From Bacteroidales bacterium (lineage in GTDB: Bacteria; Bacteroidota; Bacteroidia; Bacteroidales; Muribaculaceae): a stretch of DNA of 64,000 bases. The stretch is from assembly GCA_014800795.1 (NCBI GenBank), contig JAAVFL010000004.1, positions 124,001 to 188,000 of the forward strand, read 5' to 3'. Numbering within the stretch: position 1 is the stretch's first letter; the number at the start of each line of letters is the position of its first letter. The notes under the pieces were generated by a model. That model saw only the letters and a list, made by a program, of their open reading frames with translations, was not told where the DNA came from and ran no database searches. This document shows positions 1 through 64,000 of this stretch, in pieces. A program made the translations under genes and the position numbers.

Positions 1-2
1 CT

Positions 3-431
3 TACGCCGGGCGTATGAAAGCGATGCTGATTTACGCGTTGTTCCCCTTGGTGGGTATCGGTGTGATGCCGTTGGGGGAGATCTCGATGTGGTATCCGGT
101 GGTGATAATAGGTGTGGTGGCTGCGGCTCACCAGAGCTGGAGTGCCAACGTATATAACGTAGTGAGCGATATGTTCCCCAAATCGGTGGTGGCGACCGTC
201 ATAGGGGCCGCCGGGCTGGCGAGCGGTCTCGGAAGTTTCATGAGCAATTACGGCGCCGGGCAGCTGTTCGACTATGCGGCCCGCACAAACATGCAGTTTC
301 TCGGTTTCGAAGGCAAAAATGCCGGATATATGATCATATTTCTCTGTGTCGGGGTAGCTTACCTCTTCAGCTGGTGTATGATGAAACTGCTTGTGCCGAA
401 ATATAAATTAGTAGTCCTCAAAAATAAATAA
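3..431 (+). CDS. MFS hexuronate transporter, C-terminal part (5' end outside window)
   Basis: The reading frame is open from the window edge, so the ATG at 15 is internal and only the last 140 or so residues are visible. They form at least four hydrophobic membrane segments and end in a basic tail (KYKLVVLKNK), as in the C-terminal half of major facilitator permeases. The helix with GAAGLASGLGSFMSNYGAG is typical of the anion:cation symporter (ExuT/GudP) branch. It lies 8 bp before uxaC in a glucuronate pathway operon, so inner-membrane uptake of glucuronate or galacturonate is inferred. Substrate choice cannot be read from this fragment. Confidence 0.8.
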   Translation, partial: YAGRMKAMLIYALFPLVGIGVMPLGEISMWYPVVIIGVVAAAHQSWSANVYNVVSDMFPKSVVATVIGAAGLASGLGSFMSNYGAGQLFDYAARTNMQFLGFEGKNAGYMIIFLCVGVAYLFSWCMMKLLVPKYKLVVLKNK

Positions 432-439
432 TCCCTCTG

Positions 440-1861
440 ATGACTGTAGCTCCAAAACCATTCATGGATAAGGATTTCCTGCTTGAGACCCCTACAGGAC
501 GCCATCTTTATCATAACCATGCGGCAGGTTTGCCGATTATCGATTATCATTGCCATCTGTCGCCTCAGGCGATTGCGGAGAACAATCCGTTCAGGAGCAT
601 CACTGAGTTGTGGCTCGGAGGCGACCACTACAAATGGCGTGCGATGCGTGCCAACGGGGTGGGGGAGCGCTATATAACCGGCGATGCCGGCGACTATGAG
701 AAGTTCGCGAAATGGGCTGAGACAGTTCCTGCAACATTCCGTAATCCGCTTTACCATTGGACCCACATGGAGCTTCGCTCCGCTTTCGGCATAAATGATA
801 CGCTCAATGAGGACAGCGCAAAATCGATTTACGACAGGTGTAACTCACGGCTGACAGATCCCGGCATGACGCCGCGTGGACTTATGGAGCGCTACGGAGT
901 GGAAGCGGTATGCACTACCGATGATCCTATAGATACACTTGAGCATCACCGGGCCATAGCCGCGTCGGATTTTAAGGTGAAGGTTCTGCCGACATGGCGC
1001 CCCGACAAGGCTGCCACGTTGCGGGAAGGAGATAATACCGCATGGCGTGAATATGTGGCGAAACTCGGCGAAGCATCCGGCGTCGAGATTTCGGACTGGA
1101 ACAGTTTTGTGGAAGCTCTCGGCGGCCGCCACGACTTCTTCCATGGCAATGGCTGTCGCTTGGCCGACCACGGCGTGATGCGCTTCCCCTGGAAAGATTG
1201 TACGGCAGAAGAGCGCGATACACTGTTCGCACGCGCGCTTTCAGGCGATTCGCTTACCGCGGATGAGGCTGAAAAGCTGTCAACCGCCACACTGCTGGAA
1301 CTCTGCCGCATGAATCATGCGAAAGGGTGGGCGCAGCAGTTCCATTTCGGGCCGATGCGCAATGTCAACGGCCGTGCGTTCCGTAGCCTCGGGCCGGATA
1401 CCGGATTCGATACGATCGGCGACTACAACTGTTGCGAGGCGATAGCCCGCTTCATGGATCGGCTCGACAGCGAGGGGAAGCTTGCTAAAACCATACTCTA
1501 TAATCTGAATCCCGCCGACAACGAGTGGGTGGCTGCCATGACCGGTAATTTTCAGGATGGATCAGTGGCGGGTAAGATACAGATGGGCTCGGGATGGTGG
1601 TTCAACGATCATATCCGCGGCATGGAGGCTCAGATGAACTCTCTGTCGTCGCAGGGGCTGCTGAGCCGCTTTGTAGGTATGCTCACCGATTCGCGCTCCT
1701 TCCTTTCGTATCCGCGCCACGATTACTTCCGCCGCATACTCTGCAATCTCATCGGCAAGGACGTGGATGCCGGACTGATACCTTATGAGGAGTTGCCGCG
1801 GGTCGAGAAGATGGTCGAGGATATATGTTATTATAATGCGAAACGATATTTCAATCTCTGA
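440..1861 (+). CDS. uxaC: Glucuronate (uronate) isomerase
   Basis: Converts D-glucuronate to D-fructuronate (and galacturonate to tagaturonate), the first cytoplasmic step of hexuronate breakdown. The 473-residue length fits the UxaC family. Family hallmarks visible are the early metal-binding YHCHLSP motif (residues about 36-42), the HWTHMELR stretch, and GSGWWFNDHIRGMEAQM followed by SFLSYPRHDYFRR near the C-terminus. The ATG at 440 sits 8 bp after the transporter stop, and the next gene follows after 3 bp, so it is translated from an operon mRNA. No galacturonate-branch genes (uxaA, uxaB) follow, pointing to glucuronate as the main substrate. Confidence 0.96.
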   Translation: MTVAPKPFMDKDFLLETPTGRHLYHNHAAGLPIIDYHCHLSPQAIAENNPFRSITELWLGGDHYKWRAMRANGVGERYITGDAGDYEKFAKWAETVPATFRNPLYHWTHMELRSAFGINDTLNEDSAKSIYDRCNSRLTDPGMTPRGLMERYGVEAVCTTDDPIDTLEHHRAIAASDFKVKVLPTWRPDKAATLREGDNTAWREYVAKLGEASGVEISDWNSFVEALGGRHDFFHGNGCRLADHGVMRFPWKDCTAEERDTLFARALSGDSLTADEAEKLSTATLLELCRMNHAKGWAQQFHFGPMRNVNGRAFRSLGPDTGFDTIGDYNCCEAIARFMDRLDSEGKLAKTILYNLNPADNEWVAAMTGNFQDGSVAGKIQMGSGWWFNDHIRGMEAQMNSLSSQGLLSRFVGMLTDSRSFLSYPRHDYFRRILCNLIGKDVDAGLIPYEELPRVEKMVEDICYYNAKRYFNL

Positions 1862-1864
1862 TAT

Positions 1865-3055
1865 ATGGAAAAAACCTGGCGTTGGTTCGGACCCAACGAT
1901 AAAATAACCCTCGATATGCTCCGCCAGATTGGCGTGGAGGGAATAGTTACCGCCCTCCATCATGTTCCGAACGGCGAGATATGGACACTTGAGGAAATAG
2001 AGAAACTGCGCGATATGATAGAGGCTCACGGTATGCGCTGGAGCGTGGTGGAAAGCCTCCCCGTGTGCGAGGCTGTAAAATATGGTGGTCCGGATCGCGA
2101 CGGACTGATTGAAAAATACAAGGTGAGTCTCGCCAATCTCGGCAAGGCGGGGGTGAAGACCGTGTGCTACAACTTTATGCCGGTTCTTGACTGGGCGCGC
2201 ACAGATCTTGACTATCCCAATGGCGACGGTACGACGAATCTATACTTCAGCCGCGCTGAATTCGCCTACTTCGACATACATATTCTAAAGCGTGAAGGGG
2301 CTGATAAGGATTGGGACGATGCGACACTTGTGCGTGTGGCCGAGCTTGCTAAAGATATGACGCCCGAGCGTGAGGCGAAACTTGTGGAGAATATCGTTAT
2401 CAAAACGCAGGGATTCGTCAATGGAAACTTCTCCGAAGGGGAATTGAATCCCGTGGAGAAATTTCGTGAACTTCTGAAACTCTATGATGGAGTGGATAAG
2501 GAGCAGCTGCGGGCCAATATGAAGTATTTTCTTGAGGCGATTATGCCCGTATGCCGGGAATACGGGATAAATATGTGTGTTCATCCCGACGATCCCCCTA
2601 TGGCTGTGTTCGGGTTACCGCGCATAGTCACTTGCGACGAGGATATCGAATGGTTTCTCAATGCCGTACCCGACGAGCACAACGGACTGACCTTCTGCGC
2701 GGGTTCGCTGAGCGCGGGAGCCCACAACGATGTGCCCGCTCTGGCCCTGAAATATGCGCCGCGCACATGGTTCGTGCATCTGCGCAGTTGCGATGTGTTG
2801 CCCAATGGCGACTTCAAGGAGGCTCACCATCTCGCCGGGCGCGCCGACATAATATCGCTGGTGCGTACCTTCGAGCGCGTGAAGCCTGGTCTGCCGATGC
2901 GTGTGGACCATGCCATGCAGATGCTTGGCGATGAGAAGATGGGATACAATGCCGGATATTCCTTCCACGGACGCATGCTCGCCTTAGGACAGGTAGAGGG
3001 GGTTATGGCTACCGTGGCCCGCGAGATCAGTGAGGAAAAAATGCAGAACGCTTAA
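1865..3055 (+). CDS. uxuA: Mannonate dehydratase
   Basis: Dehydrates D-mannonate to 2-keto-3-deoxy-D-gluconate (KDG) in the cytoplasm. The N-terminus MEKTWRWFGPNDKITL is the standard UxuA start, and the middle has the metal-ligand stretch MCVHPDDPP followed by FCAGSLSAGAHND and WFVHLRSCD. Length 396 agrees with the family. It starts 3 bp after uxaC, so the two are surely co-transcribed. Together with the SDR gene downstream it completes the conversion of fructuronate to KDG. Confidence 0.97.
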   Translation: MEKTWRWFGPNDKITLDMLRQIGVEGIVTALHHVPNGEIWTLEEIEKLRDMIEAHGMRWSVVESLPVCEAVKYGGPDRDGLIEKYKVSLANLGKAGVKTVCYNFMPVLDWARTDLDYPNGDGTTNLYFSRAEFAYFDIHILKREGADKDWDDATLVRVAELAKDMTPEREAKLVENIVIKTQGFVNGNFSEGELNPVEKFRELLKLYDGVDKEQLRANMKYFLEAIMPVCREYGINMCVHPDDPPMAVFGLPRIVTCDEDIEWFLNAVPDEHNGLTFCAGSLSAGAHNDVPALALKYAPRTWFVHLRSCDVLPNGDFKEAHHLAGRADIISLVRTFERVKPGLPMRVDHAMQMLGDEKMGYNAGYSFHGRMLALGQVEGVMATVAREISEEKMQNA

Positions 3056-3070
3056 ATTAGATCGACGTTT

Positions 3071-3883
3071 ATGAACGAATTGTTTTCGGTAAAAGATAAG
3101 GTGGTGGTAATCACCGGTGGAACCGGTGTGCTGGGGCAGTGTATAGGGGAATATCTGGCCGCGGAGGGAGCTAAGATTGTGCTTCTCGGGCGCCGTCGTG
3201 AGGAGGGTGACAGAATTGTGGATAAGATTACAGCCGCCGGTGGTGAGGCAATGTTTCTTGTCTCCGATGTAATGGATGCTTCTGTGGTGGAAGCCAATTG
3301 CGCGGAGATTCTGGCCCGTTACGGACGTGTTGATGCGTTGCTTAACGCAGCAGGCGGTAACATGGCGGGAGCTACGATCGGTCCGGATGGGAATTTCTTT
3401 GATCTTAGGGTAGAGGAGTTCCAGAAAGTTCTCGAACTTAATCTTACCGGTACGGTGATACCGACGCAGGTGTTTCTGAAGCCTATGGTTGAGGCTGGCA
3501 AGGGTGCGATAGTCAATTTCTCGTCGATGGCGGCTTTCAGGCCGCTTACCCGTGTGGTAGGTTATGGCGCCGCAAAGGCGGGTATAAGCAACTTTACGGC
3601 TTATATGGCGAATGAGATCGCTACAAAATTCACTTCGGATATCCGCGTCAATGCCATAGCTCCAGGTTTTTTTCTCACCAATCAGAACCGTGCGCTTCTT
3701 ACCAACCCTGACGGTTCGCTGACAAAGCGCGGAGAGGATGTGATACGCCAGACACCCTTCAAGCGGTTCGGACGTCCGGAGGAGTTGTGTGGTACGATAC
3801 AGTATCTGATAAGTGACGCTGCCTCGTTTGTCACCGGTACAGTGGCGGTAGTCGACGGTGGATTTAACGTATTCTCTATGTGA
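3071..3883 (+). CDS. SDR-family D-mannonate oxidoreductase (fructuronate reductase)
   Basis: Short-chain dehydrogenase of 270 residues. The N-terminal nucleotide-binding motif is TGGTGVLGQCIG (residues about 14-25), the NAG-type motif appears as NAAGGN, and the catalytic Ser and YxxxK are in NFSSMAAF and VGYGAAKAG. The end VTGTVAVVDGGFNVFSM is classical SDR. Between uxuA and kdgK the job must be NAD(P)H-dependent reduction of fructuronate to mannonate, as in the SDR-type UxuB (YjmF) of Bacillus rather than the long-chain enzyme of E. coli. Assignment of the substrate rests on operon position. Confidence 0.88.
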   Translation: MNELFSVKDKVVVITGGTGVLGQCIGEYLAAEGAKIVLLGRRREEGDRIVDKITAAGGEAMFLVSDVMDASVVEANCAEILARYGRVDALLNAAGGNMAGATIGPDGNFFDLRVEEFQKVLELNLTGTVIPTQVFLKPMVEAGKGAIVNFSSMAAFRPLTRVVGYGAAKAGISNFTAYMANEIATKFTSDIRVNAIAPGFFLTNQNRALLTNPDGSLTKRGEDVIRQTPFKRFGRPEELCGTIQYLISDAASFVTGTVAVVDGGFNVFSM

Positions 3884-3896
3884 TATCATAAAGACA

Positions 3897-4919
3897 ATGG
3901 GTAAGATAGTAACTTTAGGAGAAATTATGCTGCGGCTTTCTCCCGCAGGGTGCAGCCGTTTTGTGCAGGTCGACTCTTTCGATGTGATATGGGGCGGTGG
4001 CGAGGCAAATGTGGCGGTAAGTTGTGCCAACTATGGCCATGAGGCTGCGTTTGTGACAAAACTTCCGGCGCATGAGATAGGTCAGGCCGCCGTGAACGCT
4101 CTGCGGCGTTATGGTGTAGATACGCGCCATATAGCCCGTGGAGGGAACCGGGTGGGAATATATTATTGCGAGACAGGGGCTTCGATGCGTCCGTCGAAGG
4201 TTATATACGACCGTGCAGGTTCGGCGATCGCCGAGGCTGATCCCGCAGATTTTGATTTTGATGCCATAATGGAGGGTGCAGACTGGTTCCACTGGAGCGG
4301 TATCACTCCGGCTATATCCGATAAGGCGGCTGAACTGACACGGCTTGCCTGCGAGGCGGCCAAACGCCACGGGGTAACGGTGAGCGTGGATCTTAATTTT
4401 CGAAAAAAGCTGTGGACCAGCGCGAAGGCACAGAGCGTCATGCGCCCGCTTATGCAGTATGTCGATGTATGTATAGGCAATGAGGAGGATGCCGAGCTGT
4501 GTCTCGGGTTTAAGCCCGACGCAGATGTCGAGGGAGGAAATACCGACGCTTCCGGTTATGAGCGGATATTCAAGGCAATGGCTGAAGAATTCGGTTTCCG
4601 TTATGTGGTGTCGACTTTACGCGAATCTTATTCGGCTACCCATAACGGATGGAAGGCTATGGCCTACGACGGGAAAGATTTTTATGTATCGAAGCGCTAC
4701 GATATCAATCCGATTATCGATCGTGTGGGTGGTGGCGACGCTTTCTCCGGGGGTATGATCCACGGGCTGCTTACGATGGATTCGATAGGGGAAGCGCTTG
4801 AATTTGCCGTTGCCGCATCGGCGTTGAAGCAGACTATTCCGGGCGATTTCAACCTCGTGGATGCCGCGGAAGTCAGGGCACTCGCAGGGGGGAGTGCCAA
4901 CGGCAGGGTGCAACGTTAA
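3897..4919 (+). CDS. kdgK: 2-keto-3-deoxygluconate kinase (PfkB family)
   Basis: Phosphorylates KDG to KDPG. I start it at the ATG at 3897 (MGKIVTLGEIMLRLSP), which matches PfkB sugar kinases; the longer ORF from 3858 would overlap the SDR gene by 26 bp. PfkB signatures are WGGGEANVAVSCA near residue 32 and the anion-hole/catalytic base motif RVGGGDAFSGG near residue 278, where the usual GAGD is GGGD. SVDLNFRKKLW is the mid-protein motif seen in KDG kinases. The gene is 13 bp after the SDR gene and 24 bp before the aldolase. Confidence 0.93.
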   Translation: MGKIVTLGEIMLRLSPAGCSRFVQVDSFDVIWGGGEANVAVSCANYGHEAAFVTKLPAHEIGQAAVNALRRYGVDTRHIARGGNRVGIYYCETGASMRPSKVIYDRAGSAIAEADPADFDFDAIMEGADWFHWSGITPAISDKAAELTRLACEAAKRHGVTVSVDLNFRKKLWTSAKAQSVMRPLMQYVDVCIGNEEDAELCLGFKPDADVEGGNTDASGYERIFKAMAEEFGFRYVVSTLRESYSATHNGWKAMAYDGKDFYVSKRYDINPIIDRVGGGDAFSGGMIHGLLTMDSIGEALEFAVAASALKQTIPGDFNLVDAAEVRALAGGSANGRVQR

Positions 4920-4943
4920 CCGTAAAAATGAAAACCGATAGAA

Positions 4944-5612
4944 ATGGCAAGATTTGACAAGATAGCGGTATTGATGAAGATGGGTGAGGCTCCAGTTGTT
5001 CCGGTGTTTTACCATAGCGATGCCGCCACGGCATGCGCTGTTCTCAAGGCATGCTACGAAGGGGGAGTGCGTGCGTTCGAGTTTACCAACCGCGGGGATT
5101 TCGCCCATGAGGTATTCGCTCAGGTGGTGAAATTCGCGGCGGAGGAGTGTCCGGATATGGCCGTAGGTATAGGTTCAGTAGTGGAACCGGCTACGGCATC
5201 GCTATATATACAGATGGGAGCATGCTTCGTTGTCGGACCAATGTTTAATCCTGAAGTCGCCCGTGTTTGCAATCGTCGTGGAGTTCCCTATACTCCGGGT
5301 TGCGGCACAGTCAGTGAGGTAGGCAATGCGCAGGAGTGCGGGTGTGACCTCTGCAAGATTTTTCCGGGCGATGTTCTCGGGCCAAATTTCGTGAAGGGAC
5401 TTCTCGCCCCCATGCCATGGTCGCGTCTGATGGTTACCGGAGGTGTCGAGCCAACTGAGGAGAATCTGAGCAAATGGTTCCGTGCAGGGGTCTATTGCGT
5501 GGGGATGGGATCGAAACTGTTTCCGAAAGATAAGGTTGCCGCTTCAGACTGGCAGTATGTGGCGGATATGTGCAGATTGTCGCTTGAAATCGCGCGCCGA
5601 TACCGTAAGTGA
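4944..5612 (+). CDS. eda: KDPG / 4-hydroxy-2-oxoglutarate aldolase
   Basis: Cleaves KDPG to pyruvate and glyceraldehyde-3-phosphate, ending the pathway. The 222-residue length and the TIM-barrel order fit the KDPG aldolase family. The Schiff-base lysine is in CKIFPGD (about residue 137), the general-base glutamate is in AFEFTNRGD, and the phosphate-binding end is VTGGVEPTEENLSKW and GVYCVGMGSKLF. The next gene begins within about 9 bp of the stop, so the hexuronate operon does not end here. Confidence 0.94.
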   Translation: MARFDKIAVLMKMGEAPVVPVFYHSDAATACAVLKACYEGGVRAFEFTNRGDFAHEVFAQVVKFAAEECPDMAVGIGSVVEPATASLYIQMGACFVVGPMFNPEVARVCNRRGVPYTPGCGTVSEVGNAQECGCDLCKIFPGDVLGPNFVKGLLAPMPWSRLMVTGGVEPTEENLSKWFRAGVYCVGMGSKLFPKDKVAASDWQYVADMCRLSLEIARRYRK

Positions 5613-5620
5613 TATATGTT

Positions 5621-6313
5621 ATGGAAACGAAAGTGAAAGTTGTTTACGATCCGGAGTTCCGTGCGGCTGTTTCCGGCTGTCGGACTTTGCTTATTGAGGC
5701 GGAAGTTTGTAATTCTGAGACGTCCGAAGAACAGAAGAGCGCGATGGACCGGCTGGCAGCGGAGATTGCAGAGAAGTATGCGGTAGGTGATATAAACAAA
5801 CTTCCCCCGATAGCCGCCACACGCGCCGTATATAAGGCTTGCGGAAAGGATCCGAACCGCTATCGTCCGTCGCAGGAGCAGCTTATGAGGCGTATCGTCC
5901 GCGGACTGGGGCTCTACAGCGTCAACGCGCTTGTTGATGCAGGCAACGAACTGTCGTTGCTGACCGGATGTTCGGTTGGCTGTTTCGATGCCGATAAGGT
6001 TGTGGGAAATACGATTGCTCTCGGAATAGGTCGTGAAGGTGAGCCGTACGAGGGTATCGGCAGGGGGAGTCTCAATATTGAGGGACTACCCGTGTTCCGG
6101 GATGCTGTCGGCGGAATCGGCAGTCCGACCAGCGACAACGAGCGGACGAAACTGTCGCTTGACACATGTCGGCTGCTTGTCACCGTTCATCTCTTTGATC
6201 CTACAGTAGATGCATATGAGGTTCTGAGGCTATTTACAGATATTTTCACTCGATACGGAGCTGCGCGCGAAATTCGCAGTTCGCTATTTTCGTCAAATAC
6301 TACTGAATTATGA
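5621..6313 (+). CDS. B3/B4 (tRNA-synthetase-like) domain protein
   Basis: About 230 residues resembling the B3/B4 domain of the phenylalanyl-tRNA synthetase beta subunit as a free-standing protein. Recognisable stretches are ACGKDPNRYRPSQEQLMRRI, GLYSVNALVDAGNELSLLTG and GREGEPYEGIG. Free-standing B3/B4 proteins are widespread and some are thought to edit or bind misacylated tRNA or amino acids; the role here is unknown. The ORF track starts at a GTG (5609) overlapping eda; I prefer the ATG at 5621 (METKVKVVYD). The stop overlaps the next start in an ATGA. Confidence 0.75.
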   Translation: METKVKVVYDPEFRAAVSGCRTLLIEAEVCNSETSEEQKSAMDRLAAEIAEKYAVGDINKLPPIAATRAVYKACGKDPNRYRPSQEQLMRRIVRGLGLYSVNALVDAGNELSLLTGCSVGCFDADKVVGNTIALGIGREGEPYEGIGRGSLNIEGLPVFRDAVGGIGSPTSDNERTKLSLDTCRLLVTVHLFDPTVDAYEVLRLFTDIFTRYGAAREIRSSLFSSNTTEL

Positions 6314-6876
6314 TAGAGGAAATTCTGACACATAACCGAAAATTTGTGGAAAGCGGAGATTACCGCCGCTATGAAACTTCGAAATATCCCGACAAGAAGA
6401 TTGCCATTGTGACCTGCATGGATACGCGCCTTGTGGAGCTTCTTCCGGCAGCTTTGGGATTCCGCAACGGCGATGTGAAGATTATCAAGAATGCGGGCGG
6501 CACGATAACCAATCCGTTCGATTCGACCATGCGCTCCATTCTTGTGGCCGTTTATGAGCTCGGGGTAGAGGAGATAATGGTTATCGGACATACCGGTTGC
6601 GGTGTGCAGGGAATGAACGCCGCCGAGATGCTCCATCTTATGCGCCAGCGCGGGGTTAGCTCCGAGCATATAACCCTTATGCGCCATTGCGGCATCGATC
6701 TTGACAACTGGCTGCATGGGTTTACTGAAACTTCCGAGGCTGTTTCGGAAACAGCTGATCTGATCCGCAATCATCCGCTGATGGCTCCCGATGTCAGAGT
6801 CGGAGCATATATAATGGATTCATTGACCGGAGAGCTTACTGTAGTTGAGCCGGCTTCTGTTCAGAAGTGCGACTGA
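6310..6876 (+). CDS. Beta-class carbonic anhydrase
   Basis: Zinc enzyme interconverting CO2 and bicarbonate. The zinc ligands and active-site pair are visible as CMDTRLVELL (Cys-x-Asp-x-Arg, about residues 36-45) and GHTGCGVQGM (His-x-x-Cys, about residue 93). KNAGGTITNPFDSTMRSI is also typical. At 188 residues it belongs to the short beta-CA type found in many Firmicutes and Bacteroidetes. It overlaps the B3/B4 gene by 4 bp, so translation is coupled, and it is the last gene before a strong terminator. Confidence 0.93.
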   Translation: MIEEILTHNRKFVESGDYRRYETSKYPDKKIAIVTCMDTRLVELLPAALGFRNGDVKIIKNAGGTITNPFDSTMRSILVAVYELGVEEIMVIGHTGCGVQGMNAAEMLHLMRQRGVSSEHITLMRHCGIDLDNWLHGFTETSEAVSETADLIRNHPLMAPDVRVGAYIMDSLTGELTVVEPASVQKCD

Positions 6877-6888
6877 TATAAATAAGGA

Positions 6889-6939
6889 ATATAAAACTCC
6901 CCGGATATGGTTTGACAACCTTTCCGGGGAGTTTTATAT
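6889..6939. terminator. Bidirectional terminator, hexuronate operon / fabD
   Basis: A 17-bp perfect inverted repeat (ATATAAAACTCCCCGGA and its complement) with a 17-nt loop lies between the convergent carbonic anhydrase and fabD genes. A- and T-rich arms allow it to work in both directions. Confidence 0.9.
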
Positions 6940-6964
6940 TCTGTAGCAAATGCTGACTCGCGTA

Positions 6965-7843
6965 TTACTGGCGGCCTGAAACGGCTGCCTCGCGCGAGAT
7001 TTTGCTGACAAGTCCCTGAAGCACTTTGCCCGGGCCGAGTTCAACAAACTCTGTGGCTCCGTCGGCAACCATGTTCTGAACGGTCTGTGTCCAGCGCACG
7101 GGAGCTGTGAGCTGTGCTACGAGATTTGCCTTGATTTCAGCGGGGTCGGTATGCGGACGGGCATCCACATTCTGGTAAACGGGGCATACGGGAGTGTGTA
7201 CCTCGGTGGCCTCGATAGCGCTTGCAAGTTCGGCGCGTGCAGGTTCCATAAGCGGGGAGTGGAAAGCTCCGCCTACCTTGAGGGGGAGAGCTCTTTTTGC
7301 TCCGGCTGCTTTAGCTGCCTCGCATGCAGCGGCGATAGCTTCCATTTCGCCTGAGATCACGATCTGGCCGGGGCAGTTGTAGTTGGCTGCAACCACTACA
7401 CCGGGAACGGAAGCACAGATTTCCTCAACTTTTTCGTCGGGAAGAGCGATAATGGCAGCCATTGTGGAGGGCTTGAGTTCGCATGCCTTCTGCATGGCCT
7501 GGGCACGGGCGCTTACCAGACGGAGACCATCTTCGAAGCTGAGCGCACCGGCTGCGGTAAGGGCGGAAAATTCGCCCAGCGAGTGGCCGGCAACCATGTC
7601 GGGATTGAATTCTTCGCCGAGAGTTTTAGCGAGGATTACAGAGTGGAGGAATACAGCCGGTTGAGTTACACGGGTCTGTTTAAGATCCTCTTCGGTACCT
7701 TCGAACATGAGGTCCGTGATGCGGAAACCGAGAATTTCGTTTGCTTTTTCAAAAAGTTCGCGGGCTTCGGGGCTGTTCTCGTAGAGGTCTTTACCCATTC
7801 CTACGAACTGGGCTCCCTGTCCGGGAAATACGAATGCTTTCAT
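6965..7843 (-). CDS. fabD: Malonyl-CoA:ACP transacylase
   Basis: Loads malonyl groups from CoA onto acyl carrier protein for fatty-acid synthesis. The start MKAFVFPGQGAQFVGMG is the classic FabD N-terminus; the nucleophile is Ser88 in AGHSLGEFSAL, the catalytic histidine is in GGAFHSPLM near residue 200, and the end has FVELGPGKVLQGLV. The length of 292 is normal. It stands alone on the minus strand, convergent to the hexuronate operon, with its own -7 box upstream. Confidence 0.97.
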   Translation of the reverse strand: MKAFVFPGQGAQFVGMGKDLYENSPEARELFEKANEILGFRITDLMFEGTEEDLKQTRVTQPAVFLHSVILAKTLGEEFNPDMVAGHSLGEFSALTAAGALSFEDGLRLVSARAQAMQKACELKPSTMAAIIALPDEKVEEICASVPGVVVAANYNCPGQIVISGEMEAIAAACEAAKAAGAKRALPLKVGGAFHSPLMEPARAELASAIEATEVHTPVCPVYQNVDARPHTDPAEIKANLVAQLTAPVRWTQTVQNMVADGATEFVELGPGKVLQGLVSKISREAAVSGRQ

Positions 7844-7877
7844 AATTCGGTGATTGTGTAAACGTTAAATCTGGCTG

Positions 7878-7885
7878 CAAAGTTA
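7878..7885 (-). promoter_or_regulatory. -7 box of fabD
   Basis: On the minus strand the octamer reads TAACTTTG, a match to the Bacteroidetes TAnnTTTG -7 element, 35 bp before the fabD ATG. No clear TTTG -33 partner is seen at the usual distance. The 7844-8170 gap otherwise holds nothing I can assign. Confidence 0.6.
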
Positions 7886-8089
7886 CAAAAAATCGCCGAA
7901 CTATGGAAGTGTCCTTCTTCCTGATGGCAGCGTCAACCGCCTGCAAATATTCGCCGACGAGACGCCGCATGTGCCTCGATATCGGCCGATATGGTGCGTT
8001 TGCCCTGTCTCCGATGGGATATTGTGTCGGCGTAAAGAGGAAAAAGATGTTGTAAAACACATTTTTTCATCAAAAAAAGTGGAAAAACA

Positions 8090-8120
8090 TTTGGCGGGAA
8101 AAAAATTAGTCGTACCTTTG
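8090..8120 (+). promoter_or_regulatory. Promoter of the small acidic lipoprotein gene
   Basis: A textbook Bacteroidetes promoter: TTTG at 8090-8093, 19 bp, then TACCTTTG at 8113-8120. The stretch before it is A/T-rich. It leaves a leader of about 45 nt before the ATG at 8171. Confidence 0.85.
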
Positions 8121-8170
8121 CAATGTTTTTGAAGCACAGTATTGTTTTATTATTTAATCTGAACACGAAA

Positions 8171-8380
8171 ATGAAAAAGTTATTCCTTTCTTTCGCTGTT
8201 ATCGCAGGTCTTTCCATGATCTCTTGCGGCAACAAGGCTGAGAACGCAGCTGCTGAAGTAGAAGAAGCTCCCGTTGAAGAAGTTGTAGAAGCAGCTGCTG
8301 TAGAAGCTGTTGACACTGTAACCAACGATACCGTTGCTGCTGTTGCAGTAGAAGAGGTTGAAGCTCCCGCTGCTGAATAA
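8171..8380 (+). CDS. Small acidic Ala/Glu/Val-rich lipoprotein (69 aa)
   Basis: The ORF track starts at 8123, but the ATG at 8171 gives a clean lipoprotein signal (MKKLFLSFAVIAGLSMISC), with Cys19 as the lipidated residue. The remaining 50 residues are low-complexity: repeats of Ala, Glu and Val with four Thr/Asp-rich interruptions (VDTVTNDTV) and only one lysine. No known domain is recognisable. The strong promoter, tiny size and position upstream of rpoD suggest an abundant envelope protein, but the function is unknown. GAAGAAGTTGTAGAAGCAGC-like codon repeats suggest growth by slippage. Confidence 0.75.
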   Translation: MKKLFLSFAVIAGLSMISCGNKAENAAAEVEEAPVEEVVEAAAVEAVDTVTNDTVAAVAVEEVEAPAAE

Positions 8381-8508
8381 TCAGCCCGGCTGACGGCAAA
8401 AGAATATTTTGCAACATCTTAACGACTTTCCTGAGTTCAGGAAGGTCGATTTTTTTGTACCTGTGCAATCTTAAATAAGTACAAATATTATTAATTACGA
8501 GGCCGGAA

Positions 8509-8541
8509 TTGGTCGTAATCCGAAAAAAAATCGTACCTTTG
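8509..8541 (+). promoter_or_regulatory. Probable promoter of rpoD
   Basis: TACCTTTG at 8534-8541 is a full -7 box; a TTG at 8509-8511 lies 22 bp upstream, slightly longer than usual. The rpoD leader would be about 55-60 nt. Confidence 0.7.
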
Positions 8542-8603
8542 CACCTTGATAGCTGCGCTCTATCTACACCGCTGCTACACAACAGATATTACCGCTTCAG
8601 AAC

Positions 8604-9464
8604 ATGAGACAATTAAAGATTTCAAAATCTATCACTAACCGCGAAAGCGCATCTCTCGACAAGTATCTTCAGGAAATCGGCCGTGAAGACTTGATTACAG
8701 TCGAGCAGGAGGTGGAGCTTGCCCAGAGAATCAGAGAAGGTGATCAGGCTGCCCTCGAAAAGCTTACAAGAGCAAATCTGCGCTTTGTGGTATCTGTCGC
8801 AAAACAGTATCAGAATCAGGGGCTCAGTCTTCCCGACCTTATCAACGAAGGGAATCTGGGTCTGATCAAGGCTGCTCAGAAATTCGACGAAACAAGAGGT
8901 TTCAAATTCATATCCTATGCCGTATGGTGGATTCGCCAGAGCATTTTGCAGGCTCTTGCCGAGCAGTCGCGTATTGTGCGTCTTCCTCTCAATCAGGTGG
9001 GTTCGCTCAATAAGATATCGAAGGCTCTTTCGAAATTCGAACAGGAAAACGAACGTCGTCCGTCGCCCGAGGAGCTTGCCGAAACCCTTGAGGTGCCCGT
9101 AGAGAAAATTGCTGATACTCTGAAGGTTTCCGGACGTCATATCTCGGTTGACGCGCCATTTGTTGAGGGTGAGGACAATTCGCTTCTTGATGTGCTTACC
9201 AACGACGACAGCCCCATGGCCGATGCAACCCTCACTCAGGAGTCGCTTTCGAAGGAGGTTGACCGCGCTCTTCATCAGCTTCATGAGCGAGAGCGCGAGA
9301 TTCTAAAAATGTTCTTCGGTATCGGATGTCAGGAGATGACTCTCGAAGAGATCGGAGCTAAATTCGATCTTACCCGCGAGCGTGTTCGCCAGATAAAAGA
9401 GAAAGCGATCCGTAGGCTCAAAGGGCAGAAATCGCGTTTGCTCAAGACATATCTGGGGCAATAA
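8604..9464 (+). CDS. rpoD: Primary RNA polymerase sigma factor (sigma-70 / SigA type)
   Basis: The 286-residue protein has the short Bacteroidetes primary-sigma layout without a long region 1.1. Region 1.2 is [16 protein letters not shown], region 2 has [22 protein letters not shown] and [16 protein letters not shown], region 3 follows with [12 protein letters not shown], and region 4 ends with [19 protein letters not shown], the -35-binding helix-turn-helix. It directs housekeeping transcription from TTTG/TAnnTTTG promoters such as those marked here. It appears monocistronic, with its own promoter and a strong terminator. Confidence 0.96.
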
Positions 9465-9500
9465 TTGATTCGGGAATAAGTGTGTAAAAGACATACGATA

Positions 9501-9540
9501 CCTAAAAAGAGCTGCATCAGGCGATGCGGCTCTTTTAGGT
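9501..9540 (+). terminator. rpoD terminator
   Basis: CCTAAAAAGAGCTGCATC pairs with its near-perfect complement ending TCTTTTAGGT across a 4-nt loop. It is 36 bp after the rpoD stop. Confidence 0.88.
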
Positions 9541-9591
9541 ATTTAATAAGTAATTATGTGTGATTTGGCATGGTGATTTCCGCAATGCAGG

Positions 9592-9915
9592 CTATTTATT
9601 GCCGGAGGTATTGACGGGGTTGTCGAGCGGGCTCGGGCGGTCGGATCCTGATTGCGGTTTCGGTCTGATGTTCGCTTTCCGCTTATTTCGGGAATTGCCG
9701 CGATGTGCAGGGGAAGTGTCGGAATGTTCCGGAGTCGTGATGGTGTGCAGCTGCGTGGCTGTGGTGTCAGCCGTCGTTTCGGTTGTCGGCGAGGGGTAGG
9801 TTTGCTCTTTGTGTCCCATGTGTGTGTCGCTTCTTCCGGTCACCCACATTGCGGCAAGTATGGCTGCCAGTAGTATGCCGAGCGCTGTCAGCCCTTGTTT
9901 TTCCTTGTGTGTCAT
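9592..9915 (-). CDS. Small single-pass membrane protein, function unknown
   Basis: The ORF track gives 157 aa, but the first 50 residues run back through the end of the DUF4421 gene and look like a shadow; the ATG at 9915 gives 107 aa beginning MTHKEKQGLTALGILLAAI. One hydrophobic helix (about residues 8-25) is followed by a long Thr/Ser/Pro/Asn-rich, basic, probably disordered tail. It begins 29 bp after the DUF4421 stop on the same strand, so the two are likely co-transcribed. No family is recognised. Confidence 0.6.
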   Translation of the reverse strand: MTHKEKQGLTALGILLAAILAAMWVTGRSDTHMGHKEQTYPSPTTETTADTTATQLHTITTPEHSDTSPAHRGNSRNKRKANIRPKPQSGSDRPSPLDNPVNTSGNK

Positions 9916-9944
9916 CTGCTGTTTTCGGTAATGGGGGAATGGTG

Positions 9945-11060
9945 TTACCAGAGGTCGAAGCGGAAACCGGCGGAAACCTCTACTGAAATGTCGCTTGCAA
10001 TCAGGGTATGTTCCTTGTCGTAGATCAGATCGCTGTTGACCCTTCCTACTATTCCGAAAAACCATCGGCGGTTGAGGTTATAGACCAATGAGGCACGCAT
10101 CTGTCCGCTTAGAAAAAACGAGTCTTCGTTTTCACCGGGCAGATTGATGTATCCCTTGCGCAGACCTGCGATCGGAGCTACTGAAACGCCCATAGTCCAT
10201 CCGCGGTGGAATACCCAGTTGTATGCATATCCGAGTTTGAGGCCGTAGTTTTTATTTTTTACGCTGTAATGGTTGTCCCAGTGATTTGGGAGGCGTGGCC
10301 TTAGGTCTTCTTCGAGTTTCGAGAAGTTGAAGTTGAACTGCTGTCCCGAGAACTGAAGTCCGGCATACAGCGTTCCCGAGCTCTTCGTCTGTATCTTGCT
10401 GTAGTAGAATGCAGCTCCCTGCGAGTAATGTTTGTGGTTGAAGAAGTAGTAGAGCGCCACCGACCATGAGTTGGTATCGATTCCCTTGAAGTTGATCCGG
10501 GTATGGCGAACATCGCCCGGAGGACCCATTCTGACGATGGTTGTTCCGATATTGTTGGTTACGAACGAATAGTCGGCGGCGAACAGCGAGCAGTTGAACT
10601 GGAAATTGAAGCGTTTGCGTGCTTCGGCTGTTCCGCCGAAATATTTGCTGATATTCATGTCGTAGCCCACGCTGACGGCCATGTAGGTGAGATGAAATCC
10701 TGCTGTTGTCGACGGGCGCGAGAGCATGGCCATGCGGTAGCCGTCTGTCGCGAATTTGAAGTCGTAAACATCTATCCAGCTGTCGCCTTTCATTTTCACG
10801 TTCCAGCGGTAGCCTGATCCCTGAACGTAGGTGGAATCGTATGAGTTGAAGAATTTGTCGCCCCATCGGTAAACACCGACACAGAACCGCGGGAATTTAC
10901 CCCATTCCGCTATTGAATCGAGATTGAACGATATCGCTTCGGCGCGTGGAACGGCGCAGGCTGCCACGGTGAGAAAGACCAGCAACGCTGTCAACCGTGA
11001 GCGGATGACGGCGCTGGCGTTACGGGTGGTGCTTGCTTTGTTCGGTAATCTCGCTTTCAA
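9945..11060 (-). CDS. DUF4421 family outer-membrane-like protein
   Basis: A 371-residue exported protein with a signal peptide ending around AEA (residues 41-43 of the long start; an internal Met is absent). After it come alternating hydrophobic/polar beta strands rich in Tyr, Phe and Asn, e.g. YDMNISKYFGGTAEARKRF and VALYYFFNHKHYSQGAAFYY, ending in a beta strand VSAGFRFDLW with aromatic C-terminus, as in outer-membrane beta-barrels. This matches the DUF4421 family of Bacteroidetes, whose function is unknown. It has a clear promoter and probably carries the small membrane protein in its operon. Confidence 0.75.
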   Translation of the reverse strand: MKARLPNKASTTRNASAVIRSRLTALLVFLTVAACAVPRAEAISFNLDSIAEWGKFPRFCVGVYRWGDKFFNSYDSTYVQGSGYRWNVKMKGDSWIDVYDFKFATDGYRMAMLSRPSTTAGFHLTYMAVSVGYDMNISKYFGGTAEARKRFNFQFNCSLFAADYSFVTNNIGTTIVRMGPPGDVRHTRINFKGIDTNSWSVALYYFFNHKHYSQGAAFYYSKIQTKSSGTLYAGLQFSGQQFNFNFSKLEEDLRPRLPNHWDNHYSVKNKNYGLKLGYAYNWVFHRGWTMGVSVAPIAGLRKGYINLPGENEDSFFLSGQMRASLVYNLNRRWFFGIVGRVNSDLIYDKEHTLIASDISVEVSAGFRFDLW

Positions 11061-11087
11061 GGCAACTGACTATATCGTAATTCTTTG

Positions 11088-11118
11088 CAAAATTAACGAT
11101 TTGCGGCGTAACGGCAAA
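11088..11118 (-). promoter_or_regulatory. Promoter of the DUF4421 gene
   Basis: On the minus strand TTTG (11115-11118), 19 bp, TAATTTTG (11088-11095): an exact Bacteroidetes promoter about 28 bp before the start codon. Confidence 0.85.
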
Positions 11119-11164
11119 ATATGGGGCGTATTTCACTACTGCGGTCAGCCGGGGGGGGAATATG

Positions 11165-11222
11165 AAAATACATGAGACCGGCAAAGGATATATTATTGTC
11201 CTTTGCCGGTCTCATGTATTTT
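11165..11222 (-). terminator. Terminator of the subtilase gene
   Basis: A perfect 24-bp stem (AAAATACATGAGACCGGCAA...) with a 10-nt loop follows the minus-strand subtilase stop and ends in a T-rich arm. It insulates the subtilase from the DUF4421 promoter. Confidence 0.92.
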
Positions 11223-11252
11223 ATTCCGTACCGGTTCTAATCGGTTCGCTTA

Positions 11253-13481
11253 TCAGCGTATCGCGAGCTTGCGTGATACGGTGCCTGCGGGAGTTGTCAC
11301 TGCCACAACATATATGCCTTCCGATTTCGATGAGGCGTCGAATGTGACGGTGTCGCCGTTGGCTCCGGTGCTGAGAACCTTCGCACCCTGAAGGTTGAAG
11401 AGGTCTACCGCTATTTCGCCTGCGCCGGGATAGCATACTTCGAAGCTGCCGTTGCCCAGCGGAGTGATGAAGAGATTGCGGTCGGTGAGATCGGCGCTGA
11501 CACCTTCAATCGAGTTAAGGCGGATAGCTTCCTTGAGGCCTTCCACCGGGTCGATCTTTCCGTTGCCCCAGCGACGCTTGATGAGCGGGTCGGAGGTAGA
11601 GGTGTAATTGTCGCTCTTGGCGGTGCGCACGATGATGTCGATACATTCATCGGAGGTCATGTGGGGGTTGGCTTCAAGCCACAGCGCGATGGTTCCGGCT
11701 ACGAAGGGGCATGCCATCGAGGTTCCCTGCATGGGGTAGTAGGGATTCGTGCGTGAGAACGATTCCGACAGGGCGGGTAAGGCCTTCGAGTTGATAGCGT
11801 CGGCATATTCGGTGGAGTAGCGGCTGATGGCCGATACGATCTGTGCGCCGGGAGCGCAGATGAGCGGGAGGCTGCGTCCGTCGGATGTGTTTCCATACGA
11901 CGAGAAAGAGGCTATGTCGTTGCGTGTGCCGTTGCCTGAGTAAGATCCGTTGCCGATGAACGATATCGATGTGTTGCGGCTTACATATGCGCCTACAGAT
12001 ACGACTCTTTTACCGGTTGCCATTTCGTTGATCGATCCGTCGGGGGTTCCTACGGCATAGCCGCTGACACCCTCGTTGGTGAACTGCGCGTAGTCCTGGC
12101 TGTAGTATCCCAGACCGAGAGCGCTTACATAGCCGTTCACCGACTTGCCGTTCGTGCCGCGGATGTTTATGCCGAACAGCACTGAGCTTGTCGTAGCCTG
12201 AAGGTTGTTCTGCATGCGCACGTAGTAACGGCCTGTGTTTGAGTCGACGTTGGAGGTCACGTAAACCTGTGCGCCGGTTGCGAAGTAGTTCTTGAGGCCG
12301 TCGCAGTTCGATGAGTTCCAGGTGAAACTTCTGCCGCTGAGGTTCTTGATGGTGTATGAGTTGAGTATCTTCGATGTACCTTTGTTGTAGATTACGAGGT
12401 CGAGTTCGAAGGGTTCCTCGTCGCTTGCCCAGAATTCGGTGTTGTAGAGCAGGGCGGCGTTGGGATTGCTGACCGGGCTGATGAAGGTGTTGAGTGTGGT
12501 TGAGCGGCCGGTGAAGTTTTTCTGCACCGCGATGTTGTGGTCACCCTCGTTGCCGGCTGCGATACAGATGATGGCGTCCTCGGCAAGTTTGTCGAGTGTC
12601 TTGGATGTAGCCGAGTTGGGATCGTGGGGGCCTACGTTGCTGCCGAGCGACATGTTCACTACAGCCGGCTTGCCGAGCTCTTTAGCTCTTTTTACCACCA
12701 GATCGACTCCGCGGAGAATCTCTTCGTCGTAGAAGTCGCCGCAGCCCACGATGATGTCGGCATCGGGAGCTACTCCGTAGTAGGGTATCTCGCCTGTCTG
12801 AACACCGTTCTTACCCTGCTGGGTGAAGCTGCCCTCAACGCCGCGCGATCCGGCGATGATGCCGAGTACGTGGGTTCCGTGTGTGGCGGTGTTGTCTTCG
12901 GTGTCGAATGCCGATACCTGGTCGGGTGTGGTGTATGATTCGTCTTTCTTGCCGTCGCGTGTCACGTAGATGGCGTCGACGCGGCTTGAGCCGTCGGCGT
13001 TGCGGAAAGCGGCGTGGTTGGGATCGAGGCCGCTGTCGAACAGGCCGGCGATCACACCTTTTCCGGTGTATGACACTCCGTTGAGGCCTTCAGCTGTTCC
13101 GTCGTGAATGGTATTGACGCCGGTGGTTTCGCGGGCCACATCCATATATACGCGGTTCTTGTTGCCGAATTCCACGGCTTTCACCTCGTCAAGCGCCGCA
13201 AGCTCCTCCGCGCGGTCAAGGGGGAATCCTACGATAAGTATATCTCCGAAGTCGCTGTAGATTTCAGCGCCGAGTTCCTGAAGGCTTTCGCTTGTGGCAC
13301 CCTCGTTGAGGGTTACGATCATAGTTTTTATTATGTCTTTTGCGGGCGCCTTTCTTGCGGATGTCTGGGCGCGGTATTCGTCAAGCATCAGACGGCCGGC
13401 GCCGCTGATCTTTGACTGTGCGCTGGCGCTTCCGCATACTGCGGCTGCAAGCAGTCCTATGACAAGTAGATTTCTCTTCAT
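11253..13481 (-). CDS. Secreted S8 subtilisin-like serine protease with T9SS sorting tail
   Basis: A 742-residue exported protease. The signal peptide is MKRNLLVIGLLAAAVCGSASAQ. The catalytic triad is visible: Asp149 in GLFDSGLDPNH, His201 in ATHGTHVLGI, and Ser near residue 590 in QGTSMACPFVAGT. An inhibitor-like segment (residues about 45-105) precedes the catalytic domain, and a large insert lies between His and Ser. The last 60 residues (IAVDLFNLQGAKVL ... GIYVVAVTTPAGTVSRKLAIR) form a type A C-terminal sorting domain used by the type IX (Por) secretion system, so the enzyme should be exported to the cell surface or medium. Substrate unknown. Confidence 0.93.
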   Translation of the reverse strand: MKRNLLVIGLLAAAVCGSASAQSKISGAGRLMLDEYRAQTSARKAPAKDIIKTMIVTLNEGATSESLQELGAEIYSDFGDILIVGFPLDRAEELAALDEVKAVEFGNKNRVYMDVARETTGVNTIHDGTAEGLNGVSYTGKGVIAGLFDSGLDPNHAAFRNADGSSRVDAIYVTRDGKKDESYTTPDQVSAFDTEDNTATHGTHVLGIIAGSRGVEGSFTQQGKNGVQTGEIPYYGVAPDADIIVGCGDFYDEEILRGVDLVVKRAKELGKPAVVNMSLGSNVGPHDPNSATSKTLDKLAEDAIICIAAGNEGDHNIAVQKNFTGRSTTLNTFISPVSNPNAALLYNTEFWASDEEPFELDLVIYNKGTSKILNSYTIKNLSGRSFTWNSSNCDGLKNYFATGAQVYVTSNVDSNTGRYYVRMQNNLQATTSSVLFGINIRGTNGKSVNGYVSALGLGYYSQDYAQFTNEGVSGYAVGTPDGSINEMATGKRVVSVGAYVSRNTSISFIGNGSYSGNGTRNDIASFSSYGNTSDGRSLPLICAPGAQIVSAISRYSTEYADAINSKALPALSESFSRTNPYYPMQGTSMACPFVAGTIALWLEANPHMTSDECIDIIVRTAKSDNYTSTSDPLIKRRWGNGKIDPVEGLKEAIRLNSIEGVSADLTDRNLFITPLGNGSFEVCYPGAGEIAVDLFNLQGAKVLSTGANGDTVTFDASSKSEGIYVVAVTTPAGTVSRKLAIR

Positions 13482-13608
13482 ATCTTATTGATATATTGTT
13501 AAAGTATTTTTGTCCTGTGAATTTCCTTTGATATAACGGCGGGATGCGGCTGTGTATTGTGTGTCCCGTCAAAATGCCACCTGTTTTCCGGAGTGGCTCT
13601 GCAATTTG

Positions 13609-13616
13609 CAAAGTTA
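13609..13616 (-). promoter_or_regulatory. -7 box of the subtilase gene
   Basis: TAACTTTG on the minus strand, 128 bp before the ATG, giving a long leader. No TTTG partner at normal spacing. Confidence 0.55.
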
Positions 13617-14136
13617 CGAATTTAATTTCAATCATTTCGCTATAAAATAGTGTAATAGAGGTTATTTTGGCACTTTTTAACCATTCGCCCGTCGTGTCGC
13701 TTATTCTTCCCTATCTTCTGATGTCGCTTGTGATTTGTCGCAAACTCAATGGTGTGAATCCTGTTTTGTAATGGTTGTTAAAAAATATGATTGATACTTT
13801 CTTTAAATCCGGTGTGCGGTAAAATAAAAATTAATTGTATATTTGATTTGTGATGTGTGATGGTTGCAGTTGCTGCGCTTGTGGCGAAAAATAGTGGCGA
13901 AAATCTCTCCGGATGTATCATTTTGTCTGATTCGGGTTTTGTGATTCATGTTTTTAACAAACTTTAAATATTTTCTCGATCTTCTCCGTCAGCTCTAAAA
14001 AACAGTGTTATAACTTATTGATACATCGGCGTTTCCGATTCGATGCTTTAAAAACATGTTTTACAGCATGCAATCTTTTTCAGTTAAAGAGCGGCAAATA
14101 ATGTATCGAAGTGTTTATTCTTTTGACATTTTGTCT

Positions 14137-14144
14137 TACCTTTG
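14137..14144 (+). promoter_or_regulatory. -7 box of the susC operon
   Basis: TACCTTTG is a perfect -7 element. The -33 position shows only TTTA (14114-14117), so an activator or alternative sigma factor may be needed. It predicts a leader of roughly 160 nt. Confidence 0.65.
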
Positions 14145-14308
14145 CGGATAGCAAGTGGCGAAATGAGGCTTCCGATGCCCCGGATTGAAGTCCGCAGGGT
14201 GGACTTTCGGTTGTCTCCATTTTACGATTAAGGCCGTGAGGCCGGAAGTTCGTGCCGCTTTCCGGAAGAAGAATTATCTAACTCTTTATGTTTAATTAAT
14301 TATAGTGT
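14145..14308 (+). promoter_or_regulatory. Long structured 5' leader of susC
   Basis: About 160 nt between the -7 box and the susC ATG can fold at least two hairpins: GAAGTCC with GGACTTT (14187-14207) and CCGGAA with TTCCGG (14242-14265), the second about 40 nt before the start codon. No known riboswitch class is recognised. Confidence 0.45.
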
Positions 14309-17300
14309 ATGAAAAAGCTGTTTCTATTACTGACGGCAGTACTTATGGCCGTGGTGTGCGCTTTGGCGCAGACCCGCACCATCTCAGGTACAGTCGTGTC
14401 CGCCACTGACGGCGAGCCCCTCGCCGGAGCGACGGTGATGCCGGTTGGCGCCGGGCAAGGAACCGCCACTGACATCGATGGTCAGTTTACCCTCAACCTT
14501 CCTGCTGATGTGAACAAGGTTGTGGTTTCCTATGTAGGTATGGTCTCCCAGACCGTAACACCTGAAAACGGCATGGTTGTGAAACTTGCCGACAATGAGA
14601 ACAGTCTCGACGAGGTTATGGTCGTGGCTTACGGTACAGCCAAAAAATCGGCTTATACCGGTTCTGCCTCAGTAATCAAGGCCGACGAGATCGAAGGCCG
14701 TATGGTGACCAACGCTGTCTCTGCTCTTTCCGGTACTATGGCCGGCGTGCAGGTGACAACCGCCAACGGTCAGCCCGGTAGCGCTCCCACAGTGCGTATC
14801 CGCGGTGTCGGTACTATATTCGGTAGCGCATCACCATTGTATGTGGTAGATGGAATGCCATTCGACGGCGATATCGCTACCCTCAACACAATGGATATCG
14901 AGTCAATGACCGTTCTTAAAGACGCGGCCGCAGCAGCTCTTTACGGTGCCCGCGGTGCCAACGGTGTCATCCTCATCACCACCAAGAAAGGTAAAGTTGG
15001 CGACGCAAAGATCACTCTTGATGCCCGCTGGGGTGCAAATACCCGCCAGATCAAGGGCTACGATGTGATCACGGACCCCCGCATGTACTACGAGACAGCC
15101 TATGCAGCACTCTATAACGGCTACCGCACCAACGGTTACAATCACGCTGAGGCTAACCTCCGGGCCAACAACTCTATCGCCGGCAACGGTACCGAATCAG
15201 CTTTCGGTCGCCAGTACAATATATGGACAGTGCCCGCCGGTCAGCTCCTTATCGGTAGCAACGGCAAGCTCAACCCCAACGCTACCCTGGGCCGTGTGAC
15301 CCCTAACGGTAACTATATCACACCCGACAACTGGTACGACGAAACCTTCATCCACGGTCTCCGTCAGGAATACAACCTGAGCGTGACCGGCGGTACAGAC
15401 CGCTTCAACTTCTACGGCAGCGTAGGTTACCTCAGCGACGAAGGTATCATCAAGGGTTCAGGCTACGACCGTCTGTCGAGCCGCATCGGTGCCGAATATC
15501 AGGCCAAGAAATGGCTCACATTCGGAACATCTATTTCCTATAACTACGTGAACATGCAGGCTCCCTCAGGTCAGGAAGCCGGGGCCTCGATCTCGTCGGG
15601 CAACGCCTTCGCCATGATCGACAATATGGCTCCCATCTATCCTATCTACGTTCGCGATGCAGCCGGCAACAAGATTTATGATTCCGCCACCGGCCACCCC
15701 GTGTATGATTACGGCGACGGTAAGTATGCCCTCGGAACATACCGTAACTACATGGCAGGCGGTAACCCCACCTCAGGATTCCTCTACGACAAGCAGGAGT
15801 CGCTCATGGATGTGCTCGACGCGAAATGGTACGCTACCGTAACTCCCATCGAGAACCTTACCGTGACCGGTACCATCGGCTACTTCCTCGACAATACCCG
15901 TCACCACTATGTGATGAACCGCTTCTACGGCGCTTACGCACAGCGCGGCGGTATGGCGCAGCAGTACAACACCCGTAGCCGCGGTTTGAATATCCAGGCT
16001 ATCGCCAACTACCGCAAGACCTTCGCCGACGTTCACCACACCTCCTACATGGTAGGTTATGAAAGCTACGAGCTCAACAGCGAGTCTCTCGTAGGTTCAG
16101 GTTTCAATCTCTACAATCCCAACAGCTGGGCTGTAAGCAATACGCTCAACAATGAGGAGCGTTCGGTGTCAGGCGGTTCGAGCGGTTACGCAACCCGCGG
16201 TATCTTCGGCCGTGTGAACTACGACTACGACAGCAAATATTTCGCTGAGGTCTCTTTCCGTCGCGACGCTTCATCGCGCTTCGCTCCCAGCCACCGCTGG
16301 GGTAACTTCTTCTCAACCTCGCTCGGATGGGACGCTGCCAAGGAAGCATTCCTTCAGGATGCTACATGGATCGACCTCCTCAAGGTGAAAGCGTCTTACG
16401 GTCAGCAGGGCAACGACAACCTCGGTCTCTCATATCAGCCATATTACACCGATATCTACATTGTGGAAGGTGTGACCGACTGGGCCGACGGCGAGTTGGC
16501 GCAGAAAGGTAACCCCGACATCACCTGGGAAACCTCGAACGCATGGAACGTCGGTGTTGACTTCAGCTTCCTTCAGGACCGCATCTCCGGTAGCGTGGAA
16601 TACTTCCTCCGCCAAACCTCCGATATGCTCTACAACAAGCCTGTGGCTCCTACCAACGGTTACTCATCGATACCCATGAACGTAGGTTCGATCCGCAACT
16701 CAGGTATTGAAATCGAACTTAACACACGTCCCATCGTAACACGTGACCTCACATGGGAAATCAATCTCAACGGAACATGGCTCAAGAACCGCATCATCGA
16801 ACTCCATCCCGACGTGAAGGGTGAGATCATCAGCGGTCTGCGCATTCTCCGCGAAGGCGAGTCTGTTTACAACTACTACCTCCCCGAATATGCCGGCGTA
16901 GATCCCGCCAACGGTGCGGCACTCTACTGGGCTAAGGACGAAGTAAGCGGCGAAGAATACAAAACCGACAACTATGATATCGCTTACGATACAAACCGCA
17001 AGATGACCGGCAACACAATGCCAACCTTCTACGGCGGTTTCGGAACATCGCTCAATGCCTACGGCTTCGACGTTTCGGTTCAGTTCGGCTTCCAGCTCGG
17101 CGGCAAGATCTACGACTACGGTTACGCTTCGCTGATGCACTCTGGTAAAACCGCACAGATCGGTACCAACTGGCACGTTGACGCCCTCAACCAGTGGTCG
17201 CCCGAGAATCCCTATTCGGATATTCCCCAGCTCAACTCATCGAACACCTACAACTTCGGCGACAAGGAGTCAGACTTCTTCCTCGTAAGCAGCAACTATC

Positions 17301-17515
17301 TTTCGCTCAACAACGTGACCCTCGGTTACACACTCCCCTCGAAGTGGACAAAGAAGCTCTTCCTGGAGACTGTACGCATCTACGGCGCTGCCGACAATGT
17401 GGCTATCTGGACAAAGCGCAAGGGTCTTGACCCCCGTACTTCGATGACATCGATGAGCAACGGTGCTTACTCGCTGATGCGCAATATCTCCGGCGGTATC
17501 CGCGTTGTATTCTAA
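14309..17515 (+). CDS. SusC/RagA-family TonB-dependent outer-membrane transporter
   Basis: A 1068-residue outer-membrane importer. The signal peptide is MKKLFLLLTAVLMAVVCALAQ, followed by a carboxypeptidase-regulatory-like beta-sandwich (GTVVSATDGEPLAGATV...), the SusC segment LDEVMVVAYGTAKKSAYTGS, the plug with TVRIRGVGTIFG, SPLYVVDGMPFDG and LKDAAAAALYGARGANGVI, then the 22-strand barrel ending in MRNISGGIRVVF. It imports ligands captured by the SusD partner using TonB energy. The gene uses strongly biased C/T-ending codons (AAC, GGT, CGC), suggesting high expression. No glycosidase lies nearby, so the ligand (glycan or peptide) is unknown. Confidence 0.96.
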   Translation: MKKLFLLLTAVLMAVVCALAQTRTISGTVVSATDGEPLAGATVMPVGAGQGTATDIDGQFTLNLPADVNKVVVSYVGMVSQTVTPENGMVVKLADNENSLDEVMVVAYGTAKKSAYTGSASVIKADEIEGRMVTNAVSALSGTMAGVQVTTANGQPGSAPTVRIRGVGTIFGSASPLYVVDGMPFDGDIATLNTMDIESMTVLKDAAAAALYGARGANGVILITTKKGKVGDAKITLDARWGANTRQIKGYDVITDPRMYYETAYAALYNGYRTNGYNHAEANLRANNSIAGNGTESAFGRQYNIWTVPAGQLLIGSNGKLNPNATLGRVTPNGNYITPDNWYDETFIHGLRQEYNLSVTGGTDRFNFYGSVGYLSDEGIIKGSGYDRLSSRIGAEYQAKKWLTFGTSISYNYVNMQAPSGQEAGASISSGNAFAMIDNMAPIYPIYVRDAAGNKIYDSATGHPVYDYGDGKYALGTYRNYMAGGNPTSGFLYDKQESLMDVLDAKWYATVTPIENLTVTGTIGYFLDNTRHHYVMNRFYGAYAQRGGMAQQYNTRSRGLNIQAIANYRKTFADVHHTSYMVGYESYELNSESLVGSGFNLYNPNSWAVSNTLNNEERSVSGGSSGYATRGIFGRVNYDYDSKYFAEVSFRRDASSRFAPSHRWGNFFSTSLGWDAAKEAFLQDATWIDLLKVKASYGQQGNDNLGLSYQPYYTDIYIVEGVTDWADGELAQKGNPDITWETSNAWNVGVDFSFLQDRISGSVEYFLRQTSDMLYNKPVAPTNGYSSIPMNVGSIRNSGIEIELNTRPIVTRDLTWEINLNGTWLKNRIIELHPDVKGEIISGLRILREGESVYNYYLPEYAGVDPANGAALYWAKDEVSGEEYKTDNYDIAYDTNRKMTGNTMPTFYGGFGTSLNAYGFDVSVQFGFQLGGKIYDYGYASLMHSGKTAQIGTNWHVDALNQWSPENPYSDIPQLNSSNTYNFGDKESDFFLVSSNYLSLNNVTLGYTLPSKWTKKLFLETVRIYGAADNVAIWTKRKGLDPRTSMTSMSNGAYSLMRNISGGIRVVF

Positions 17516-17556
17516 TCCGACATCCTTTACTTAACCGGAATTAAGAAAAAAGAACA

Positions 17557-19251
17557 ATGAAAAAATCCAAAATATTTCTGTCTCTTCTCGCTGCAGGCGC
17601 ACTCGCTACCTCCTGCAACGACCTCGACCAGTTCTCCAATGGCGGAACTGCTACCGAGGAACAGAAGAAAGAGGTTGCCGAGCTGAACCCCGGTCTGGTG
17701 TCAGCGAGCGCCAACGCGCTTCCTCAGCAGCTGATATCGTTCTACACGATCTTCGAGAATCATATCGACTACGGTCTGCCCTCGAGCTTCCTTGCCGAGG
17801 ATTGCCGCGGTATGGACATGTCATCGGCTAACGTGGGTTACAACTGGTACAGCCCCGCGCTCGAGATGTCGGACTTCAACGGACGCTACTTCCTTAACCT
17901 CATGTGCTGGTACTACAACTACTATACCATCCGCACATGTAACTCGCTTCTGGCAAGCACAAGTCCCGACACCGACAATGCCGACATCCTTTATTTCCGC
18001 GCGCAGGCTATGACATTCCGCGCCTACTGCTACTTCAATCTGGCACAGATGTATGCATTCGGCTACTCGACTTTCTATGGTAATACATCCGATCTCGCTC
18101 TTGACGAATGGCCCGAGCAGAACTCGAATACAGCTGTGAAAGATCTTTGTGTGCCCGTGATCACCGATAAGAACATGGATGAAGCCGGTACCAATGGTAT
18201 CGCCCGCGCTACCGTAGCCGAGGTTTACAAGCAGATTATCGAAGACCTCACCGCAGCTATCGACCTGTTCGATCGCGCCGCTGAAGAGGGTGTGACCCGA
18301 ACCACAATGGCGGCTTCAAACAATACTGTCAAGACCTTTGCAAGCGCAACAGTGGCTTACGCCCTGCGTGCCCGCGCTGCCCTATTCAGCTGCAAGTACA
18401 CAGCTGCTGCGGCCGATGCTACCAAGGCTCTTGAACTCGCTGCCGAGGAGGGGCTCGCTCCTCTGTCGATCGAGCTCGCTTCCGTTCCCGGATTCACCGA
18501 TATCACATCGCCCAACTACCTATGGGGCACATATGCCGACCCCAACGAGAGCCGATACGACGCTCTCGTATGCTGGGCTTCGCATGTAACCGGTTTCCAG
18601 ACCAACGGCTATGCCGGTGCCGGCGTTTACCGCTGCATCAACAAGGCTCTGTACGAAAGCATCTCTACCGACGACGTTCGCAAGAAATGGTGGCTCGACG
18701 GCTCGGGCAACGCTCCCTCGTCGCTCCCCTCAAGCTATGCCAACTATATCAAGAGCGGCTATGCAGAAGACGGTAACGAGAAATTCCCCGCTTATGCCCA
18801 GGTTAAGTTTGGTGCATATCAGGACGTACCCTCAACCAAGGGGTGTATCGACTTCCCCTGGATGCGCGTCGAAGAACTTTATCTGATCAAAGCCGAAGGT
18901 GAAGCGTTTAAGAGCGTGACTACAGGTCGCACAACTCTTACTGATTTCGTAAGAAAATATCGCAACCCCTCGTTCACATGCAACGTTTCCGATTTCGAGG
19001 CATTTCAGGATGTGGTGTGGAACCAGCGTCGTCTTGAGTTCTGGGGCGAAGGTCTGTCGTATGCCGATCTTCAGCGTCTCCACAAGGATATCGACCGTCG
19101 CGGCGGCGGCTTCCCCGAAGACTTCGTTCTCGTGGTTTCTGCCGACGACTGGGTTCGTCTCTACGACATTCCTCAGGCTGAAATTCAGCGTAACCCCCTC
19201 ATTGTCGATGGCACTCATGGCGCAAGCCAACCCCAGCCCGTCAAGGAGTAA
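17557..19251 (+). CDS. SusD/RagB-family nutrient-binding outer-membrane lipoprotein
   Basis: A 564-residue lipoprotein (MKKSKIFLSLLAAGALATSC, lipid Cys20) that caps the SusC barrel and captures ligand at the surface. SusD hallmarks are the TPR-like helices with YFRAQAMTFRAYCYFNLAQMY, a second repeat with VAYALRARAALFSCKYTAAA, the late FPWMRVEELYLIKAEGEA and WNQRRLEFWGEG. It begins 41 bp after susC. Codon bias is like susC. Family assignment is firm; ligand is unknown. Confidence 0.95.
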   Translation: MKKSKIFLSLLAAGALATSCNDLDQFSNGGTATEEQKKEVAELNPGLVSASANALPQQLISFYTIFENHIDYGLPSSFLAEDCRGMDMSSANVGYNWYSPALEMSDFNGRYFLNLMCWYYNYYTIRTCNSLLASTSPDTDNADILYFRAQAMTFRAYCYFNLAQMYAFGYSTFYGNTSDLALDEWPEQNSNTAVKDLCVPVITDKNMDEAGTNGIARATVAEVYKQIIEDLTAAIDLFDRAAEEGVTRTTMAASNNTVKTFASATVAYALRARAALFSCKYTAAAADATKALELAAEEGLAPLSIELASVPGFTDITSPNYLWGTYADPNESRYDALVCWASHVTGFQTNGYAGAGVYRCINKALYESISTDDVRKKWWLDGSGNAPSSLPSSYANYIKSGYAEDGNEKFPAYAQVKFGAYQDVPSTKGCIDFPWMRVEELYLIKAEGEAFKSVTTGRTTLTDFVRKYRNPSFTCNVSDFEAFQDVVWNQRRLEFWGEGLSYADLQRLHKDIDRRGGGFPEDFVLVVSADDWVRLYDIPQAEIQRNPLIVDGTHGASQPQPVKE

Positions 19252-19291
19252 GCCCTTGCGCAGTTTCCATCCAGTAACATAGAATACTGAT

Positions 19292-19331
19292 AAGCCTTGT
19301 CGGGAATGCCCCGGCTTTCCCGACAAGGTTT
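19292..19331 (+). terminator. Intra-operon hairpin between susD and the third lipoprotein gene
   Basis: CCTTGTCGGGAA pairs perfectly with TTCCCGACAAGG, extended by A/T pairs, with a 10-nt loop. Only a weak T-run follows, so it may be a partial terminator or an mRNA-stabilising hairpin that sets susCD above the distal gene. Confidence 0.7.
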
Positions 19332-19360
19332 AACCAAAAAAATCAAAGGAAATACAAATT

Positions 19361-21067
19361 ATGAAATTCAACAAGATATTTCTCGGTCTCGGCGTAATGG
19401 GATTCGCGCTCGCTTCCTGTAGCGACGACGTGGAGTACACTCCCGCCGAACCGGTAAACACTCCTCCCGTTTATTTCAGCATGAACGATGAGCCTCAGAT
19501 CGACCTCGAGGAGGATGCGACATACTTCACCATGAAAGTGTATCGCCAGAACGCATCAGCCGCAGGTACAGGTAACATTACAGTGAAACTTTCTGCAGAT
19601 GATGGAACGGATCCATCCTCTATCTTCACAATCGGTCAGGTTGTGGTTATGGATGCAGACGATCTCGACGGCAACGTTGTCAAGCTCAGCGATATTCTTG
19701 ACGAAAACGATCAGGCTACAGGTAAGGTAAACGCGTTTATTCCCGCTGACGACTCACAGCAGTTCGTGGCCGGTACAGACGGTAAGTCTTCTGCTGACGT
19801 TACTGTAAACTTCCCTGCCGGTTCAGGCGAATATGATATCGCAGTTTACTTCGGAAATGTGGGTAATCTCGTTCAGTTGCTCAACTATAATTTCGATGCG
19901 GTCGCAGCAGGCGAGGCAAGCCCCTACTATATCACTTCTGTGAACTACGATGTGTCTTACACTCCGTGGGAAACTATTGATGAGGGTCCGGTTATGCTTC
20001 GTGACTATACTATTCTTGCTCCCTCAACCGCTGGTCGTGAAATTGAATTCGAAGTTACTTGCCAGAAACACCCGATAAAGAAGGACTTCTTCCGCTTGAT
20101 CCGCCCTTATGCCGACTGCGGTTACGGTGATTATGTTCTGAATATGAACGATCCCAACTATCTGTATATAAATGCAGCTAATGCAAGCGAAGTATTCTTC
20201 TCGGATAAGACTGGTAATTATCAGAAGATTTATGATACAGGTATTGAGTTATACAACGGAGTTGACGGAACAATCAAGATAGCATGTAACTACTGTTACA
20301 ACAAACTTGAGGAGAATCTTGAATGGGAGGGTCTCACTATTCCGTTTGCAAATCTGAGCGGTGCGGGTGAATATGAAAACGGTCGTATCAGCTTCGGTAG
20401 CAACCTTACAGTTCTTCTCCCCGGAATCGAAGGATACTGGTCTTCGAAGAGCTGGACACTCGTGTTCCCGTGGGCATCGAGCGAATGGGAGGAAATCGGT
20501 ATCGGCGAGTACACTGATGGCTTCATCACTCAGTTCTATTCCAATACTTCATCTATTAAAGTATATCCCACTCCGTATCCTGTTACCGTAGAACGTCATC
20601 TTGAAGAACCTGGTCTGTACCGCATGGTTGCTCCTTATGCATTCGGGGTATGGCCGTCAGAGTTCGCAACTCCCTGGGATATGACTTTCAATGTTGTAAT
20701 CAACTGCGAAGATCCTGACTTTGTGATTGTAGAGCACCAGACAGCATTCGAAGATTCAGATGGCGCGGTAGATATAATGAATGCAGCTTTCGCTTTCATG
20801 AATTATCTTGAAACGCCGAGTACGAAAGATCAAATAATTGCAGACGGCGAAAATGATATATTTGATGAGGAAACCGGTACGATAACCATTGCTCATCCGT
20901 TCATTTACGATGGTACAAACTTTATCTACCTGCCTGAGCAGACCAGGAAGTGGAATACTCCCGCCAAGCTTGTTCTTCCCACAGAAGAGGAAGAGGCTGG
21001 GGATGCAGACAAGGCTCCACGAGCAGGTGATGTAAGAAAGATTGATTTTTCAACAGCACGTCGCTAA
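19361..21067 (+). CDS. Surface lipoprotein of the SusCD locus, function unknown
   Basis: 568 residues with a lipoprotein signal (MKFNKIFLGLGVMGFALASC, Cys20, then SDDVEYTPAEP). The acidic, beta-rich sequence suggests several immunoglobulin-like domains: an N-terminal region with ATYFTMKVYRQNASAAGTG and VTVNFPAGSGEYDIAV, and a C-terminal region with FIYDGTNFIYLPEQTRK. Its place after susD matches SusE/SusF-like or other surface glycan-binding proteins, but I do not recognise a family. It lies 109 bp after susD beyond a hairpin, so its expression may be lower than susCD. Confidence 0.85.
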   Translation: MKFNKIFLGLGVMGFALASCSDDVEYTPAEPVNTPPVYFSMNDEPQIDLEEDATYFTMKVYRQNASAAGTGNITVKLSADDGTDPSSIFTIGQVVVMDADDLDGNVVKLSDILDENDQATGKVNAFIPADDSQQFVAGTDGKSSADVTVNFPAGSGEYDIAVYFGNVGNLVQLLNYNFDAVAAGEASPYYITSVNYDVSYTPWETIDEGPVMLRDYTILAPSTAGREIEFEVTCQKHPIKKDFFRLIRPYADCGYGDYVLNMNDPNYLYINAANASEVFFSDKTGNYQKIYDTGIELYNGVDGTIKIACNYCYNKLEENLEWEGLTIPFANLSGAGEYENGRISFGSNLTVLLPGIEGYWSSKSWTLVFPWASSEWEEIGIGEYTDGFITQFYSNTSSIKVYPTPYPVTVERHLEEPGLYRMVAPYAFGVWPSEFATPWDMTFNVVINCEDPDFVIVEHQTAFEDSDGAVDIMNAAFAFMNYLETPSTKDQIIADGENDIFDEETGTITIAHPFIYDGTNFIYLPEQTRKWNTPAKLVLPTEEEEAGDADKAPRAGDVRKIDFSTARR

Positions 21068-21102
21068 TCCGTTTCCTCTCTGAGGAAATTACCTGAATAT
21101 CC

Positions 21103-21146
21103 CGTCGGGGTGCAGTCTCAACCGAGACCGCATCCCGACGTTTTTT
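21103..21146 (+). terminator. Terminator of the susCD operon
   Basis: CGTCGGGGTGCAGTCTC pairs with GAGACCGCATCCCGACG, 4-nt loop, followed by TTTTTT. A classic intrinsic terminator 35 bp after the stop. Confidence 0.95.
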
Positions 21147-21147
21147 A

Positions 21148-21571
21148 TTCAAAACCGGTGTCGCGTAGCGATTTTTATATATCGGTTCCGTCCACATCGC
21201 TAGAGTGTTGCAGAACATGAATCTCCACATTTTGTAGGGACGCACGGTTTGTGCAATGTCACTGACTTTGAATAATACCCAGTTCTGTACACCCTTCAGG
21301 CTAATGTAGCCCGACCCCTAAGGGCGCATTGCTATAATTACAACAGCCGCGCTGATATGCGTTGCGTCTGCAAGCGCACCGACGCTTCATATTTCTGAAG
21401 GATCGGCTACATACAGTATTCCGGTGGCGGAAACCGGAACCATGAATTTTTTCTACCCGTGGAACCGATAGTCTCATTACGGTGGAGGGGTGTGAATTTG
21501 TATTCGGATCAGACAATGTAATGTGGGTTGACAGCTCTGAGGTGGAGAGTAACGTGGTGTCGGTGGTCTAC
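21148..21571. other. Gene-free 424-bp stretch before the HigBA remnant
   Basis: No convincing reading frame. It contains a degenerate GTAGGGACGCACGG segment near 21235 and decayed-looking sequence. The N-terminal 30 codons of the 21482 ORF (up to 21571) have no visible homology and are probably not original coding sequence. Confidence 0.5.
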
Positions 21572-21906
21572 AACGGTTCCGGAGCTATTTGGGACAATGG
21601 TGGTGAAACGCTTGTTGTCGCGACGCACGGACCTGTGAAGAAGTCGCAGAAAACACCTAAAAGCGAGATTAAGAAAGCAGTTGCAAAAAGAAAAGAGTAT
21701 TACCTTGGTGAGGCGATCAAGGCTGCCCGCAAGGAGAAAAATATGACGCAGCAACTCGGCGAACTGATGGGGTGAAGAAGGCTCAGATAAGCCGAATAGA
21801 GAACGGGCGTTCGTTTAATCTGACTACGGTTGCCCGTGCGTTCAAGGCGATGGGGCTTCATGTGAATCTCGAGGTCGAGGGTGGCCTGAAAGTCGCCCTT
21901 TGGTAA
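21572..21906 (+). pseudogene. Degraded HigB-HigA toxin-antitoxin module (fused and frameshifted)
   Basis: The frame first encodes the C-terminal end of a HigB/RelE (Gp49-like) toxin: ETLVVATHGPVKKSQKTPKSEIKKA. Without a stop it passes into the middle of a HigA-type XRE antitoxin, LGEAIKAARKEKNMTQQLGELMG, then meets TGA at 21773. Reading on in the frame of 21772 restores the helix-turn-helix: VKKAQISRIENGRSFNLTTV, ending at TAA 21904-21906. The break is in a G-run (GATGGGG before TGAAG), consistent with loss of one G. The usual TQEQLG is also short by one codon. Toxin N-terminus and antitoxin N-terminus are missing, so an internal deletion fused the two genes. Almost certainly inactive. Confidence 0.82.
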
Positions 21907-21932
21907 GAGCGGTTCGCAGACTTATATCTCAC

Positions 21933-21985
21933 AAAAAAGGTGGCTGTGCAGTTCAGAAAACGAACGACACAGCCATCTTTTTTTG
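21933..21985. terminator. Bidirectional terminator between the HigBA remnant and purB
   Basis: GATGGCTGTG-type arms (GGTGGCTGTG / CACAGCCATC) with a 19-nt loop, A-run on the left and T-run on the right, between convergent units. Confidence 0.85.
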
Positions 21986-22011
21986 TATACTGATGTGGGG
22001 GGGAGATAGCG

Positions 22012-23385
22012 TCAGAAGCCTGTGTAGCTTGTGGGGGAGAGGCGGTGTAGCTCGGCGCGCACCTCATCGCTTACCTCAAGGGTGTCGATGAAAGCGGCGA
22101 TGCTTTCGGCTGTGACGGCGCTGTTGGTGCGTGTGAGCGCCTTCAGGGTCTCGTAGGGGTGAGGATATCCCTCGCGGCGTAGAATGGTCTGTATGCCTTC
22201 GGCAACGACGTTCCACATGCCTGCAAGGTCGCGGTCGATGGCGTCGCGGTTGAGCAGCAGTTTTCCGAGACCTTTGAGGGTAGAGCTGATGGCGATCACG
22301 GAGTGGGCCATAGGCACCCCTACGTTGCGCAACACAGTGGAGTCGGTGAGGTCGCGCTGCAGACGCGACACGGGGAGTTTCTGGGCGAGGTGGGCGTAGA
22401 TTGCATTGGCAATGCCTATGTTGCCCTCGGAGTTTTCAAAGTCGATGGGGTTTACCTTGTGGGGCATAGCTGATGAACCTACTTCGCCGGCCTTGATCTT
22501 CTGTTTGAAGTATTCCATGCTGACATACATCCATATGTCGCGGTCGAGGTCGAGGATGATGGTGTTGATGCGGCGCAGGGCATCGAAGAGCGCAGCCAGA
22601 TTGTCGTAATTGGATATCTGGGTGGTGTATGCCTCGCGTGCAATTCCGAGCTTGCCGCTGAGGAATTCTGCGGCGAATGCGGGCCATTCGTAGCCGGGAT
22701 ATGCCGCACGGTGGGCGTTGAAGTTGCCTGTGGCTCCGCCGAATTTGCCGCTGACTGGCACACTCCGGAGCTGTTTGATCTGCTCGCGCAGGCGATATAC
22801 ATATACCATCATCTCCTTGCCGAGGCGCGTAGGAGATGCCGGCTGGCCGTGGGTTTTGGCAAGCATGGGTATATCAGCCCATTCATTGGCTTTGGCTTCG
22901 AGAGCATCGACAAGTTCGCCGAGCAGGGGGAGAAACGATTCGTGGATGGCATCGCGCACCGACATGGGCACTGATGTGTTGTTGATATCCTGCGAGGTGA
23001 GGCCGAAATGTATGAACTCTTTCCACTGCTGGAGACCGAGACGGTCGAACTCTTCCTTAAGGAAATATTCCACAGCTTTCACATCGTGGTTTGTGATGGA
23101 TTCGTGGGCTTTGATGCGCTCGGCGTCGGCGATGGTGAAGTTGCGGTATATATCGCGCAGGCGGCCGAAAATCTCCTCTTTCGTGAGTTCCTTGCCGTTG
23201 TCGGTCATGCTCAGCGATTCGAGTTGCGGGAGCGGGAGTTCGGCCAGAGCGATGAAATATTCCACCTCAACTTTGACGCGGTAGCGTATAAGGGCGAATT
23301 CCGAGAAGTATTTGTCGAGATCCGCAGTTTTGCCGCGGTAGCGTCCGTCGACTGGAGAGATGGCTGTTAATGGGCTCAGTTCCAT
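22012..23385 (-). CDS. purB: Adenylosuccinate lyase
   Basis: Acts twice in purine synthesis, cleaving SAICAR and adenylosuccinate to release fumarate. The N-terminus MELSPLTAISPVDGRYRGKT is the E. coli-type PurB start; FIHFGLTSQDINNTSVP, MLAKTHGQPASPTRLGKE and the signature loop GSSAMPHKVNPIDFENSEGN are all present in family order. Length 457 is normal. It stands alone on the minus strand. Confidence 0.97.
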   Translation of the reverse strand: MELSPLTAISPVDGRYRGKTADLDKYFSEFALIRYRVKVEVEYFIALAELPLPQLESLSMTDNGKELTKEEIFGRLRDIYRNFTIADAERIKAHESITNHDVKAVEYFLKEEFDRLGLQQWKEFIHFGLTSQDINNTSVPMSVRDAIHESFLPLLGELVDALEAKANEWADIPMLAKTHGQPASPTRLGKEMMVYVYRLREQIKQLRSVPVSGKFGGATGNFNAHRAAYPGYEWPAFAAEFLSGKLGIAREAYTTQISNYDNLAALFDALRRINTIILDLDRDIWMYVSMEYFKQKIKAGEVGSSAMPHKVNPIDFENSEGNIGIANAIYAHLAQKLPVSRLQRDLTDSTVLRNVGVPMAHSVIAISSTLKGLGKLLLNRDAIDRDLAGMWNVVAEGIQTILRREGYPHPYETLKALTRTNSAVTAESIAAFIDTLEVSDEVRAELHRLSPTSYTGF

Positions 23386-23450
23386 ATACTGAAGTTGTGT
23401 AAATTGGGTTATAATAGCGGCTTAGGTAAGCCTTGATGAGTTTTGCAATG

Positions 23451-23458
23451 CAAAGTTA
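23451..23458 (-). promoter_or_regulatory. -7 box of purB
   Basis: TAACTTTG on the minus strand, 66 bp before the ATG; nearly back-to-back with the tRNA-Val promoter. Confidence 0.55.
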
Positions 23459-23488
23459 GAAATTTTTTTGAAAATATTTACTGAAATA

Positions 23489-23520
23489 TTTGGAGGATAT
23501 AAAAAAAGTGCCTACCTTTG
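23489..23520 (+). promoter_or_regulatory. Promoter of the tRNA-Val pair
   Basis: TTTG (23489-23492), 20 bp, TACCTTTG (23513-23520), ending 19 bp before the first tRNA. Confidence 0.88.
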
Positions 23521-23539
23521 CAACGCATTTGAGGCGAGA

Positions 23540-23614
23540 GGGCGCTTAGCTCAGCTGGTTCAGAGCGTCTGCCTTACAAGCAGAGGGTCGGCGGTTCGAA
23601 TCCGTCAGCGCCCA
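23540..23614 (+). tRNA. tRNA-Val (anticodon TAC), copy 1
   Basis: Acceptor GGGCGCT with AGCGCCC, D arm AGCTCAGCTGGTTCAGAGC, anticodon arm TCTGCCTTACAAGCAGA with anticodon TAC, and T arm GGCGGTTCGAATCCGTC. 75 nt with discriminator A; CCA is not encoded (ACAA follows). Confidence 0.97.
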
Positions 23615-23736
23615 CAACCTTCTCTCATGCGATGCGTTTCGGCTCTGGAGAGAGCCTCCTTGCTGATAAAGCGAGGCTTTCTGTCGAGAGACAATGGAAG
23701 AAACAGCGCATGAAACTTCTCGCCTGATGCATTCAA

Positions 23737-23811
23737 GGGCGCTTAGCTCAGCTGGTTCAGAGCGTCTGCCTTACAAGCAGAGGGTCGGCGGTTCGAATCC
23801 GTCAGCGCCCA
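23737..23811 (+). tRNA. tRNA-Val (anticodon TAC), copy 2
   Basis: Identical over all 75 nt to copy 1, 122 bp downstream and without its own promoter, so transcribed with it. Here ACCA follows the acceptor stem. Confidence 0.97.
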
Positions 23812-23818
23812 CCACTCC

Positions 23819-23854
23819 CAACCGAGGCCTCCGGAATTCCGGAGGCCTCGGTTG
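23819..23854. terminator. 36-bp perfect palindrome after the tRNA-Val pair
   Basis: CAACCGAGGCCTCCGGAA followed directly by its exact reverse complement, with no loop. It is 8 bp after tRNA copy 2 and probably ends the transcript, although no T-run follows. Confidence 0.75.
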
Positions 23855-23935
23855 CATTATGAGGATGGGGTAAGGTGGGGTCAGATGTAAAACCCGGTTG
23901 AAAAGGGTCAATATAAAAAACTGTTAAAAAGTTAA

Positions 23936-23979
23936 ATATTTACCATCCCGGCGCCTTTAGGCGCCGCGATGGTAAATAT
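23936..23979. repeat. Two-tier hairpin in the tRNA-Val/tRNA-Pro gap
   Basis: Outer 12-bp arms ATATTTACCATC / GATGGTAAATAT enclose an inner GGCGCC pair. The surrounding gap (23855-24200) has no gene. The right arm begins a sequence repeated near 61.3 kb. Confidence 0.7.
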
Positions 23980-24000
23980 GCGCTTGAATTCCGGATAGAG
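23963..24000 (+). repeat. Dispersed intergenic repeat, copy 1
   Basis: GCCGCGATGGTAAATATG is identical to 61301-61318; after a 2-3 nt difference, TTGAATTCCGGATAGAG matches TGGAATTTCGGATCGAG. Both copies lie in gene-free gaps next to tRNA genes. Confidence 0.65.
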
Positions 24001-24200
24001 TCGGATAATCCACATAATCAAAATTTTTCCGTTAGCACTTCCGGATTGAGTCGTTTTAAGTGCTTGCAGTTGTTTCATGCGGCAGAGGTGTGCATATCTT
24101 TGCGGATACTTTAACAACCTATATTTTGTATAGCCCCGTTTTTTTACTTTTCAACCGGGTTTTGAGACATTCCCCCTCCCTTAATATCATGCAAAAAGCA

Positions 24201-24235
24201 ATCAGGTCTGTCAACCGAAGGTTGACAGACCTGAT
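24201..24235 (-). terminator. Terminator of tRNA-Pro(GGG)
   Basis: Perfect 16-bp stem ATCAGGTCTGTCAACC with a 3-nt GAA loop; on the minus strand it is followed by TGCTTTTTGC. Confidence 0.92.
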
Positions 24236-24239
24236 ATTG

Positions 24240-24313
24240 TCGGGGTGACTAGACTCGAACTAGCGACCTCACGCCCCCCAGACGCGTACTCTAACCAACT
24301 GAGCTACACCCCG
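24240..24313 (-). tRNA. tRNA-Pro (anticodon GGG)
   Basis: Minus strand: acceptor CGGGGTG with CACCCCG, D arm GCTCAGTTGGTTAGAGT, anticodon stem CGCGT/GCGTG with loop CTGGGGG (anticodon GGG), T arm CTAGTTCGAGTCTAG. Discriminator A, 74 nt. Confidence 0.96.
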
Positions 24314-24398
24314 ATGGTGTGTTGGCGAGGGAACCCGTTTACGCTGTCGCTCGGGGGTGGCTGATGCCTGGCAGCGGGTTTATCCCTCAAAAGCGATG

Positions 24399-24430
24399 CA
24401 AAGGTAGGGAGTTTTTTTTATCTGTGCAAA
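24399..24430 (-). promoter_or_regulatory. Promoter of tRNA-Pro(GGG)
   Basis: Minus strand TTTG (24427-24430), 20 bp, TACCTTTG (24399-24406). Confidence 0.85.
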
Positions 24431-24437
24431 TATTTGG

Positions 24438-24487
24438 CAAAAAAAATGCCGGAGCGGCTGAAATATTTCTTTCAGCACGTTCCGGCT
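24438..24487 (-). terminator. Terminator of the M13 peptidase gene
   Basis: GCCGGA..GCTGAAA pairs with TTTCAGC..TCCGGC; on the minus strand a run of eight T follows. It overlaps nothing but abuts the tRNA-Pro promoter. Confidence 0.85.
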
Positions 24488-24510
24488 AAAGGTGTGTATG
24501 GAGGAGGCAA

Positions 24511-26556
24511 TTACCAGATTACCACCTGCTCGGCAGCGGGGAGGTAGAGTTTATCGCCCTCCTTGATTCCGAATGCCTCGAAGAAGGGTACGATGTTGCG
24601 CAGGGTTACGTTCACGCGGTTTTCGGCCAGAGAGTGAACGTCGCCTATGGTCAGATTGCGTTTCTCTTCGTCGCGCATGTTGGTAGCCCAGATGTTGGCG
24701 TAGTTGAGGTAGAAGGCCTGCGCGGGTGTGAAACCGTCGATGAGCGCGGCTTCCGATTCCACATCCACTCCCTTGCGCTTCTGCGCGTCGAGGAATGCGG
24801 TGCGTGAGATGCGGAGGCCACCCTGGTCGGCAATGTTTTCGCCCATTGTATAGGTTCCGTTGGCAAAGAGGCCGGGGAGTATCTCAACGGCGTCAAACTG
24901 TTTCCCGAGTTTGGCGGTGAGCTCTTCGAAGCTCTTGGCGTCCTCTTCAGTCCACCAGTTGGTCATGTTGCCTTTAGAGTCGAAGTTGCGGCCCTGGTCG
25001 TCGAATCCGTGGGTCATTTCGTGGCCTATCACCACGCCGATGCCGCCGTAATTCTCTGCGTCGGATGCTTCGGGGTCGAAGAATGGATTCTGGAGTATGG
25101 CAGCCGGGAATACAATTTCGTTGGCCATGGGGTTGTAGTATGCGTTGACGGTCTGAGGTGTCATGCCCCATTCCGATTTGTCGACGGGCTTGCCCCATTT
25201 GGCGAGCTGCTCATCGTTGTGCCACATCGAAGCATTGTGTACGTTGCGGTAGTATGAGAGCTTGGGGTCGATCTCCATCGAGGAGTAGTCTTTCCACTTG
25301 TCGGGATATCCGATCTTTACGGTGAACGAGTTGAGTTTTTCGATGGCCTTGAGTTTTGTTTCGTCGGTCATCCAGGGGAGGTTGATGATGTGCTTTCCGA
25401 GAGCCACGCGCAGATTGCCTACAAGGTCGAGCATCTTCTGCTTCGAGGTTTCAGGGAAATATTTCTCGACATAGAGGCGGCCTATAGCTTCACCCATGTA
25501 GCTGTCGGGCACACCGAGGGCGCGTTTCCAGAGCGGACGCTGTTCCTGCACACCGGAACGCACTTTTGCAAATTCAAAACTGGTATCGGTGAATTTCTCG
25601 CTGAGATAGGGAGCGGCCTGGGCTACATATTTCCAAAGATAGTAGTCTTTGATCTCGCGGTCGGTGAGCGATGCAATGAGGTTGTCGGCCTGCTGCAGCC
25701 CCTTGGTTTCGGTTACGATGAAGTCTGCGGGAGTGTCGATATTCATGGTCTCGATGAAGAAGCGGTCCCAGTTGATGTGGGGATACTGCTCCTTGAGTTC
25801 GGCGAGAGTGCGGGGGTTGTACATGCGTGTGATGTCGCGGCTCTCCTCGCGGGTAAGAGCTGAATCGGCGATCGCAGTCTCGATCTTCATCACATTCTTC
25901 ATGATTCGCTGCGCGTCTTTCTTCTTGTAACCGGCGTTCATCATCTGGTCGACGATGAGTTTCTGATATGCGTTGCGTATGCGTGTGGTTTCTTTGTCGG
26001 TCTTGAGGTAGTAGTCGCGGTCGCCCATACCCATCGATCCGCCGCTCACATACATGGCGTAGCTGTTCGAATCCATCATATCCTCCATAGGGCCTGCGCC
26101 GAAGAACGGGCTCGAATAGTATTTGTGCATCCACAGCAGGAGGTCGTCCATTCCTTCATGGTCGGTTTCCTCGATCTTGCGGAGGTCGTCGACGATGGGG
26201 GCGATATCGTCGGCGTTGCGGCGGTCAAGATCCATGCCCTGCGAATACAGGGTCCAGATTTTGTATGCGTTGGTTCCCGGTTCGGGGTTGGTGGCGCCGA
26301 GATTCAGCACGATCTCCTTAACCTTTGCCTCGGCCGAGTCAGCCAGGATGTTGAACACGCCGTAGCGTGCGTATTCGGCAGTGAGGGGGTGGGAATCCAT
26401 CCATCCCTTGTTCACATGCATGTAGAAATCTTCGCCGGCAGGGATCGCGTTGTCCATGTATGCCGGATTGACGCTTCTGAGGTGTTCGGCGTTCGCAGCC
26501 GTTCCTGAAGCGATAGCCAGAGCTGCCATTGCCATGAGAGGTTTGATGATTTTCAT
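24511..26556 (-). CDS. M13-family (neprilysin/PepO-like) zinc metallopeptidase
   Basis: A 681-residue exported peptidase with signal peptide MKIIKPLMAMAALAIASGTAANA. The zinc site HEMTHGFDDQGR is in GVVIGHEMTHG at about residue 515, the third ligand region is GENIADQGGLRISRTAF, and substrate-binding NAYYNPMANEIVFPAAILQ lies upstream; the C-terminal region has LNYANIW. These are diagnostic for M13. Such enzymes cut short peptides in the periplasm. It is monocistronic with its own terminator; the Bacteroidetes gut members often come in several copies. Confidence 0.96.
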   Translation of the reverse strand: MKIIKPLMAMAALAIASGTAANAEHLRSVNPAYMDNAIPAGEDFYMHVNKGWMDSHPLTAEYARYGVFNILADSAEAKVKEIVLNLGATNPEPGTNAYKIWTLYSQGMDLDRRNADDIAPIVDDLRKIEETDHEGMDDLLLWMHKYYSSPFFGAGPMEDMMDSNSYAMYVSGGSMGMGDRDYYLKTDKETTRIRNAYQKLIVDQMMNAGYKKKDAQRIMKNVMKIETAIADSALTREESRDITRMYNPRTLAELKEQYPHINWDRFFIETMNIDTPADFIVTETKGLQQADNLIASLTDREIKDYYLWKYVAQAAPYLSEKFTDTSFEFAKVRSGVQEQRPLWKRALGVPDSYMGEAIGRLYVEKYFPETSKQKMLDLVGNLRVALGKHIINLPWMTDETKLKAIEKLNSFTVKIGYPDKWKDYSSMEIDPKLSYYRNVHNASMWHNDEQLAKWGKPVDKSEWGMTPQTVNAYYNPMANEIVFPAAILQNPFFDPEASDAENYGGIGVVIGHEMTHGFDDQGRNFDSKGNMTNWWTEEDAKSFEELTAKLGKQFDAVEILPGLFANGTYTMGENIADQGGLRISRTAFLDAQKRKGVDVESEAALIDGFTPAQAFYLNYANIWATNMRDEEKRNLTIGDVHSLAENRVNVTLRNIVPFFEAFGIKEGDKLYLPAAEQVVIW

Positions 26557-26621
26557 TTCTGTGGGTAGTTATATGATTTCTGTTGTTTCTTTACTTATCA
26601 GACGCTATATAAGCGGTAGAG

Positions 26622-27725
26622 TTACACGTTGAAGCGGAAATGCATTATATCGCCGTCTTGAACGACATATTCCTTACCTTCCACGCCGAGTTTGCCGGCT
26701 TCTTTAACTCCGGTTTCACCTCCGAGGTTCACGTAATCGTCGTATTTGATAACTTCGGCACGGATGAAACCTTTCTCGAAGTCGGTATGGATCACTCCGG
26801 CGCATTGCGGGGCTTTCGCACCGCGCAGGAATGTCCATGCGCGCACCTCGTCAGCCCCGGCAGTGAAGAATGTCTGTAGGTTGAGCAGGGCATAAGCCGA
26901 GCGGATGAGGCGTGCCACCCCCGATTCCTCCAGTCCTATCTCGTTGAGGAATTCCTGACGTTCCTCATATGTGTCGAGTTCGGCGATGTCGGCCTCGGTC
27001 TGTGCGGCGACAATGAGCAGCTGGGCGTTTTCCCCTTCGATGGCCTTTCGTACAGCGTCGACATATTTGTTCCCGTTTACGGCTGAAGCGTCGTCGACAT
27101 TACATACGTACAGAACCGGTTTTGAGGTGAGAAGGAATAGTTCGCGTGCGAACTTACGTTCGTCGGGAGTGTCAAGTTCTACAGTACGCGCGGGTTTTCC
27201 CTGGTCGAGCGCTTCCTTGAAGCGGCACAGAACGTCGTACTGCATTTTCGCAACCTTGTCGCCTCCGGTCTGAGCCTGCTTCTGGGTGCGTGCTATACGG
27301 CCTTCGATTGTCTCGAGGTCTTTGAGCTGCAGTTCATAGTCTATGATCTCCTTGTCGCGGACGGGATCTATTGAACCGTCGACATGAGTTATATTGTCGT
27401 TGTCGAAGCAGCGGAGCACATGGATTATTGCGTCGGTCTCGCGGATGTTGGCGAGGAACTTGTTGCCTAGACCTTCACCTTTCGACGCGCCTTTCACCAG
27501 GCCGGCGATGTCGACTATCTCAACGGTAGCGGGAACCACACTTTTGGGCTGGCACATCTCCACGAGCTTGTTGAGACGGTCGTCGGGCACGGTTATGACC
27601 CCTACGTTGGGTTCGATTGTACAGAAAGGAAAGTTTGCCGACTGTGCCTTGGCGTTCGACAGACAGTTAAAAAGAGTGGACTTTCCCACATTGGGCAGCC
27701 CTACGATTCCACATTGCAATGCCAT
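26622..27725 (-). CDS. ychF: YchF/OLA1-family ribosome-binding ATPase
   Basis: A 367-residue Obg-superfamily P-loop protein. The N-terminus [20 protein letters not shown] holds the Walker A (NVGKST); [14 protein letters not shown] is the G2 region, [20 protein letters not shown] the G3, and the C-terminal TGS domain ends with [18 protein letters not shown]. YchF is an atypical ATPase bound to ribosomes and linked to oxidative-stress control in E. coli. Confidence 0.97.
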
Positions 27726-28145
27726 ATATCTCTGTTTTCTGAGTTTACTTTATCAAAATAATCGGAGTGTAGTGTGCAACACCCTGAAAGCGACTGCAAA
27801 GATACGAAAAAAAGAGGGGCGGGGCAAATACCCGCGCAGTGATGCAGGTGGTTGGCTGCGGTAAAAATTCCGGACTGTTGCCGGTAGGTTGCATGCTGTA
27901 GGTCTGGTCTGACGGGTATGTCGGGAAAGACATGTGGCGGAGATTGCAGCTACGGTTTAAGAATCGGGAAAAAGTGTGAATAAATAATAAAGATGGTGAC
28001 AATTCGGCTGAAAAAACTTAAATTTGTGATTTGTGAATCATCCGCCTGTATGAGCGGGATGTTCTAAAGTAAGTCAAGGGGGATTATTTCGATGATATGA
28101 AAATAATTTCCATGACTCCGAGATGAAGTTTATACCGATAAGAAT
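27726..28145. other. 420-bp gap between divergent ychF and the 28146 membrane protein
   Basis: Holds the ychF -7 box (TATCTTTG, minus strand, 27797-27804) and a plus-strand TAAATTTG at 28019-28026 that would drive the membrane-protein gene with a leader of about 115 nt. No coding sequence is supported. Confidence 0.6.
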
Positions 28146-28631
28146 ATGTCGACATTACTGCTTATAGCCGGTGCGCTTATGCTGAGCGCAGGTGTGGTGG
28201 AGGCCTTCCGCCATCCATCTTCAGGCGCTATGTTTTCGTTTGCAGGATTGGTGGCCATGTGGGACAGCGGTCATCTCCCGGGCATTACGGGTCAGGCGAT
28301 ACTGTTCTGGGCCATAGCTGTAATGATACTTTTCGGAATAAGACTTGCCGGAGGTGATACCGCAGCCTCTTATCCGGCCTCGGCCCGTTACTACATAGCG
28401 GGTGGAGCTATGGCGGGAATGCTTGCCGGGCTGACTCTCGGTCAGAGCGGCATGATCGTCGGCTCGGCGCTCGGGGCGGTAGTGGCCGCTGTCGCGTGGA
28501 GCCGCACTCCTGCGGGCCGAAGCTCTATGACGGGGTTGTGGCGGCTGACGGCGGCAGCCGGATTCCCCTCCGTAATAACAATGACGCTCGTAGGGCTGGC
28601 GCTGGGACAATTGGTAGCCGGCAATTGGTAG
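28146..28631 (+). CDS. Multi-pass membrane protein, function unknown
   Basis: 161 residues, mostly hydrophobic, with about five membrane segments (LLLIAGALMLSAGVVEAF, ILFWAIAVMILFGIRLA, YYIAGGAMAGMLAGL, MIVGSALGAVVAAVAW, ITMTLVGLALGQLVAG). Glycine-rich helices recall DUF456-type or small Gly-zipper membrane proteins; no family is certain. The C-terminus LVAGNW and the stop are produced by a 14-bp tandem duplication; with one unit the frame would read on into the next gene. Confidence 0.6.
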   Translation: MSTLLLIAGALMLSAGVVEAFRHPSSGAMFSFAGLVAMWDSGHLPGITGQAILFWAIAVMILFGIRLAGGDTAASYPASARYYIAGGAMAGMLAGLTLGQSGMIVGSALGAVVAAVAWSRTPAGRSSMTGLWRLTAAAGFPSVITMTLVGLALGQLVAGNW

Positions 28632-28637
28632 CCGGCA
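28610..28637 (+). repeat. 14-bp tandem duplication at a gene boundary
   Basis: The unit ATTGGTAGCCGGCA occurs twice head to tail. The second copy supplies the TAG stop (28629-28631) of the membrane-protein gene. Because 14 is not a multiple of three, loss of one unit joins the upstream frame to that of the 28700 gene with no stop between. Confidence 0.9.
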
Positions 28638-28699
28638 GCAAGAGAAGATGGGACGGTGGGGCGATTAATGGTTTGGGTATATCTCAAGAAGTGAATGAA

Positions 28700-29482
28700 A
28701 TGAAGAAGATATTTCTCTACATATTTGCGCTTTTAGCGATAGCGACAGGCGCTGCGACAGCCCGTAGCGCCACACCTGCGACAGCCAAGGCCGTGCCACC
28801 TCGTCCGACGGCTCCGGCGGCCCAACCGGCTGCTCACAATCAGGATAAAAAACTGACTCCGGAAGCACCGGATCTCGATAAAATCAAGAAAGAGGTTCTG
28901 AATCCGAAATCGTCATATTATTATCCGAAACTGATGGAGAGATACGAGAAGAACGAGACCGTGATGAATCTCGACGATTACCGTCACCTCTACTATGGCT
29001 ATCTTTTTCAGGAGGATTTCAATCCGTACCGCCACTCGGAGGCATCCACGAAAAACGAGAACCTCTACTACAAGCAGAATCATACCCGCGCCGAGCTCGA
29101 CTCCATAATCACCTACGCGAAGGAGGCGCTTGCCGACAATCCGTTCAATCTATCGCAGATGAACTTTCTTATATATGCCCTCAGGGCACGCGGAAAAGTG
29201 AATCTCGCAAACATATGGCAGTATCGCCTCAATCATCTGCTTCAGGCGATAGTATCATCGGGAACAGGTGCCGATATGGAGAACGCGTGGTTCGTGATCG
29301 ATCCTCGCCATGAATATAATATCATAAACTTCCAGAACGCAGTTGCAAAGCAGCAGCAATATGAGGAACCATATTTCGACCGGATAGAGGTAGAGAAAAA
29401 GGGAGGAAAGGAGAGTGCCACCTATTATTTCAATATCCGGAATCTGCTTGAGGAGTATTATCGCAAGTTTCCCGACAACTGA
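28700..29482 (+). CDS. DUF4919-like exported protein
   Basis: The ORF track starts at 28496, but MKKIFLYIFALLAIATGAATA at 28700 is a good signal peptide and the upstream part is shadow sequence. The 260-residue protein has a Pro/Ala-rich linker, then DLDKIKKEVLNPKSSYYYPK, LDDYRHLYYGYLFQEDFNPY and NPFNLSQMNFLIYALRARG, the pattern of the Bacteroidetes DUF4919 family of unknown function. It probably acts in the periplasm. The gene lies 68 bp after the membrane protein and is likely co-transcribed. Confidence 0.75.
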   Translation: MKKIFLYIFALLAIATGAATARSATPATAKAVPPRPTAPAAQPAAHNQDKKLTPEAPDLDKIKKEVLNPKSSYYYPKLMERYEKNETVMNLDDYRHLYYGYLFQEDFNPYRHSEASTKNENLYYKQNHTRAELDSIITYAKEALADNPFNLSQMNFLIYALRARGKVNLANIWQYRLNHLLQAIVSSGTGADMENAWFVIDPRHEYNIINFQNAVAKQQQYEEPYFDRIEVEKKGGKESATYYFNIRNLLEEYYRKFPDN

Positions 29483-29559
29483 CAGTGGCAGCGGGTGAAT
29501 ATTCCATCGTCAGAGACTGTAAATGAATTCAAAACAAGACTTATCACATCATCATCATC

Positions 29560-30576
29560 ATGCGCATAGGAGATATTGACCTTGGAGACAGGCCGGTGAT
29601 GCTTGCACCTATGGAGGATGTCACCGATCAGTCGTTCCGTCTTATCTGCAAGGAACTTGGTGCGGATATGACCTATTCGGAGTTTGTTTCGGCCGATGCA
29701 TTGATAAGAAACATCGCCGCAACCACCCGAAAACTACATATCGAACCGGCCGAACGTCCTACAGCCATTCAGATCTACGGCCGCGAGGTTGAACCGATGG
29801 TGGAGGCTGCCCGAATAGTGGAGGCCGCCCGTCCCGATGTGCTCGATATCAACTTCGGCTGTCCGGTTAAAAAGGTCGCCGGCAAGGGAGCCGGTGCGGG
29901 AATGTTACGCGACATTCCGAAGATGCTTGAAATTACCCGCGAGGTAGTGAAAGCTGTGAGTGTGCCTGTGACTGTAAAGACCCGCCTCGGCTGGGATCAT
30001 AACCAGAAAATAATAGTGGAGCTTGCGGAGCAGCTTCAGGATTGCGGAATCAAGGCTCTTACCGTTCACGGCCGAACCCGCTCACAGATGTATACAGGCG
30101 AAGCCGATTGGGAAATGATAGCCCGTGTGAAAGAAAATCCGCGGCTTAACATCCCGGTGATAGGCAACGGCGATATCACCACCCCCGAAAAACTGGTGGA
30201 GGCATTCGACAGATATGGAGTGGATGGAGTTATGGTTGGCCGCGCCGCGATAGGCAATCCATGGATCTTCCACGACATGAAGCAGACCCTGCTCCACGGT
30301 AATGTTCCCGAACCCCTTACGCTCCATCAGAAATTCGGGATACTCCGACGGCAGATCGACGAGAGTATCGACCGCATAGATGAATATCGCGGTATACTGC
30401 ATATCAGGCGCCATCTGGCGGTAAGCTCATTGTTCAAAGGGTTACCTTTCTTCCGCGAGACGCGCATAAGAATGCTACGGGCCAATACGAAAGCAGAGCT
30501 TTTCGAGATAATAGACGAAGTGGAGAAAATGCGAACCGAAAATGTCGTGTCAGAGGTTACGCCACCAATGGAATAA
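29560..30576 (+). CDS. dusB: tRNA-dihydrouridine synthase
   Basis: FMN enzyme that reduces uridines in the D-loop of tRNA. MLAPMEDVTDQSFRLICKELG and YSEFVSADAL open the TIM barrel; the catalytic cysteine is in DINFGCPVKKVAGKGAGAGM, with TVKTRLGWD, TVHGRTRSQMYTGEADW and NGDITTPEK following as in DusB. Length 338 is usual. An ATC-triplet run (ATCATCATCATC) sits immediately before the start. Confidence 0.94.
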   Translation: MRIGDIDLGDRPVMLAPMEDVTDQSFRLICKELGADMTYSEFVSADALIRNIAATTRKLHIEPAERPTAIQIYGREVEPMVEAARIVEAARPDVLDINFGCPVKKVAGKGAGAGMLRDIPKMLEITREVVKAVSVPVTVKTRLGWDHNQKIIVELAEQLQDCGIKALTVHGRTRSQMYTGEADWEMIARVKENPRLNIPVIGNGDITTPEKLVEAFDRYGVDGVMVGRAAIGNPWIFHDMKQTLLHGNVPEPLTLHQKFGILRRQIDESIDRIDEYRGILHIRRHLAVSSLFKGLPFFRETRIRMLRANTKAELFEIIDEVEKMRTENVVSEVTPPME

Positions 30577-30598
30577 CAGATCTTTAATCACATTGCTT

Positions 30599-31390
30599 AT
30601 GAGCATCAGAATTGTAAAAAAACTTGTTGCTACGCTGATAGTGTTCATCTTTGCGGCATCAGCTCCGACTGCAACCGGAGCCGACGATGTGCGCAAACGA
30701 TATGAACTTAAAGTAGGCGACTTCACCAAACTTGATGTAGAGGACAGTTTCAATGTGGAATACAGATGCAGTCACGACTCGGCCGGGCTTGCGGTGTATA
30801 CTACTGTACCCTCGCTCGCCGACAAAATAATTTTCGAAAACAATAATAAAGGTAAACTAAAAATAGAGAAGCCGTTTCGTCAGGACGGACAATTAGACGA
30901 GGGATTGCCGACAATAACCGTCTATTCCCGTTTTCTTAAAGAGGTCAGCAACGGAGGAGATTCGACAGTCAGAGTTGTGAACATACGTCCCACAATGGAA
31001 ATCAAGGCTACCGTGATAGGCAACGGCCGTGTAATATTGCGCGATCTGGAATGCTCAAAATTCGACGGAGCCATTAAGACCGGTAACGGTACCCTGGTTG
31101 TGACAGGCAAGTGTGAGAACGCGACGCTGGTCAACACAGGGGTAGGTACGATACAGGCCGACAATCTTGAGGCTAACAATGTGAGCGCTCAGTTTCTCGG
31201 CACCGGGACAACCGGTTGCTGGCCGGTAGAGACGCTGAAAGTAAAGGGCGTGATGTCCGGAAAGTTATATTACCGTGGCAATTCGGCTAAGATTAAGAAC
31301 TATTCCATGGGTGTCAAGATCTATAATCTCGACGGAGCGGAATGGAAGGGCTCGAAAGAGGCGGAGCCTGCCGATGAAAAAGAGAAGTAA
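30599..31390 (+). CDS. DUF2807 (GIN domain) exported protein
   Basis: Start set at the ATG at 30599 (MSIRIVKKLVATLIVFIFAASAPTATG), a signal peptide; the ORF-track start at 30542 overlaps dusB. The 263-residue product has the parallel beta-helix pattern of DUF2807, the putative auto-transporter adhesin head: VGDFTKLDVEDSFNVEYRC at the start and stacked turns such as LKEVSNGGDSTVRV, VIGNGRVILRDLECSKFDGAIKTGNGTL. The family is common in Bacteroidetes and of unknown function. The end is lysine/glutamate-rich. Confidence 0.82.
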   Translation: MSIRIVKKLVATLIVFIFAASAPTATGADDVRKRYELKVGDFTKLDVEDSFNVEYRCSHDSAGLAVYTTVPSLADKIIFENNNKGKLKIEKPFRQDGQLDEGLPTITVYSRFLKEVSNGGDSTVRVVNIRPTMEIKATVIGNGRVILRDLECSKFDGAIKTGNGTLVVTGKCENATLVNTGVGTIQADNLEANNVSAQFLGTGTTGCWPVETLKVKGVMSGKLYYRGNSAKIKNYSMGVKIYNLDGAEWKGSKEAEPADEKEK

Positions 31391-31456
31391 TATCTGACAC
31401 CTTTTCCTACCGTGAATATTCTCTTACTGATTACTAATTGCTAATTACCGATTGAA

Positions 31457-32941
31457 TTGGCTTCACGCGGTCTGAAACAGATGACGGCAAACTCGGTCAA
31501 GTGGAACCTGATCGACAAAATCCTGTCGCAGTTGCTTTATGGCGTCACCGGTGTTATTCTGGCAAACGTGTTGAGCAAGGATGATTTCGGTCTGGTGGGA
31601 GCCATACTTGTTTTTCAGGCATTTGCATCGCTGTTCGTCGACAGCGGATTCTCCTATGCGCTGATCCAGCGCAAACGTACTTCCAGACTTGACTATTCGA
31701 CTGTGCTGTGGTTCAATCTCGCCATGGCAATTGCGATATACCTGATTCTTTATGTGTGCGCACCTCTGATAGCCGACTGTTTCGCTGGTGACAGACGCCT
31801 GATTCCGCTCAGCCGGGTAATGTTTCTCTCATTCATTCTCAATGCTTCGGCGATAGTGCAGACAAACCGTCTGATGAAACTTATGGATGTGCGTCTCGTG
31901 GCGGCCTCCAACGCTTCGGGACTGTTCGCCGGATCTGTTGCTGGAATCGCTCTCGCCCTTTCAGGCTACGGGGCCTGGGCGCTCGTATGGCAGACAATTA
32001 CAATCAGCGGTGTTAAAAGTCTCGTTCTATGGCTGGCTTCCGGCTGGCTTCCGCTATGGCGATTCTCGATGCAGTCGCTCCGTAAATTTTTCAGTGTAGG
32101 ATCCGGAATGATGACTACCTCGCTGCTCAATACCATTTTTCAGAATATATATGCGTTCCTTATAGGTAACCGCGCCGGACTGGTTCCTCTTGCATATTAC
32201 TCTCAGGCCGACAAGTGGAGCAAAATGGGGATAACCACAATATCGCAGACCGTTACATCGGCCTTCCTTCCGGGATTGTCGCATGTTCAGGACGACCGCG
32301 AGCGGTTCATACGTGTAAGCACGAAGATGAACCGTTTCACCGCTTACCTTGTGTTGCCGGCAATGGGATTTCTGGCAGTAGCCGCTCCGCAGATATTCCA
32401 TTGCCTGTTCGCCACCAAATGGGATGCCTCGATCGCGCTGTTTCAACTGTTGCTGCTGCGAGGTGTGTTCACGGTACTCGTGACCCTCTACAACAACTAC
32501 CTCATAGCCTTGGCACGCACCCGTGAGGTTGTGAAAATGGAAACCTTGCGCGATGTGACGGCTCTCGTATTTCTTGTAGCATCATTTCCCATGATAGCCT
32601 ATACTACCCCTGCCGACCCTGTGGCCGGTATCGGAATCCTGCTTTGGGGGCAGGTGGCGGCCTCTGCAATCACGTGGGTGGTGATGGCATGGCGGACGTC
32701 GGCGATCGTAGGACGACGTTTTATACTGTTCATCGGGGATAATCTCCCGTATATGCTCATATCGTTGTCGGCGATGGCGGTAATGTGGCTTCTGAGAGGA
32801 TGCTCGCCGAATCCATGGGCGGTGGCAGGCGTGCAGGCTGTTGCCGGCGCAGGAGTGTACCTTTTCGCGAACTTCCTGCTCGGCAGCATAGTGCAGCGCG
32901 AACTGCTCGCATATCTTTTCCGCAGTAAAAAAATATTTTAA
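31457..32941 (+). CDS. Polysaccharide flippase (Wzx/RfbX-like, MOP superfamily)
   Basis: 494 residues with about 12-14 hydrophobic helices. The N-terminus ASRGLKQMTANSVKWNLIDKI and the following LYGVTGVILANVLSKDDFGLVG are characteristic of LPS/capsule O-unit flippases; the KWSKMGITTISQTVTSAFLPGLS loop is also typical. It should flip lipid-linked oligosaccharides across the inner membrane. The start is a TTG at 31457; an internal ATG at 31481 is a weaker alternative that truncates the family N-terminus. No glycosyltransferases are adjacent, so it is an orphan outside a capsule locus. Confidence 0.88.
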   Translation: MASRGLKQMTANSVKWNLIDKILSQLLYGVTGVILANVLSKDDFGLVGAILVFQAFASLFVDSGFSYALIQRKRTSRLDYSTVLWFNLAMAIAIYLILYVCAPLIADCFAGDRRLIPLSRVMFLSFILNASAIVQTNRLMKLMDVRLVAASNASGLFAGSVAGIALALSGYGAWALVWQTITISGVKSLVLWLASGWLPLWRFSMQSLRKFFSVGSGMMTTSLLNTIFQNIYAFLIGNRAGLVPLAYYSQADKWSKMGITTISQTVTSAFLPGLSHVQDDRERFIRVSTKMNRFTAYLVLPAMGFLAVAAPQIFHCLFATKWDASIALFQLLLLRGVFTVLVTLYNNYLIALARTREVVKMETLRDVTALVFLVASFPMIAYTTPADPVAGIGILLWGQVAASAITWVVMAWRTSAIVGRRFILFIGDNLPYMLISLSAMAVMWLLRGCSPNPWAVAGVQAVAGAGVYLFANFLLGSIVQRELLAYLFRSKKIF

Positions 32942-32977
32942 TTCCTCCCTTTATAACTTTTTACTGAAAAGTTTTTA

Positions 32978-32985
32978 TAAATTTG
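32978..32985 (+). promoter_or_regulatory. -7 box of ssb
   Basis: TAAATTTG 24 bp before the ssb ATG, in an A/T-rich stretch; no clean TTTG -33. Confidence 0.6.
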
Positions 32986-33008
32986 CAATCGAATAAGGAA
33001 CTACGAAT

Positions 33009-33362
33009 ATGTCTGTCAATAAAGTGATTCTGGTAGGAAATGTCGGAAAGAACCCTGAGATGAAATTCGTGGGTGACCGTCCGTTTGTACGCTTCACGCT
33101 TGCTACCTCCGAGCCGGCCTACACGTCGGCCGGCGGGGAGCAGGTGCCTGAAATCACCGAATGGCACAACATAATAATGTGGGACGATTTTGCCCGCACC
33201 GCCGAAAGGTATATAACAAAAGGGACCAAACTCTACATCGAGGGTAAGCTGCGCACACGCACATGGCAGGATTTCAATGCCATCAAACGCAATATAACCG
33301 AGATTGTAGTGGAGCGTTTCGACATTCTGAGCCGCGCCATGCCGCAGCAGCCATCCGCATAA
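33009..33362 (+). CDS. ssb: Single-stranded DNA-binding protein without acidic tail
   Basis: 117 residues that are one OB fold: SVNKVILVGNVGKNPEMKF, VRFTLATSEP, ITEWHNIIMWDDFARTAERYITKGTKLYIEGKLRTRTW. These are classic SSB motifs. It ends ILSRAMPQQPSA directly after the OB fold, lacking the disordered linker and acidic DDDIPF-type tip that recruits repair and replication partners. It may be a secondary SSB, or a protein used in another setting. It has its own promoter and is followed by the OPT gene after 40 bp. Confidence 0.93.
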   Translation: MSVNKVILVGNVGKNPEMKFVGDRPFVRFTLATSEPAYTSAGGEQVPEITEWHNIIMWDDFARTAERYITKGTKLYIEGKLRTRTWQDFNAIKRNITEIVVERFDILSRAMPQQPSA

Positions 33363-33402
33363 ACCACACCAACTGAAAACAAAACCAATTATATCACATA
33401 TA

Positions 33403-35418
33403 ATGAAAAAAGTGAACGAACAGAACCTGGCGGCCGCTTCCGAAACATCGGAACGCCAGTTTGCCGCCGAGGTCGACCCCGTGGAACTTCCCGAGAACGC
33501 GTTCCGGGAACTTGCCGAAGATGAAGACTATCGTCCGATAATGCACCCGGCGCGGCAGTATAAGGAAGTGACGGTCTACTCCGTAGTGATGGGGCTGGTG
33601 TTATGTATCATATTCAGCGCCGCAGCCGCCTACCTCGGTCTGAAGGTCGGACAGGTGTTCGAGGCAGCCATTCCTATCGCCATAATAGCCGTCGGGCTTT
33701 CGGGGGCGTTGCGTAAGAAAGATGCACTGGGGCAGAATGTGATTATACAGTCGATCGGTGCATGCTCGGGTGTTATCGTGGCAGGCGCTATTTTCACTCT
33801 CCCGGCGCTTTACATCCTTCAGGACAAATATCCTGAAATCACAGTAAGTTTCTTCCAGATATTCCTGAGTTCGCTGCTTGGCGGTGTTCTCGGAATTCTG
33901 TTCTTCATTCCTTTCCGCAAATATTTCGTAAAGGATATGCACGGAAAGTATCCTTTCCCCGAAGCAACAGCTACAACCCAGGTACTTGCCTCCGGTCAGA
34001 GCGCCGGAGCCCAGGGTGGATCACAGGCGAAAACGCTTGTGATAGCCTCGCTCATAGGCGGTATATACGACTATGTCGTGGAGACATTCGGCTTCTGGGC
34101 CGGAACACTCAATACCATGGTAAGCTCATGGGGAACGGCGCTGGCTGAAAAAACAAAACTTGTGCTGAGCTGCAACACAGGTGCTGCTGTACTTGGTCTG
34201 GGTTATATCGTCGGTCTCCGTTACGCTTTCATCATATGCGCCGGATCATTTTTCGTATGGTGGGTGCTTATCCCGCTGATGGGAACCTACGGCAACGAAA
34301 CCATCGCTGCCATGGATCCGCAGGACATATTCTCCAACTATGCCCGCATGATAGGTATCGGCGGCATAGCTATGGCCGGTGTCATAGGTATCATCAAATC
34401 GTGGCCTATCATCCGTCAGGCTGTAGGGCTTGCCGGCCGCGAATTCAAAGGGGGCAGCAAATCTGAAGGCCGTCCCATGCGCTGGCAGTGGGATATCTCA
34501 ATGAAGCATATCGTATTCTTCATAGCCATAGCTCTCATCGCTGTGCTGCTGTTCTTCTGGTTCGGTGTGATCCACAACTGGTGGCAGGCGCTCGTGGCAT
34601 GGATTGTAGTAACGATCATAGCGTTCCTCTTCACTACTGTCGCTGCCAATGCGATCGCTATAGTAGGTTCCAACCCCGTGAGCGGTATGACCCTTATGAC
34701 CCTCATCGTGGCATCGGCAATCTTCGTGGCAATCGGCCTGAAAGGTCCGTCGGGCATCGTGGCATCGATGGTGATAGGTGGTGTGGTCTGCACGGCGCTC
34801 TCCATGGCCGGAGGCTTCGTAACCGACCTGAAGGTAGGCTACTGGCTCGGATCCACTCCCCGCAAGCAGGAACAGTGGAAGTTCCTCGGAACACTGGTAT
34901 CGGCCGCTACCGTAGGCGGTGTGATTCTTGTGTTGAACCAGGTTTACGGTTTTACAGGCGAGAACGCTCTCGTAGCTCCGCAGGCCAATGCCATGGCGAA
35001 AGTGATCGAACCCCTCATGATGGGTGGCGAAACTCCCTGGATTCTCTATATGACCGGCGTTATTCTGGCTCTGCTTCTCAACTGGCTCGGAGTGCCGGCT
35101 CTGGCTTTCTGTCTTGGAATGTTCATTCCCCTGTCGCTCAATACACCGCTGCTCGTAGGTGGGGCGATTGCCTATTTCGTAAGCAACAGCTCCAAAGATA
35201 AGGCTGTGAACGACATGCGTCGCGACCGCGGCACCCTTATCGCATCGGGTCTCATCGCCGGAGGCGCGCTCTTCGGAGTGTTCGCAGCCCTCACCCGCTT
35301 CTTCGGATTCGAATACAGCTGCGGCGTAGAGCCCGGAATGCTCCAGGTTTACGGCATCATAGTTTACCTGCTTCTAATCGGCTACCTGTGGTACGACAGC
35401 TGCCGCGTAAAGAAATAA
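33403..35418 (+). CDS. OPT-family oligopeptide transporter
   Basis: 671 residues with about 15 membrane helices. The N-terminal ELTLRA-like region is EVTVYSVVMGLVLCIIFSAAAAYLGLKVG; KYPFPEATATTQVLASGQ and the NPVSGMTLMTLIVAS helix are typical of the prokaryotic PepT/YSL-related OPT branch. It should import small peptides or metal chelates coupled to protons. A soluble 50-residue N-terminal extension is rich in Glu and Ala. Substrate cannot be read from the sequence. Confidence 0.94.
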   Translation: MKKVNEQNLAAASETSERQFAAEVDPVELPENAFRELAEDEDYRPIMHPARQYKEVTVYSVVMGLVLCIIFSAAAAYLGLKVGQVFEAAIPIAIIAVGLSGALRKKDALGQNVIIQSIGACSGVIVAGAIFTLPALYILQDKYPEITVSFFQIFLSSLLGGVLGILFFIPFRKYFVKDMHGKYPFPEATATTQVLASGQSAGAQGGSQAKTLVIASLIGGIYDYVVETFGFWAGTLNTMVSSWGTALAEKTKLVLSCNTGAAVLGLGYIVGLRYAFIICAGSFFVWWVLIPLMGTYGNETIAAMDPQDIFSNYARMIGIGGIAMAGVIGIIKSWPIIRQAVGLAGREFKGGSKSEGRPMRWQWDISMKHIVFFIAIALIAVLLFFWFGVIHNWWQALVAWIVVTIIAFLFTTVAANAIAIVGSNPVSGMTLMTLIVASAIFVAIGLKGPSGIVASMVIGGVVCTALSMAGGFVTDLKVGYWLGSTPRKQEQWKFLGTLVSAATVGGVILVLNQVYGFTGENALVAPQANAMAKVIEPLMMGGETPWILYMTGVILALLLNWLGVPALAFCLGMFIPLSLNTPLLVGGAIAYFVSNSSKDKAVNDMRRDRGTLIASGLIAGGALFGVFAALTRFFGFEYSCGVEPGMLQVYGIIVYLLLIGYLWYDSCRVKK

Positions 35419-35451
35419 CACACGTTGTATTAATCCATAAAATAATCAAAA

Positions 35452-36423
35452 ATGAAAAAAGCATTCAAGTTGATCAGCATGGCGTTTATCGCTCTGACAG
35501 TTTCTGCCGGATTCGTAGCCTGCTCAAGTGATGATGACGATCAGCCGGAGAGCGGTTCCGGTATCAATCAGGAACTCGCAACTCCCACCTATGAAGCTGA
35601 TGCGGCGCTCTACAACATCACATCAGCCAACAGCGACTACCGCTCTATAGAGCTGACTGCCGCCGGAAACTATGTCGTGGTAATGGACTACGGTTACTAT
35701 GGCGCTCCCGCAAGAAAAGCCGGAGTATTCCGCAAATCAGCTATTGTATCCTCACGCGCCTACAACAACGGCATCATAGAGGGTACATTCACCAAGACAG
35801 GTGACAATACCTACAATCTGAAGGGATTCGGCACCATTACCGTCACCGGTAACGGCGGCACAGCCGTTGATCTCGACATTACCCTCGAAGATGGAACAGA
35901 CGTAAATGTTACGGCTGCGAGGAAGAATCAGAAGCCCGACAGCATGATGACTAACAATCTCTGCCGTACATGGGAGTTCGAGAGACTTCGCTACACCATC
36001 AAAATCAATAATCGCGTTATGTTCGACAAAGAGGTCGATGTAAACAATATGCGCGAACTCTACCTGGCTCTTGCAAATGCCGGAGCTCTGGACGACGATG
36101 AAGAGATCGACTGGGACGATTTCGAGGAAGAAATGGAATACATGGCTGAACGTGTAATCTTCACCAAGGCCGGAACCTATCTGGTGGAATACCGTAATTC
36201 CTCTCTTGCTATATCCACATGGTCGTGGATCAACGAAAACGCCGGAACCCTCCGCTACTCATGGGACTACGACGACATGGAGGATGACGACTACGCAGGG
36301 AATGTCGTTGTTTCTTTCCCCGGCAACAACCGCATGAAAATTGCCGAAAGCTACTACGATTATGACGATGAAGATGGCGAAAGCTATAACGAAACAATTA
36401 CCTGGACTCTCAAGCAGGCTTGA
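35452..36423 (+). CDS. Lipocalin-like lipoprotein, function unknown
   Basis: A 323-residue lipoprotein (signal MKKAFKLISMAFIALTVSAGFVAC, Cys24, then SSDDDDQPE). The N-terminal half has repeated short strands (YRSIELTAAGNYVVVMDYGYYG); the C-terminal half starts NLCRTWEFERLRYTIKIN and ends with W and Y-rich strands, resembling lipocalin-like domains of Bacteroidetes lipoproteins. It is unusually acidic, with DDDEEIDWDDFEEEME and DYDDMEDDDYAG. It begins 33 bp after the OPT gene and is probably co-transcribed. Confidence 0.8.
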   Translation: MKKAFKLISMAFIALTVSAGFVACSSDDDDQPESGSGINQELATPTYEADAALYNITSANSDYRSIELTAAGNYVVVMDYGYYGAPARKAGVFRKSAIVSSRAYNNGIIEGTFTKTGDNTYNLKGFGTITVTGNGGTAVDLDITLEDGTDVNVTAARKNQKPDSMMTNNLCRTWEFERLRYTIKINNRVMFDKEVDVNNMRELYLALANAGALDDDEEIDWDDFEEEMEYMAERVIFTKAGTYLVEYRNSSLAISTWSWINENAGTLRYSWDYDDMEDDDYAGNVVVSFPGNNRMKIAESYYDYDDEDGESYNETITWTLKQA

Positions 36424-36519
36424 TTGACTTTCGAAGACCATAATTTTGAGCGGTGTGCTGCATGCTATTTTCCTGCGGTGCGCCGCTCGTTTCTCCTAAA
36501 TCGAAGACTCCAACCGTAA

Positions 36520-37800
36520 ATGAACCGAAAGATACTGAGCCTCGCTATTCCGTCGATAGTGGCGAATATCACAACCCCGCTACTGGGGCTGGTGGATACG
36601 GCTATTACCGGGCATATGGGAAGCGCCGTGTATATCGGTGCTATAGCCGTAGGGGGAGTGATGTTCAATATGCTTTACTGGCTGTTCGGATTTCTGCGTG
36701 GAGGAACATCGGGGCTTGCAGCCCAGGCCTACGGAGCCGGCGACAGGGATGCTTCCGACATGGTGCTGTACCGGTCGCTCGCGGTGGCTGCCACGGTGGG
36801 GCTCGCTATGATTCTGCTGCAATGGCCTCTGGGCTATATACTGAGATCATTCGTTGATTCGGATCCGGCTACAGCCCGGCTTGCCGACCGATATTTCTCT
36901 ATACTGATTTATGGCGCACCTGCCGTACTCGCCACATATGCACTGTCGGGATGGTTTCTCGGGATGCAGAATTCACGTATGCTTATGGTAACCTCCATCG
37001 TTATCAATACGGTCAATATCGTCGCCAGTCTGGCATTTGTCTATGGGTTGGGATGGCAGATAGAGGGGGTGGCGTGTGGAACGCTTATTGCGCAATGGAC
37101 CGGACTTGCAGTGGGAGTGCTGTTATTGCGCCGCTATCGCCTGCATCGCCCTGCCATTGGCGACATATTGCGAGGAGGCGAACTGAAACGTTTCTTCCGT
37201 GTGAATTTCGACATGATGCTGCGCACGGTATGTCTGATCGCGGTAACCGTATGGTTCACGCGTGCGGGGGCTTCGCAGGGGGCGGTGATTCTGGCCGTCA
37301 ATACTCTTCTTATGCAGCTGTTCCTGCTTTTTTCATACATGATGGATGGCTTCGCCTACGCCGGCGAGGCGCTTGTCGGGCGATTTACCGGTAGCCGCGA
37401 TATAGCGTCGCTTCATCTCTGTGTGAAGCGTCTTTTCATGTGGGGAGCTATATGGGCTGGGCTCTTTACGGCACTATATTTTTGCGGGGGAGAGGGGTTC
37501 CTTAAGATCTTGTCGTCAGATCGCGATGTCATAGCCGCCTCGTCCGATTATTATCTGTGGGCAGTCAGTGTGCCGTTTGCCGGATTCGCCGCCTTTGCGT
37601 GGGACGGTGTATTCATCGGAGCCACACTCACACGCCAGCTCCTTGTATCCATGGCAGGTGCGATGGCCGTATTCTTTATAATTTACCTCACCTTGTTCCG
37701 CTCGATGGGCAACCATGCGCTATGGCTCGCTTTCGTAAGCTATCTTTTCGCGCGCGGGGCTATACAGACATGGCTCTATTATAATCATAAATGGGAATGA
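36520..37800 (+). CDS. MATE-family efflux transporter (DinF-like)
   Basis: 426 residues with 12 predicted helices. MNRKILSLAIPSIVANITTPLLGLVDTAITGHMG is the DinF-subfamily MATE N-terminus, and RGGTSGLAAQAYGAGD the matching cytoplasmic loop; the second half repeats the fold with MDGFAYAGEALVGRFTGSRD. It should export drugs or metabolites with Na+ or H+. The stop overlaps the following TPR gene (ATGA), so the two are translationally coupled. Confidence 0.94.
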   Translation: MNRKILSLAIPSIVANITTPLLGLVDTAITGHMGSAVYIGAIAVGGVMFNMLYWLFGFLRGGTSGLAAQAYGAGDRDASDMVLYRSLAVAATVGLAMILLQWPLGYILRSFVDSDPATARLADRYFSILIYGAPAVLATYALSGWFLGMQNSRMLMVTSIVINTVNIVASLAFVYGLGWQIEGVACGTLIAQWTGLAVGVLLLRRYRLHRPAIGDILRGGELKRFFRVNFDMMLRTVCLIAVTVWFTRAGASQGAVILAVNTLLMQLFLLFSYMMDGFAYAGEALVGRFTGSRDIASLHLCVKRLFMWGAIWAGLFTALYFCGGEGFLKILSSDRDVIAASSDYYLWAVSVPFAGFAAFAWDGVFIGATLTRQLLVSMAGAMAVFFIIYLTLFRSMGNHALWLAFVSYLFARGAIQTWLYYNHKWE

Positions 37801-38663
37801 AAACTTCGATATTACGCGATGCGGCAGCCCGGATGCGGGTGTTGATTTTCGCCATTCTGTTTCTATACCAGAATCTTTCGGCCGAGGAAACCGCCGGCGG
37901 GACGCAGTACATGCAACTTATTGAATGGGCCGATGAGGCGGTGGCCAAAAGTAACTGGGAGCGGGCCATGGCGTGTATTCAGGAAGCGATGCACACCGAA
38001 CCGTCGAACCCGCTCAACATAATGTTGCTTTCCAATCTGGGTATGATGCAGTATTATGCGGGAGAGGATTCGCTCGCTTTGCATACTCTCAGCGAGGCGA
38101 GGGCAATAGCGCCGGCCTCAACTGTGATACTCACCAACCGCGCGCGTGTTCTGACAGGCATGGGGCGTACCGACGATGCCCTCCGCGACTATGATATGAT
38201 ATTGGATATGGATTCGACCTGTGCCAACGCTTACGCCGACAGGGCGTCGCTTTTCACCGCTCTCAACCGATTTCAGGAGGCTGAGAATGATGCTGTGAAA
38301 TTCCGCGCGCTGCGTCCTGATGATTCCCACGGTTCGCTGTTGCTGGCGGTGATCTATTCAAATACCGGTCGTGCCGCAGATGCCATTCCGCTTTATACCG
38401 AGCTTATCGCTGCCCATCCGGAAGCGGTGTATTACTCGGCGCGCGCCATGTGTCGTATGCTGGGGGGAGAGTTTTTCGAGGCCGCCGACGATATAGCCCG
38501 CGGGCTTGAACTCGACCCGGACGATGGCGAACTGTATTTTTCGCGTGCTTACCTCAACCATCTCCGTTTCCGCGACGCCGACCGCGATGCCGATGCGGCC
38601 AGGGCTCTTACTCTCGGCATTGATCCTGTCCGTGTCAAAGCCCTTCCCTCGCTTCCCCGATGA
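37797..38663 (+). CDS. Exported TPR-repeat protein
   Basis: About 288 residues; the ATG at 37797 overlaps the MATE stop as ATGA, and an ATG at 37791 two codons earlier is equally possible. A signal-like N-terminus (MRVLIFAILFLYQNLSA) is followed by six or so tetratricopeptide repeats, e.g. NWERAMACIQEAMHTEPSN, DSLALHTLSEARAIAPAS, RTDDALRDYDMILDMDS, GRAADAIPLYTELIAAHPE and FFEAADDIARGLELDPDD. A periplasmic protein-protein scaffold is likely; partner unknown. Confidence 0.85.
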   Translation: MKTSILRDAAARMRVLIFAILFLYQNLSAEETAGGTQYMQLIEWADEAVAKSNWERAMACIQEAMHTEPSNPLNIMLLSNLGMMQYYAGEDSLALHTLSEARAIAPASTVILTNRARVLTGMGRTDDALRDYDMILDMDSTCANAYADRASLFTALNRFQEAENDAVKFRALRPDDSHGSLLLAVIYSNTGRAADAIPLYTELIAAHPEAVYYSARAMCRMLGGEFFEAADDIARGLELDPDDGELYFSRAYLNHLRFRDADRDADAARALTLGIDPVRVKALPSLPR

Positions 38664-38738
38664 CCGATTCCGATAGTGTGGCGAAAAACAGTGTTGCAGA
38701 ACATAGTGGCGGAATGTCGATAATTTTGGGATTTTAAG

Positions 38739-38746
38739 TAGATTTG
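38739..38746 (+). promoter_or_regulatory. -7 box of ald
   Basis: TAGATTTG, 51 bp before the ald ATG. No TTTG is seen at the normal -33 distance. Confidence 0.55.
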
Positions 38747-38797
38747 CGCGTGCCGCAGGTGAAATTGCCAGCGGAAACCTTAAAAAAACGTTTTACC

Positions 38798-39916
38798 ATG
38801 ATTATTGGCGTTCCCAAAGAGATCAAAAACAACGAGAACCGCGTGGCGCTGACGCCTGCGGGGGTCCGTGAGTTGGTGGCGCATGGCCACAAAGTGTATG
38901 TGCAGGCTACGGCCGGAGCCGGAACCGGTTTCTCAGACGACGAATATATAGCGGCGGGAGCTGCAATCCTGCCCACGATCGAGGAGGTGTATGCCATAGC
39001 CGAGATGGTAATAAAGGTTAAGGAACCGATAAAACCGGAATACGGGCTTATACGCAAGGGGCAGGTGCTGTTCACTTATTTTCATTTCGCCTCTGATCGG
39101 GAACTGACAGAATCGATGATCGCCTCCGGAGCGGTGTGTATCGCATACGAGACGGTGAGGCTTGCCAACGGCTCGCTACCGCTGCTGGTGCCGATGAGTG
39201 AGGTCGCCGGACGTATGTCGGTTCAGGAGGGATGTCGTTTCCTTGAGAAACCGCAGGGGGGACGCGGCATATTGCTCGGCGGTGTTCCGGGAGTAAAGCC
39301 GGCCAAGGTGTTGATTCTCGGTGCCGGAGTAGTGGGCCGCAATGCCGCCCTGATGGCTGCCGGGCTGGGCGCCGATGTAACCATTACCGATATATCGCTC
39401 CCGACGCTTCGCCATGTAGCGGAGACAATGCCCCGCAACGTAAAGACTCTCTTTTCGTCGCGCCACAATATCGAGGCTGAGTTGCCGGCAACCGATCTCG
39501 TGATAGGTTCCGTGCTGATCCCGGGCGCGAAAGCTCCTCATCTTATTACCCGCGATATGCTCAAACTGATGCGCCCCGGTTCGCTTCTGGTAGATGTCGC
39601 TATCGATCAGGGCGGATGCTTCGAAACTTCAGTGCCTACCACTCACTCCGAACCGACATATACCGTCGACGGCATTATCCATTACGCCGTAGCAAATATT
39701 CCCGGGGCTGTACCATATACCTCCACACTGGCGCTCACCAACGCGACTCTGCCATATGCGGTTCAACTCGCCGACAAGGGATGGCGCCGCGCATGCGGTG
39801 AGGATCGCGCTTTGGAGCAGGGGGTTAACATTGTGGATGGTAGAGTCGTGTTCCCGGCTGTCGCTGAAGCGTGGGGTCTGCCGCTATCAAAGTTAGAACT
39901 CTACACAACTGATTGA
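38798..39916 (+). CDS. ald: Alanine dehydrogenase
   Basis: NAD-dependent interconversion of L-alanine with pyruvate and ammonia. Starting at the ATG at 38798 gives 372 residues beginning MIIGVPKEIKNNENRVALTP, the standard Ald N-terminus; the ORF-track start at 38744 is a TTG inside the promoter. The catalytic lysine and histidine are in MVIKVKEPIKPEY and YFHFASDREL, and the Rossmann motif is VLILGAGVVGRNAALMAAGLGA. PGAVPYTSTLALTNATLPY is the C-terminal signature. Confidence 0.96.
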   Translation: MIIGVPKEIKNNENRVALTPAGVRELVAHGHKVYVQATAGAGTGFSDDEYIAAGAAILPTIEEVYAIAEMVIKVKEPIKPEYGLIRKGQVLFTYFHFASDRELTESMIASGAVCIAYETVRLANGSLPLLVPMSEVAGRMSVQEGCRFLEKPQGGRGILLGGVPGVKPAKVLILGAGVVGRNAALMAAGLGADVTITDISLPTLRHVAETMPRNVKTLFSSRHNIEAELPATDLVIGSVLIPGAKAPHLITRDMLKLMRPGSLLVDVAIDQGGCFETSVPTTHSEPTYTVDGIIHYAVANIPGAVPYTSTLALTNATLPYAVQLADKGWRRACGEDRALEQGVNIVDGRVVFPAVAEAWGLPLSKLELYTTD

Positions 39917-39960
39917 TCAGGGGCGTACCGGAAATCGCTGTAAGGATACCGTATTTTTTG

Positions 39961-40006
39961 CCGGAGAAAGTTTCAGTTAAGTGAGGTTTGAGAAACTTTC
40001 TCCGGC
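39961..40006. terminator. Terminator between convergent ald and the sugar kinase
   Basis: CCGGAGAAAGTTT pairs perfectly with AAACTTTCTCCGG across a 20-nt loop. Confidence 0.8.
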
Positions 40007-40048
40007 CTCGTTTGTGCCATGCGGAAGTCTGCCGTCAGGGCGGTGAAT

Positions 40049-40906
40049 TCAGTTTCCCGGATCCGCCAGGGGTGAGCGGCGTATTCCAGATATTTTCAGA
40101 CCGTGTTGTGCGGCTACCTTGCAGAGTTGTTCGCGGAAATTGTGTGCTACGGATCCGACGAAGTAGATCCCGGTAGTATGCGGAAGGTCGTGGCGTCTGA
40201 AATAGAGCATCACATTCCGGTCGAAAAACATACTGAACCCGTCAAGAACAATATTCTCTATTTCTTTACATCCGATATGAGCGCTGAGAAAGGGCGCGAA
40301 TCGGGCCAGAAAGCTGTTAGGAGTGCCATCGTCCGGCGCAGGGCGGTAGATGTGACGTATCAGTTCGTCGTAGCTGTAAGGATATGCGGCGTGAAATTCG
40401 GCAGTTATATCGGATGGAAGCAATTCTTTCAGTATGTCGGCCACAAGCCGTTTTCCGAGCCATGCGCCGGACCCTTCGTCACCGAGGATATATCCTAACG
40501 GAGGCACATTGTCGATGATTTTGCCGCCATTGCAGAGGCATGAATTGGCTCCGGTGCCGAGTATGCACACGATAGCGGCCGAATCAGATGCCACGGCATG
40601 GCATGCTCCGGCCATGTCGCTGTCGGCAATGATGCTGTCCGCTTCCGGAAAAAGTTCGTGGAGCAGCTTCTCCATACGTCGGCATGCTTCCCCTCTGCAT
40701 CCTGCACCGTAATATTCCACGCACCCTATTGCTCCGCCGTCATCTCCGAGTTGCGGAAGCAGATGCTTTGTCAGCAGCTCACGCATATCAGCACATTCCA
40801 TAACTCCGGGATTCATTCCCGGGGTGAAAATCTCCCGCACTCTGCGGCTGCCATCTGTCAGCAGCCAATGCACTTTCGTGCTTCCTCCGTCGGCTGTAAG
40901 TTTCAT
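40049..40906 (-). CDS. BadF/BcrA-family amino-sugar kinase (MurNAc/GlcNAc kinase candidate)
   Basis: 285 residues of the ASKHA ATPase fold. MKLTADGGSTKVHWLLTDG is the phosphate-1 loop, IADSDMAGACHAV the catalytic-Asp region, ICILGTGANSCLCNGG the phosphate-2 loop and GYILGDEGSGAWLGKRL the typical BadF/NagK-like motif; the adenosine region is IYFVGSVAHNF. The closest role by context is N-acetylmuramic acid or GlcNAc 6-kinase, as in the MurK kinases of Bacteroidetes. It starts 7 bp after the NamZ-like gene. No murQ etherase is in the window. Confidence 0.85.
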   Translation of the reverse strand: MKLTADGGSTKVHWLLTDGSRRVREIFTPGMNPGVMECADMRELLTKHLLPQLGDDGGAIGCVEYYGAGCRGEACRRMEKLLHELFPEADSIIADSDMAGACHAVASDSAAIVCILGTGANSCLCNGGKIIDNVPPLGYILGDEGSGAWLGKRLVADILKELLPSDITAEFHAAYPYSYDELIRHIYRPAPDDGTPNSFLARFAPFLSAHIGCKEIENIVLDGFSMFFDRNVMLYFRRHDLPHTTGIYFVGSVAHNFREQLCKVAAQHGLKISGIRRSPLADPGN

Positions 40907-40913
40907 TACCTGA

Positions 40914-42152
40914 TCAATAGATATGATAATGTTTCTTAGTCTTGTTGAATTCCTCGAGCCCTTTGCTCCATAGTGTCTCTATATCCTCCACCTTATGGCG
41001 CTGGAAGAATTTACGGCGCACATCCTTGCTGCCGCATACTTTGTCGAACATGTCGAATCGTGTGGCCGTCGCTCCTTTTGAGGCCGCATGCGCCGGATAA
41101 AGGCGCGCTATCTCCTGCATGACATAGAATTGCACAAGCGTGAGGGGCGCTTTTTCGAAGTCTGTAACATAAACTTCCACTCCGTTAAGATTCAATCCTT
41201 TGCTGAAACCGTAGTAAGGTTTGTAGCTTACCGGCCGGAACATCACCCCCGGTATCTGCAGGGCGTTGAGGTTGTCGGCGAGGTCGCGGCCGTCGATCCA
41301 GGTGGCGGCGAATGTGCGGAACGGCATCGTATAACCTACTCCGATGCTCAGGTAGTCGAGTTCGCCGGCAATTCCTGTCGCGGGATAATATATGGCTGTC
41401 TCTGCCGATGGTATATGGGGTGAGGGTAACACCCACGGCATTCCGGTTTCGGTGAAGAGCATCCCGCGGTTCCAGCCCTTCATAGGCACTACGGTGAGAC
41501 TCAATGGTTTGTCGGTGGATAGCAGATGCTCTTCATAGAGCAGGCGCGCCAGTTCGCCGGGGGTCAGGCCATAGATATATGGGATCGGATACTGGCTCAC
41601 GAAGCTGATGCAGTCGGGTTCGGTGACAAGTCCTTCGGTTTTGTGTCCGCCAAGCGGATTCGGACGATCGAGCACTACGAATTCCTTTCCCAGTCGGGCA
41701 CACTGTTCCATTGCCAGTCCCATAGTGGATATAAAGGTGTATGAGCGGCATCCGTTGTCCTGTATATCATAAACGAGAACATCTATATCCTTGAGCATCT
41801 CGGCGGTAGGGCGGCGTGTGGCGCCATATAGTGAGTAAACCTTCACACCAGTGGCGGGATCGGTAGTGCCACCCACTTTCTCGCCGGCGGGTATGTCTCC
41901 TCTGACACCATGTTCAGGTGCGAACAGTGCCACGAGGTTTACCTCCGGGCTTTCATGTAGTATGTCGATGGTGGAGCGAAGTTCGTTATCAACTCCGGTA
42001 GGATTTGTGATAAGTCCTACGCGTTTACCTTTTAAAATGTCGAAGTTATTCTCCCTGAGTACCTCTATTCCGGGTTTTACCTTTGGGGCGGCGGTTGCCG
42101 TCAGCAGGGTTGTGACACTGAGAAATATCGCAGTTATAAGTTTACGTACCAT
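40914..42152 (-). CDS. namZ: DUF1343 / NamZ-type exo-beta-N-acetylmuramidase
   Basis: 412 residues with signal peptide MVRKLITAIFLSVTTLLTATAAP. The family signatures are KGKRVGLITNPTGVDNELRSTID, LFAPEHGVRGDIPAGE, KVYSLYGATRRPTAEML, VLVYDIQDNGCRSYTFISTM and VLDRPNPLGG. DUF1343 proteins are the NamZ exo-lytic muramidases that release terminal MurNAc from peptidoglycan fragments. It is exported, so it acts outside the inner membrane. It lies between the permease (20 bp away) and the sugar kinase (7 bp away), which agrees with hydrolysis, uptake and phosphorylation of MurNAc. Confidence 0.93.
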   Translation of the reverse strand: MVRKLITAIFLSVTTLLTATAAPKVKPGIEVLRENNFDILKGKRVGLITNPTGVDNELRSTIDILHESPEVNLVALFAPEHGVRGDIPAGEKVGGTTDPATGVKVYSLYGATRRPTAEMLKDIDVLVYDIQDNGCRSYTFISTMGLAMEQCARLGKEFVVLDRPNPLGGHKTEGLVTEPDCISFVSQYPIPYIYGLTPGELARLLYEEHLLSTDKPLSLTVVPMKGWNRGMLFTETGMPWVLPSPHIPSAETAIYYPATGIAGELDYLSIGVGYTMPFRTFAATWIDGRDLADNLNALQIPGVMFRPVSYKPYYGFSKGLNLNGVEVYVTDFEKAPLTLVQFYVMQEIARLYPAHAASKGATATRFDMFDKVCGSKDVRRKFFQRHKVEDIETLWSKGLEEFNKTKKHYHIY

Positions 42153-42172
42153 TTTGTAGTTATCGTTTTTTT

Positions 42173-43468
42173 TCAGGAGTTCTTTTTGCCGAATTCAGGA
42201 TCGACTTTTATCAGATAGCAAACGCTGATCGTGGCTATGCAGCATACCATAGTCCAGATGAAGAAGGAAGTGTAGCTGAAAGTGTCGGCTATCCATCCTG
42301 CGGCCATCCCCGGGAGCATCATGCCGAGCGCCATGAAGCCTGTGCATATGGAGTAATGGGCGGTTTTGAAGCGTCCGGCGGAGAAGTAAATCAGGTAAAG
42401 CATATAGGCGGTGAATCCGAATCCGTAGCCGAACTGTTCGATGAACACGCATGCATATACCTGCCATATGGCCGCAGGCTGTACGAAAGCGAGATACACG
42501 AAAGTAAGGCATGTCAGCGACATGCTCCATGCCATAGGGTGGAGCCAGTGGCGCAGACCGTTGCGCGCGGCAACCAGGCCGCCGACTATCCCGCCGAGCA
42601 TCAGACCTATCACTCCAATTGTTCCGTAGACCCATCCCACTTCGTCGGCGGTAAGCCCGAGGCCTCCGTTTTCAACGGGGTCGAGCATGAACGGGGTTAT
42701 CATCTTCACGAGCTGCGCCTCCGGCAGTCGGTAGAGCAGCATGAACAGTATGGCAGTACCCACCTGAGGTTTGCGGAAAAATTCCACGAATGTGTCGGCG
42801 AACTCACGCATCACTTCCCGGCCCGACCGCGGGTCGCGCATGCTGTCGGCGGCGGGGCGGGGGAGGATGGCGCTGTGGTACAGGGCTATTCCGGCAAAGA
42901 AGGCTGCGAGGATGGCGAATACCAGTATCCATCCGGCTTTGGGCTGTGCCCATGCATCGCTTGCATAGGCAGCCACTATCACGAGCGCACCCTGACCTAC
43001 AACCATAGAGATGCGGTAGAAGAGCGAGCGGATCCCTACGAACATGCTCTGGCGATGTTCGGTGAGGCCGAGCATATAGAAGCCGTCGGCGGCGATGTCG
43101 TGTGTGGCGGAAGCGAACGCCATGAGCCAGAAAATGGCAAGTGTGGCGCTGAAGAATCCGGAGGCCGGGAGCACGAAAGCTATGGCGGCCATCGCTATGG
43201 CTATGATCCACTGCATGGTGATCACCCACCAGCGTTTGGTGCGGATAATATCTACGAACGGGCTCCAGAACGGCTTCACTACCCAGGGAAGATAGAGCCA
43301 TGCGGTGAAGAACGCCAGCTCGGTGTTGCTGATGCCGAGACATTTGTACATCACCGTGCTGATGGTCATTACGGCCATGTAGGGGAGACCTTCGGCGAAA
43401 TATAGTGTCGGAACCCACCACCATGCGCGGTCTTTACGGTGAGCGGTGGTGGAATTTGGCTGTGTCAT
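42173..43468 (-). CDS. AmpG/MurT-like MFS permease for muropeptides or MurNAc
   Basis: 431 residues with 12 membrane helices. The start RAWWWVPTLYFAEGLPYMAVMTISTVMYK and the loop LPWVVKPFWSPFVDIIRTKRWW are typical of AmpG-related major facilitators; ASATHDIAADGFYMLGL is the matching helix-4 motif. AmpG imports anhydro-muropeptides in enterobacteria, and the related MurT of Tannerella imports MurNAc. The operon with NamZ and a sugar kinase favours free MurNAc here. The substrate is inferred from context. Confidence 0.87.
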   Translation of the reverse strand: MTQPNSTTAHRKDRAWWWVPTLYFAEGLPYMAVMTISTVMYKCLGISNTELAFFTAWLYLPWVVKPFWSPFVDIIRTKRWWVITMQWIIAIAMAAIAFVLPASGFFSATLAIFWLMAFASATHDIAADGFYMLGLTEHRQSMFVGIRSLFYRISMVVGQGALVIVAAYASDAWAQPKAGWILVFAILAAFFAGIALYHSAILPRPAADSMRDPRSGREVMREFADTFVEFFRKPQVGTAILFMLLYRLPEAQLVKMITPFMLDPVENGGLGLTADEVGWVYGTIGVIGLMLGGIVGGLVAARNGLRHWLHPMAWSMSLTCLTFVYLAFVQPAAIWQVYACVFIEQFGYGFGFTAYMLYLIYFSAGRFKTAHYSICTGFMALGMMLPGMAAGWIADTFSYTSFFIWTMVCCIATISVCYLIKVDPEFGKKNS

Positions 43469-43510
43469 GCTGGAAGGTAATTTTTAAGGTGGATAGGGTG
43501 AATAAGGTGG

Positions 43511-44797
43511 TTAGGGGTATAGCGTGGTGATAGTGGCTGAGGGGAAATAATGGTGCAATATTTCGCGGTAGCTGTAGCCGCGCGCTCCCATCACGGCGGC
43601 GCCGATCTGGCACATACCTACGCCGTGTCCCCACCCGCGGCCGCGGAGTATGAAATCTCCCTCCGGGCTACGAATTACTTCGAACGCAGAGCTGCGCAGG
43701 TGGCTTTCAGACAGGCGGCGGCGTATCTCGAGTTCTTTGCCCACTATCATGCTTTTCTTGGTTCCTTCAATGAGCAGGCGGATTATGCGTCCGGAAGGTG
43801 TAACTTCAAGTGGCTTCAGTGTGGTAATCTCACCGAAGTCGGTAGCTGAGCGGCGGCTTATCAGGGCGGATAGTTCGGTTGTGGTGTAGCGTGTCTCCCA
43901 TCGAAAAAAATCTATAGTCTCGCGGTCGTAGTTGTTGAGTACCTGCCCCAGAATGTCAGGGTCGTCGGTGTCGCAGAAGGGAGTGCCGTCGGTGTCGGTA
44001 TCGCTGATATGGGTCAGATAGTGTTTGGGCGCCGGTTCCCAACAGTTTTCAAACCGCTCGGTCACTCCGCCGCAGCATTTGCTGAATCTGGCGTCGCACA
44101 CCTCGTCGTCGTATGTAAGTGTCTCACCGCGGGTCTGCTCCACGGCTTCCGACACTTCAGGGCGTGTCTGGCGTGTGATTCCCTGATAGCGCTGACAGTG
44201 ATCGTCGGCGCATACATCGAATTGGGTGTGATCCTCGCGGTCGTACCATTTTACTATCTCTTCAACCTCGCGCCCGTCAGGCAGTCGGGTGGTAGTGGTC
44301 GTTGCTGTCTCTGCGGTGGTGTGCTTACCTCGGTCGAGAAGCTGACGCATGAGCCAGCTGCGGCTCACTACGGCGTGGGCGCGCAGCAGTGCCGGCGATG
44401 CTGTGGCGCTCATCTCCGACGAGATTACGCTTTTCAGGTATTCTTCCAGACCGATGCGGTTGATCGCTATGATTTTACCGGGGTTTTCAGCATCGGGAAT
44501 CACACTGAGCGATCCGCGGAACTTCTGGCTCTCACGGCGCTCCCAGTGGAATCCGATGCCGATGGTGACATCATGGAGTCCGAAGGAACAGTGTGCGGGA
44601 TCTTCCGGAGTGAATTCCAGTGCATCGTATCTCTTGCCGCGGAAGGTGACTGCGCTCGTGCCGTCAGAGCTTCCTGACAGCTCGATGTCACCGGTAATGG
44701 TCTCACCTTCAAAGGTGAAACGTCCGGAGAGGGTGGCGTGTATTTCGCGCCCGCTCATTATGCCTACATTGATGATTGGTTCGCTGTTGATTCTCAT
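43511..44797 (-). CDS. SpoIID/LytB-domain protein
   Basis: 428 residues. The SpoIID fold is clear: GLEEYLKSVISSEMSATASPALLRAHAVVSRSW (about residues 115-147) with the catalytic Glu region, CCGGVTERFENCW, and the end GRGWGHGVGMCQIGAAVMGARGYSYREILHHYFP. SpoIID is a lytic transglycosylase on denuded glycan strands, and LytB enhances amidases. The start MRINSEPIINVGIMSGREI has no signal peptide, so a cytoplasmic place or non-classical export must be considered. A Cys-rich DVCADDHCQRYQG insert is present. First gene of the salvage operon, 42 bp before the permease. Confidence 0.9.
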   Translation of the reverse strand: MRINSEPIINVGIMSGREIHATLSGRFTFEGETITGDIELSGSSDGTSAVTFRGKRYDALEFTPEDPAHCSFGLHDVTIGIGFHWERRESQKFRGSLSVIPDAENPGKIIAINRIGLEEYLKSVISSEMSATASPALLRAHAVVSRSWLMRQLLDRGKHTTAETATTTTTRLPDGREVEEIVKWYDREDHTQFDVCADDHCQRYQGITRQTRPEVSEAVEQTRGETLTYDDEVCDARFSKCCGGVTERFENCWEPAPKHYLTHISDTDTDGTPFCDTDDPDILGQVLNNYDRETIDFFRWETRYTTTELSALISRRSATDFGEITTLKPLEVTPSGRIIRLLIEGTKKSMIVGKELEIRRRLSESHLRSSAFEVIRSPEGDFILRGRGWGHGVGMCQIGAAVMGARGYSYREILHHYFPSATITTLYP

Positions 44798-44801
44798 TTT
44801 G

Positions 44802-44832
44802 CAAATATACGCAATATTCGCATGAAAGCCAA
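44802..44832 (-). promoter_or_regulatory. Promoter of the peptidoglycan-salvage operon, near-leaderless
   Basis: Minus strand TTG (44830-44832), 20 bp, TATATTTG (44802-44809). The box ends 5 bp before the ATG, so the mRNA would start at or next to the start codon. Confidence 0.55.
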
Positions 44833-44923
44833 GAGCGGATGCCGGTCGCGGACAGCATATATGTATCCGGATCGGGCGAAATTCATGACTTACTGATAAT
44901 ATTTATATTGCCGTTGGCGTTAT

Positions 44924-45457
44924 ATGGATATGAAAAAGCTTACAAGTGTTTTTATGATGATGGCGGTGATAGTTGCAGCTGTTTTTCTCAGTGGTTGCAA
45001 CCGCCACGACGAGCCGGAGCGAGAGGTTTATGTGCCGATTATATATCAGTTCAATCAGGAATCGGTGATTGTCGATCTTGATTATCTGTCGAAGAATGAG
45101 CCCGAGATTTGGGATCAATTGAAGAGCCTCCACCTCCATACGTTTGTGGTGAACGATGCCGACGAATTTCCCTCCTGCGATCTCATAAAGGAGAACTGGG
45201 GCGAAAATATCGATTTCTCCGACAAAACCGTCATTATCAATTACGAGCTATGCAGCTATCCTGTGGTCGGTCACCGCTATGCATGGGTCTACGACCGCAT
45301 GGACAAAACTTACTCCTTTTGGACAACCAATCTGACTGACGGCGACCGACTTCTCGACGATGCAAAAGCTTGCCTTGTACGCAATGCTATCATGGTTAAT
45401 AAAATCTCACCTTCCGTCCATGTGACATCCGTTTTCTCCTCCCCCTCGCATATATAG
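44924..45457 (+). CDS. Lipoprotein, function unknown (177 aa)
   Basis: MDMKKLTSVFMMMAVIVAAVFLSGC is a lipoprotein signal (Cys25); starting at the ATG at 44930 would give MKKL and is equally good. The mature part has no recognised domain: it contains ESVIVDLDYLSKNEPEIWDQL, then strands such as KTVIINYELCSYPVVGHRYAWVYD. It ends with a basic, serine-rich tail. The gene is divergent from the salvage operon and opens a cluster of unrelated small lipoproteins. Confidence 0.72.
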   Translation: MDMKKLTSVFMMMAVIVAAVFLSGCNRHDEPEREVYVPIIYQFNQESVIVDLDYLSKNEPEIWDQLKSLHLHTFVVNDADEFPSCDLIKENWGENIDFSDKTVIINYELCSYPVVGHRYAWVYDRMDKTYSFWTTNLTDGDRLLDDAKACLVRNAIMVNKISPSVHVTSVFSSPSHI

Positions 45458-45564
45458 GTCAACCGGAGACAACCTTCTTACGGCGCTTGTCGCGCTACAA
45501 ACCGGATAGCTGTTTAAATTTAATAAATCGGTAAATTTTCAACCTTTCTGGATTTAGGATAAAA

Positions 45565-45622
45565 ATCCCATGCAATTATTTTATAAAATATTTGCATGGG
45601 ATAGATTTTTGCCATACCTTTA
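45565..45622 (+). promoter_or_regulatory. Promoter overlapped by a 38-bp palindrome (likely operator)
   Basis: TTTG (45591-45594), 20 bp, TACCTTTA (45615-45622) form a promoter. The -33 box lies inside a near-perfect inverted repeat (arms TCCCATGCAATTATTTT and its complement, one mismatch, 45565-45602) with a 2-bp centre, the layout expected for a dimeric repressor or activator site. Confidence 0.65.
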
Positions 45623-45667
45623 CGGCGATATCTGAATCATTATTGTTAACACTAATCCGTAGAATCT

Positions 45668-45781
45668 ATGAAAAAATTACTCTACCTGATGCCGCTGGCA
45701 TTGCTTATTGGCAGTTGTTCGGCTGATGAACCGATGTTTCAGTACCCTATTCTCGTGAAAGGTCATGTTTACCCGTTGTAA
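45668..45781 (+). CDS. 37-aa micro-lipoprotein (missed by the ORF track)
   Basis: ATG at 45668 opens MKKLLYLMPLALLIGSC, a near-perfect lipoprotein signal with lipid Cys17, then SADEPMFQYPILVKGHVYPL and TAA. The mature peptide is only 21 residues. It follows a strong promoter by 45 bp and precedes the first mosaic lipoprotein by 11 bp, so it is the first gene of that operon. It could instead be the truncated start of a lost larger lipoprotein. Function unknown. Confidence 0.6.
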   Translation: MKKLLYLMPLALLIGSCSADEPMFQYPILVKGHVYPL

Positions 45782-45792
45782 AACCATAATTT

Positions 45793-46470
45793 ATGAGAAA
45801 AACTAAATATGCTATTTATTTATGTATATTACCGGTGGTGTTGAATAGCTGTAGTGATGACGATGGATATTCATCGGATTACTGCAAGACGGAATATACT
45901 TATGATGAAGGAAAAGATCTATTCTGTGAGAATGAAAGAAATGCAATTCTTACTGATGTCAAAAATGAAATGGGAATTGAGTTCTCAGCGGGTCCTAAGG
46001 TTACTTTCTTATGGATTACATCTCAGGAACTTGTTGACGAAAACTGTTTTGCTGGAAAGGAAGGAGGATTTATGTCGATAACGAAAGGAGATTGTTATTA
46101 TCCGACACCATATAAGGATGGCTATGCGGAAGGTGAAATTATTTCAGAAATATTGGCATACCCGTTGGTTCCAAAAGAACGATACATACTTCCGGTATTG
46201 TCGGGTGTGGATTGGTCCGACACAGGTGTGGAGATCATAGATACGCACGAAAACAAGGAGATTCCGTATGATAACTGCGAGTTTGTGTACCGTGGTTGGC
46301 TTCAGGTCACTCTCGGGGGTGAGGATGAGAAGCATCGGTTTATAAAACTGAAGTCTATAGCTGAGGCTCCTGAGGGTTACGAGACCGCCCGGCTGTATTT
46401 CAATCCGGCGTATGATTTTGTGAACAATATGATAACGGTCACTCAGCAGGGTTACCCACCATCGGAGTGA
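45793..46470 (+). CDS. Mosaic lipoprotein paralogue A, function unknown
   Basis: 225 residues; lipoprotein signal MRKTKYAIYLCILPVVLNSC (Cys20) then SDDDGYSSDYC. The N-terminal half (residues to about 144) includes ILTDVKNEMGIEFSAGPKVTFLWITSQELVDENC; the C-terminal half, GVEIIDTHENKEIPYDNCEF through GYETARLYF, is nearly identical in paralogue B at both DNA and protein level. It ends NMITVTQQGYPPSE. Surroundings are A/T-rich compared with the flanks. No family is recognised. Confidence 0.78.
   Translation: MRKTKYAIYLCILPVVLNSCSDDDGYSSDYCKTEYTYDEGKDLFCENERNAILTDVKNEMGIEFSAGPKVTFLWITSQELVDENCFAGKEGGFMSITKGDCYYPTPYKDGYAEGEIISEILAYPLVPKERYILPVLSGVDWSDTGVEIIDTHENKEIPYDNCEFVYRGWLQVTLGGEDEKHRFIKLKSIAEAPEGYETARLYFNPAYDFVNNMITVTQQGYPPSE
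46224..46402 (+). repeat. 179-bp duplicated coding segment, copy A
   Basis: Matches 46982-47160 with six base differences by my count, all in the coding frame of the two lipoprotein genes. The sequences on its 5' side are unrelated. Confidence 0.9.
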
Positions 46471-46565
46471 CCTGTAGTTCTAGGTTATTTGTCATTCCGT
46501 TTTTAGGTTCTCGTAATATGCGGAGGATAGATGTTCCCTTCCACTTATTAAACAATGAAATATTT

Positions 46566-47177
46566 ATGAATAAGATAAAAGAATGGTTGCCCTTATTTGT
46601 AATAATGGGAATAAGTATGTACTTTATCGGATGTACTAACAATAATAATATAGATTGTGATGAAAGCAGAGATGGAGTGTCTCTTTTCGAATCTGAGGCT
46701 CGTAGCGTAGTTCTTACTCCAATTAATGCCGATGCAGAAATACGGTATTCTGCCGGTTCATATGTAACATTGTGTTGGGTTACATCTCAAGATGTATCTG
46801 AAGATAATCTTACGAAATTGAGAGGTGGTGGAGTGGGTATTATGATAAAGGGTGACTCCTATTTCCCATATATAGATCAGGAAAAATATCTCTCAGGAGA
46901 GATTCTAACGGAAGAAGTGGTAAATGGGGCGGATATATATAGAATATTTCACATCTATTCAGAGCAGGATTGGGAAGAAATAGGTGTGGAGATCATAGAT
47001 ACGCACGAAAACAAGGAGATTCCGTATGATAATTGTGAGTTTGTGTATCGCGGTTGGCTTCAGGTCACTCTCGGGGGTGAGGATGAAGAGCATCGGTTTA
47101 TAAAACTGAAGTCTATAGCTGAGGCTCCTGAGGGTTACGAGACCGCCCGGCTGTATTTCAGGCGTATGATTTCGTGA
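46566..47177 (+). CDS. Mosaic lipoprotein paralogue B, 3' end frameshifted
   Basis: Start at 46566 (MNKIKEWLPLFVIMGISMYFIGC, lipid Cys23); the ORF-track start at 46467 overlaps paralogue A. Its N-terminal half differs from A but keeps a similar plan (VVLTPINADAEIRYSAGSYVTLCWVTSQDVSEDN). From GVEIIDTHENKEIPYDNCEF it is nearly identical to A. After ETARLYF a 4-bp deletion relative to A (TTCAATCCGGCG versus TTCAGGCG) shifts the frame and gives the short end RRMIS; the ancestral frame, AYDFVNNMITVTQRGYASVE, still runs open to TGA at 47222-47224. The protein may still be functional. Confidence 0.75.
   Translation: MNKIKEWLPLFVIMGISMYFIGCTNNNNIDCDESRDGVSLFESEARSVVLTPINADAEIRYSAGSYVTLCWVTSQDVSEDNLTKLRGGGVGIMIKGDSYFPYIDQEKYLSGEILTEEVVNGADIYRIFHIYSEQDWEEIGVEIIDTHENKEIPYDNCEFVYRGWLQVTLGGEDEEHRFIKLKSIAEAPEGYETARLYFRRMIS
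46982..47160 (+). repeat. 179-bp duplicated coding segment, copy B
   Basis: Partner of 46224-46402, ending just before the 4-bp deletion. Confidence 0.9.
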
Positions 47178-47342
47178 ACAATATGATTACTGTCACTCAG
47201 CGTGGTTACGCTTCTGTGGAGTGATATGTAGCGGATACGATCAATCGACGGCTCATCAGACTGCCTGTTCCGGCAATCATGATGAGCCGTTATATTTTTC
47301 AGGATATTCCGGTAATTTTACATTGGTATCGCCCAGTTGTTT

Positions 47343-47714
47343 TTACTCATCAACAGGGGCATCCGTGCCGGGGCGCTTGCCGGGGCGTGTGTTGGCTGCC
47401 TCAAGAAGCTGGACGAGGGTCCGGCGGATTTCGCGGAGGCGCTCTACGGCCCGGGCGCGTTTTGAGATGTTGGCGTGGTTGTGACGGATCTGCTCTTCGG
47501 CGGCTTCGAGGTGCAGCCCTTTCTCCTTTACGAGATATGTCACCATGCGCAGACGTTCGATATCGGCGGGAGTGTAATAGCGTCTGCCGCTTTCGCTACG
47601 TTTGGGTTTGATTATGGTGAATTTCTTCTCCCAGAAGCGCAGGGTGGAAGCGGGCAGACCGAGTATGTCGGCTACCTCCTTTATTTTGTAGTATTTCTTG
47701 TCAAGCTCTGCCAT
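47343..47714 (-). CDS. MerR-family transcriptional regulator
   Basis: 123 residues. The winged helix-turn-helix is YYKIKEVADILGLPASTLRFWEKKF (residues about 8-32) followed by RRYYTPADIERLRMVTYLV; a short coiled-coil (GLHLEAAEEQIRHNHANISKRARAVERLREIRRTL) completes a dimer helix. There is no visible ligand-binding domain. Its first nine codons (MAELDKKYY) lie in a 27-bp direct repeat that recurs next to alaS, showing that its former upstream region has been separated from it. Confidence 0.92.
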   Translation of the reverse strand: MAELDKKYYKIKEVADILGLPASTLRFWEKKFTIIKPKRSESGRRYYTPADIERLRMVTYLVKEKGLHLEAAEEQIRHNHANISKRARAVERLREIRRTLVQLLEAANTRPGKRPGTDAPVDE

Positions 47715-47717
47715 GGC
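47691..47717. repeat. 27-bp direct repeat, left copy (inside merR)
   Basis: GTATTTCTTGTCAAGCTCTG plus CCATGGC; identical to 48972-48998. On the minus strand it spells GCC-ATG plus codons for MAELDKKY. Confidence 0.95.
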
Positions 47718-47801
47718 CTTTTTTAATTAGCGTTACAATAGCGTATCTGTGAATTAGAAACAGATTTAATCTAACCTGTATATGAATAAATCAAAAAATC
47801 G

Positions 47802-48944
47802 CTACTGGTCATTATCTTGATTACTGTCAGATAATATGCCTTTTTCTAACTCGTCCAGTGTAGGGATTGTACCTTCAATTTTTTCAGGATATAAGCGAGC
47901 CAGATCGTATTCCGAGATTCCGAGAGGAAGGTTGCTTGCTTCAAGAGCATATTGAGCTACAATGTTGTCTTTCTCTTTACAGATAAGAATGCCAATTGTG
48001 GGGTTGTCTCTATTTTCTTTTCTCAAGATATGATTACATGCTACTACATATCCTCCAAGCTGACCAGCATCAGCAAAGTCAAATTTACCAATTTTCACCT
48101 CGATAACGACATATGCAGATAGATTCAAATTATAAAATAGGAGATCTATGAATTTTTCTGTTTCTCCTATTTGTAATCTGTATTCGCGTCCTACGTATGC
48201 GAATCCCGTCCCCAGATCAATAAGAAATTGTGTAATATTATTTAATAAAGCATCCTTGAGTAGCTTTTCATTGTATCGTGAGGTTATTCCGGTAAAAGCG
48301 AAATTATATGGATCTTTGGTCAATTCCTGAGCAAGATCACTTGTGATTTCCGGAAGCGTCCGTTTGAAATTAGTCAAGGCTTTGCCTTTACGCTTGAATA
48401 GATCAGTAGCTATAAAATTACGAAGCATATCTCTGCTCCAGCCGTTTTTGATAATCTCTCCTGCATAGAATACCGCTTTTTCTGGATTATTGTGAAATTT
48501 ATCGATTAGCAACATCTGGTGTCCCCAGGGGATCTGATAGATGCTTTCCTTTAAATTTGCAACAATTTGCTGCAGATTCCGGGGTGATAATGTGTTGTTG
48601 TTTGACCTCGTTGATGGTTCTGAATTTGCAGCAGCTTGCTGCAAATTCAGAATATAATCGGAATAAAGATTGTAGAATCTCTGAGCATATCTGATATTTC
48701 TTTCCGATAATCCGGTTGCTCCCGGCAGAAGTCTTTTCAGATCTCTGCTTAAAGCGGCGTAAAAAGAGGAACCGTATCTGTTCTCGTCGCCACGCTCGGT
48801 TATATCCTTGCCAAGAAGCCAATAAAAATGTAGCATTTCCTGGTTTACCTTCACGGCGGCTTTGATTTGACTTGTACGATATCTTGTGCATAGGTCTTCG
48901 ACCCATGCGAGATAATTATTATCAAGAATGGTTATAGACTTCAT
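47802..48944 (-). CDS. DUF1016 (YhcG-type) PDDEXK nuclease-fold protein
   Basis: 380 residues. The N-terminal DUF1016 domain has AAVKVNQEMLHFYWLLGKDI and GLSERNIRYAQRFYNLY; the C-terminal nuclease fold has the PD-(D/E)xK pattern FIDLLFYNLNLSAYVVIEVKIGKF (Asp ... Glu-x-Lys) and QLGGYVVACN. The linker, residues about 102-140, carries an imperfect repeat of NLQQxxAN units. The family is common on mobile and defence-rich regions, with unclear biochemistry. It lies in an islet flanked by 27-bp repeats and points into merR. Its A/T-rich codons differ from alaS and from the flanks. Confidence 0.92.
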   Translation of the reverse strand: MKSITILDNNYLAWVEDLCTRYRTSQIKAAVKVNQEMLHFYWLLGKDITERGDENRYGSSFYAALSRDLKRLLPGATGLSERNIRYAQRFYNLYSDYILNLQQAAANSEPSTRSNNNTLSPRNLQQIVANLKESIYQIPWGHQMLLIDKFHNNPEKAVFYAGEIIKNGWSRDMLRNFIATDLFKRKGKALTNFKRTLPEITSDLAQELTKDPYNFAFTGITSRYNEKLLKDALLNNITQFLIDLGTGFAYVGREYRLQIGETEKFIDLLFYNLNLSAYVVIEVKIGKFDFADAGQLGGYVVACNHILRKENRDNPTIGILICKEKDNIVAQYALEASNLPLGISEYDLARLYPEKIEGTIPTLDELEKGILSDSNQDNDQ

Positions 48945-48959
48945 AGGTTAGTATTCTTA

Positions 48960-48995
48960 TCAAATCCGGAGGTATTTCTTGTCAAGCTCTGCCAT
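48960..48995 (-). other. 11-codon remnant of the merR start
   Basis: Minus strand ATG at 48995 reads MAELDKKYLRI then TGA. The first eight residues are the merR N-terminus. It lies directly behind a -7 box and before the DUF1016 gene, so it may act as a leader peptide or be inert. Confidence 0.6.
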
Positions 48996-48998
48996 GGC
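48972..48998. repeat. 27-bp direct repeat, right copy (beside alaS)
   Basis: Exact copy of 47691-47717. Together the copies bracket about 1.25 kb holding only the DUF1016 gene. Confidence 0.95.
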
Positions 48999-49005
48999 GT
49001 ATCAA

Positions 49006-49037
49006 TTTGCAAAAGTAGTAAAAAAAGCGTAATTTTG
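49006..49037 (+). promoter_or_regulatory. Promoter of alaS
   Basis: TTTG (49006-49009), 20 bp, TAATTTTG (49030-49037); the leader to the ATG at 49120 is about 75 nt. Confidence 0.82.
49010..49017 (-). promoter_or_regulatory. Divergent -7 box, the probable original merR promoter
   Basis: Minus strand TACTTTTG, adjoining the alaS -33 box so that the two form TTTGCAAA. It now faces the merR remnant and the DUF1016 gene. Confidence 0.55.
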
Positions 49038-49119
49038 CGCTTTGAATCAAGCTAATTACAGCATGGCGCCTGCACGGGCGCCTACAATAAGCAAGGTAAT
49101 AAAAATCACTACCATACGC

Positions 49120-51756
49120 ATGAGCAACAAACCTCTTACTGCAAAGGAGATCAGAGAATCGTTCAAGCAGTTTTTTGAAAGCAAGGGGCACCATATCGTT
49201 CCGTCGGCCCCGATGGTAATAAAAGACGATCCCACGCTGATGTTCACCAACGCGGGTATGAATCAGTTCAAGGATATCATTCTGGGCAACAAGGCGCCGA
49301 AATGGACCCGCGTCACCGACAGCCAGAAGTGTCTCCGCGTAAGCGGCAAGCACAACGACCTCGAAGAGGTGGGCCACGACACCTACCACCACACTATGTT
49401 CGAGATGCTGGGCAACTGGTCGTTCGGCGACTACTTCAAGAAGGAAGCCATCGACTGGGCCTGGGAATTTCTCGTAGATGTTCTCGGACTTGATCCGGCT
49501 CATCTTTATGCAACCGTTTTCGAAGGTTCTCCCGCCGAGGGGCTCGGACGCGACGACGAGGCCGCCTCTTACTGGGCTGCGCACCTGCCCGAGAGCCATA
49601 TAATAAACGGAAACAAACACGACAACTTCTGGGAGATGGGCGATACAGGGCCCTGCGGTCCATGCTCAGAGATCCATATCGACCTCCGCAGCGAGGAGGA
49701 GCGCGAGGCTGTTCCCGGTGCCGAGCTTGTGAACAAGGATCATCCTCAGGTTATCGAGATCTGGAACCTCGTGTTCATGCAGTTCAACCGTAAGGCCGAC
49801 CATTCGCTCGAACCGCTCCCCGCAAAGGTTATCGACACCGGAATGGGCTTCGAACGTCTCTGTATGGCTCTTCAGGGTAAGAAATCGAACTATGATACCG
49901 ATGTGTTCACCCCCATGATCGCCAAGATCGCCGAGCTTTCGGGCAAGAAATATGGCGAGGATCACAAGGTGGATGTGGCTATGCGCGTTATCGCCGACCA
50001 TATCCGCACAATAGCTTTCTCGATCGCCGATTCGCAGCTTCCCGGCAATGCCAAGGCCGGCTATGTGATCCGCCGCATCCTGCGCCGTGCCGTTCGGTAT
50101 GCTTATACTTTCCTCGAGCAGAAGGAAGCGTTCATGTACAAGCTCGTCGACACACTTATCGATTCGATGGGCGATGCTTATCCCGAGCTTAAGCAGCAGC
50201 GGGAGCTTATAATGCGTGTCACCAAAGAGGAGGAAGATTCGTTCCTGCGCACTCTCGAGAACGGTATCAAGATGCTCGAAAGTGATATAGAGGCAGCGCG
50301 TAAAGCGGGTAAAACCGAGATTGACGGTGCCGAGGCATTCGTATTGTACGATACATACGGATTTCCCCTCGACCTTACTCAGCTCATATTGAAAGAGAAC
50401 GGAATGACACTTGATCAGGAAGGATTCGACCGCGAGATGGCTGCTCAGAAGGCGCGTGCGCGCAATGCTGCCGCAGTTGAAGCTACCGACTGGGTGACCG
50501 TGCGCGAGGGGGATCAGGAGTTTGTAGGCTACGACCACACAGAAACTCCGGCCCGCATTCTCCGCTACCGCAAGGTGAAGCAGAAAAACAAGGAATATTA
50601 TCAGATTATACTCGACCGCACCCCATTTTACGCCGAGATGGGCGGTCAGGTAGGCGACAGTGGCACACTGACTGCCCCCGATGGTGAAGTGGTGGAGGTG
50701 TTCGACACCAAGCGTGAGAACGGTATCGGTGTTCACCTTACACATAAACTGCCTGCCGATCCGTCGGCGGAGTTCACCGCCGCAATCAATAAGGAAGCAC
50801 GACGTGCCACATCGTGCAACCACACTGCAACCCATCTTCTCCATGAGGCTCTCCGTGAGGTGTTGGGAACGCATGTGGAGCAGAAAGGCTCGTATGTATC
50901 ACCCGATATCCTCCGCTTCGATTTCTCCCACTTCCAGAAAGTTACCCCCGAGGAACTGCGCAAGGTAGAGCATCTCGCCAACCGTAAGGTTCGCGAGGCA
51001 TATGCACGCGACGAACGCCGCAACGTGCCTATCGAAGAGGCCCGTAACATGGGCGCCATGGCGCTCTTCGGCGAGAAATACGGCGACGAAGTGCGTGTGA
51101 TCCGTTACGGTAGCTCCGTAGAGCTTTGCGGTGGCACTCACGTCGACAACACGGGAAATATCGGTATGATAAAAATTATCTCCGAGAGCAGCATTGCCGC
51201 CGGCATACGCCGTATCGAGGCTATCACCGGGGAGAATGTCGAAAAAGCCATCGACACCATGACCGACACCATGCATGAGATCGGAGCTATGCTTCATAAT
51301 GCTCCCGATCTGCTTGCTGCTCTGAAAAAAGAGATAGAGGAGAATGAGAGCCTCCGCAAGCAGGCTGAGGAGGCCTTCAAGGAGCGCGTGGCTCAACTGA
51401 CTTCCAAGCTGGTGGCAGATGCGGAAGATATCTGCGGAATGAAAGTTGTATCTATGACAGGACAGCGTCTGCCGGATGTTGTCAAAAATGTTGCTTTCGG
51501 AGTTAGAAATGCCTCACCGGAAAACACCGTTTTCCTCGGAGCTACCTGCGACATCGCCGGCAAGCCCCTCCTCACTGTAATGTTTACCAACGATCTCGTA
51601 GAGGCAGGGCGCAATGCGTCGCAGCTTGTACGCGAGGCAGCCAAAGCTATCAAAGGGGGCGGTGGCGGTCAGCCCGGTTTCGCCCAGGCTGGCGGCAAGG
51701 ATGCCGACGGACTGGCGGCAGCTTTCGACATCATGCGCAATTTGCTGAAGGCATAA
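49120..51756 (+). CDS. alaS: Alanyl-tRNA synthetase
   Basis: Starting at the ATG at 49120 ([20 protein letters not shown]) gives 878 residues, the usual bacterial AlaS length; the ORF-track start at 49042 would fall at the transcription start. Class II motifs are [20 protein letters not shown] and [14 protein letters not shown]; the editing domain has [16 protein letters not shown] (HxxxH) and the distal [10 protein letters not shown] zinc ligands; the C-Ala end has [16 protein letters not shown]. It charges tRNA-Ala and clears mischarged Ser and Gly. gmd follows after 24 bp. Confidence 0.97.
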
Positions 51757-51780
51757 GACAATCTTCCATACGAATCACCC

Positions 51781-52875
51781 ATGAAGAAGACTGCATTAAT
51801 CACCGGAGTGACCGGGCAGGACGGTTCTTTCCTCGCGGAGTTCCTTCTCGAGAAGGGGTATGATGTTCATGGAACCATCCGCCGGTCGTCTGTGGATTTC
51901 CGCGAACGCATCGCTCATCTGGAGGGACACTCCAACTTTCACCTCCACTATGCCGACATGATAGATTCTATGTCGATCATTCAGGTACTTAACAAGGTGC
52001 GCCCCGACGAGGTCTACAATCTCGCTGCCCAAAGCCATGTGCAGGTGAGTTTCGATTCGCCTGAATACACGGCGAATGTCGATGCGACCGGTGTGTTGCG
52101 TATTCTTGAGGGGATACGTCAGTGTGGTCTGGCAGATACGTGTCGTTTCTATCAGGCCTCTACTTCTGAACTTTACGGAAAGGTGGAGGAGGTGCCTCAG
52201 AATGAGAACACCCCCTTCCACCCTTATAGTCCGTATGCGGTAGCCAAACTGTACGGCTACTGGATCGTAAGGGAGTATCGCGAGGCTTATCATATGTTCG
52301 CATGTTCGGGTATTCTTTTCAATCATGAGAGTGAGCGCCGGGGCGAGACTTTCGTAACCCGTAAAATCACTCTTGCCGCCGCCCGTATCGCGCAGGGGAA
52401 ACAGGATAAGCTATATCTCGGCAATCTGTCGTCGCTCCGCGACTGGGGCTACGCTCGCGATTACGTGGAGTGTATGTGGCTCATCCTTCAGCAGCCGGAG
52501 CCCGACGATTATGTTATAGCCACCGGTGAGCAACATTCGGTCCGCGAATTCTGCGAACTCGCATTCAGGCGAGTAGGTATCGAATTGCGGTTCGAGGGGG
52601 AGGGCGCCGACGAAAAGGGTGTAGATGCAAAGACGGGGAAAGTGCTTGTGGAGGTTTCACCTGACTTTTACCGCCCGACCGATGTTGTGAACCTTATGGG
52701 AGACCCGTCGAAAGCGAAGGCGAAACTCGGTTGGGATCCGACGAAGAAAACCTCGTTTGAGGAGCTTGTGAATCTTATGGTCGATGCCGACATGGCTAAG
52801 GTTGCAGTGGAGCGCGCCGGCGATCATGTGCGCACCAATCTCGCCGAATATCTCGAAAAGGGCATTGTAAAATAA
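51781..52875 (+). CDS. gmd: GDP-mannose 4,6-dehydratase
   Basis: First step of GDP-L-fucose synthesis. Extended SDR of 364 residues: [19 protein letters not shown] is the NAD(P) loop, the catalytic YxxxK is in [16 protein letters not shown], and [19 protein letters not shown] is the Gmd signature. It is co-directional with alaS (24 bp) and its TAA is immediately followed by the fcl ATG. Confidence 0.97.
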
Positions 52876-53817
52876 ATGGAGAAGGAATCGAAGATATATG
52901 TTGCAGGCCACCGCGGGATGGTAGGATCGGCTATCGTGCGTGAGCTTCAGCGACAGGGCTATACGAATATCATCACACGTACCCACGCGGAGCTTGACCT
53001 GACCGATCAGATGGCTGTAAACGAGTTTTTTGCCGCCGAAAAACCTGAATATGTGTTTCTCGCGGCGGCAAAGGTGGGTGGAATCGTGGCTAATGCGTCG
53101 GCCCCGGCCGATTTCATGTATGTGAACATGATGCTGGAGATGAATGTGATCAATGCTGCCTGGAGGAACGGCTGCCGCAAACTCGAGTTTCTCGGCTCAT
53201 CGTGCATTTATCCCCGCATGGCTCCCCAACCGATGCCTGAGAGCTGTCTGCTGACTTCGGAACTTGAGAAAACCAACGAGGCATATGCACTCGCCAAGAT
53301 TTCCGGTCTGAAATATTGCGAATATCTTAACCGGCAGTATGGAACGGACTACATAAGCGTAATGCCCACGAATCTCTACGGACCCAACGACAACTATCAT
53401 CCGGAGCATAGCCATGTGCTTCCCGCGCTGATACGCCGTTTCCACGAAGCAAAAGAGCTTGGGTTAGGGGGGGTTACATGTTGGGGCGACGGAAGTCCGC
53501 TAAGAGAATTTCTTTACGTCGACGATCTTGCCAACCTGTGTGTGTTTCTGATGAACAACTATTCCGGCAACGAGACGGTGAATGCCGGAACCGGTAAAGA
53601 GTTGTCGATACGCGAACTCACGGAGCTTGTAGCGTCGGTGGTAGGATTCACAGGTGAAATAAAATGGGACACATCGCGTCCGAACGGCACACCCCGTAAA
53701 CTCCTTGACGTGAGTAAGGCGACTGCCTTGGGATGGACATACGTTACCGAGCTTTCCGACGGGATACGCATGGCCTACGAGGATTTTCTGAAAAATCCAA
53801 TGAGGGCGGAACGCTGA
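52876..53817 (+). CDS. fcl: GDP-L-fucose synthase
   Basis: Epimerase/reductase converting GDP-4-keto-6-deoxymannose to GDP-L-fucose. 313 residues: [18 protein letters not shown] for the NADP loop, [19 protein letters not shown], the catalytic [23 protein letters not shown], and [30 protein letters not shown]. It abuts gmd with no spacer, so the two steps are translated together. The product feeds fucosylated capsules and surface O-glycoproteins, which are usual in Bacteroidales. Confidence 0.97.
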
Positions 53818-53931
53818 GATCGTTGCAATTTTCCGGGTCAAATGTCCGTTACATAAGTGAGTCATGAAAATTATTCCGTATAATACATAAAATAATTTCC
53901 ACGACCTACATATTAAAATAAACTGTCAGTT

Positions 53932-55134
53932 ATGAAACGATACTCTCTCTTGACATATATCACCATGGTAATGGCTATGCTCCTCACACTGACATCGTGT
54001 GAAGAGAACGATGATCCGCAACCGATAGAAAATACCATCGGCCGGGCGGTTCTTGTCTATATGGCTGCCAACAATAATCTGTCGGGTTTCGACAGCGACG
54101 ACATTAAGGAGATGCTTGAGGCTGCCGGTGAGGGAGCCTTTGGCGAAAACCGTCTGGTCGTATATCATCACAGCTCGCGTAATGATCCTGCGCTTAAGGA
54201 AGTTACGGCTGATGGGCTGGTCGAATTAAAAGTGTACGACAAAGATGAAAGCGCTGTCAGCTCAGTGCGTATGCGCAGGGTTATCGACGATTTCCGCAGA
54301 GAAGCACGTGCCGAACACTATGGACTGATTCTATGGAGCCACGGTAGCGGATGGGAGCAGAACGGTATGACACCTGATGAGGATGCAGCGCCGGCATCCG
54401 CACCGCAGCGTGCGTTCGGAATTGACCGATTCGATGGCAGAAATTATTCGATGAACATCACCACTCTGGCTGATGTGCTTTCCGGTTATGACTTCGATTT
54501 CGTATATTTCGATTGCTGCCATATGGCGGGGGTGGAGGTAGCTTATCAGTTGAGGAATGTCACATCGCGTGTGATCGGATCGGTTACGGAACTGCCATCC
54601 GAGGGGATGCCCTATCAGCTCACTCTGCCGTTCCTGATGAAGGATGAGGCCGATACCGAGGGTGCCGCAGAAGCTACTTTTACCTATTTCGACAGCTATA
54701 CCGGTGTGAACAGGACATGTACCATGTCGGTTATCGACACATCCTGCCTCGACAGGCTTGCCGAGGCTGTCGCAGAGGTTTATGCTCTCCATCCAACTTT
54801 GCCGGCAGGCTATCAGCCTCAGAAGTTTATCAGATATAATTGTTATTTCTTTGATTTGGGACATTATCTCGAAGCCTTTGCCGAGAATGGAGATGAGCGG
54901 CTGAAAGCCGCTGTCCGCAACGCACAGGACGCTCTCGAGGCAGCAGTCGTATATAAAGGGGCGACACCTTATATCTGGGAGGGGGGCCATGATGTGTGGG
55001 GGAGAAGTATCGAGGTTGAGCTTAAGAGCCACTGCGGACTGTCAACATACATACTTGACAACCTACAAAGTGCCGGAACATTCAACTACGATACGCTCGA
55101 CTGGTATACAGATGTGGTATCCTTCCTGTTCTGA
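53932..55134 (+). CDS. Clostripain-related (C11) cysteine peptidase lipoprotein
   Basis: 400 residues with lipoprotein signal MKRYSLLTYITMVMAMLLTLTSC (Cys23). The C11 fold starts RAVLVYMAANNNLSGFDSDDI; the catalytic His is in GLILWSHGSGWEQ and the catalytic Cys in FVYFDCCHMAGVEVAYQLR, with SVTELPSEGMPY following. C11 enzymes cut after basic residues and are self-activating. It should sit on the outer membrane or periplasm. It is separated from fcl by 114 bp and probably has its own promoter. Confidence 0.92.
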   Translation: MKRYSLLTYITMVMAMLLTLTSCEENDDPQPIENTIGRAVLVYMAANNNLSGFDSDDIKEMLEAAGEGAFGENRLVVYHHSSRNDPALKEVTADGLVELKVYDKDESAVSSVRMRRVIDDFRREARAEHYGLILWSHGSGWEQNGMTPDEDAAPASAPQRAFGIDRFDGRNYSMNITTLADVLSGYDFDFVYFDCCHMAGVEVAYQLRNVTSRVIGSVTELPSEGMPYQLTLPFLMKDEADTEGAAEATFTYFDSYTGVNRTCTMSVIDTSCLDRLAEAVAEVYALHPTLPAGYQPQKFIRYNCYFFDLGHYLEAFAENGDERLKAAVRNAQDALEAAVVYKGATPYIWEGGHDVWGRSIEVELKSHCGLSTYILDNLQSAGTFNYDTLDWYTDVVSFLF

Positions 55135-55196
55135 ATTTTCCGGCTATGCCGGCTCCGATATAAAAAATAAATTAGTCGAATAACACGTTTCACATT

Positions 55197-56357
55197 ATGC
55201 TTCTTCAGAAATTGATTCTTCTTCAAACGCTTTTCTCAGATGCCACTCCTCCCGATTCTGTGGCAGCGGCAGCCGGCAACGTCGGCGGACTGGCGGAACT
55301 TAAAGCCCTCTCGACGCAAGATCTCCTCAGCCGTCTGGCAAATTCGGCGGTAAGTTTTGCAATTAATCTCGCTATCGCTATCGTTGTATTTTATGTCGGC
55401 AGGTTTATAATCAAGAAGATATATGACTTTGTGCGGTCAATATTCGTGACAAGGCGCATCGATCCGTCGCTTGCAACGTTCGTACTCAGTCTTATCAACA
55501 TAGTGTTGTACTTCATACTGATAGTGACTGTAATCGGTATTCTCGGCATAGAAACAACCTCTTTCCTCGCGCTGTTTGCTTCCGCCGGTGTCGCCATCGG
55601 TATGGCCTTGAGCGGAACGCTTCAGAATTTCGCCGGAGGTGTACTCATCCTGCTCCTTAAGCCCTACAAGATTGGCGATTTCATCGAGGTGCAGGGATAT
55701 TCAGGAACAGTAAGGGAGATTCAGATATTCTTCACGGTAATAACCACCGGCGACAACAAGTCGATATTGATTCCAAACGGCGGTCTTTCAACCGGGAGTG
55801 TCAACAACTACAGTCGCGAGGCATACCGCCGTGTGCAATGGACTGTATCGATATCATATGGTGATGATGTGAATGCTGCGCGCGACGCAATCTTCAAACT
55901 CTTCGAAGAGGACAAGCGTGTGATGCCTCTGACCAATGAGGATAATCCGGAGATGCAGATCGTAGATGGCAACGGGAAAGAAGAACCGGAAACAGCCGAC
56001 GATACCTCTGTTGATGCGGTTAAAGATGAACCGGCACCTGCCCCCGCGCGCCGTCCCGGTTGGATACGTTCTATCTTCGGGAAAAAGATCACCGAAGCCG
56101 AAGATGTGCTTCTAAGCCTGAAGAAAAACGATAAAGGCGGCCAGCTTGTAGCTCCTCCCAACTACTCTCCGGCGGTGCTTGTCAACGAACTTGGAGCGTC
56201 GAGTGTCGATCTGCAGGTGCGTGCATGGGTTAAGAGCGCCGACTACTGGAATGTGTATTTTTATTACAACGAATTGTTCTACAACGAGCTGCCGAAGTAT
56301 GGCATACATTTCCCATTCCCGCAGCTCGATGTGCATGTGAGTTCCACTAACGCCTGA
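55197..56357 (+). CDS. MscS-family mechanosensitive channel with C-terminal insert
   Basis: 386 residues. Three membrane helices: residues about 52-72, 93-118 and the pore helix FASAGVAIGMALSGTLQNFAGGVLILL; then the beta domain (KPYKIGDFIEVQGYSGTVREIQIFFT, IPNGGLSTGSVNNYSREAYRR) and the alpha/beta C-terminus. Between two strands of that last domain, at about residues 250-322, lies an acidic then proline-rich insert (EEPETADD, PAPAPARRPGW) absent from ordinary MscS. It releases solutes under hypo-osmotic stress. DUF3109 follows after 3 bp. Confidence 0.92.
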   Translation: MLLQKLILLQTLFSDATPPDSVAAAAGNVGGLAELKALSTQDLLSRLANSAVSFAINLAIAIVVFYVGRFIIKKIYDFVRSIFVTRRIDPSLATFVLSLINIVLYFILIVTVIGILGIETTSFLALFASAGVAIGMALSGTLQNFAGGVLILLLKPYKIGDFIEVQGYSGTVREIQIFFTVITTGDNKSILIPNGGLSTGSVNNYSREAYRRVQWTVSISYGDDVNAARDAIFKLFEEDKRVMPLTNEDNPEMQIVDGNGKEEPETADDTSVDAVKDEPAPAPARRPGWIRSIFGKKITEAEDVLLSLKKNDKGGQLVAPPNYSPAVLVNELGASSVDLQVRAWVKSADYWNVYFYYNELFYNELPKYGIHFPFPQLDVHVSSTNA

Positions 56358-56360
56358 CGG

Positions 56361-56960
56361 ATGATGCTTCAGATAAAGGATACTCTTGTTACGCTCGATC
56401 TGGCCGAGCAGTTTTTCTGCTGCGATCTCAGTAAATGTCTCGGTGCGTGCTGCATCGAAGGTGATGCCGGTGCGCCTGTAACTGAAGGAGAAGTAAAAGA
56501 AATAGAGCGGGTGCTTCCCGAGGTAGAGGCCGATATGATGCCCCGCGCAATAGAGGAAGTGCGGGCGAATGGAGTTGCGTATACCGATGTGGAAGGGGAT
56601 CTGGTCACTACGATTCTCGACGGGCGTAACTGCGCCTTCACCTGCTACGCACCGGGGGGCGTGTGTCTGTGCGCGCTTGAGAAAGCGTATCGCGAGGGGC
56701 GCACCGACTGGAAGAAACCGGCCTCATGTTCGCTCTACCCTCTCCGCATAAAGGAGTATCCGACCTTTACCGCCGTGAACTATCACCGGTGGAAGATATG
56801 CCGCGATGCCGAGGCGCTCGGGCGCAAGAATGGGATCCGTCTATATCAGTTCCTGCGCGAGCCTCTTATTGAGCGTTTCGGACAGGAGTGGTACGACGAA
56901 CTTGCCCAGGCATGCGAACTTTACCTGCGAGAATACGGCGACAGCTCTCCCCGTCGCTGA
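56361..56960 (+). CDS. DUF3109 cysteine-cluster protein
   Basis: 199 residues. Cysteine pattern CCDLSKCLGACCIEGDAGAPV near the N-terminus, CAFTCYAPGGVCLCALEKAY in the middle and CSLYPLRIK then WKICRDAEALG later match the DUF3109/YkgJ-like group, thought to bind zinc or an iron-sulphur centre. Function unknown. It starts 3 bp after the MscS stop (an ATG pair at 56361/56364), so the two share an mRNA. Confidence 0.85.
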   Translation: MMLQIKDTLVTLDLAEQFFCCDLSKCLGACCIEGDAGAPVTEGEVKEIERVLPEVEADMMPRAIEEVRANGVAYTDVEGDLVTTILDGRNCAFTCYAPGGVCLCALEKAYREGRTDWKKPASCSLYPLRIKEYPTFTAVNYHRWKICRDAEALGRKNGIRLYQFLREPLIERFGQEWYDELAQACELYLREYGDSSPRR

Positions 56961-57075
56961 GGTATCCCATCCTGACGGTTTTGTGTGTAACGGCTCTTGT
57001 CAATGTGAACAATCTGCGGTCGCTAAGGTTTTCTATTATAAACGGCGGTCGGAAACGACGGCGAAAACATGAGCC

Positions 57076-57753
57076 ATGAATACGATTAAAGTAAACGGAC
57101 TGCAATGCGATGTGGAGCGCGGTGCGCGCCCCGAAATCTGCTATATACTTGCTTTCAGTCCGATTGACGAGGGTTGGATGCAACAGACTGCTATGAGGTA
57201 TGGTTGCTCGTTAGCGGTTATAAGTGGGATGGACTGGAACAACGATCTCAGTCCGTGGCAGTCCGGCGGCGTGTCCCCGGAGGCTCCTCCGTTCATGGGG
57301 GATGCAGGCCGGTTTCTCTATGCGCTCAGGCAGTCAGTGATACCGGCGGTTGAAAGTTATATAGGTTTGCAGGTAGAGCCGCGGCGGACGGTGATTGGCG
57401 TGTCCATGTCGGGGCTTTTCGCTTTGTGGGCTTGGCTCTCCGACGATCTGTTCGACGATATCGGTTCTGTTTCGGGGTCGATGTGGTACGACGGTTTCGC
57501 AGCGTGGGTAGAGGCTCAACCGGTGGAGAAGAAGAGAGGGAAGGTATTCCTGTCGCTGGGGAAAGAGGAGGCGCGTTCCGGTGGAACATTTGGATCGGTC
57601 TACGATAATACGGTTGCCATTGCGGAATATCTGCGTTCGCATGGGATAGCTGTCGATTTCGTGACCGGCCCGGGCAATCATTTCGCTCCGATATATCCTC
57701 GCCTCGATGCAGCGATGCACAGCCTCTTTTCGGCAGAACCGCCGCGGGAATAA
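57076..57753 (+). CDS. Esterase-like alpha/beta hydrolase
   Basis: 225 residues. The nucleophile elbow is GVSMSGLFALWA (Gly-x-Ser-x-Ser, about residue 98), the catalytic His is in TGPGNHFAPI near the end, and SVSGSMWYDGF recalls the enterochelin/siderophore-esterase (EstD-like) group. No signal peptide, so cytoplasmic. Lies 115 bp after DUF3109 and converges on nadE. The substrate is unknown. Confidence 0.75.
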   Translation: MNTIKVNGLQCDVERGARPEICYILAFSPIDEGWMQQTAMRYGCSLAVISGMDWNNDLSPWQSGGVSPEAPPFMGDAGRFLYALRQSVIPAVESYIGLQVEPRRTVIGVSMSGLFALWAWLSDDLFDDIGSVSGSMWYDGFAAWVEAQPVEKKRGKVFLSLGKEEARSGGTFGSVYDNTVAIAEYLRSHGIAVDFVTGPGNHFAPIYPRLDAAMHSLFSAEPPRE

Positions 57754-57758
57754 TAAGG

Positions 57759-57837
57759 GAAGTAAAGAGCAGTAAAGAAGTGGAGAAGTCAAGCAATAAT
57801 ATTGCAGCTTCTCCACTTCTTTACTTCTCTTTACTTC
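57759..57837. terminator. Long bidirectional terminator between the hydrolase and nadE
   Basis: 30-bp arms with one mismatch (GAAGTAAAGAGCAGTAAAGA...) and a 19-nt loop that itself contains the palindrome GCAATAATATTGC. Only 6-7 bp from each flanking gene. Confidence 0.9.
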
Positions 57838-57844
57838 ACCACGT

Positions 57845-59764
57845 CTAAATCATCCATAAGGCAGAGGAGGCATCGGACGGCATGCGCCAGTCGCCTCGGG
57901 GCGACAGGCATACGGATCCGACCTTGGGGCCATCCGGCATGCATGAGCGTTTGAACTGCTGGTTGAAGAAGCGGCGCATGAAGGTGCGCAGCCAATGGCG
58001 TATGGTTTCGTCGGAGTATCTTCCCTTGAAGGCTTTACGTGCGAGGAATTCTATACGTTCAGTCGAGAAACCGTAGCGAAGCATATAATAAAGGAAGAAG
58101 TCGTGAAGTTCGTAAGGACCTACCAGATCTTCGGTTTTCTGCAGGATATTTCCATCGCTGTCGGCGGGTGTCAGTTCGGGTGAGATAGGGGTGTCGATAA
58201 TATCATGGAGTGTATTGGCGACAACGGGATTGTCGGTCCGCGATGCGAACCATTTCACCAGATACTGAACCAGCGTTTTCGGAACCGAGGCATTGACACC
58301 GTACATCGACATATGGTCGCCGTTGTAAGTCGCCCATCCGAGGGCAAGCTCGGAGAGGTCGCCTGTGCCGAGTACCATTCCCCCTTCGCGGTTGGCTACA
58401 TCCATCAGTATCTGCGTGCGTTCGCGTGCCTGCGAGTTCTCATATGTGACATCGTGGACCTCCGGATTCTGACCGATATCCTCGAAATGTTGCATCACCG
58501 CCTTTGCGATAGGAATCTCGCGGGAGGTCACACCGAGTTCCTCCATTAACCGCAGGGCGTTGCTATGTGTGCGTCCGGTAGTTCCGAATCCCGGCATGGT
58601 GATGCCGATGATTCCTGTGCGTGGCAGTGCGAGGCGGTCGAAAGCGTTTACCGCCACGAGCAGGGCAAGGGTGGAATCGAGTCCTCCGGAAATGCCGACT
58701 ACCAGTGTTCGGCAACTGGTGGCGGTCAGTCGGCGGGCGAGCGCAGCAGTCTGTATGTTGATGATTTCTGTGGCGCGGGCGTCAATGGCATCGTCTGAGG
58801 AGGGTACGAACGGGTGGGGATCTATGGCGCGGAGCAGTTCGTCGGCTGTATCGGCAGGCGGGGGAGCGAGATCGATCTTTACCGTCAGAGATTCGGTGTC
58901 CCCCAGCTCTGCGTCGGCGCAGTCGTGAAATGAGGTCGTGTGCATACGGTCGCGGTCAAGCGCCTCGATGTCAATATCGACAATCGCTTGCCCCGGTTCC
59001 GGATTCCAGCGTGGAGTAGCGGAGAGCAAGTTGCCGTTTTCAGCGATAATGGCTTTCCCGTCGAACACCAGATCGGTCGATGATTCGCCGAATCCGGCCG
59101 ACGAGTATACATATGCCGCCACGCATCGTGCCGACTGCTGCCTGATCAGTCCGGTCAGGTAGTCGTATTTACCGATAAGATCGTTGGAGGCGGATAGGTT
59201 GAAGATCACTTGCGCGCCGTGCATGGCAGCACGGGTGGATGGGGGAACCGGTGTCCATAGATCCTCGCAGATTTCTACCGTTCCTTTCACACCGTTGCCG
59301 AAGTCGAGCAGAATGCCCGGAGCGGCCGGAACACCCATCAGGGTCGTGTTCACTCCTATACCGCTGTCGAACCAGCGCTTCTCGTAAAATTCGTTGTTGT
59401 TGGGAATATAGCTTTTGGGCACAACCGCTTTGATCTCTCCTCCGGCAATCACCACTCCGCAGTTGAGCAGACGATGTGCGGCGGTGCGCAGCGGTGCGCC
59501 TACGATAATTGCAATCGACGGGAATTGCATTGATTCGGCTGCAAGTTCCCTGAGCGCCTCTTCAGCGTTGTCGAGCAGAAGGGAGTTGTGGAAAAGGTCG
59601 CCGCAGGTATAGCCGGTGACTGAAAGTTCGGGAAATACAGCCACGCGCACTCCACGGGCCGCCAGAGAGCGGGCGGCAGCCCCGATGGCGCAGGTGTTCT
59701 CCCCTGGATCGGCAAGGCTCACAGGTGTTGTGACAGCCGCCACTCTGAAAAATCCTTTGTTCAT
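57845..59764 (-). CDS. nadE: Glutamine-dependent NAD+ synthetase
   Basis: 639 residues in two parts. The N-terminal nitrilase domain (VFPELSVTGYTCGDLF with its Glu, VVPKSYIPNNNEFYEKRWF with Lys, GTVEICEDLW with Cys) supplies ammonia from glutamine; the C-terminal ATP pyrophosphatase has LVVGISGGLDSTLALLVAV and GTGDLSELALGWATYNGDHM. It amidates deamido-NAD+ in the last step of NAD synthesis. Monocistronic on the minus strand. Confidence 0.97.
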   Translation of the reverse strand: MNKGFFRVAAVTTPVSLADPGENTCAIGAAARSLAARGVRVAVFPELSVTGYTCGDLFHNSLLLDNAEEALRELAAESMQFPSIAIIVGAPLRTAAHRLLNCGVVIAGGEIKAVVPKSYIPNNNEFYEKRWFDSGIGVNTTLMGVPAAPGILLDFGNGVKGTVEICEDLWTPVPPSTRAAMHGAQVIFNLSASNDLIGKYDYLTGLIRQQSARCVAAYVYSSAGFGESSTDLVFDGKAIIAENGNLLSATPRWNPEPGQAIVDIDIEALDRDRMHTTSFHDCADAELGDTESLTVKIDLAPPPADTADELLRAIDPHPFVPSSDDAIDARATEIINIQTAALARRLTATSCRTLVVGISGGLDSTLALLVAVNAFDRLALPRTGIIGITMPGFGTTGRTHSNALRLMEELGVTSREIPIAKAVMQHFEDIGQNPEVHDVTYENSQARERTQILMDVANREGGMVLGTGDLSELALGWATYNGDHMSMYGVNASVPKTLVQYLVKWFASRTDNPVVANTLHDIIDTPISPELTPADSDGNILQKTEDLVGPYELHDFFLYYMLRYGFSTERIEFLARKAFKGRYSDETIRHWLRTFMRRFFNQQFKRSCMPDGPKVGSVCLSPRGDWRMPSDASSALWMI

Positions 59765-59888
59765 ATCTGTGATATCTGGAAAATGTTCGCGATCTGCCTC
59801 AGGCAGTCCGCTAAGTTACTAAAATGGAATCAAACGGACCCCGATATTGCGCGGAAAAATGAAGAATGAAGAAAATGAAACTGAAAAA

Positions 59889-59920
59889 TTTGGTCAAGTC
59901 GCAAAAAATCACTTACTTTG
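59889..59920 (+). promoter_or_regulatory. Promoter of rpmB-rpmG-DUF4295
   Basis: TTTG (59889-59892), 20 bp, TTACTTTG (59913-59920); the -7 box has T instead of A at position 2. The leader is about 125 nt. Confidence 0.7.
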
Positions 59921-60052
59921 CACTCTGATTCGTGGCACCTCGATAAAAGCCGGAGGCAGTGATGCAGCCACCGGCGATATGAGAAATGAATGGCGGCCAT
60001 CGGATCATGCTGATAATCAACAACAAGAATCAAGAAAATATAATTAACAGCC

Positions 60053-60310
60053 ATGTCAAAGATTTGTCAGATCACAGGCAAAAAAGCGATTACAGGAAAT
60101 AACGTATCGCACTCAAAGCGCCATACAAAGCGCCGCTTCAATGTGAACTTGTTCAATCGCAAGTTCTACTGGGTAGAGCAGGACACCTGGATTCTTCTCA
60201 CCCTCAGCAACGCCGGTCTCCGCACCATCAACAAAATGGGTCTCGACGCAGCTCTCAAGCAGGCCGCAGCGAAAGGTTATCTCACTGAAATCAAAACATT
60301 AGACTTCTAA
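60053..60310 (+). CDS. rpmB: 50S ribosomal protein L28
   Basis: 85 residues: [29 protein letters not shown] is the L28 N-terminus, and the protein ends with TIKTL-like TEIKTLDF. First of a three-gene unit; L33 follows after 5 bp. Confidence 0.97.
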
Positions 60311-60315
60311 GAAAA

Positions 60316-60504
60316 ATGGCAAAGAAAGCAAAAGGTAATCGCGTGCAGGTGATTCTCGAGTGCACCGAACACAAGGCAAGTGGCATGCCCGGAACTTCCC
60401 GCTACATCACCACAAAGAACCGCAAGAACACCACCGAGCGTCTGGAGTTGAAGAAATACAACCCCATCCTCAAGAAGGTGACAGTACACAAAGAAATCAA
60501 ATAA
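60316..60504 (+). CDS. rpmG: 50S ribosomal protein L33
   Basis: 62 residues: [22 protein letters not shown] and [19 protein letters not shown] are diagnostic. It lacks the CxxC zinc pairs (only one Cys), so it is the zinc-free form. Confidence 0.97.
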
Positions 60505-60532
60505 GAAACCGCATAATATTTTTTGACTCGAT

Positions 60533-60682
60533 ATGGCAAAGAAAACCGTCGCATCTCTTCAGAAAGGTGAAGGCCGCACCTATTCAAAGGTGATCAGAAT
60601 GGTCAAGTCTCCCAAAACCGGAGCTTACACCTTCCAGGAACAAATGGTGCCCAACGAAGCCGTTAAGGACCTCCTGAAATAA
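60533..60682 (+). CDS. DUF4295 small basic protein (49 aa, missed by the ORF track)
   Basis: MAKKTVASLQKGEGRTYSKV, then VKSPKTGAYTFQEQMVPNEA and VKDLLK, with TAA at 60680-60682. It matches the DUF4295 proteins that regularly follow rpmG in Bacteroidetes and may be ribosome-associated. It starts 28 bp after rpmG. Confidence 0.9.
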   Translation: MAKKTVASLQKGEGRTYSKVIRMVKSPKTGAYTFQEQMVPNEAVKDLLK

Positions 60683-60807
60683 TACGGCATCTCCCCCCTG
60701 TCTCTTTCTTATCAAAAGTCGGGGAGTTCAGATAAAGATATCGCGCTCCGTAGGCTAAAATGAGGGTTTATGCCCGATATGCTCTGCGGTACCAGATAAT
60801 TTTATAT

Positions 60808-60861
60808 AAACGCTGACACATAGCTCCACCCTGTTCGGGCGGATGACATGTGTCAGCGTTT
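60808..60861. repeat. 14-bp inverted repeat with 26-nt loop
   Basis: AAACGCTGACACAT and its exact complement ATGTGTCAGCGTTT. It lies 126 bp after the DUF4295 stop; it could end the ribosomal transcript or be part of a small RNA. Confidence 0.75.
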
Positions 60862-61300
60862 GGTGTATGGTAGATAGTAATGGAGCGGAAGAACAGCAGA
60901 GCTGTAGAGTCGGGTTGTGGAGCCGCGGAGTTGCAGAATAGCGACTATAGGATCGGAGAAGTGAGATGCAGGTAAGGGCGCGGGAGAAGGATGGCAGGTT
61001 CGGGAATAGAACAAAGGAGCGGGATAGTGATAGCTGGCGAAGAGGGGAAAGCATGTTTTGGCCGGGGTAATCGCCTCAAAATATTCCCCATCGAGGCGCT
61101 TTCGCACATCCCGTAAGTTTCATCCTTTATACGTCGCTTCAGTTTCAGCCTCTCCGCCACAATCATCTATCGCGGCTTCCGGCCAACATCGTTCGCTATT
61201 TCGGCAACCACTTTTTTCATTGGCCAATAATACATCTGCTTTCCCCTCCTCCTTTACAGCGATGCTTTTGTGGATCAATCCAAAATTCCAGTGCATGATA

Positions 61301-61337
61301 GCCGCGATGGTAAATATGACTGGAATTTCGGATCGAG
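61301..61337 (+). repeat. Dispersed intergenic repeat, copy 2
   Basis: Partner of 23963-24000; without the left hairpin arm found there. Confidence 0.6.
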
Positions 61338-61414
61338 CCGTTTTTGTATGCTGCATGTTTGAGTGCAGCTCTGCGGCTTCTGTCATAATCTTAAAAACTT
61401 CTTTGCTGCGGCTC

Positions 61415-61445
61415 TTGCTTATCACAGAAATATTGCGTAACTTTG
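61415..61445 (+). promoter_or_regulatory. Promoter of tRNA-Pro(TGG)
   Basis: TTG (61415-61417), 20 bp, TAACTTTG (61438-61445), 61 bp before the tRNA. Confidence 0.75.
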
Positions 61446-61506
61446 CAGCGCTTTGGCAGAATGTCCCGGCGATAAAATATGAGGGGCATACGTAAGCCGG
61501 AGTTTT

Positions 61507-61580
61507 CGGGGCGTAGCGCAGTCCGGTAGCGCACCTGGTTTGGGACCAGGTGGTCGCAGGTTCGAATCCTGTCACCCCGA
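61507..61580 (+). tRNA. tRNA-Pro (anticodon TGG)
   Basis: Acceptor CGGGGCG with CACCCCG (one mismatch), D arm AGCGCAGTCCGGTAGCGC, anticodon arm CCTGGTTTGGGACCAGG with anticodon TGG, T arm GCAGGTTCGAATCCTGT. 74 nt, no encoded CCA. Confidence 0.97.
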
Positions 61581-61582
61581 CG

Positions 61583-61631
61583 TAAAAAAATCCTCGGAAT
61601 CGTTATGATGTTGATTCCGAGGATTTTTTTA
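61583..61631. terminator. Bidirectional terminator, tRNA-Pro / rubrerythrin
   Basis: 19-bp perfect arms (TAAAAAAATCCTCGGAATC) with an 11-nt loop between the convergent tRNA and rubrerythrin genes. Confidence 0.93.
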
Positions 61632-61650
61632 CTTTTTTACTTTCGGTGAA

Positions 61651-62235
61651 TCAGAAGTTCTCCTGACGGCGCTGGAAATATGCCTGCGGCTTGCGGCAGA
61701 TGGGGCATGCCTTGGGGGCGTCGTTTCCGGTATGGATATATCCGCAGTAGCGACACTGCCACTGGGTGGAGGCGTCGGGATCGGAGAATGTCTGGCCCGC
61801 TTCCATACGTGCGAGCAGTTTGAGGTAGCGCGCCTCGTGAGCCTCCTCTACGATAGCGATATTTTCATAGAGTTTGGCGATAGCCGTGAAACCCTCCTCA
61901 CGGGCAACTTTGGCGAATTCGACGTACATCGACGCCCATTCTTCGTGTTCGCCCATAGCAGCCTCACGCAGGTTGCGCGTTGTGTCGCTTACCGGACCGG
62001 CGGGGTAGGCAGCTGTAATTTCGAGCATCCCTTCGTCGAGGTATGAGAAAAACATTTTCGCGTGGGCGAATTCCTGCTCGGCAGTTTCCATGAAGATAGC
62101 AGCTATCTGTTCATATCCTTCCTGGCGTGCAACGTCTGCGAAAATAGAGTAGCGGTTGCGTGCCTGCGACTCACCGGCAAATGATTTCAGGAGGTTCTGT
62201 TCGGTACGTGTACCTTTGATACTTTTCTTATCCAT
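61651..62235 (-). CDS. Rubrerythrin
   Basis: Peroxide-reducing di-iron protein of anaerobes. Start at 62235 (MDKKSIKGTRTEQNLLKSFAGESQARNRY); the ORF-track start is four codons earlier. The ferritin-like four-helix bundle has the ExxH motifs (ETAEQEFAHAKMF, EEGFTAIAKLYENIAIVEEAHEARY), and the C-terminal rubredoxin domain has CRYCGYIHTG and CPICRKPQAYF. 194 residues. Monocistronic. Confidence 0.96.
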   Translation of the reverse strand: MDKKSIKGTRTEQNLLKSFAGESQARNRYSIFADVARQEGYEQIAAIFMETAEQEFAHAKMFFSYLDEGMLEITAAYPAGPVSDTTRNLREAAMGEHEEWASMYVEFAKVAREEGFTAIAKLYENIAIVEEAHEARYLKLLARMEAGQTFSDPDASTQWQCRYCGYIHTGNDAPKACPICRKPQAYFQRRQENF

Positions 62236-62244
62236 AATCGTGTA

Positions 62245-62275
62245 CAAATATAATTTTCAGTAATTGTAATTGCAA
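62245..62275 (-). promoter_or_regulatory. Promoter of rubrerythrin
   Basis: Minus strand TTG (62273-62275), 20 bp, TATATTTG (62245-62252), 9 bp before the chosen ATG, giving a very short leader. Confidence 0.65.
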
Positions 62276-62391
62276 GAGAGACGGCCACAGTACAGCCGTA
62301 TTATTGCCTCTTCGTCTTATAAACATCCTAAAGCGAAATATTGTTTGCTAAAAAAGCGGGTCAGTAAGCGGTTTGTTTGTGTTAAGTTTGC

Positions 62392-62399
62392 TATCTTTG
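62392..62399 (+). promoter_or_regulatory. -7 box of the large TPR gene
   Basis: TATCTTTG, 50 bp before the ATG; the nearest TTTG (62372) is 16 bp upstream, shorter than usual. Confidence 0.55.
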
Positions 62400-62449
62400 C
62401 AGGGTAATGCACTCGCAAGAGTGCGCCTCCAACTCAGACAGACACCGTG

Positions 62450-64000
62450 ATGAGAAACAGAATAAGACTTGCAGGACGCGTTATGGCGCTCGGCACCGCC
62501 ATGGCGGGAAACTTATGTGCCCTTGCGGGTAACCCTACGGTCGCTGCCGGCTCCGGCAATGTTGCGGCCGCTGACGGTGCGGCCTATGCTGCCCGCGCCA
62601 CAATGATGCTCAACGATGCCAATATGCACGGCGCCGCAGACCAGTTCACGCAGGCTCTCGAGCTTCTTCCCCCCGGAGCTGAACGTGAAAAAGCCTTGTG
62701 GCAGCAGACAGTAGCGCTTCTTGCGCTCCCTTCAACCGATGGCAGCGAGCTTGTCAGCCGGTTCATCGAGGAGTATCCTGCATCGGTTCGCCGCGAGGCA
62801 GCGATGCTGGCCATTGCCGATCTACTCTACGACAGGGGGGAATGGAGCGCGGCGCGGCGCGCATATACCGAGGTAAACCCCGATGCGCTGAACCCGTCGG
62901 ATGCCGAGGCATACCGCTATCACATGGCATACTGTCTGCTGAAAGATGCCGAGTATGACCGGGCATCCAATCTATATATGTCTCTGTTAGGTACGCCCTA
63001 TGGAGCAGATGCGCGATTCTATATCGGATATATCGCTTATGTGAAGGGCGATTTCGCCACTGCCACCCGCGAATTCGAGGCAGTAAGCCCGTCGGCGACT
63101 GCAATGCCGGCCGCCATGGCAGATTATTATCTCGCGCAGATAGCTTACATGAAGAAAGACTACCAGACGGCGGCGCGACTGGCACAGAAAGTTGCCGGGC
63201 GTGGCGATGTTGAAGCCGATTTCGAATGGGAGGCGTTACGCATAGCCGGTGAATCGCTTTACGGTCAGGGTAAGGAGAAGGAGGCTCTTCCGTATCTGCA
63301 ACGCTACGCAACGCTGTGTCCCGACCCGATGCTCTCCGCCCTTTATATTCTCGGTGTCGACGATTACAATCATGGTATGTGGAAGCAGGCAATCGAGCGC
63401 CTCACACCTGTCACGGCCGATTCCGGCGAGATGGGGCAGAGCGCTTACCTGTTCATCGGTCAGAGTTATCTGAAACTGGATAATTATAATGCCGCGGCTA
63501 TGGCGCTTGAAAAAGCTGCCGCAGCCGGTGGAGATCCGAAAGTGGAGGAGGCTGCGCTGTATAATCTTGCGGTTACGAGGCTTCAGGGAGGTAAATCGCC
63601 CTTCGGAAGCGCTTCGGCATTGCTCGAGGAATTTTTAGTTCGTTTCCCCGATTCGCAGTATGTTCCGCTGGTGGCCGATTATCTTGTTAAGGGCTACATG
63701 ACCGACAACAACTATGAGGCTGCCCTTCAGGCCATAGAGAAGGTGAAATATCCGGGCGATGCCGTGATGGCCATAAAACAGATGGTGCTTTACTCGCTCG
63801 GTACGCGCGAACTTCAGCGTTCGCAACCCCGCGCAGCCCTTGACCATCTCAGTGAAGCGGCCTCGCTGGGGCGTCTCAGTCCGGAGATCGCAGCCGAAGC
63901 TACGCTGTGGATGGGGGAGTGTCAGTATAAACTCGGCGACTACAGTGCAGCCGTAAGAAGCTACAACAACTATCTCAACCAGTCGTCGGGTTCGGCGCGC
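62450..64000 (+). CDS. Large exported TPR-repeat protein, 3' end outside window
   Basis: The frame is open from ATG 62450 to the window end (517 codons), which is why the ORF track lacks it. A signal-like N-terminus (RVMALGTAMAGNLCALAGN) precedes many tetratricopeptide units: NMHGAADQFTQALELLP, RGEWSAARRAYTEVNPD, DAEYDRASNLYMSLLGT, KGDFATATREFEAVSPS, KDYQTAARLAQKVAG, LDNYNAAAMALEKAAAAGG and LGDYSAAVRSYNNYLN. Such 1000-residue TPR proteins are common in Bacteroidetes periplasm; function not assigned. Confidence 0.88.
   Translation, partial: MRNRIRLAGRVMALGTAMAGNLCALAGNPTVAAGSGNVAAADGAAYAARATMMLNDANMHGAADQFTQALELLPPGAEREKALWQQTVALLALPSTDGSELVSRFIEEYPASVRREAAMLAIADLLYDRGEWSAARRAYTEVNPDALNPSDAEAYRYHMAYCLLKDAEYDRASNLYMSLLGTPYGADARFYIGYIAYVKGDFATATREFEAVSPSATAMPAAMADYYLAQIAYMKKDYQTAARLAQKVAGRGDVEADFEWEALRIAGESLYGQGKEKEALPYLQRYATLCPDPMLSALYILGVDDYNHGMWKQAIERLTPVTADSGEMGQSAYLFIGQSYLKLDNYNAAAMALEKAAAAGGDPKVEEAALYNLAVTRLQGGKSPFGSASALLEEFLVRFPDSQYVPLVADYLVKGYMTDNNYEAALQAIEKVKYPGDAVMAIKQMVLYSLGTRELQRSQPRAALDHLSEAASLGRLSPEIAAEATLWMGECQYKLGDYSAAVRSYNNYLNQSSGSAR

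Follow-up and report, generated by a model that had tools for sequence, protein, structure and literature searches.

A gene for a DUF1016/YhcG nuclease stands between a merR-family regulator gene and alaS in a genome of the Muribaculaceae, which raises the question of how a single gene came to lie between a host gene and its promoter, and how it is controlled there. The window, i.e. the whole stretch of 64,000 nucleotides analysed here, contains the start of merR as an exact direct repeat of 27 nucleotides, GTATTTCTTGTCAAGCTCTGCCATGGC, located by a repeat search at 47691-47717 and 48972-48998 with a spacing of 1281. About 1e-7 such repeat pairs are expected by chance in 64 kb. Both copies are read on the minus strand. 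The inner copy forms the start of the intact merR gene (47343-47714, minus strand; PF13411, E = 6e-23), the target with its rebuilt start. The outer copy belongs to a broken merR start of 11 codons, MAELDKKYLRI* (48960-48995, minus strand), whose frame ends 15 bases ahead of the nuclease start codon. The 1254 bp between the copies (47718-48971) are missing between merR and alaS in relatives and encode the DUF1016/YhcG gene alone, without a methylase or an integrase. Both the repeat at the ends of a one-gene block and the missing integrase had been reported in the first-pass annotation, and both are borne out.

A Bacteroidota-type -7 box, TACTTTTG, is located outside the outer repeat copy (49010-49017, minus strand) and now lies upstream of the nuclease gene. 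The divergent neighbour alaS (49120-51756, plus strand; PF01411, E = 9e-196) has a -7 box of its own, TAATTTTG, at 49030-49037 on the plus strand. In the nearest relatives, the merR -7 box (CAAAAGTA on the plus strand) directly precedes the merR start. Thus, the insertion cut merR off from its promoter and at the same time restored its start. As proposed earlier, the nuclease gene appears to be the first gene behind the native merR promoter. From this arrangement we infer that the box TACTTTTG now drives the broken leader together with the nuclease gene, and that merR would be transcribed by read-through; a weak promoter-like stretch may also be present between the nuclease gene and merR. Further along the window (45793-47177), two adjacent lipoprotein-like genes without a Pfam match share nearly identical C-terminal halves.

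The comparison of the merR-alaS junction across relatives, suggested by the same annotation, supports an insertion at the 5' end of merR. An orthologue of merR is present in 59 of the 61 genomes searched, including the genome itself (58 of 60 relatives). In ten genomes of the same genus, merR and alaS lie next to each other in divergent orientation, separated by 79-302 bp, with a single merR start and no insert. Their merR genes are about 52-78% identical to that of the window, so the empty site is deduced from orthology to merR genes of at most 78% identity and not from an otherwise identical strain. Eight more distant genera contain about 1.1 kb between merR and alaS, which is not DUF1016, and a search with the window nuclease detected no DUF1016 gene at merR in any of the 29 relatives' loci examined. 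The same genome encodes a second, distant DUF1016 gene (L002, contig C5) between uvrC and a saccharopine-dehydrogenase-like gene. It is bracketed by a 43-bp promoter-bearing repeat (1124-1166 and 2350-2392 of this locus), and in three genomes of the same genus uvrC and the dehydrogenase gene are adjacent without DUF1016.

The inserted gene (47802-48944, minus strand) encodes a protein of 380 amino acids that matches both family domains, PF17761 DUF1016_N (E = 5e-31) and PF06250 YhcG_C (E = 9e-54), above the curated cut-offs. It also matches the PADLOC profile of the phage-defence candidate PDC-S02 (E = 6e-145). The window protein is thus a full two-domain member of the family, and its PD-(D/E)XK catalytic motif is intact, with D267, E282, and K284 aligned with the family. 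The catalytic triad is retained in 190 of 191 DUF1016 genes. The fold model is of moderate quality (pLDDT 72) and predicts a helix at residues 81-107, separated by a short turn from the preceding helix 53-72; the residues S80, R82, and R85 belong to this putative helix-turn-helix. The C-terminal domain of the family resembles the DNA-cutting EndoMS/NucS, and a sequence-based search returned no solved structure. The family is widespread and present in E. coli K-12, and no established function was found for it. Judged by the listing of PDC-S02 as a phage-defence candidate, the nuclease probably acts on invading DNA. Few relatives occur in phage records, and a pattern scan of IMG/VR identified none. 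On the Anabaena plasmid pANA02 (L303), a DUF1016 gene separates cas3 from cas10d within a type I-D CRISPR-Cas operon.

To place the merR insertion within the family, 224 distinct DUF1016 genes were gathered, mostly from Bacteroidota, and 220 of these were used for a count of direct repeats. The 400 bases on either side of each gene were compared, requiring a local alignment score of at least 15. Expectation was obtained by pairing the flanks of different genes, and 240 other genes in the same loci served as controls. Direct repeats bracket 34 of the 220 DUF1016 genes, where 0.33 are expected, compared with 11 of the 240 control genes (4.6%; Fisher p = 7e-5). They measure 15-236 bp and are unrelated in sequence between loci. 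Duplications of the merR start, which had been predicted around other DUF1016 genes, were not seen, as every locus duplicates its own target. In the remaining 186 genes no bracketing repeat is detectable; these may represent older insertions that have decayed, or genes that arrived by other routes.

Fifteen named target genes are cut at one end and kept intact through the second repeat copy, all of them in sense orientation to the DUF1016 gene. Targets at their 5' ends include merR, mnmG, a kdsB-like gene, a metallophosphatase, a PD-(D/E)XK gene, and hsdS, while type IIG/ISP methylases, gdhA, hsdS, a PPIase, ThiF, and hsdM are targeted at their 3' ends. The clearest parallel to merR is mnmG in locus L105, with the order repeat TAAATGACTGAAAAT, broken leader, nuclease gene, and intact mnmG. 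Pairs of DUF1016 genes that are 85-97% identical at different loci share homology only from about -80 to 0 bp before to 0 to +50 bp after the open reading frame, so the mobile unit consists of little besides the reading frame. At two different sites the same repeat flanks the same gene (L108 and L111), so a repeat can be carried along with the DUF1016 gene. Repeats have also moved with the gene in L072 and L077. The latter, a case beyond the fifteen above, lies beside a convergent gene, and its repeat was apparently carried along; hence not every repeat is a fresh copy of the target.

Insertion with a long target duplication is known from restriction-modification genes of Helicobacter pylori (Nobusato et al. 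2000, as cited in PMC1643837 and PMC3031569). As these insertions are described there, they share with DUF1016 a gene without a transposase, long and variable direct repeats, and a formerly single-copy target. The window presents both an exact repeat of 27 bp and single-copy relatives without the insert. Unlike the H. pylori insertions so described, DUF1016 is a lone nuclease without a methylase rather than a restriction-modification system, occurs in many species, lands in sense at gene ends, and carries a palindrome of its own.

The likeness to integrative elements put forward in the first-pass annotation is not supported where these rely on an att site. No integrase is located in the inserted block, the repeats of the other members have no common core, and they occupy the 5' ends of some genes and the 3' ends of others. 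By eye, no shared terminal motif or inverted ends are visible at the junctions of repeat and insert. The pattern therefore fits insertion with a long and variable target duplication better than an att-site cassette. A tyrosine recombinase acting in trans, by which a circular DUF1016 molecule would be integrated at an att site within the start of merR, would account for the rebuilt merR start. It would also be in line with two plasmid copies of DUF1016 that directly follow an integrase gene, and with loci in which unlike DUF1016 genes alternate with repeats (L247 and L118) in a manner resembling tandem accretion; most other copies, however, have different neighbours, and we regard this route as unlikely. 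In L247 (492-3189, reverse-complement frame), the order is hsdM, repeat, DUF1016, repeat, second DUF1016, repeat, and hsdS. The two DUF1016 genes are only 33% identical, and hsdM and hsdS are named from translated ends; we read this locus as an array built by several insertions into the same junction. Ordinary homologous recombination, by tandem duplication or by single-crossover integration of DNA that carries DUF1016 together with part of the target gene, is a possible though not a probable source of the repeats. The longest ones, of 184-236 bp (L247 and L136), are long enough for RecA, and many are 91-97% identical rather than exact. However, such recombination leaves unexplained how gene and target were first joined, as well as the perfect cases of 15-27 bp at merR and mnmG.

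The second feature of this gene family lies within the coding sequence. The window gene contains a 27-bp palindrome, GAATTTGCAGCA-AGC-TGCTGCAAATTC on the coding strand, at 48622-48648 with its centre at 48635. Its perfect arms reach 48618-48652, forming a 16-base perfect inverted repeat, and a second copy with two mismatches is located at 48554-48578. Such 27-bp palindromes with a gene-specific core are found near codon 100 in nearly all DUF1016 genes, in one to four copies per gene; yhcG of E. coli K-12 has three. In 68 of the 224 genes a perfect palindrome with arms of 11 or more is present, nearly always at nucleotides 240-360 and with a sequence that differs between genes. Among 191 non-redundant genes, 150 reach a hairpin score of 8 or more at nucleotides 230-460, compared with 12 expected from synonymous-codon shuffling, and the best hairpin of the whole gene falls in this region in 175. 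The layout is roughly AATT, variable arm, centre, variable arm, and AATT. Arm pairing amounts to 76-98% out to 13 bp and drops to background level at position 14, and the centre lies in codon phase 0 in 144 of 145 genes. At least two copies with nearly the same core are present in 92 of 195 genes, and core identity is 81% within a gene and 40% between genes. The palindrome is found in Bacillota, Deinococcota, Cyanobacteriota, Actinomycetota, Planctomycetota, and Pseudomonadota, and encodes an unconserved, flexible linker of the protein that has low confidence in the fold model.

The arms of the palindrome vary with the N-terminal half of the protein to a degree that the nuclease half does not account for. 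This covariation was assessed by permuting the arms within subfamilies. The strongest link is between residue 82 and base 7 (z = 17), followed by residue 85 and base 8 (z = 9), and residue 80 and base 6 (z = 7). The codons of residues 80-85 do not overlap with the palindrome. An arginine at residue 82 is accompanied by G at arm position 7, while threonine, serine, glutamine, and aspartate are accompanied by C or T. Similarly, arginine or lysine at residue 85 goes with G, sometimes T, at position 8; tryptophan, tyrosine, and phenylalanine go with T, and glutamate with C. Two E. coli yhcG alleles combine R85 with G8 and W85 with T8, respectively. Arm position 2 is linked to residues 141 and 171-176, but these links may be due in part to the division into subfamilies, so reliance is placed on residues 80, 82, and 85. 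A held-out set of 20 genes from other phyla, taken from plasmid records outside the training set, showed G7 in all 11 genes with Arg82 compared with one of the nine others (p = 7e-5); this single exception is from Variovorax, with an uncertain N-terminal alignment. Taken at the level of sequence, these data indicate that each DUF1016 protein probably binds the palindrome in its own gene.

We consider it reasonably likely that the window holds a solo DUF1016 insertion with a 27-bp target duplication, whose palindrome is an operator read by its own helix-turn-helix. A nearly bare DUF1016 reading frame would land at the end of a host gene in sense orientation, duplicating a variable stretch of the target. 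The host gene would remain intact, and its promoter or operon would drive the nuclease gene. The N-terminal helix-turn-helix would then read the gene-specific core of the palindrome in the linker-coding part, and protein bound inside its own gene could hold back transcription. Such self-repression might keep the dose low wherever the promoterless gene lands. We favour an operator since a gene that arrives without a promoter and comes under unrelated ones would need to carry its control site within the mobile unit. A broader proposal sees DUF1016 genes as mobile elements of one gene each, which bring about their own insertion together with a variable duplication of the target, and whose coding sequence contains a recognition site coevolving with the DNA-reading helix; it is tentative, and we regard it as possible rather than probable.

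As the catalytic motif is so widely retained, the self-site could serve cleavage instead of repression. The nuclease would cut copies of its own gene, be they incoming, sister, or competing ones, and the resulting recombination would be part of its spread. The resemblance of the C-terminal domain to a DNA-cutting enzyme and the varying number of palindromes between E. coli strains, from one to three, are consistent with this proposal. However, unless the site were protected, the nuclease would cut its own gene in all hosts, and the window gene has no partner methylase next to it. Furthermore, the palindrome is not in excess beyond chance within 1500 bp of DUF1016 genes, insertion targets included, and the copies in the window's own genome are confined to the nuclease gene; a cleavage site is therefore rather doubtful. 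No copy was detected in IMG/VR either, and neither a homing target nor a REP-like family is supported. An mRNA hairpin controlling translation or mRNA decay is very improbable. A stable hairpin would form in the transcript, but G-U pairs are not enriched among the mismatches (0.12 versus 0.127 expected), which points to a constraint on DNA and not on RNA, and the core bases vary together with helix-turn-helix residues in the manner of a protein that reads DNA.

I-TevI is an autoregulating homing endonuclease with an operator at its own promoter. DUF1016 resembles it as a mobile nuclease with possible repression of its own gene, but its site lies within the coding sequence, and a search for a homing target, meaning a recognition sequence where the gene inserts, found none. 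Rickettsia palindromic elements are in-frame palindromes inside open reading frames that form repeat families in unrelated genes (Ogata et al., as cited in PMC4316617). By this description, DUF1016 palindromes are likewise in frame inside open reading frames, but they are confined to one gene family and one fixed place, with a gene-specific sequence. A literature search, for the most part outside subscription journals, found no published in-gene palindrome or such movement for DUF1016/YhcG.

With dozens of cases, the repeat pattern extends the older concept of insertion with a long target duplication, framed for restriction-modification systems, to nucleases that stand alone. The in-gene palindrome provides a predicted DNA target for each DUF1016/YhcG member, and the residue-base rules (Arg82 with G7, an aromatic residue 85 with T8, and Glu85 with C8) bring this target within reach of simple binding assays. 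It is unusual for a coding sequence to be under constraint to keep a site for the protein it encodes, and such a site would suit a gene that moves without a promoter.

The yhcG alleles of E. coli vary at the palindrome. Three alleles (L305 3828-4955, L311 2001-3050, and L310 4001-5113) contain three, one, and two palindromes, respectively, and also differ in recognition-helix residues. The yhcG gene of E. coli B ends near nucleotide 406 (L306 4001-4405), and that of another strain starts at nucleotide 385 (L307 4001-4744). E. coli yhcG was discarded as evidence on the movement of DUF1016, as it occupies one fixed place and its truncated alleles are linked to insertion sequences. Both cut alleles break within the third palindrome, next to transposase genes, and the palindrome may thus attract insertion sequences.
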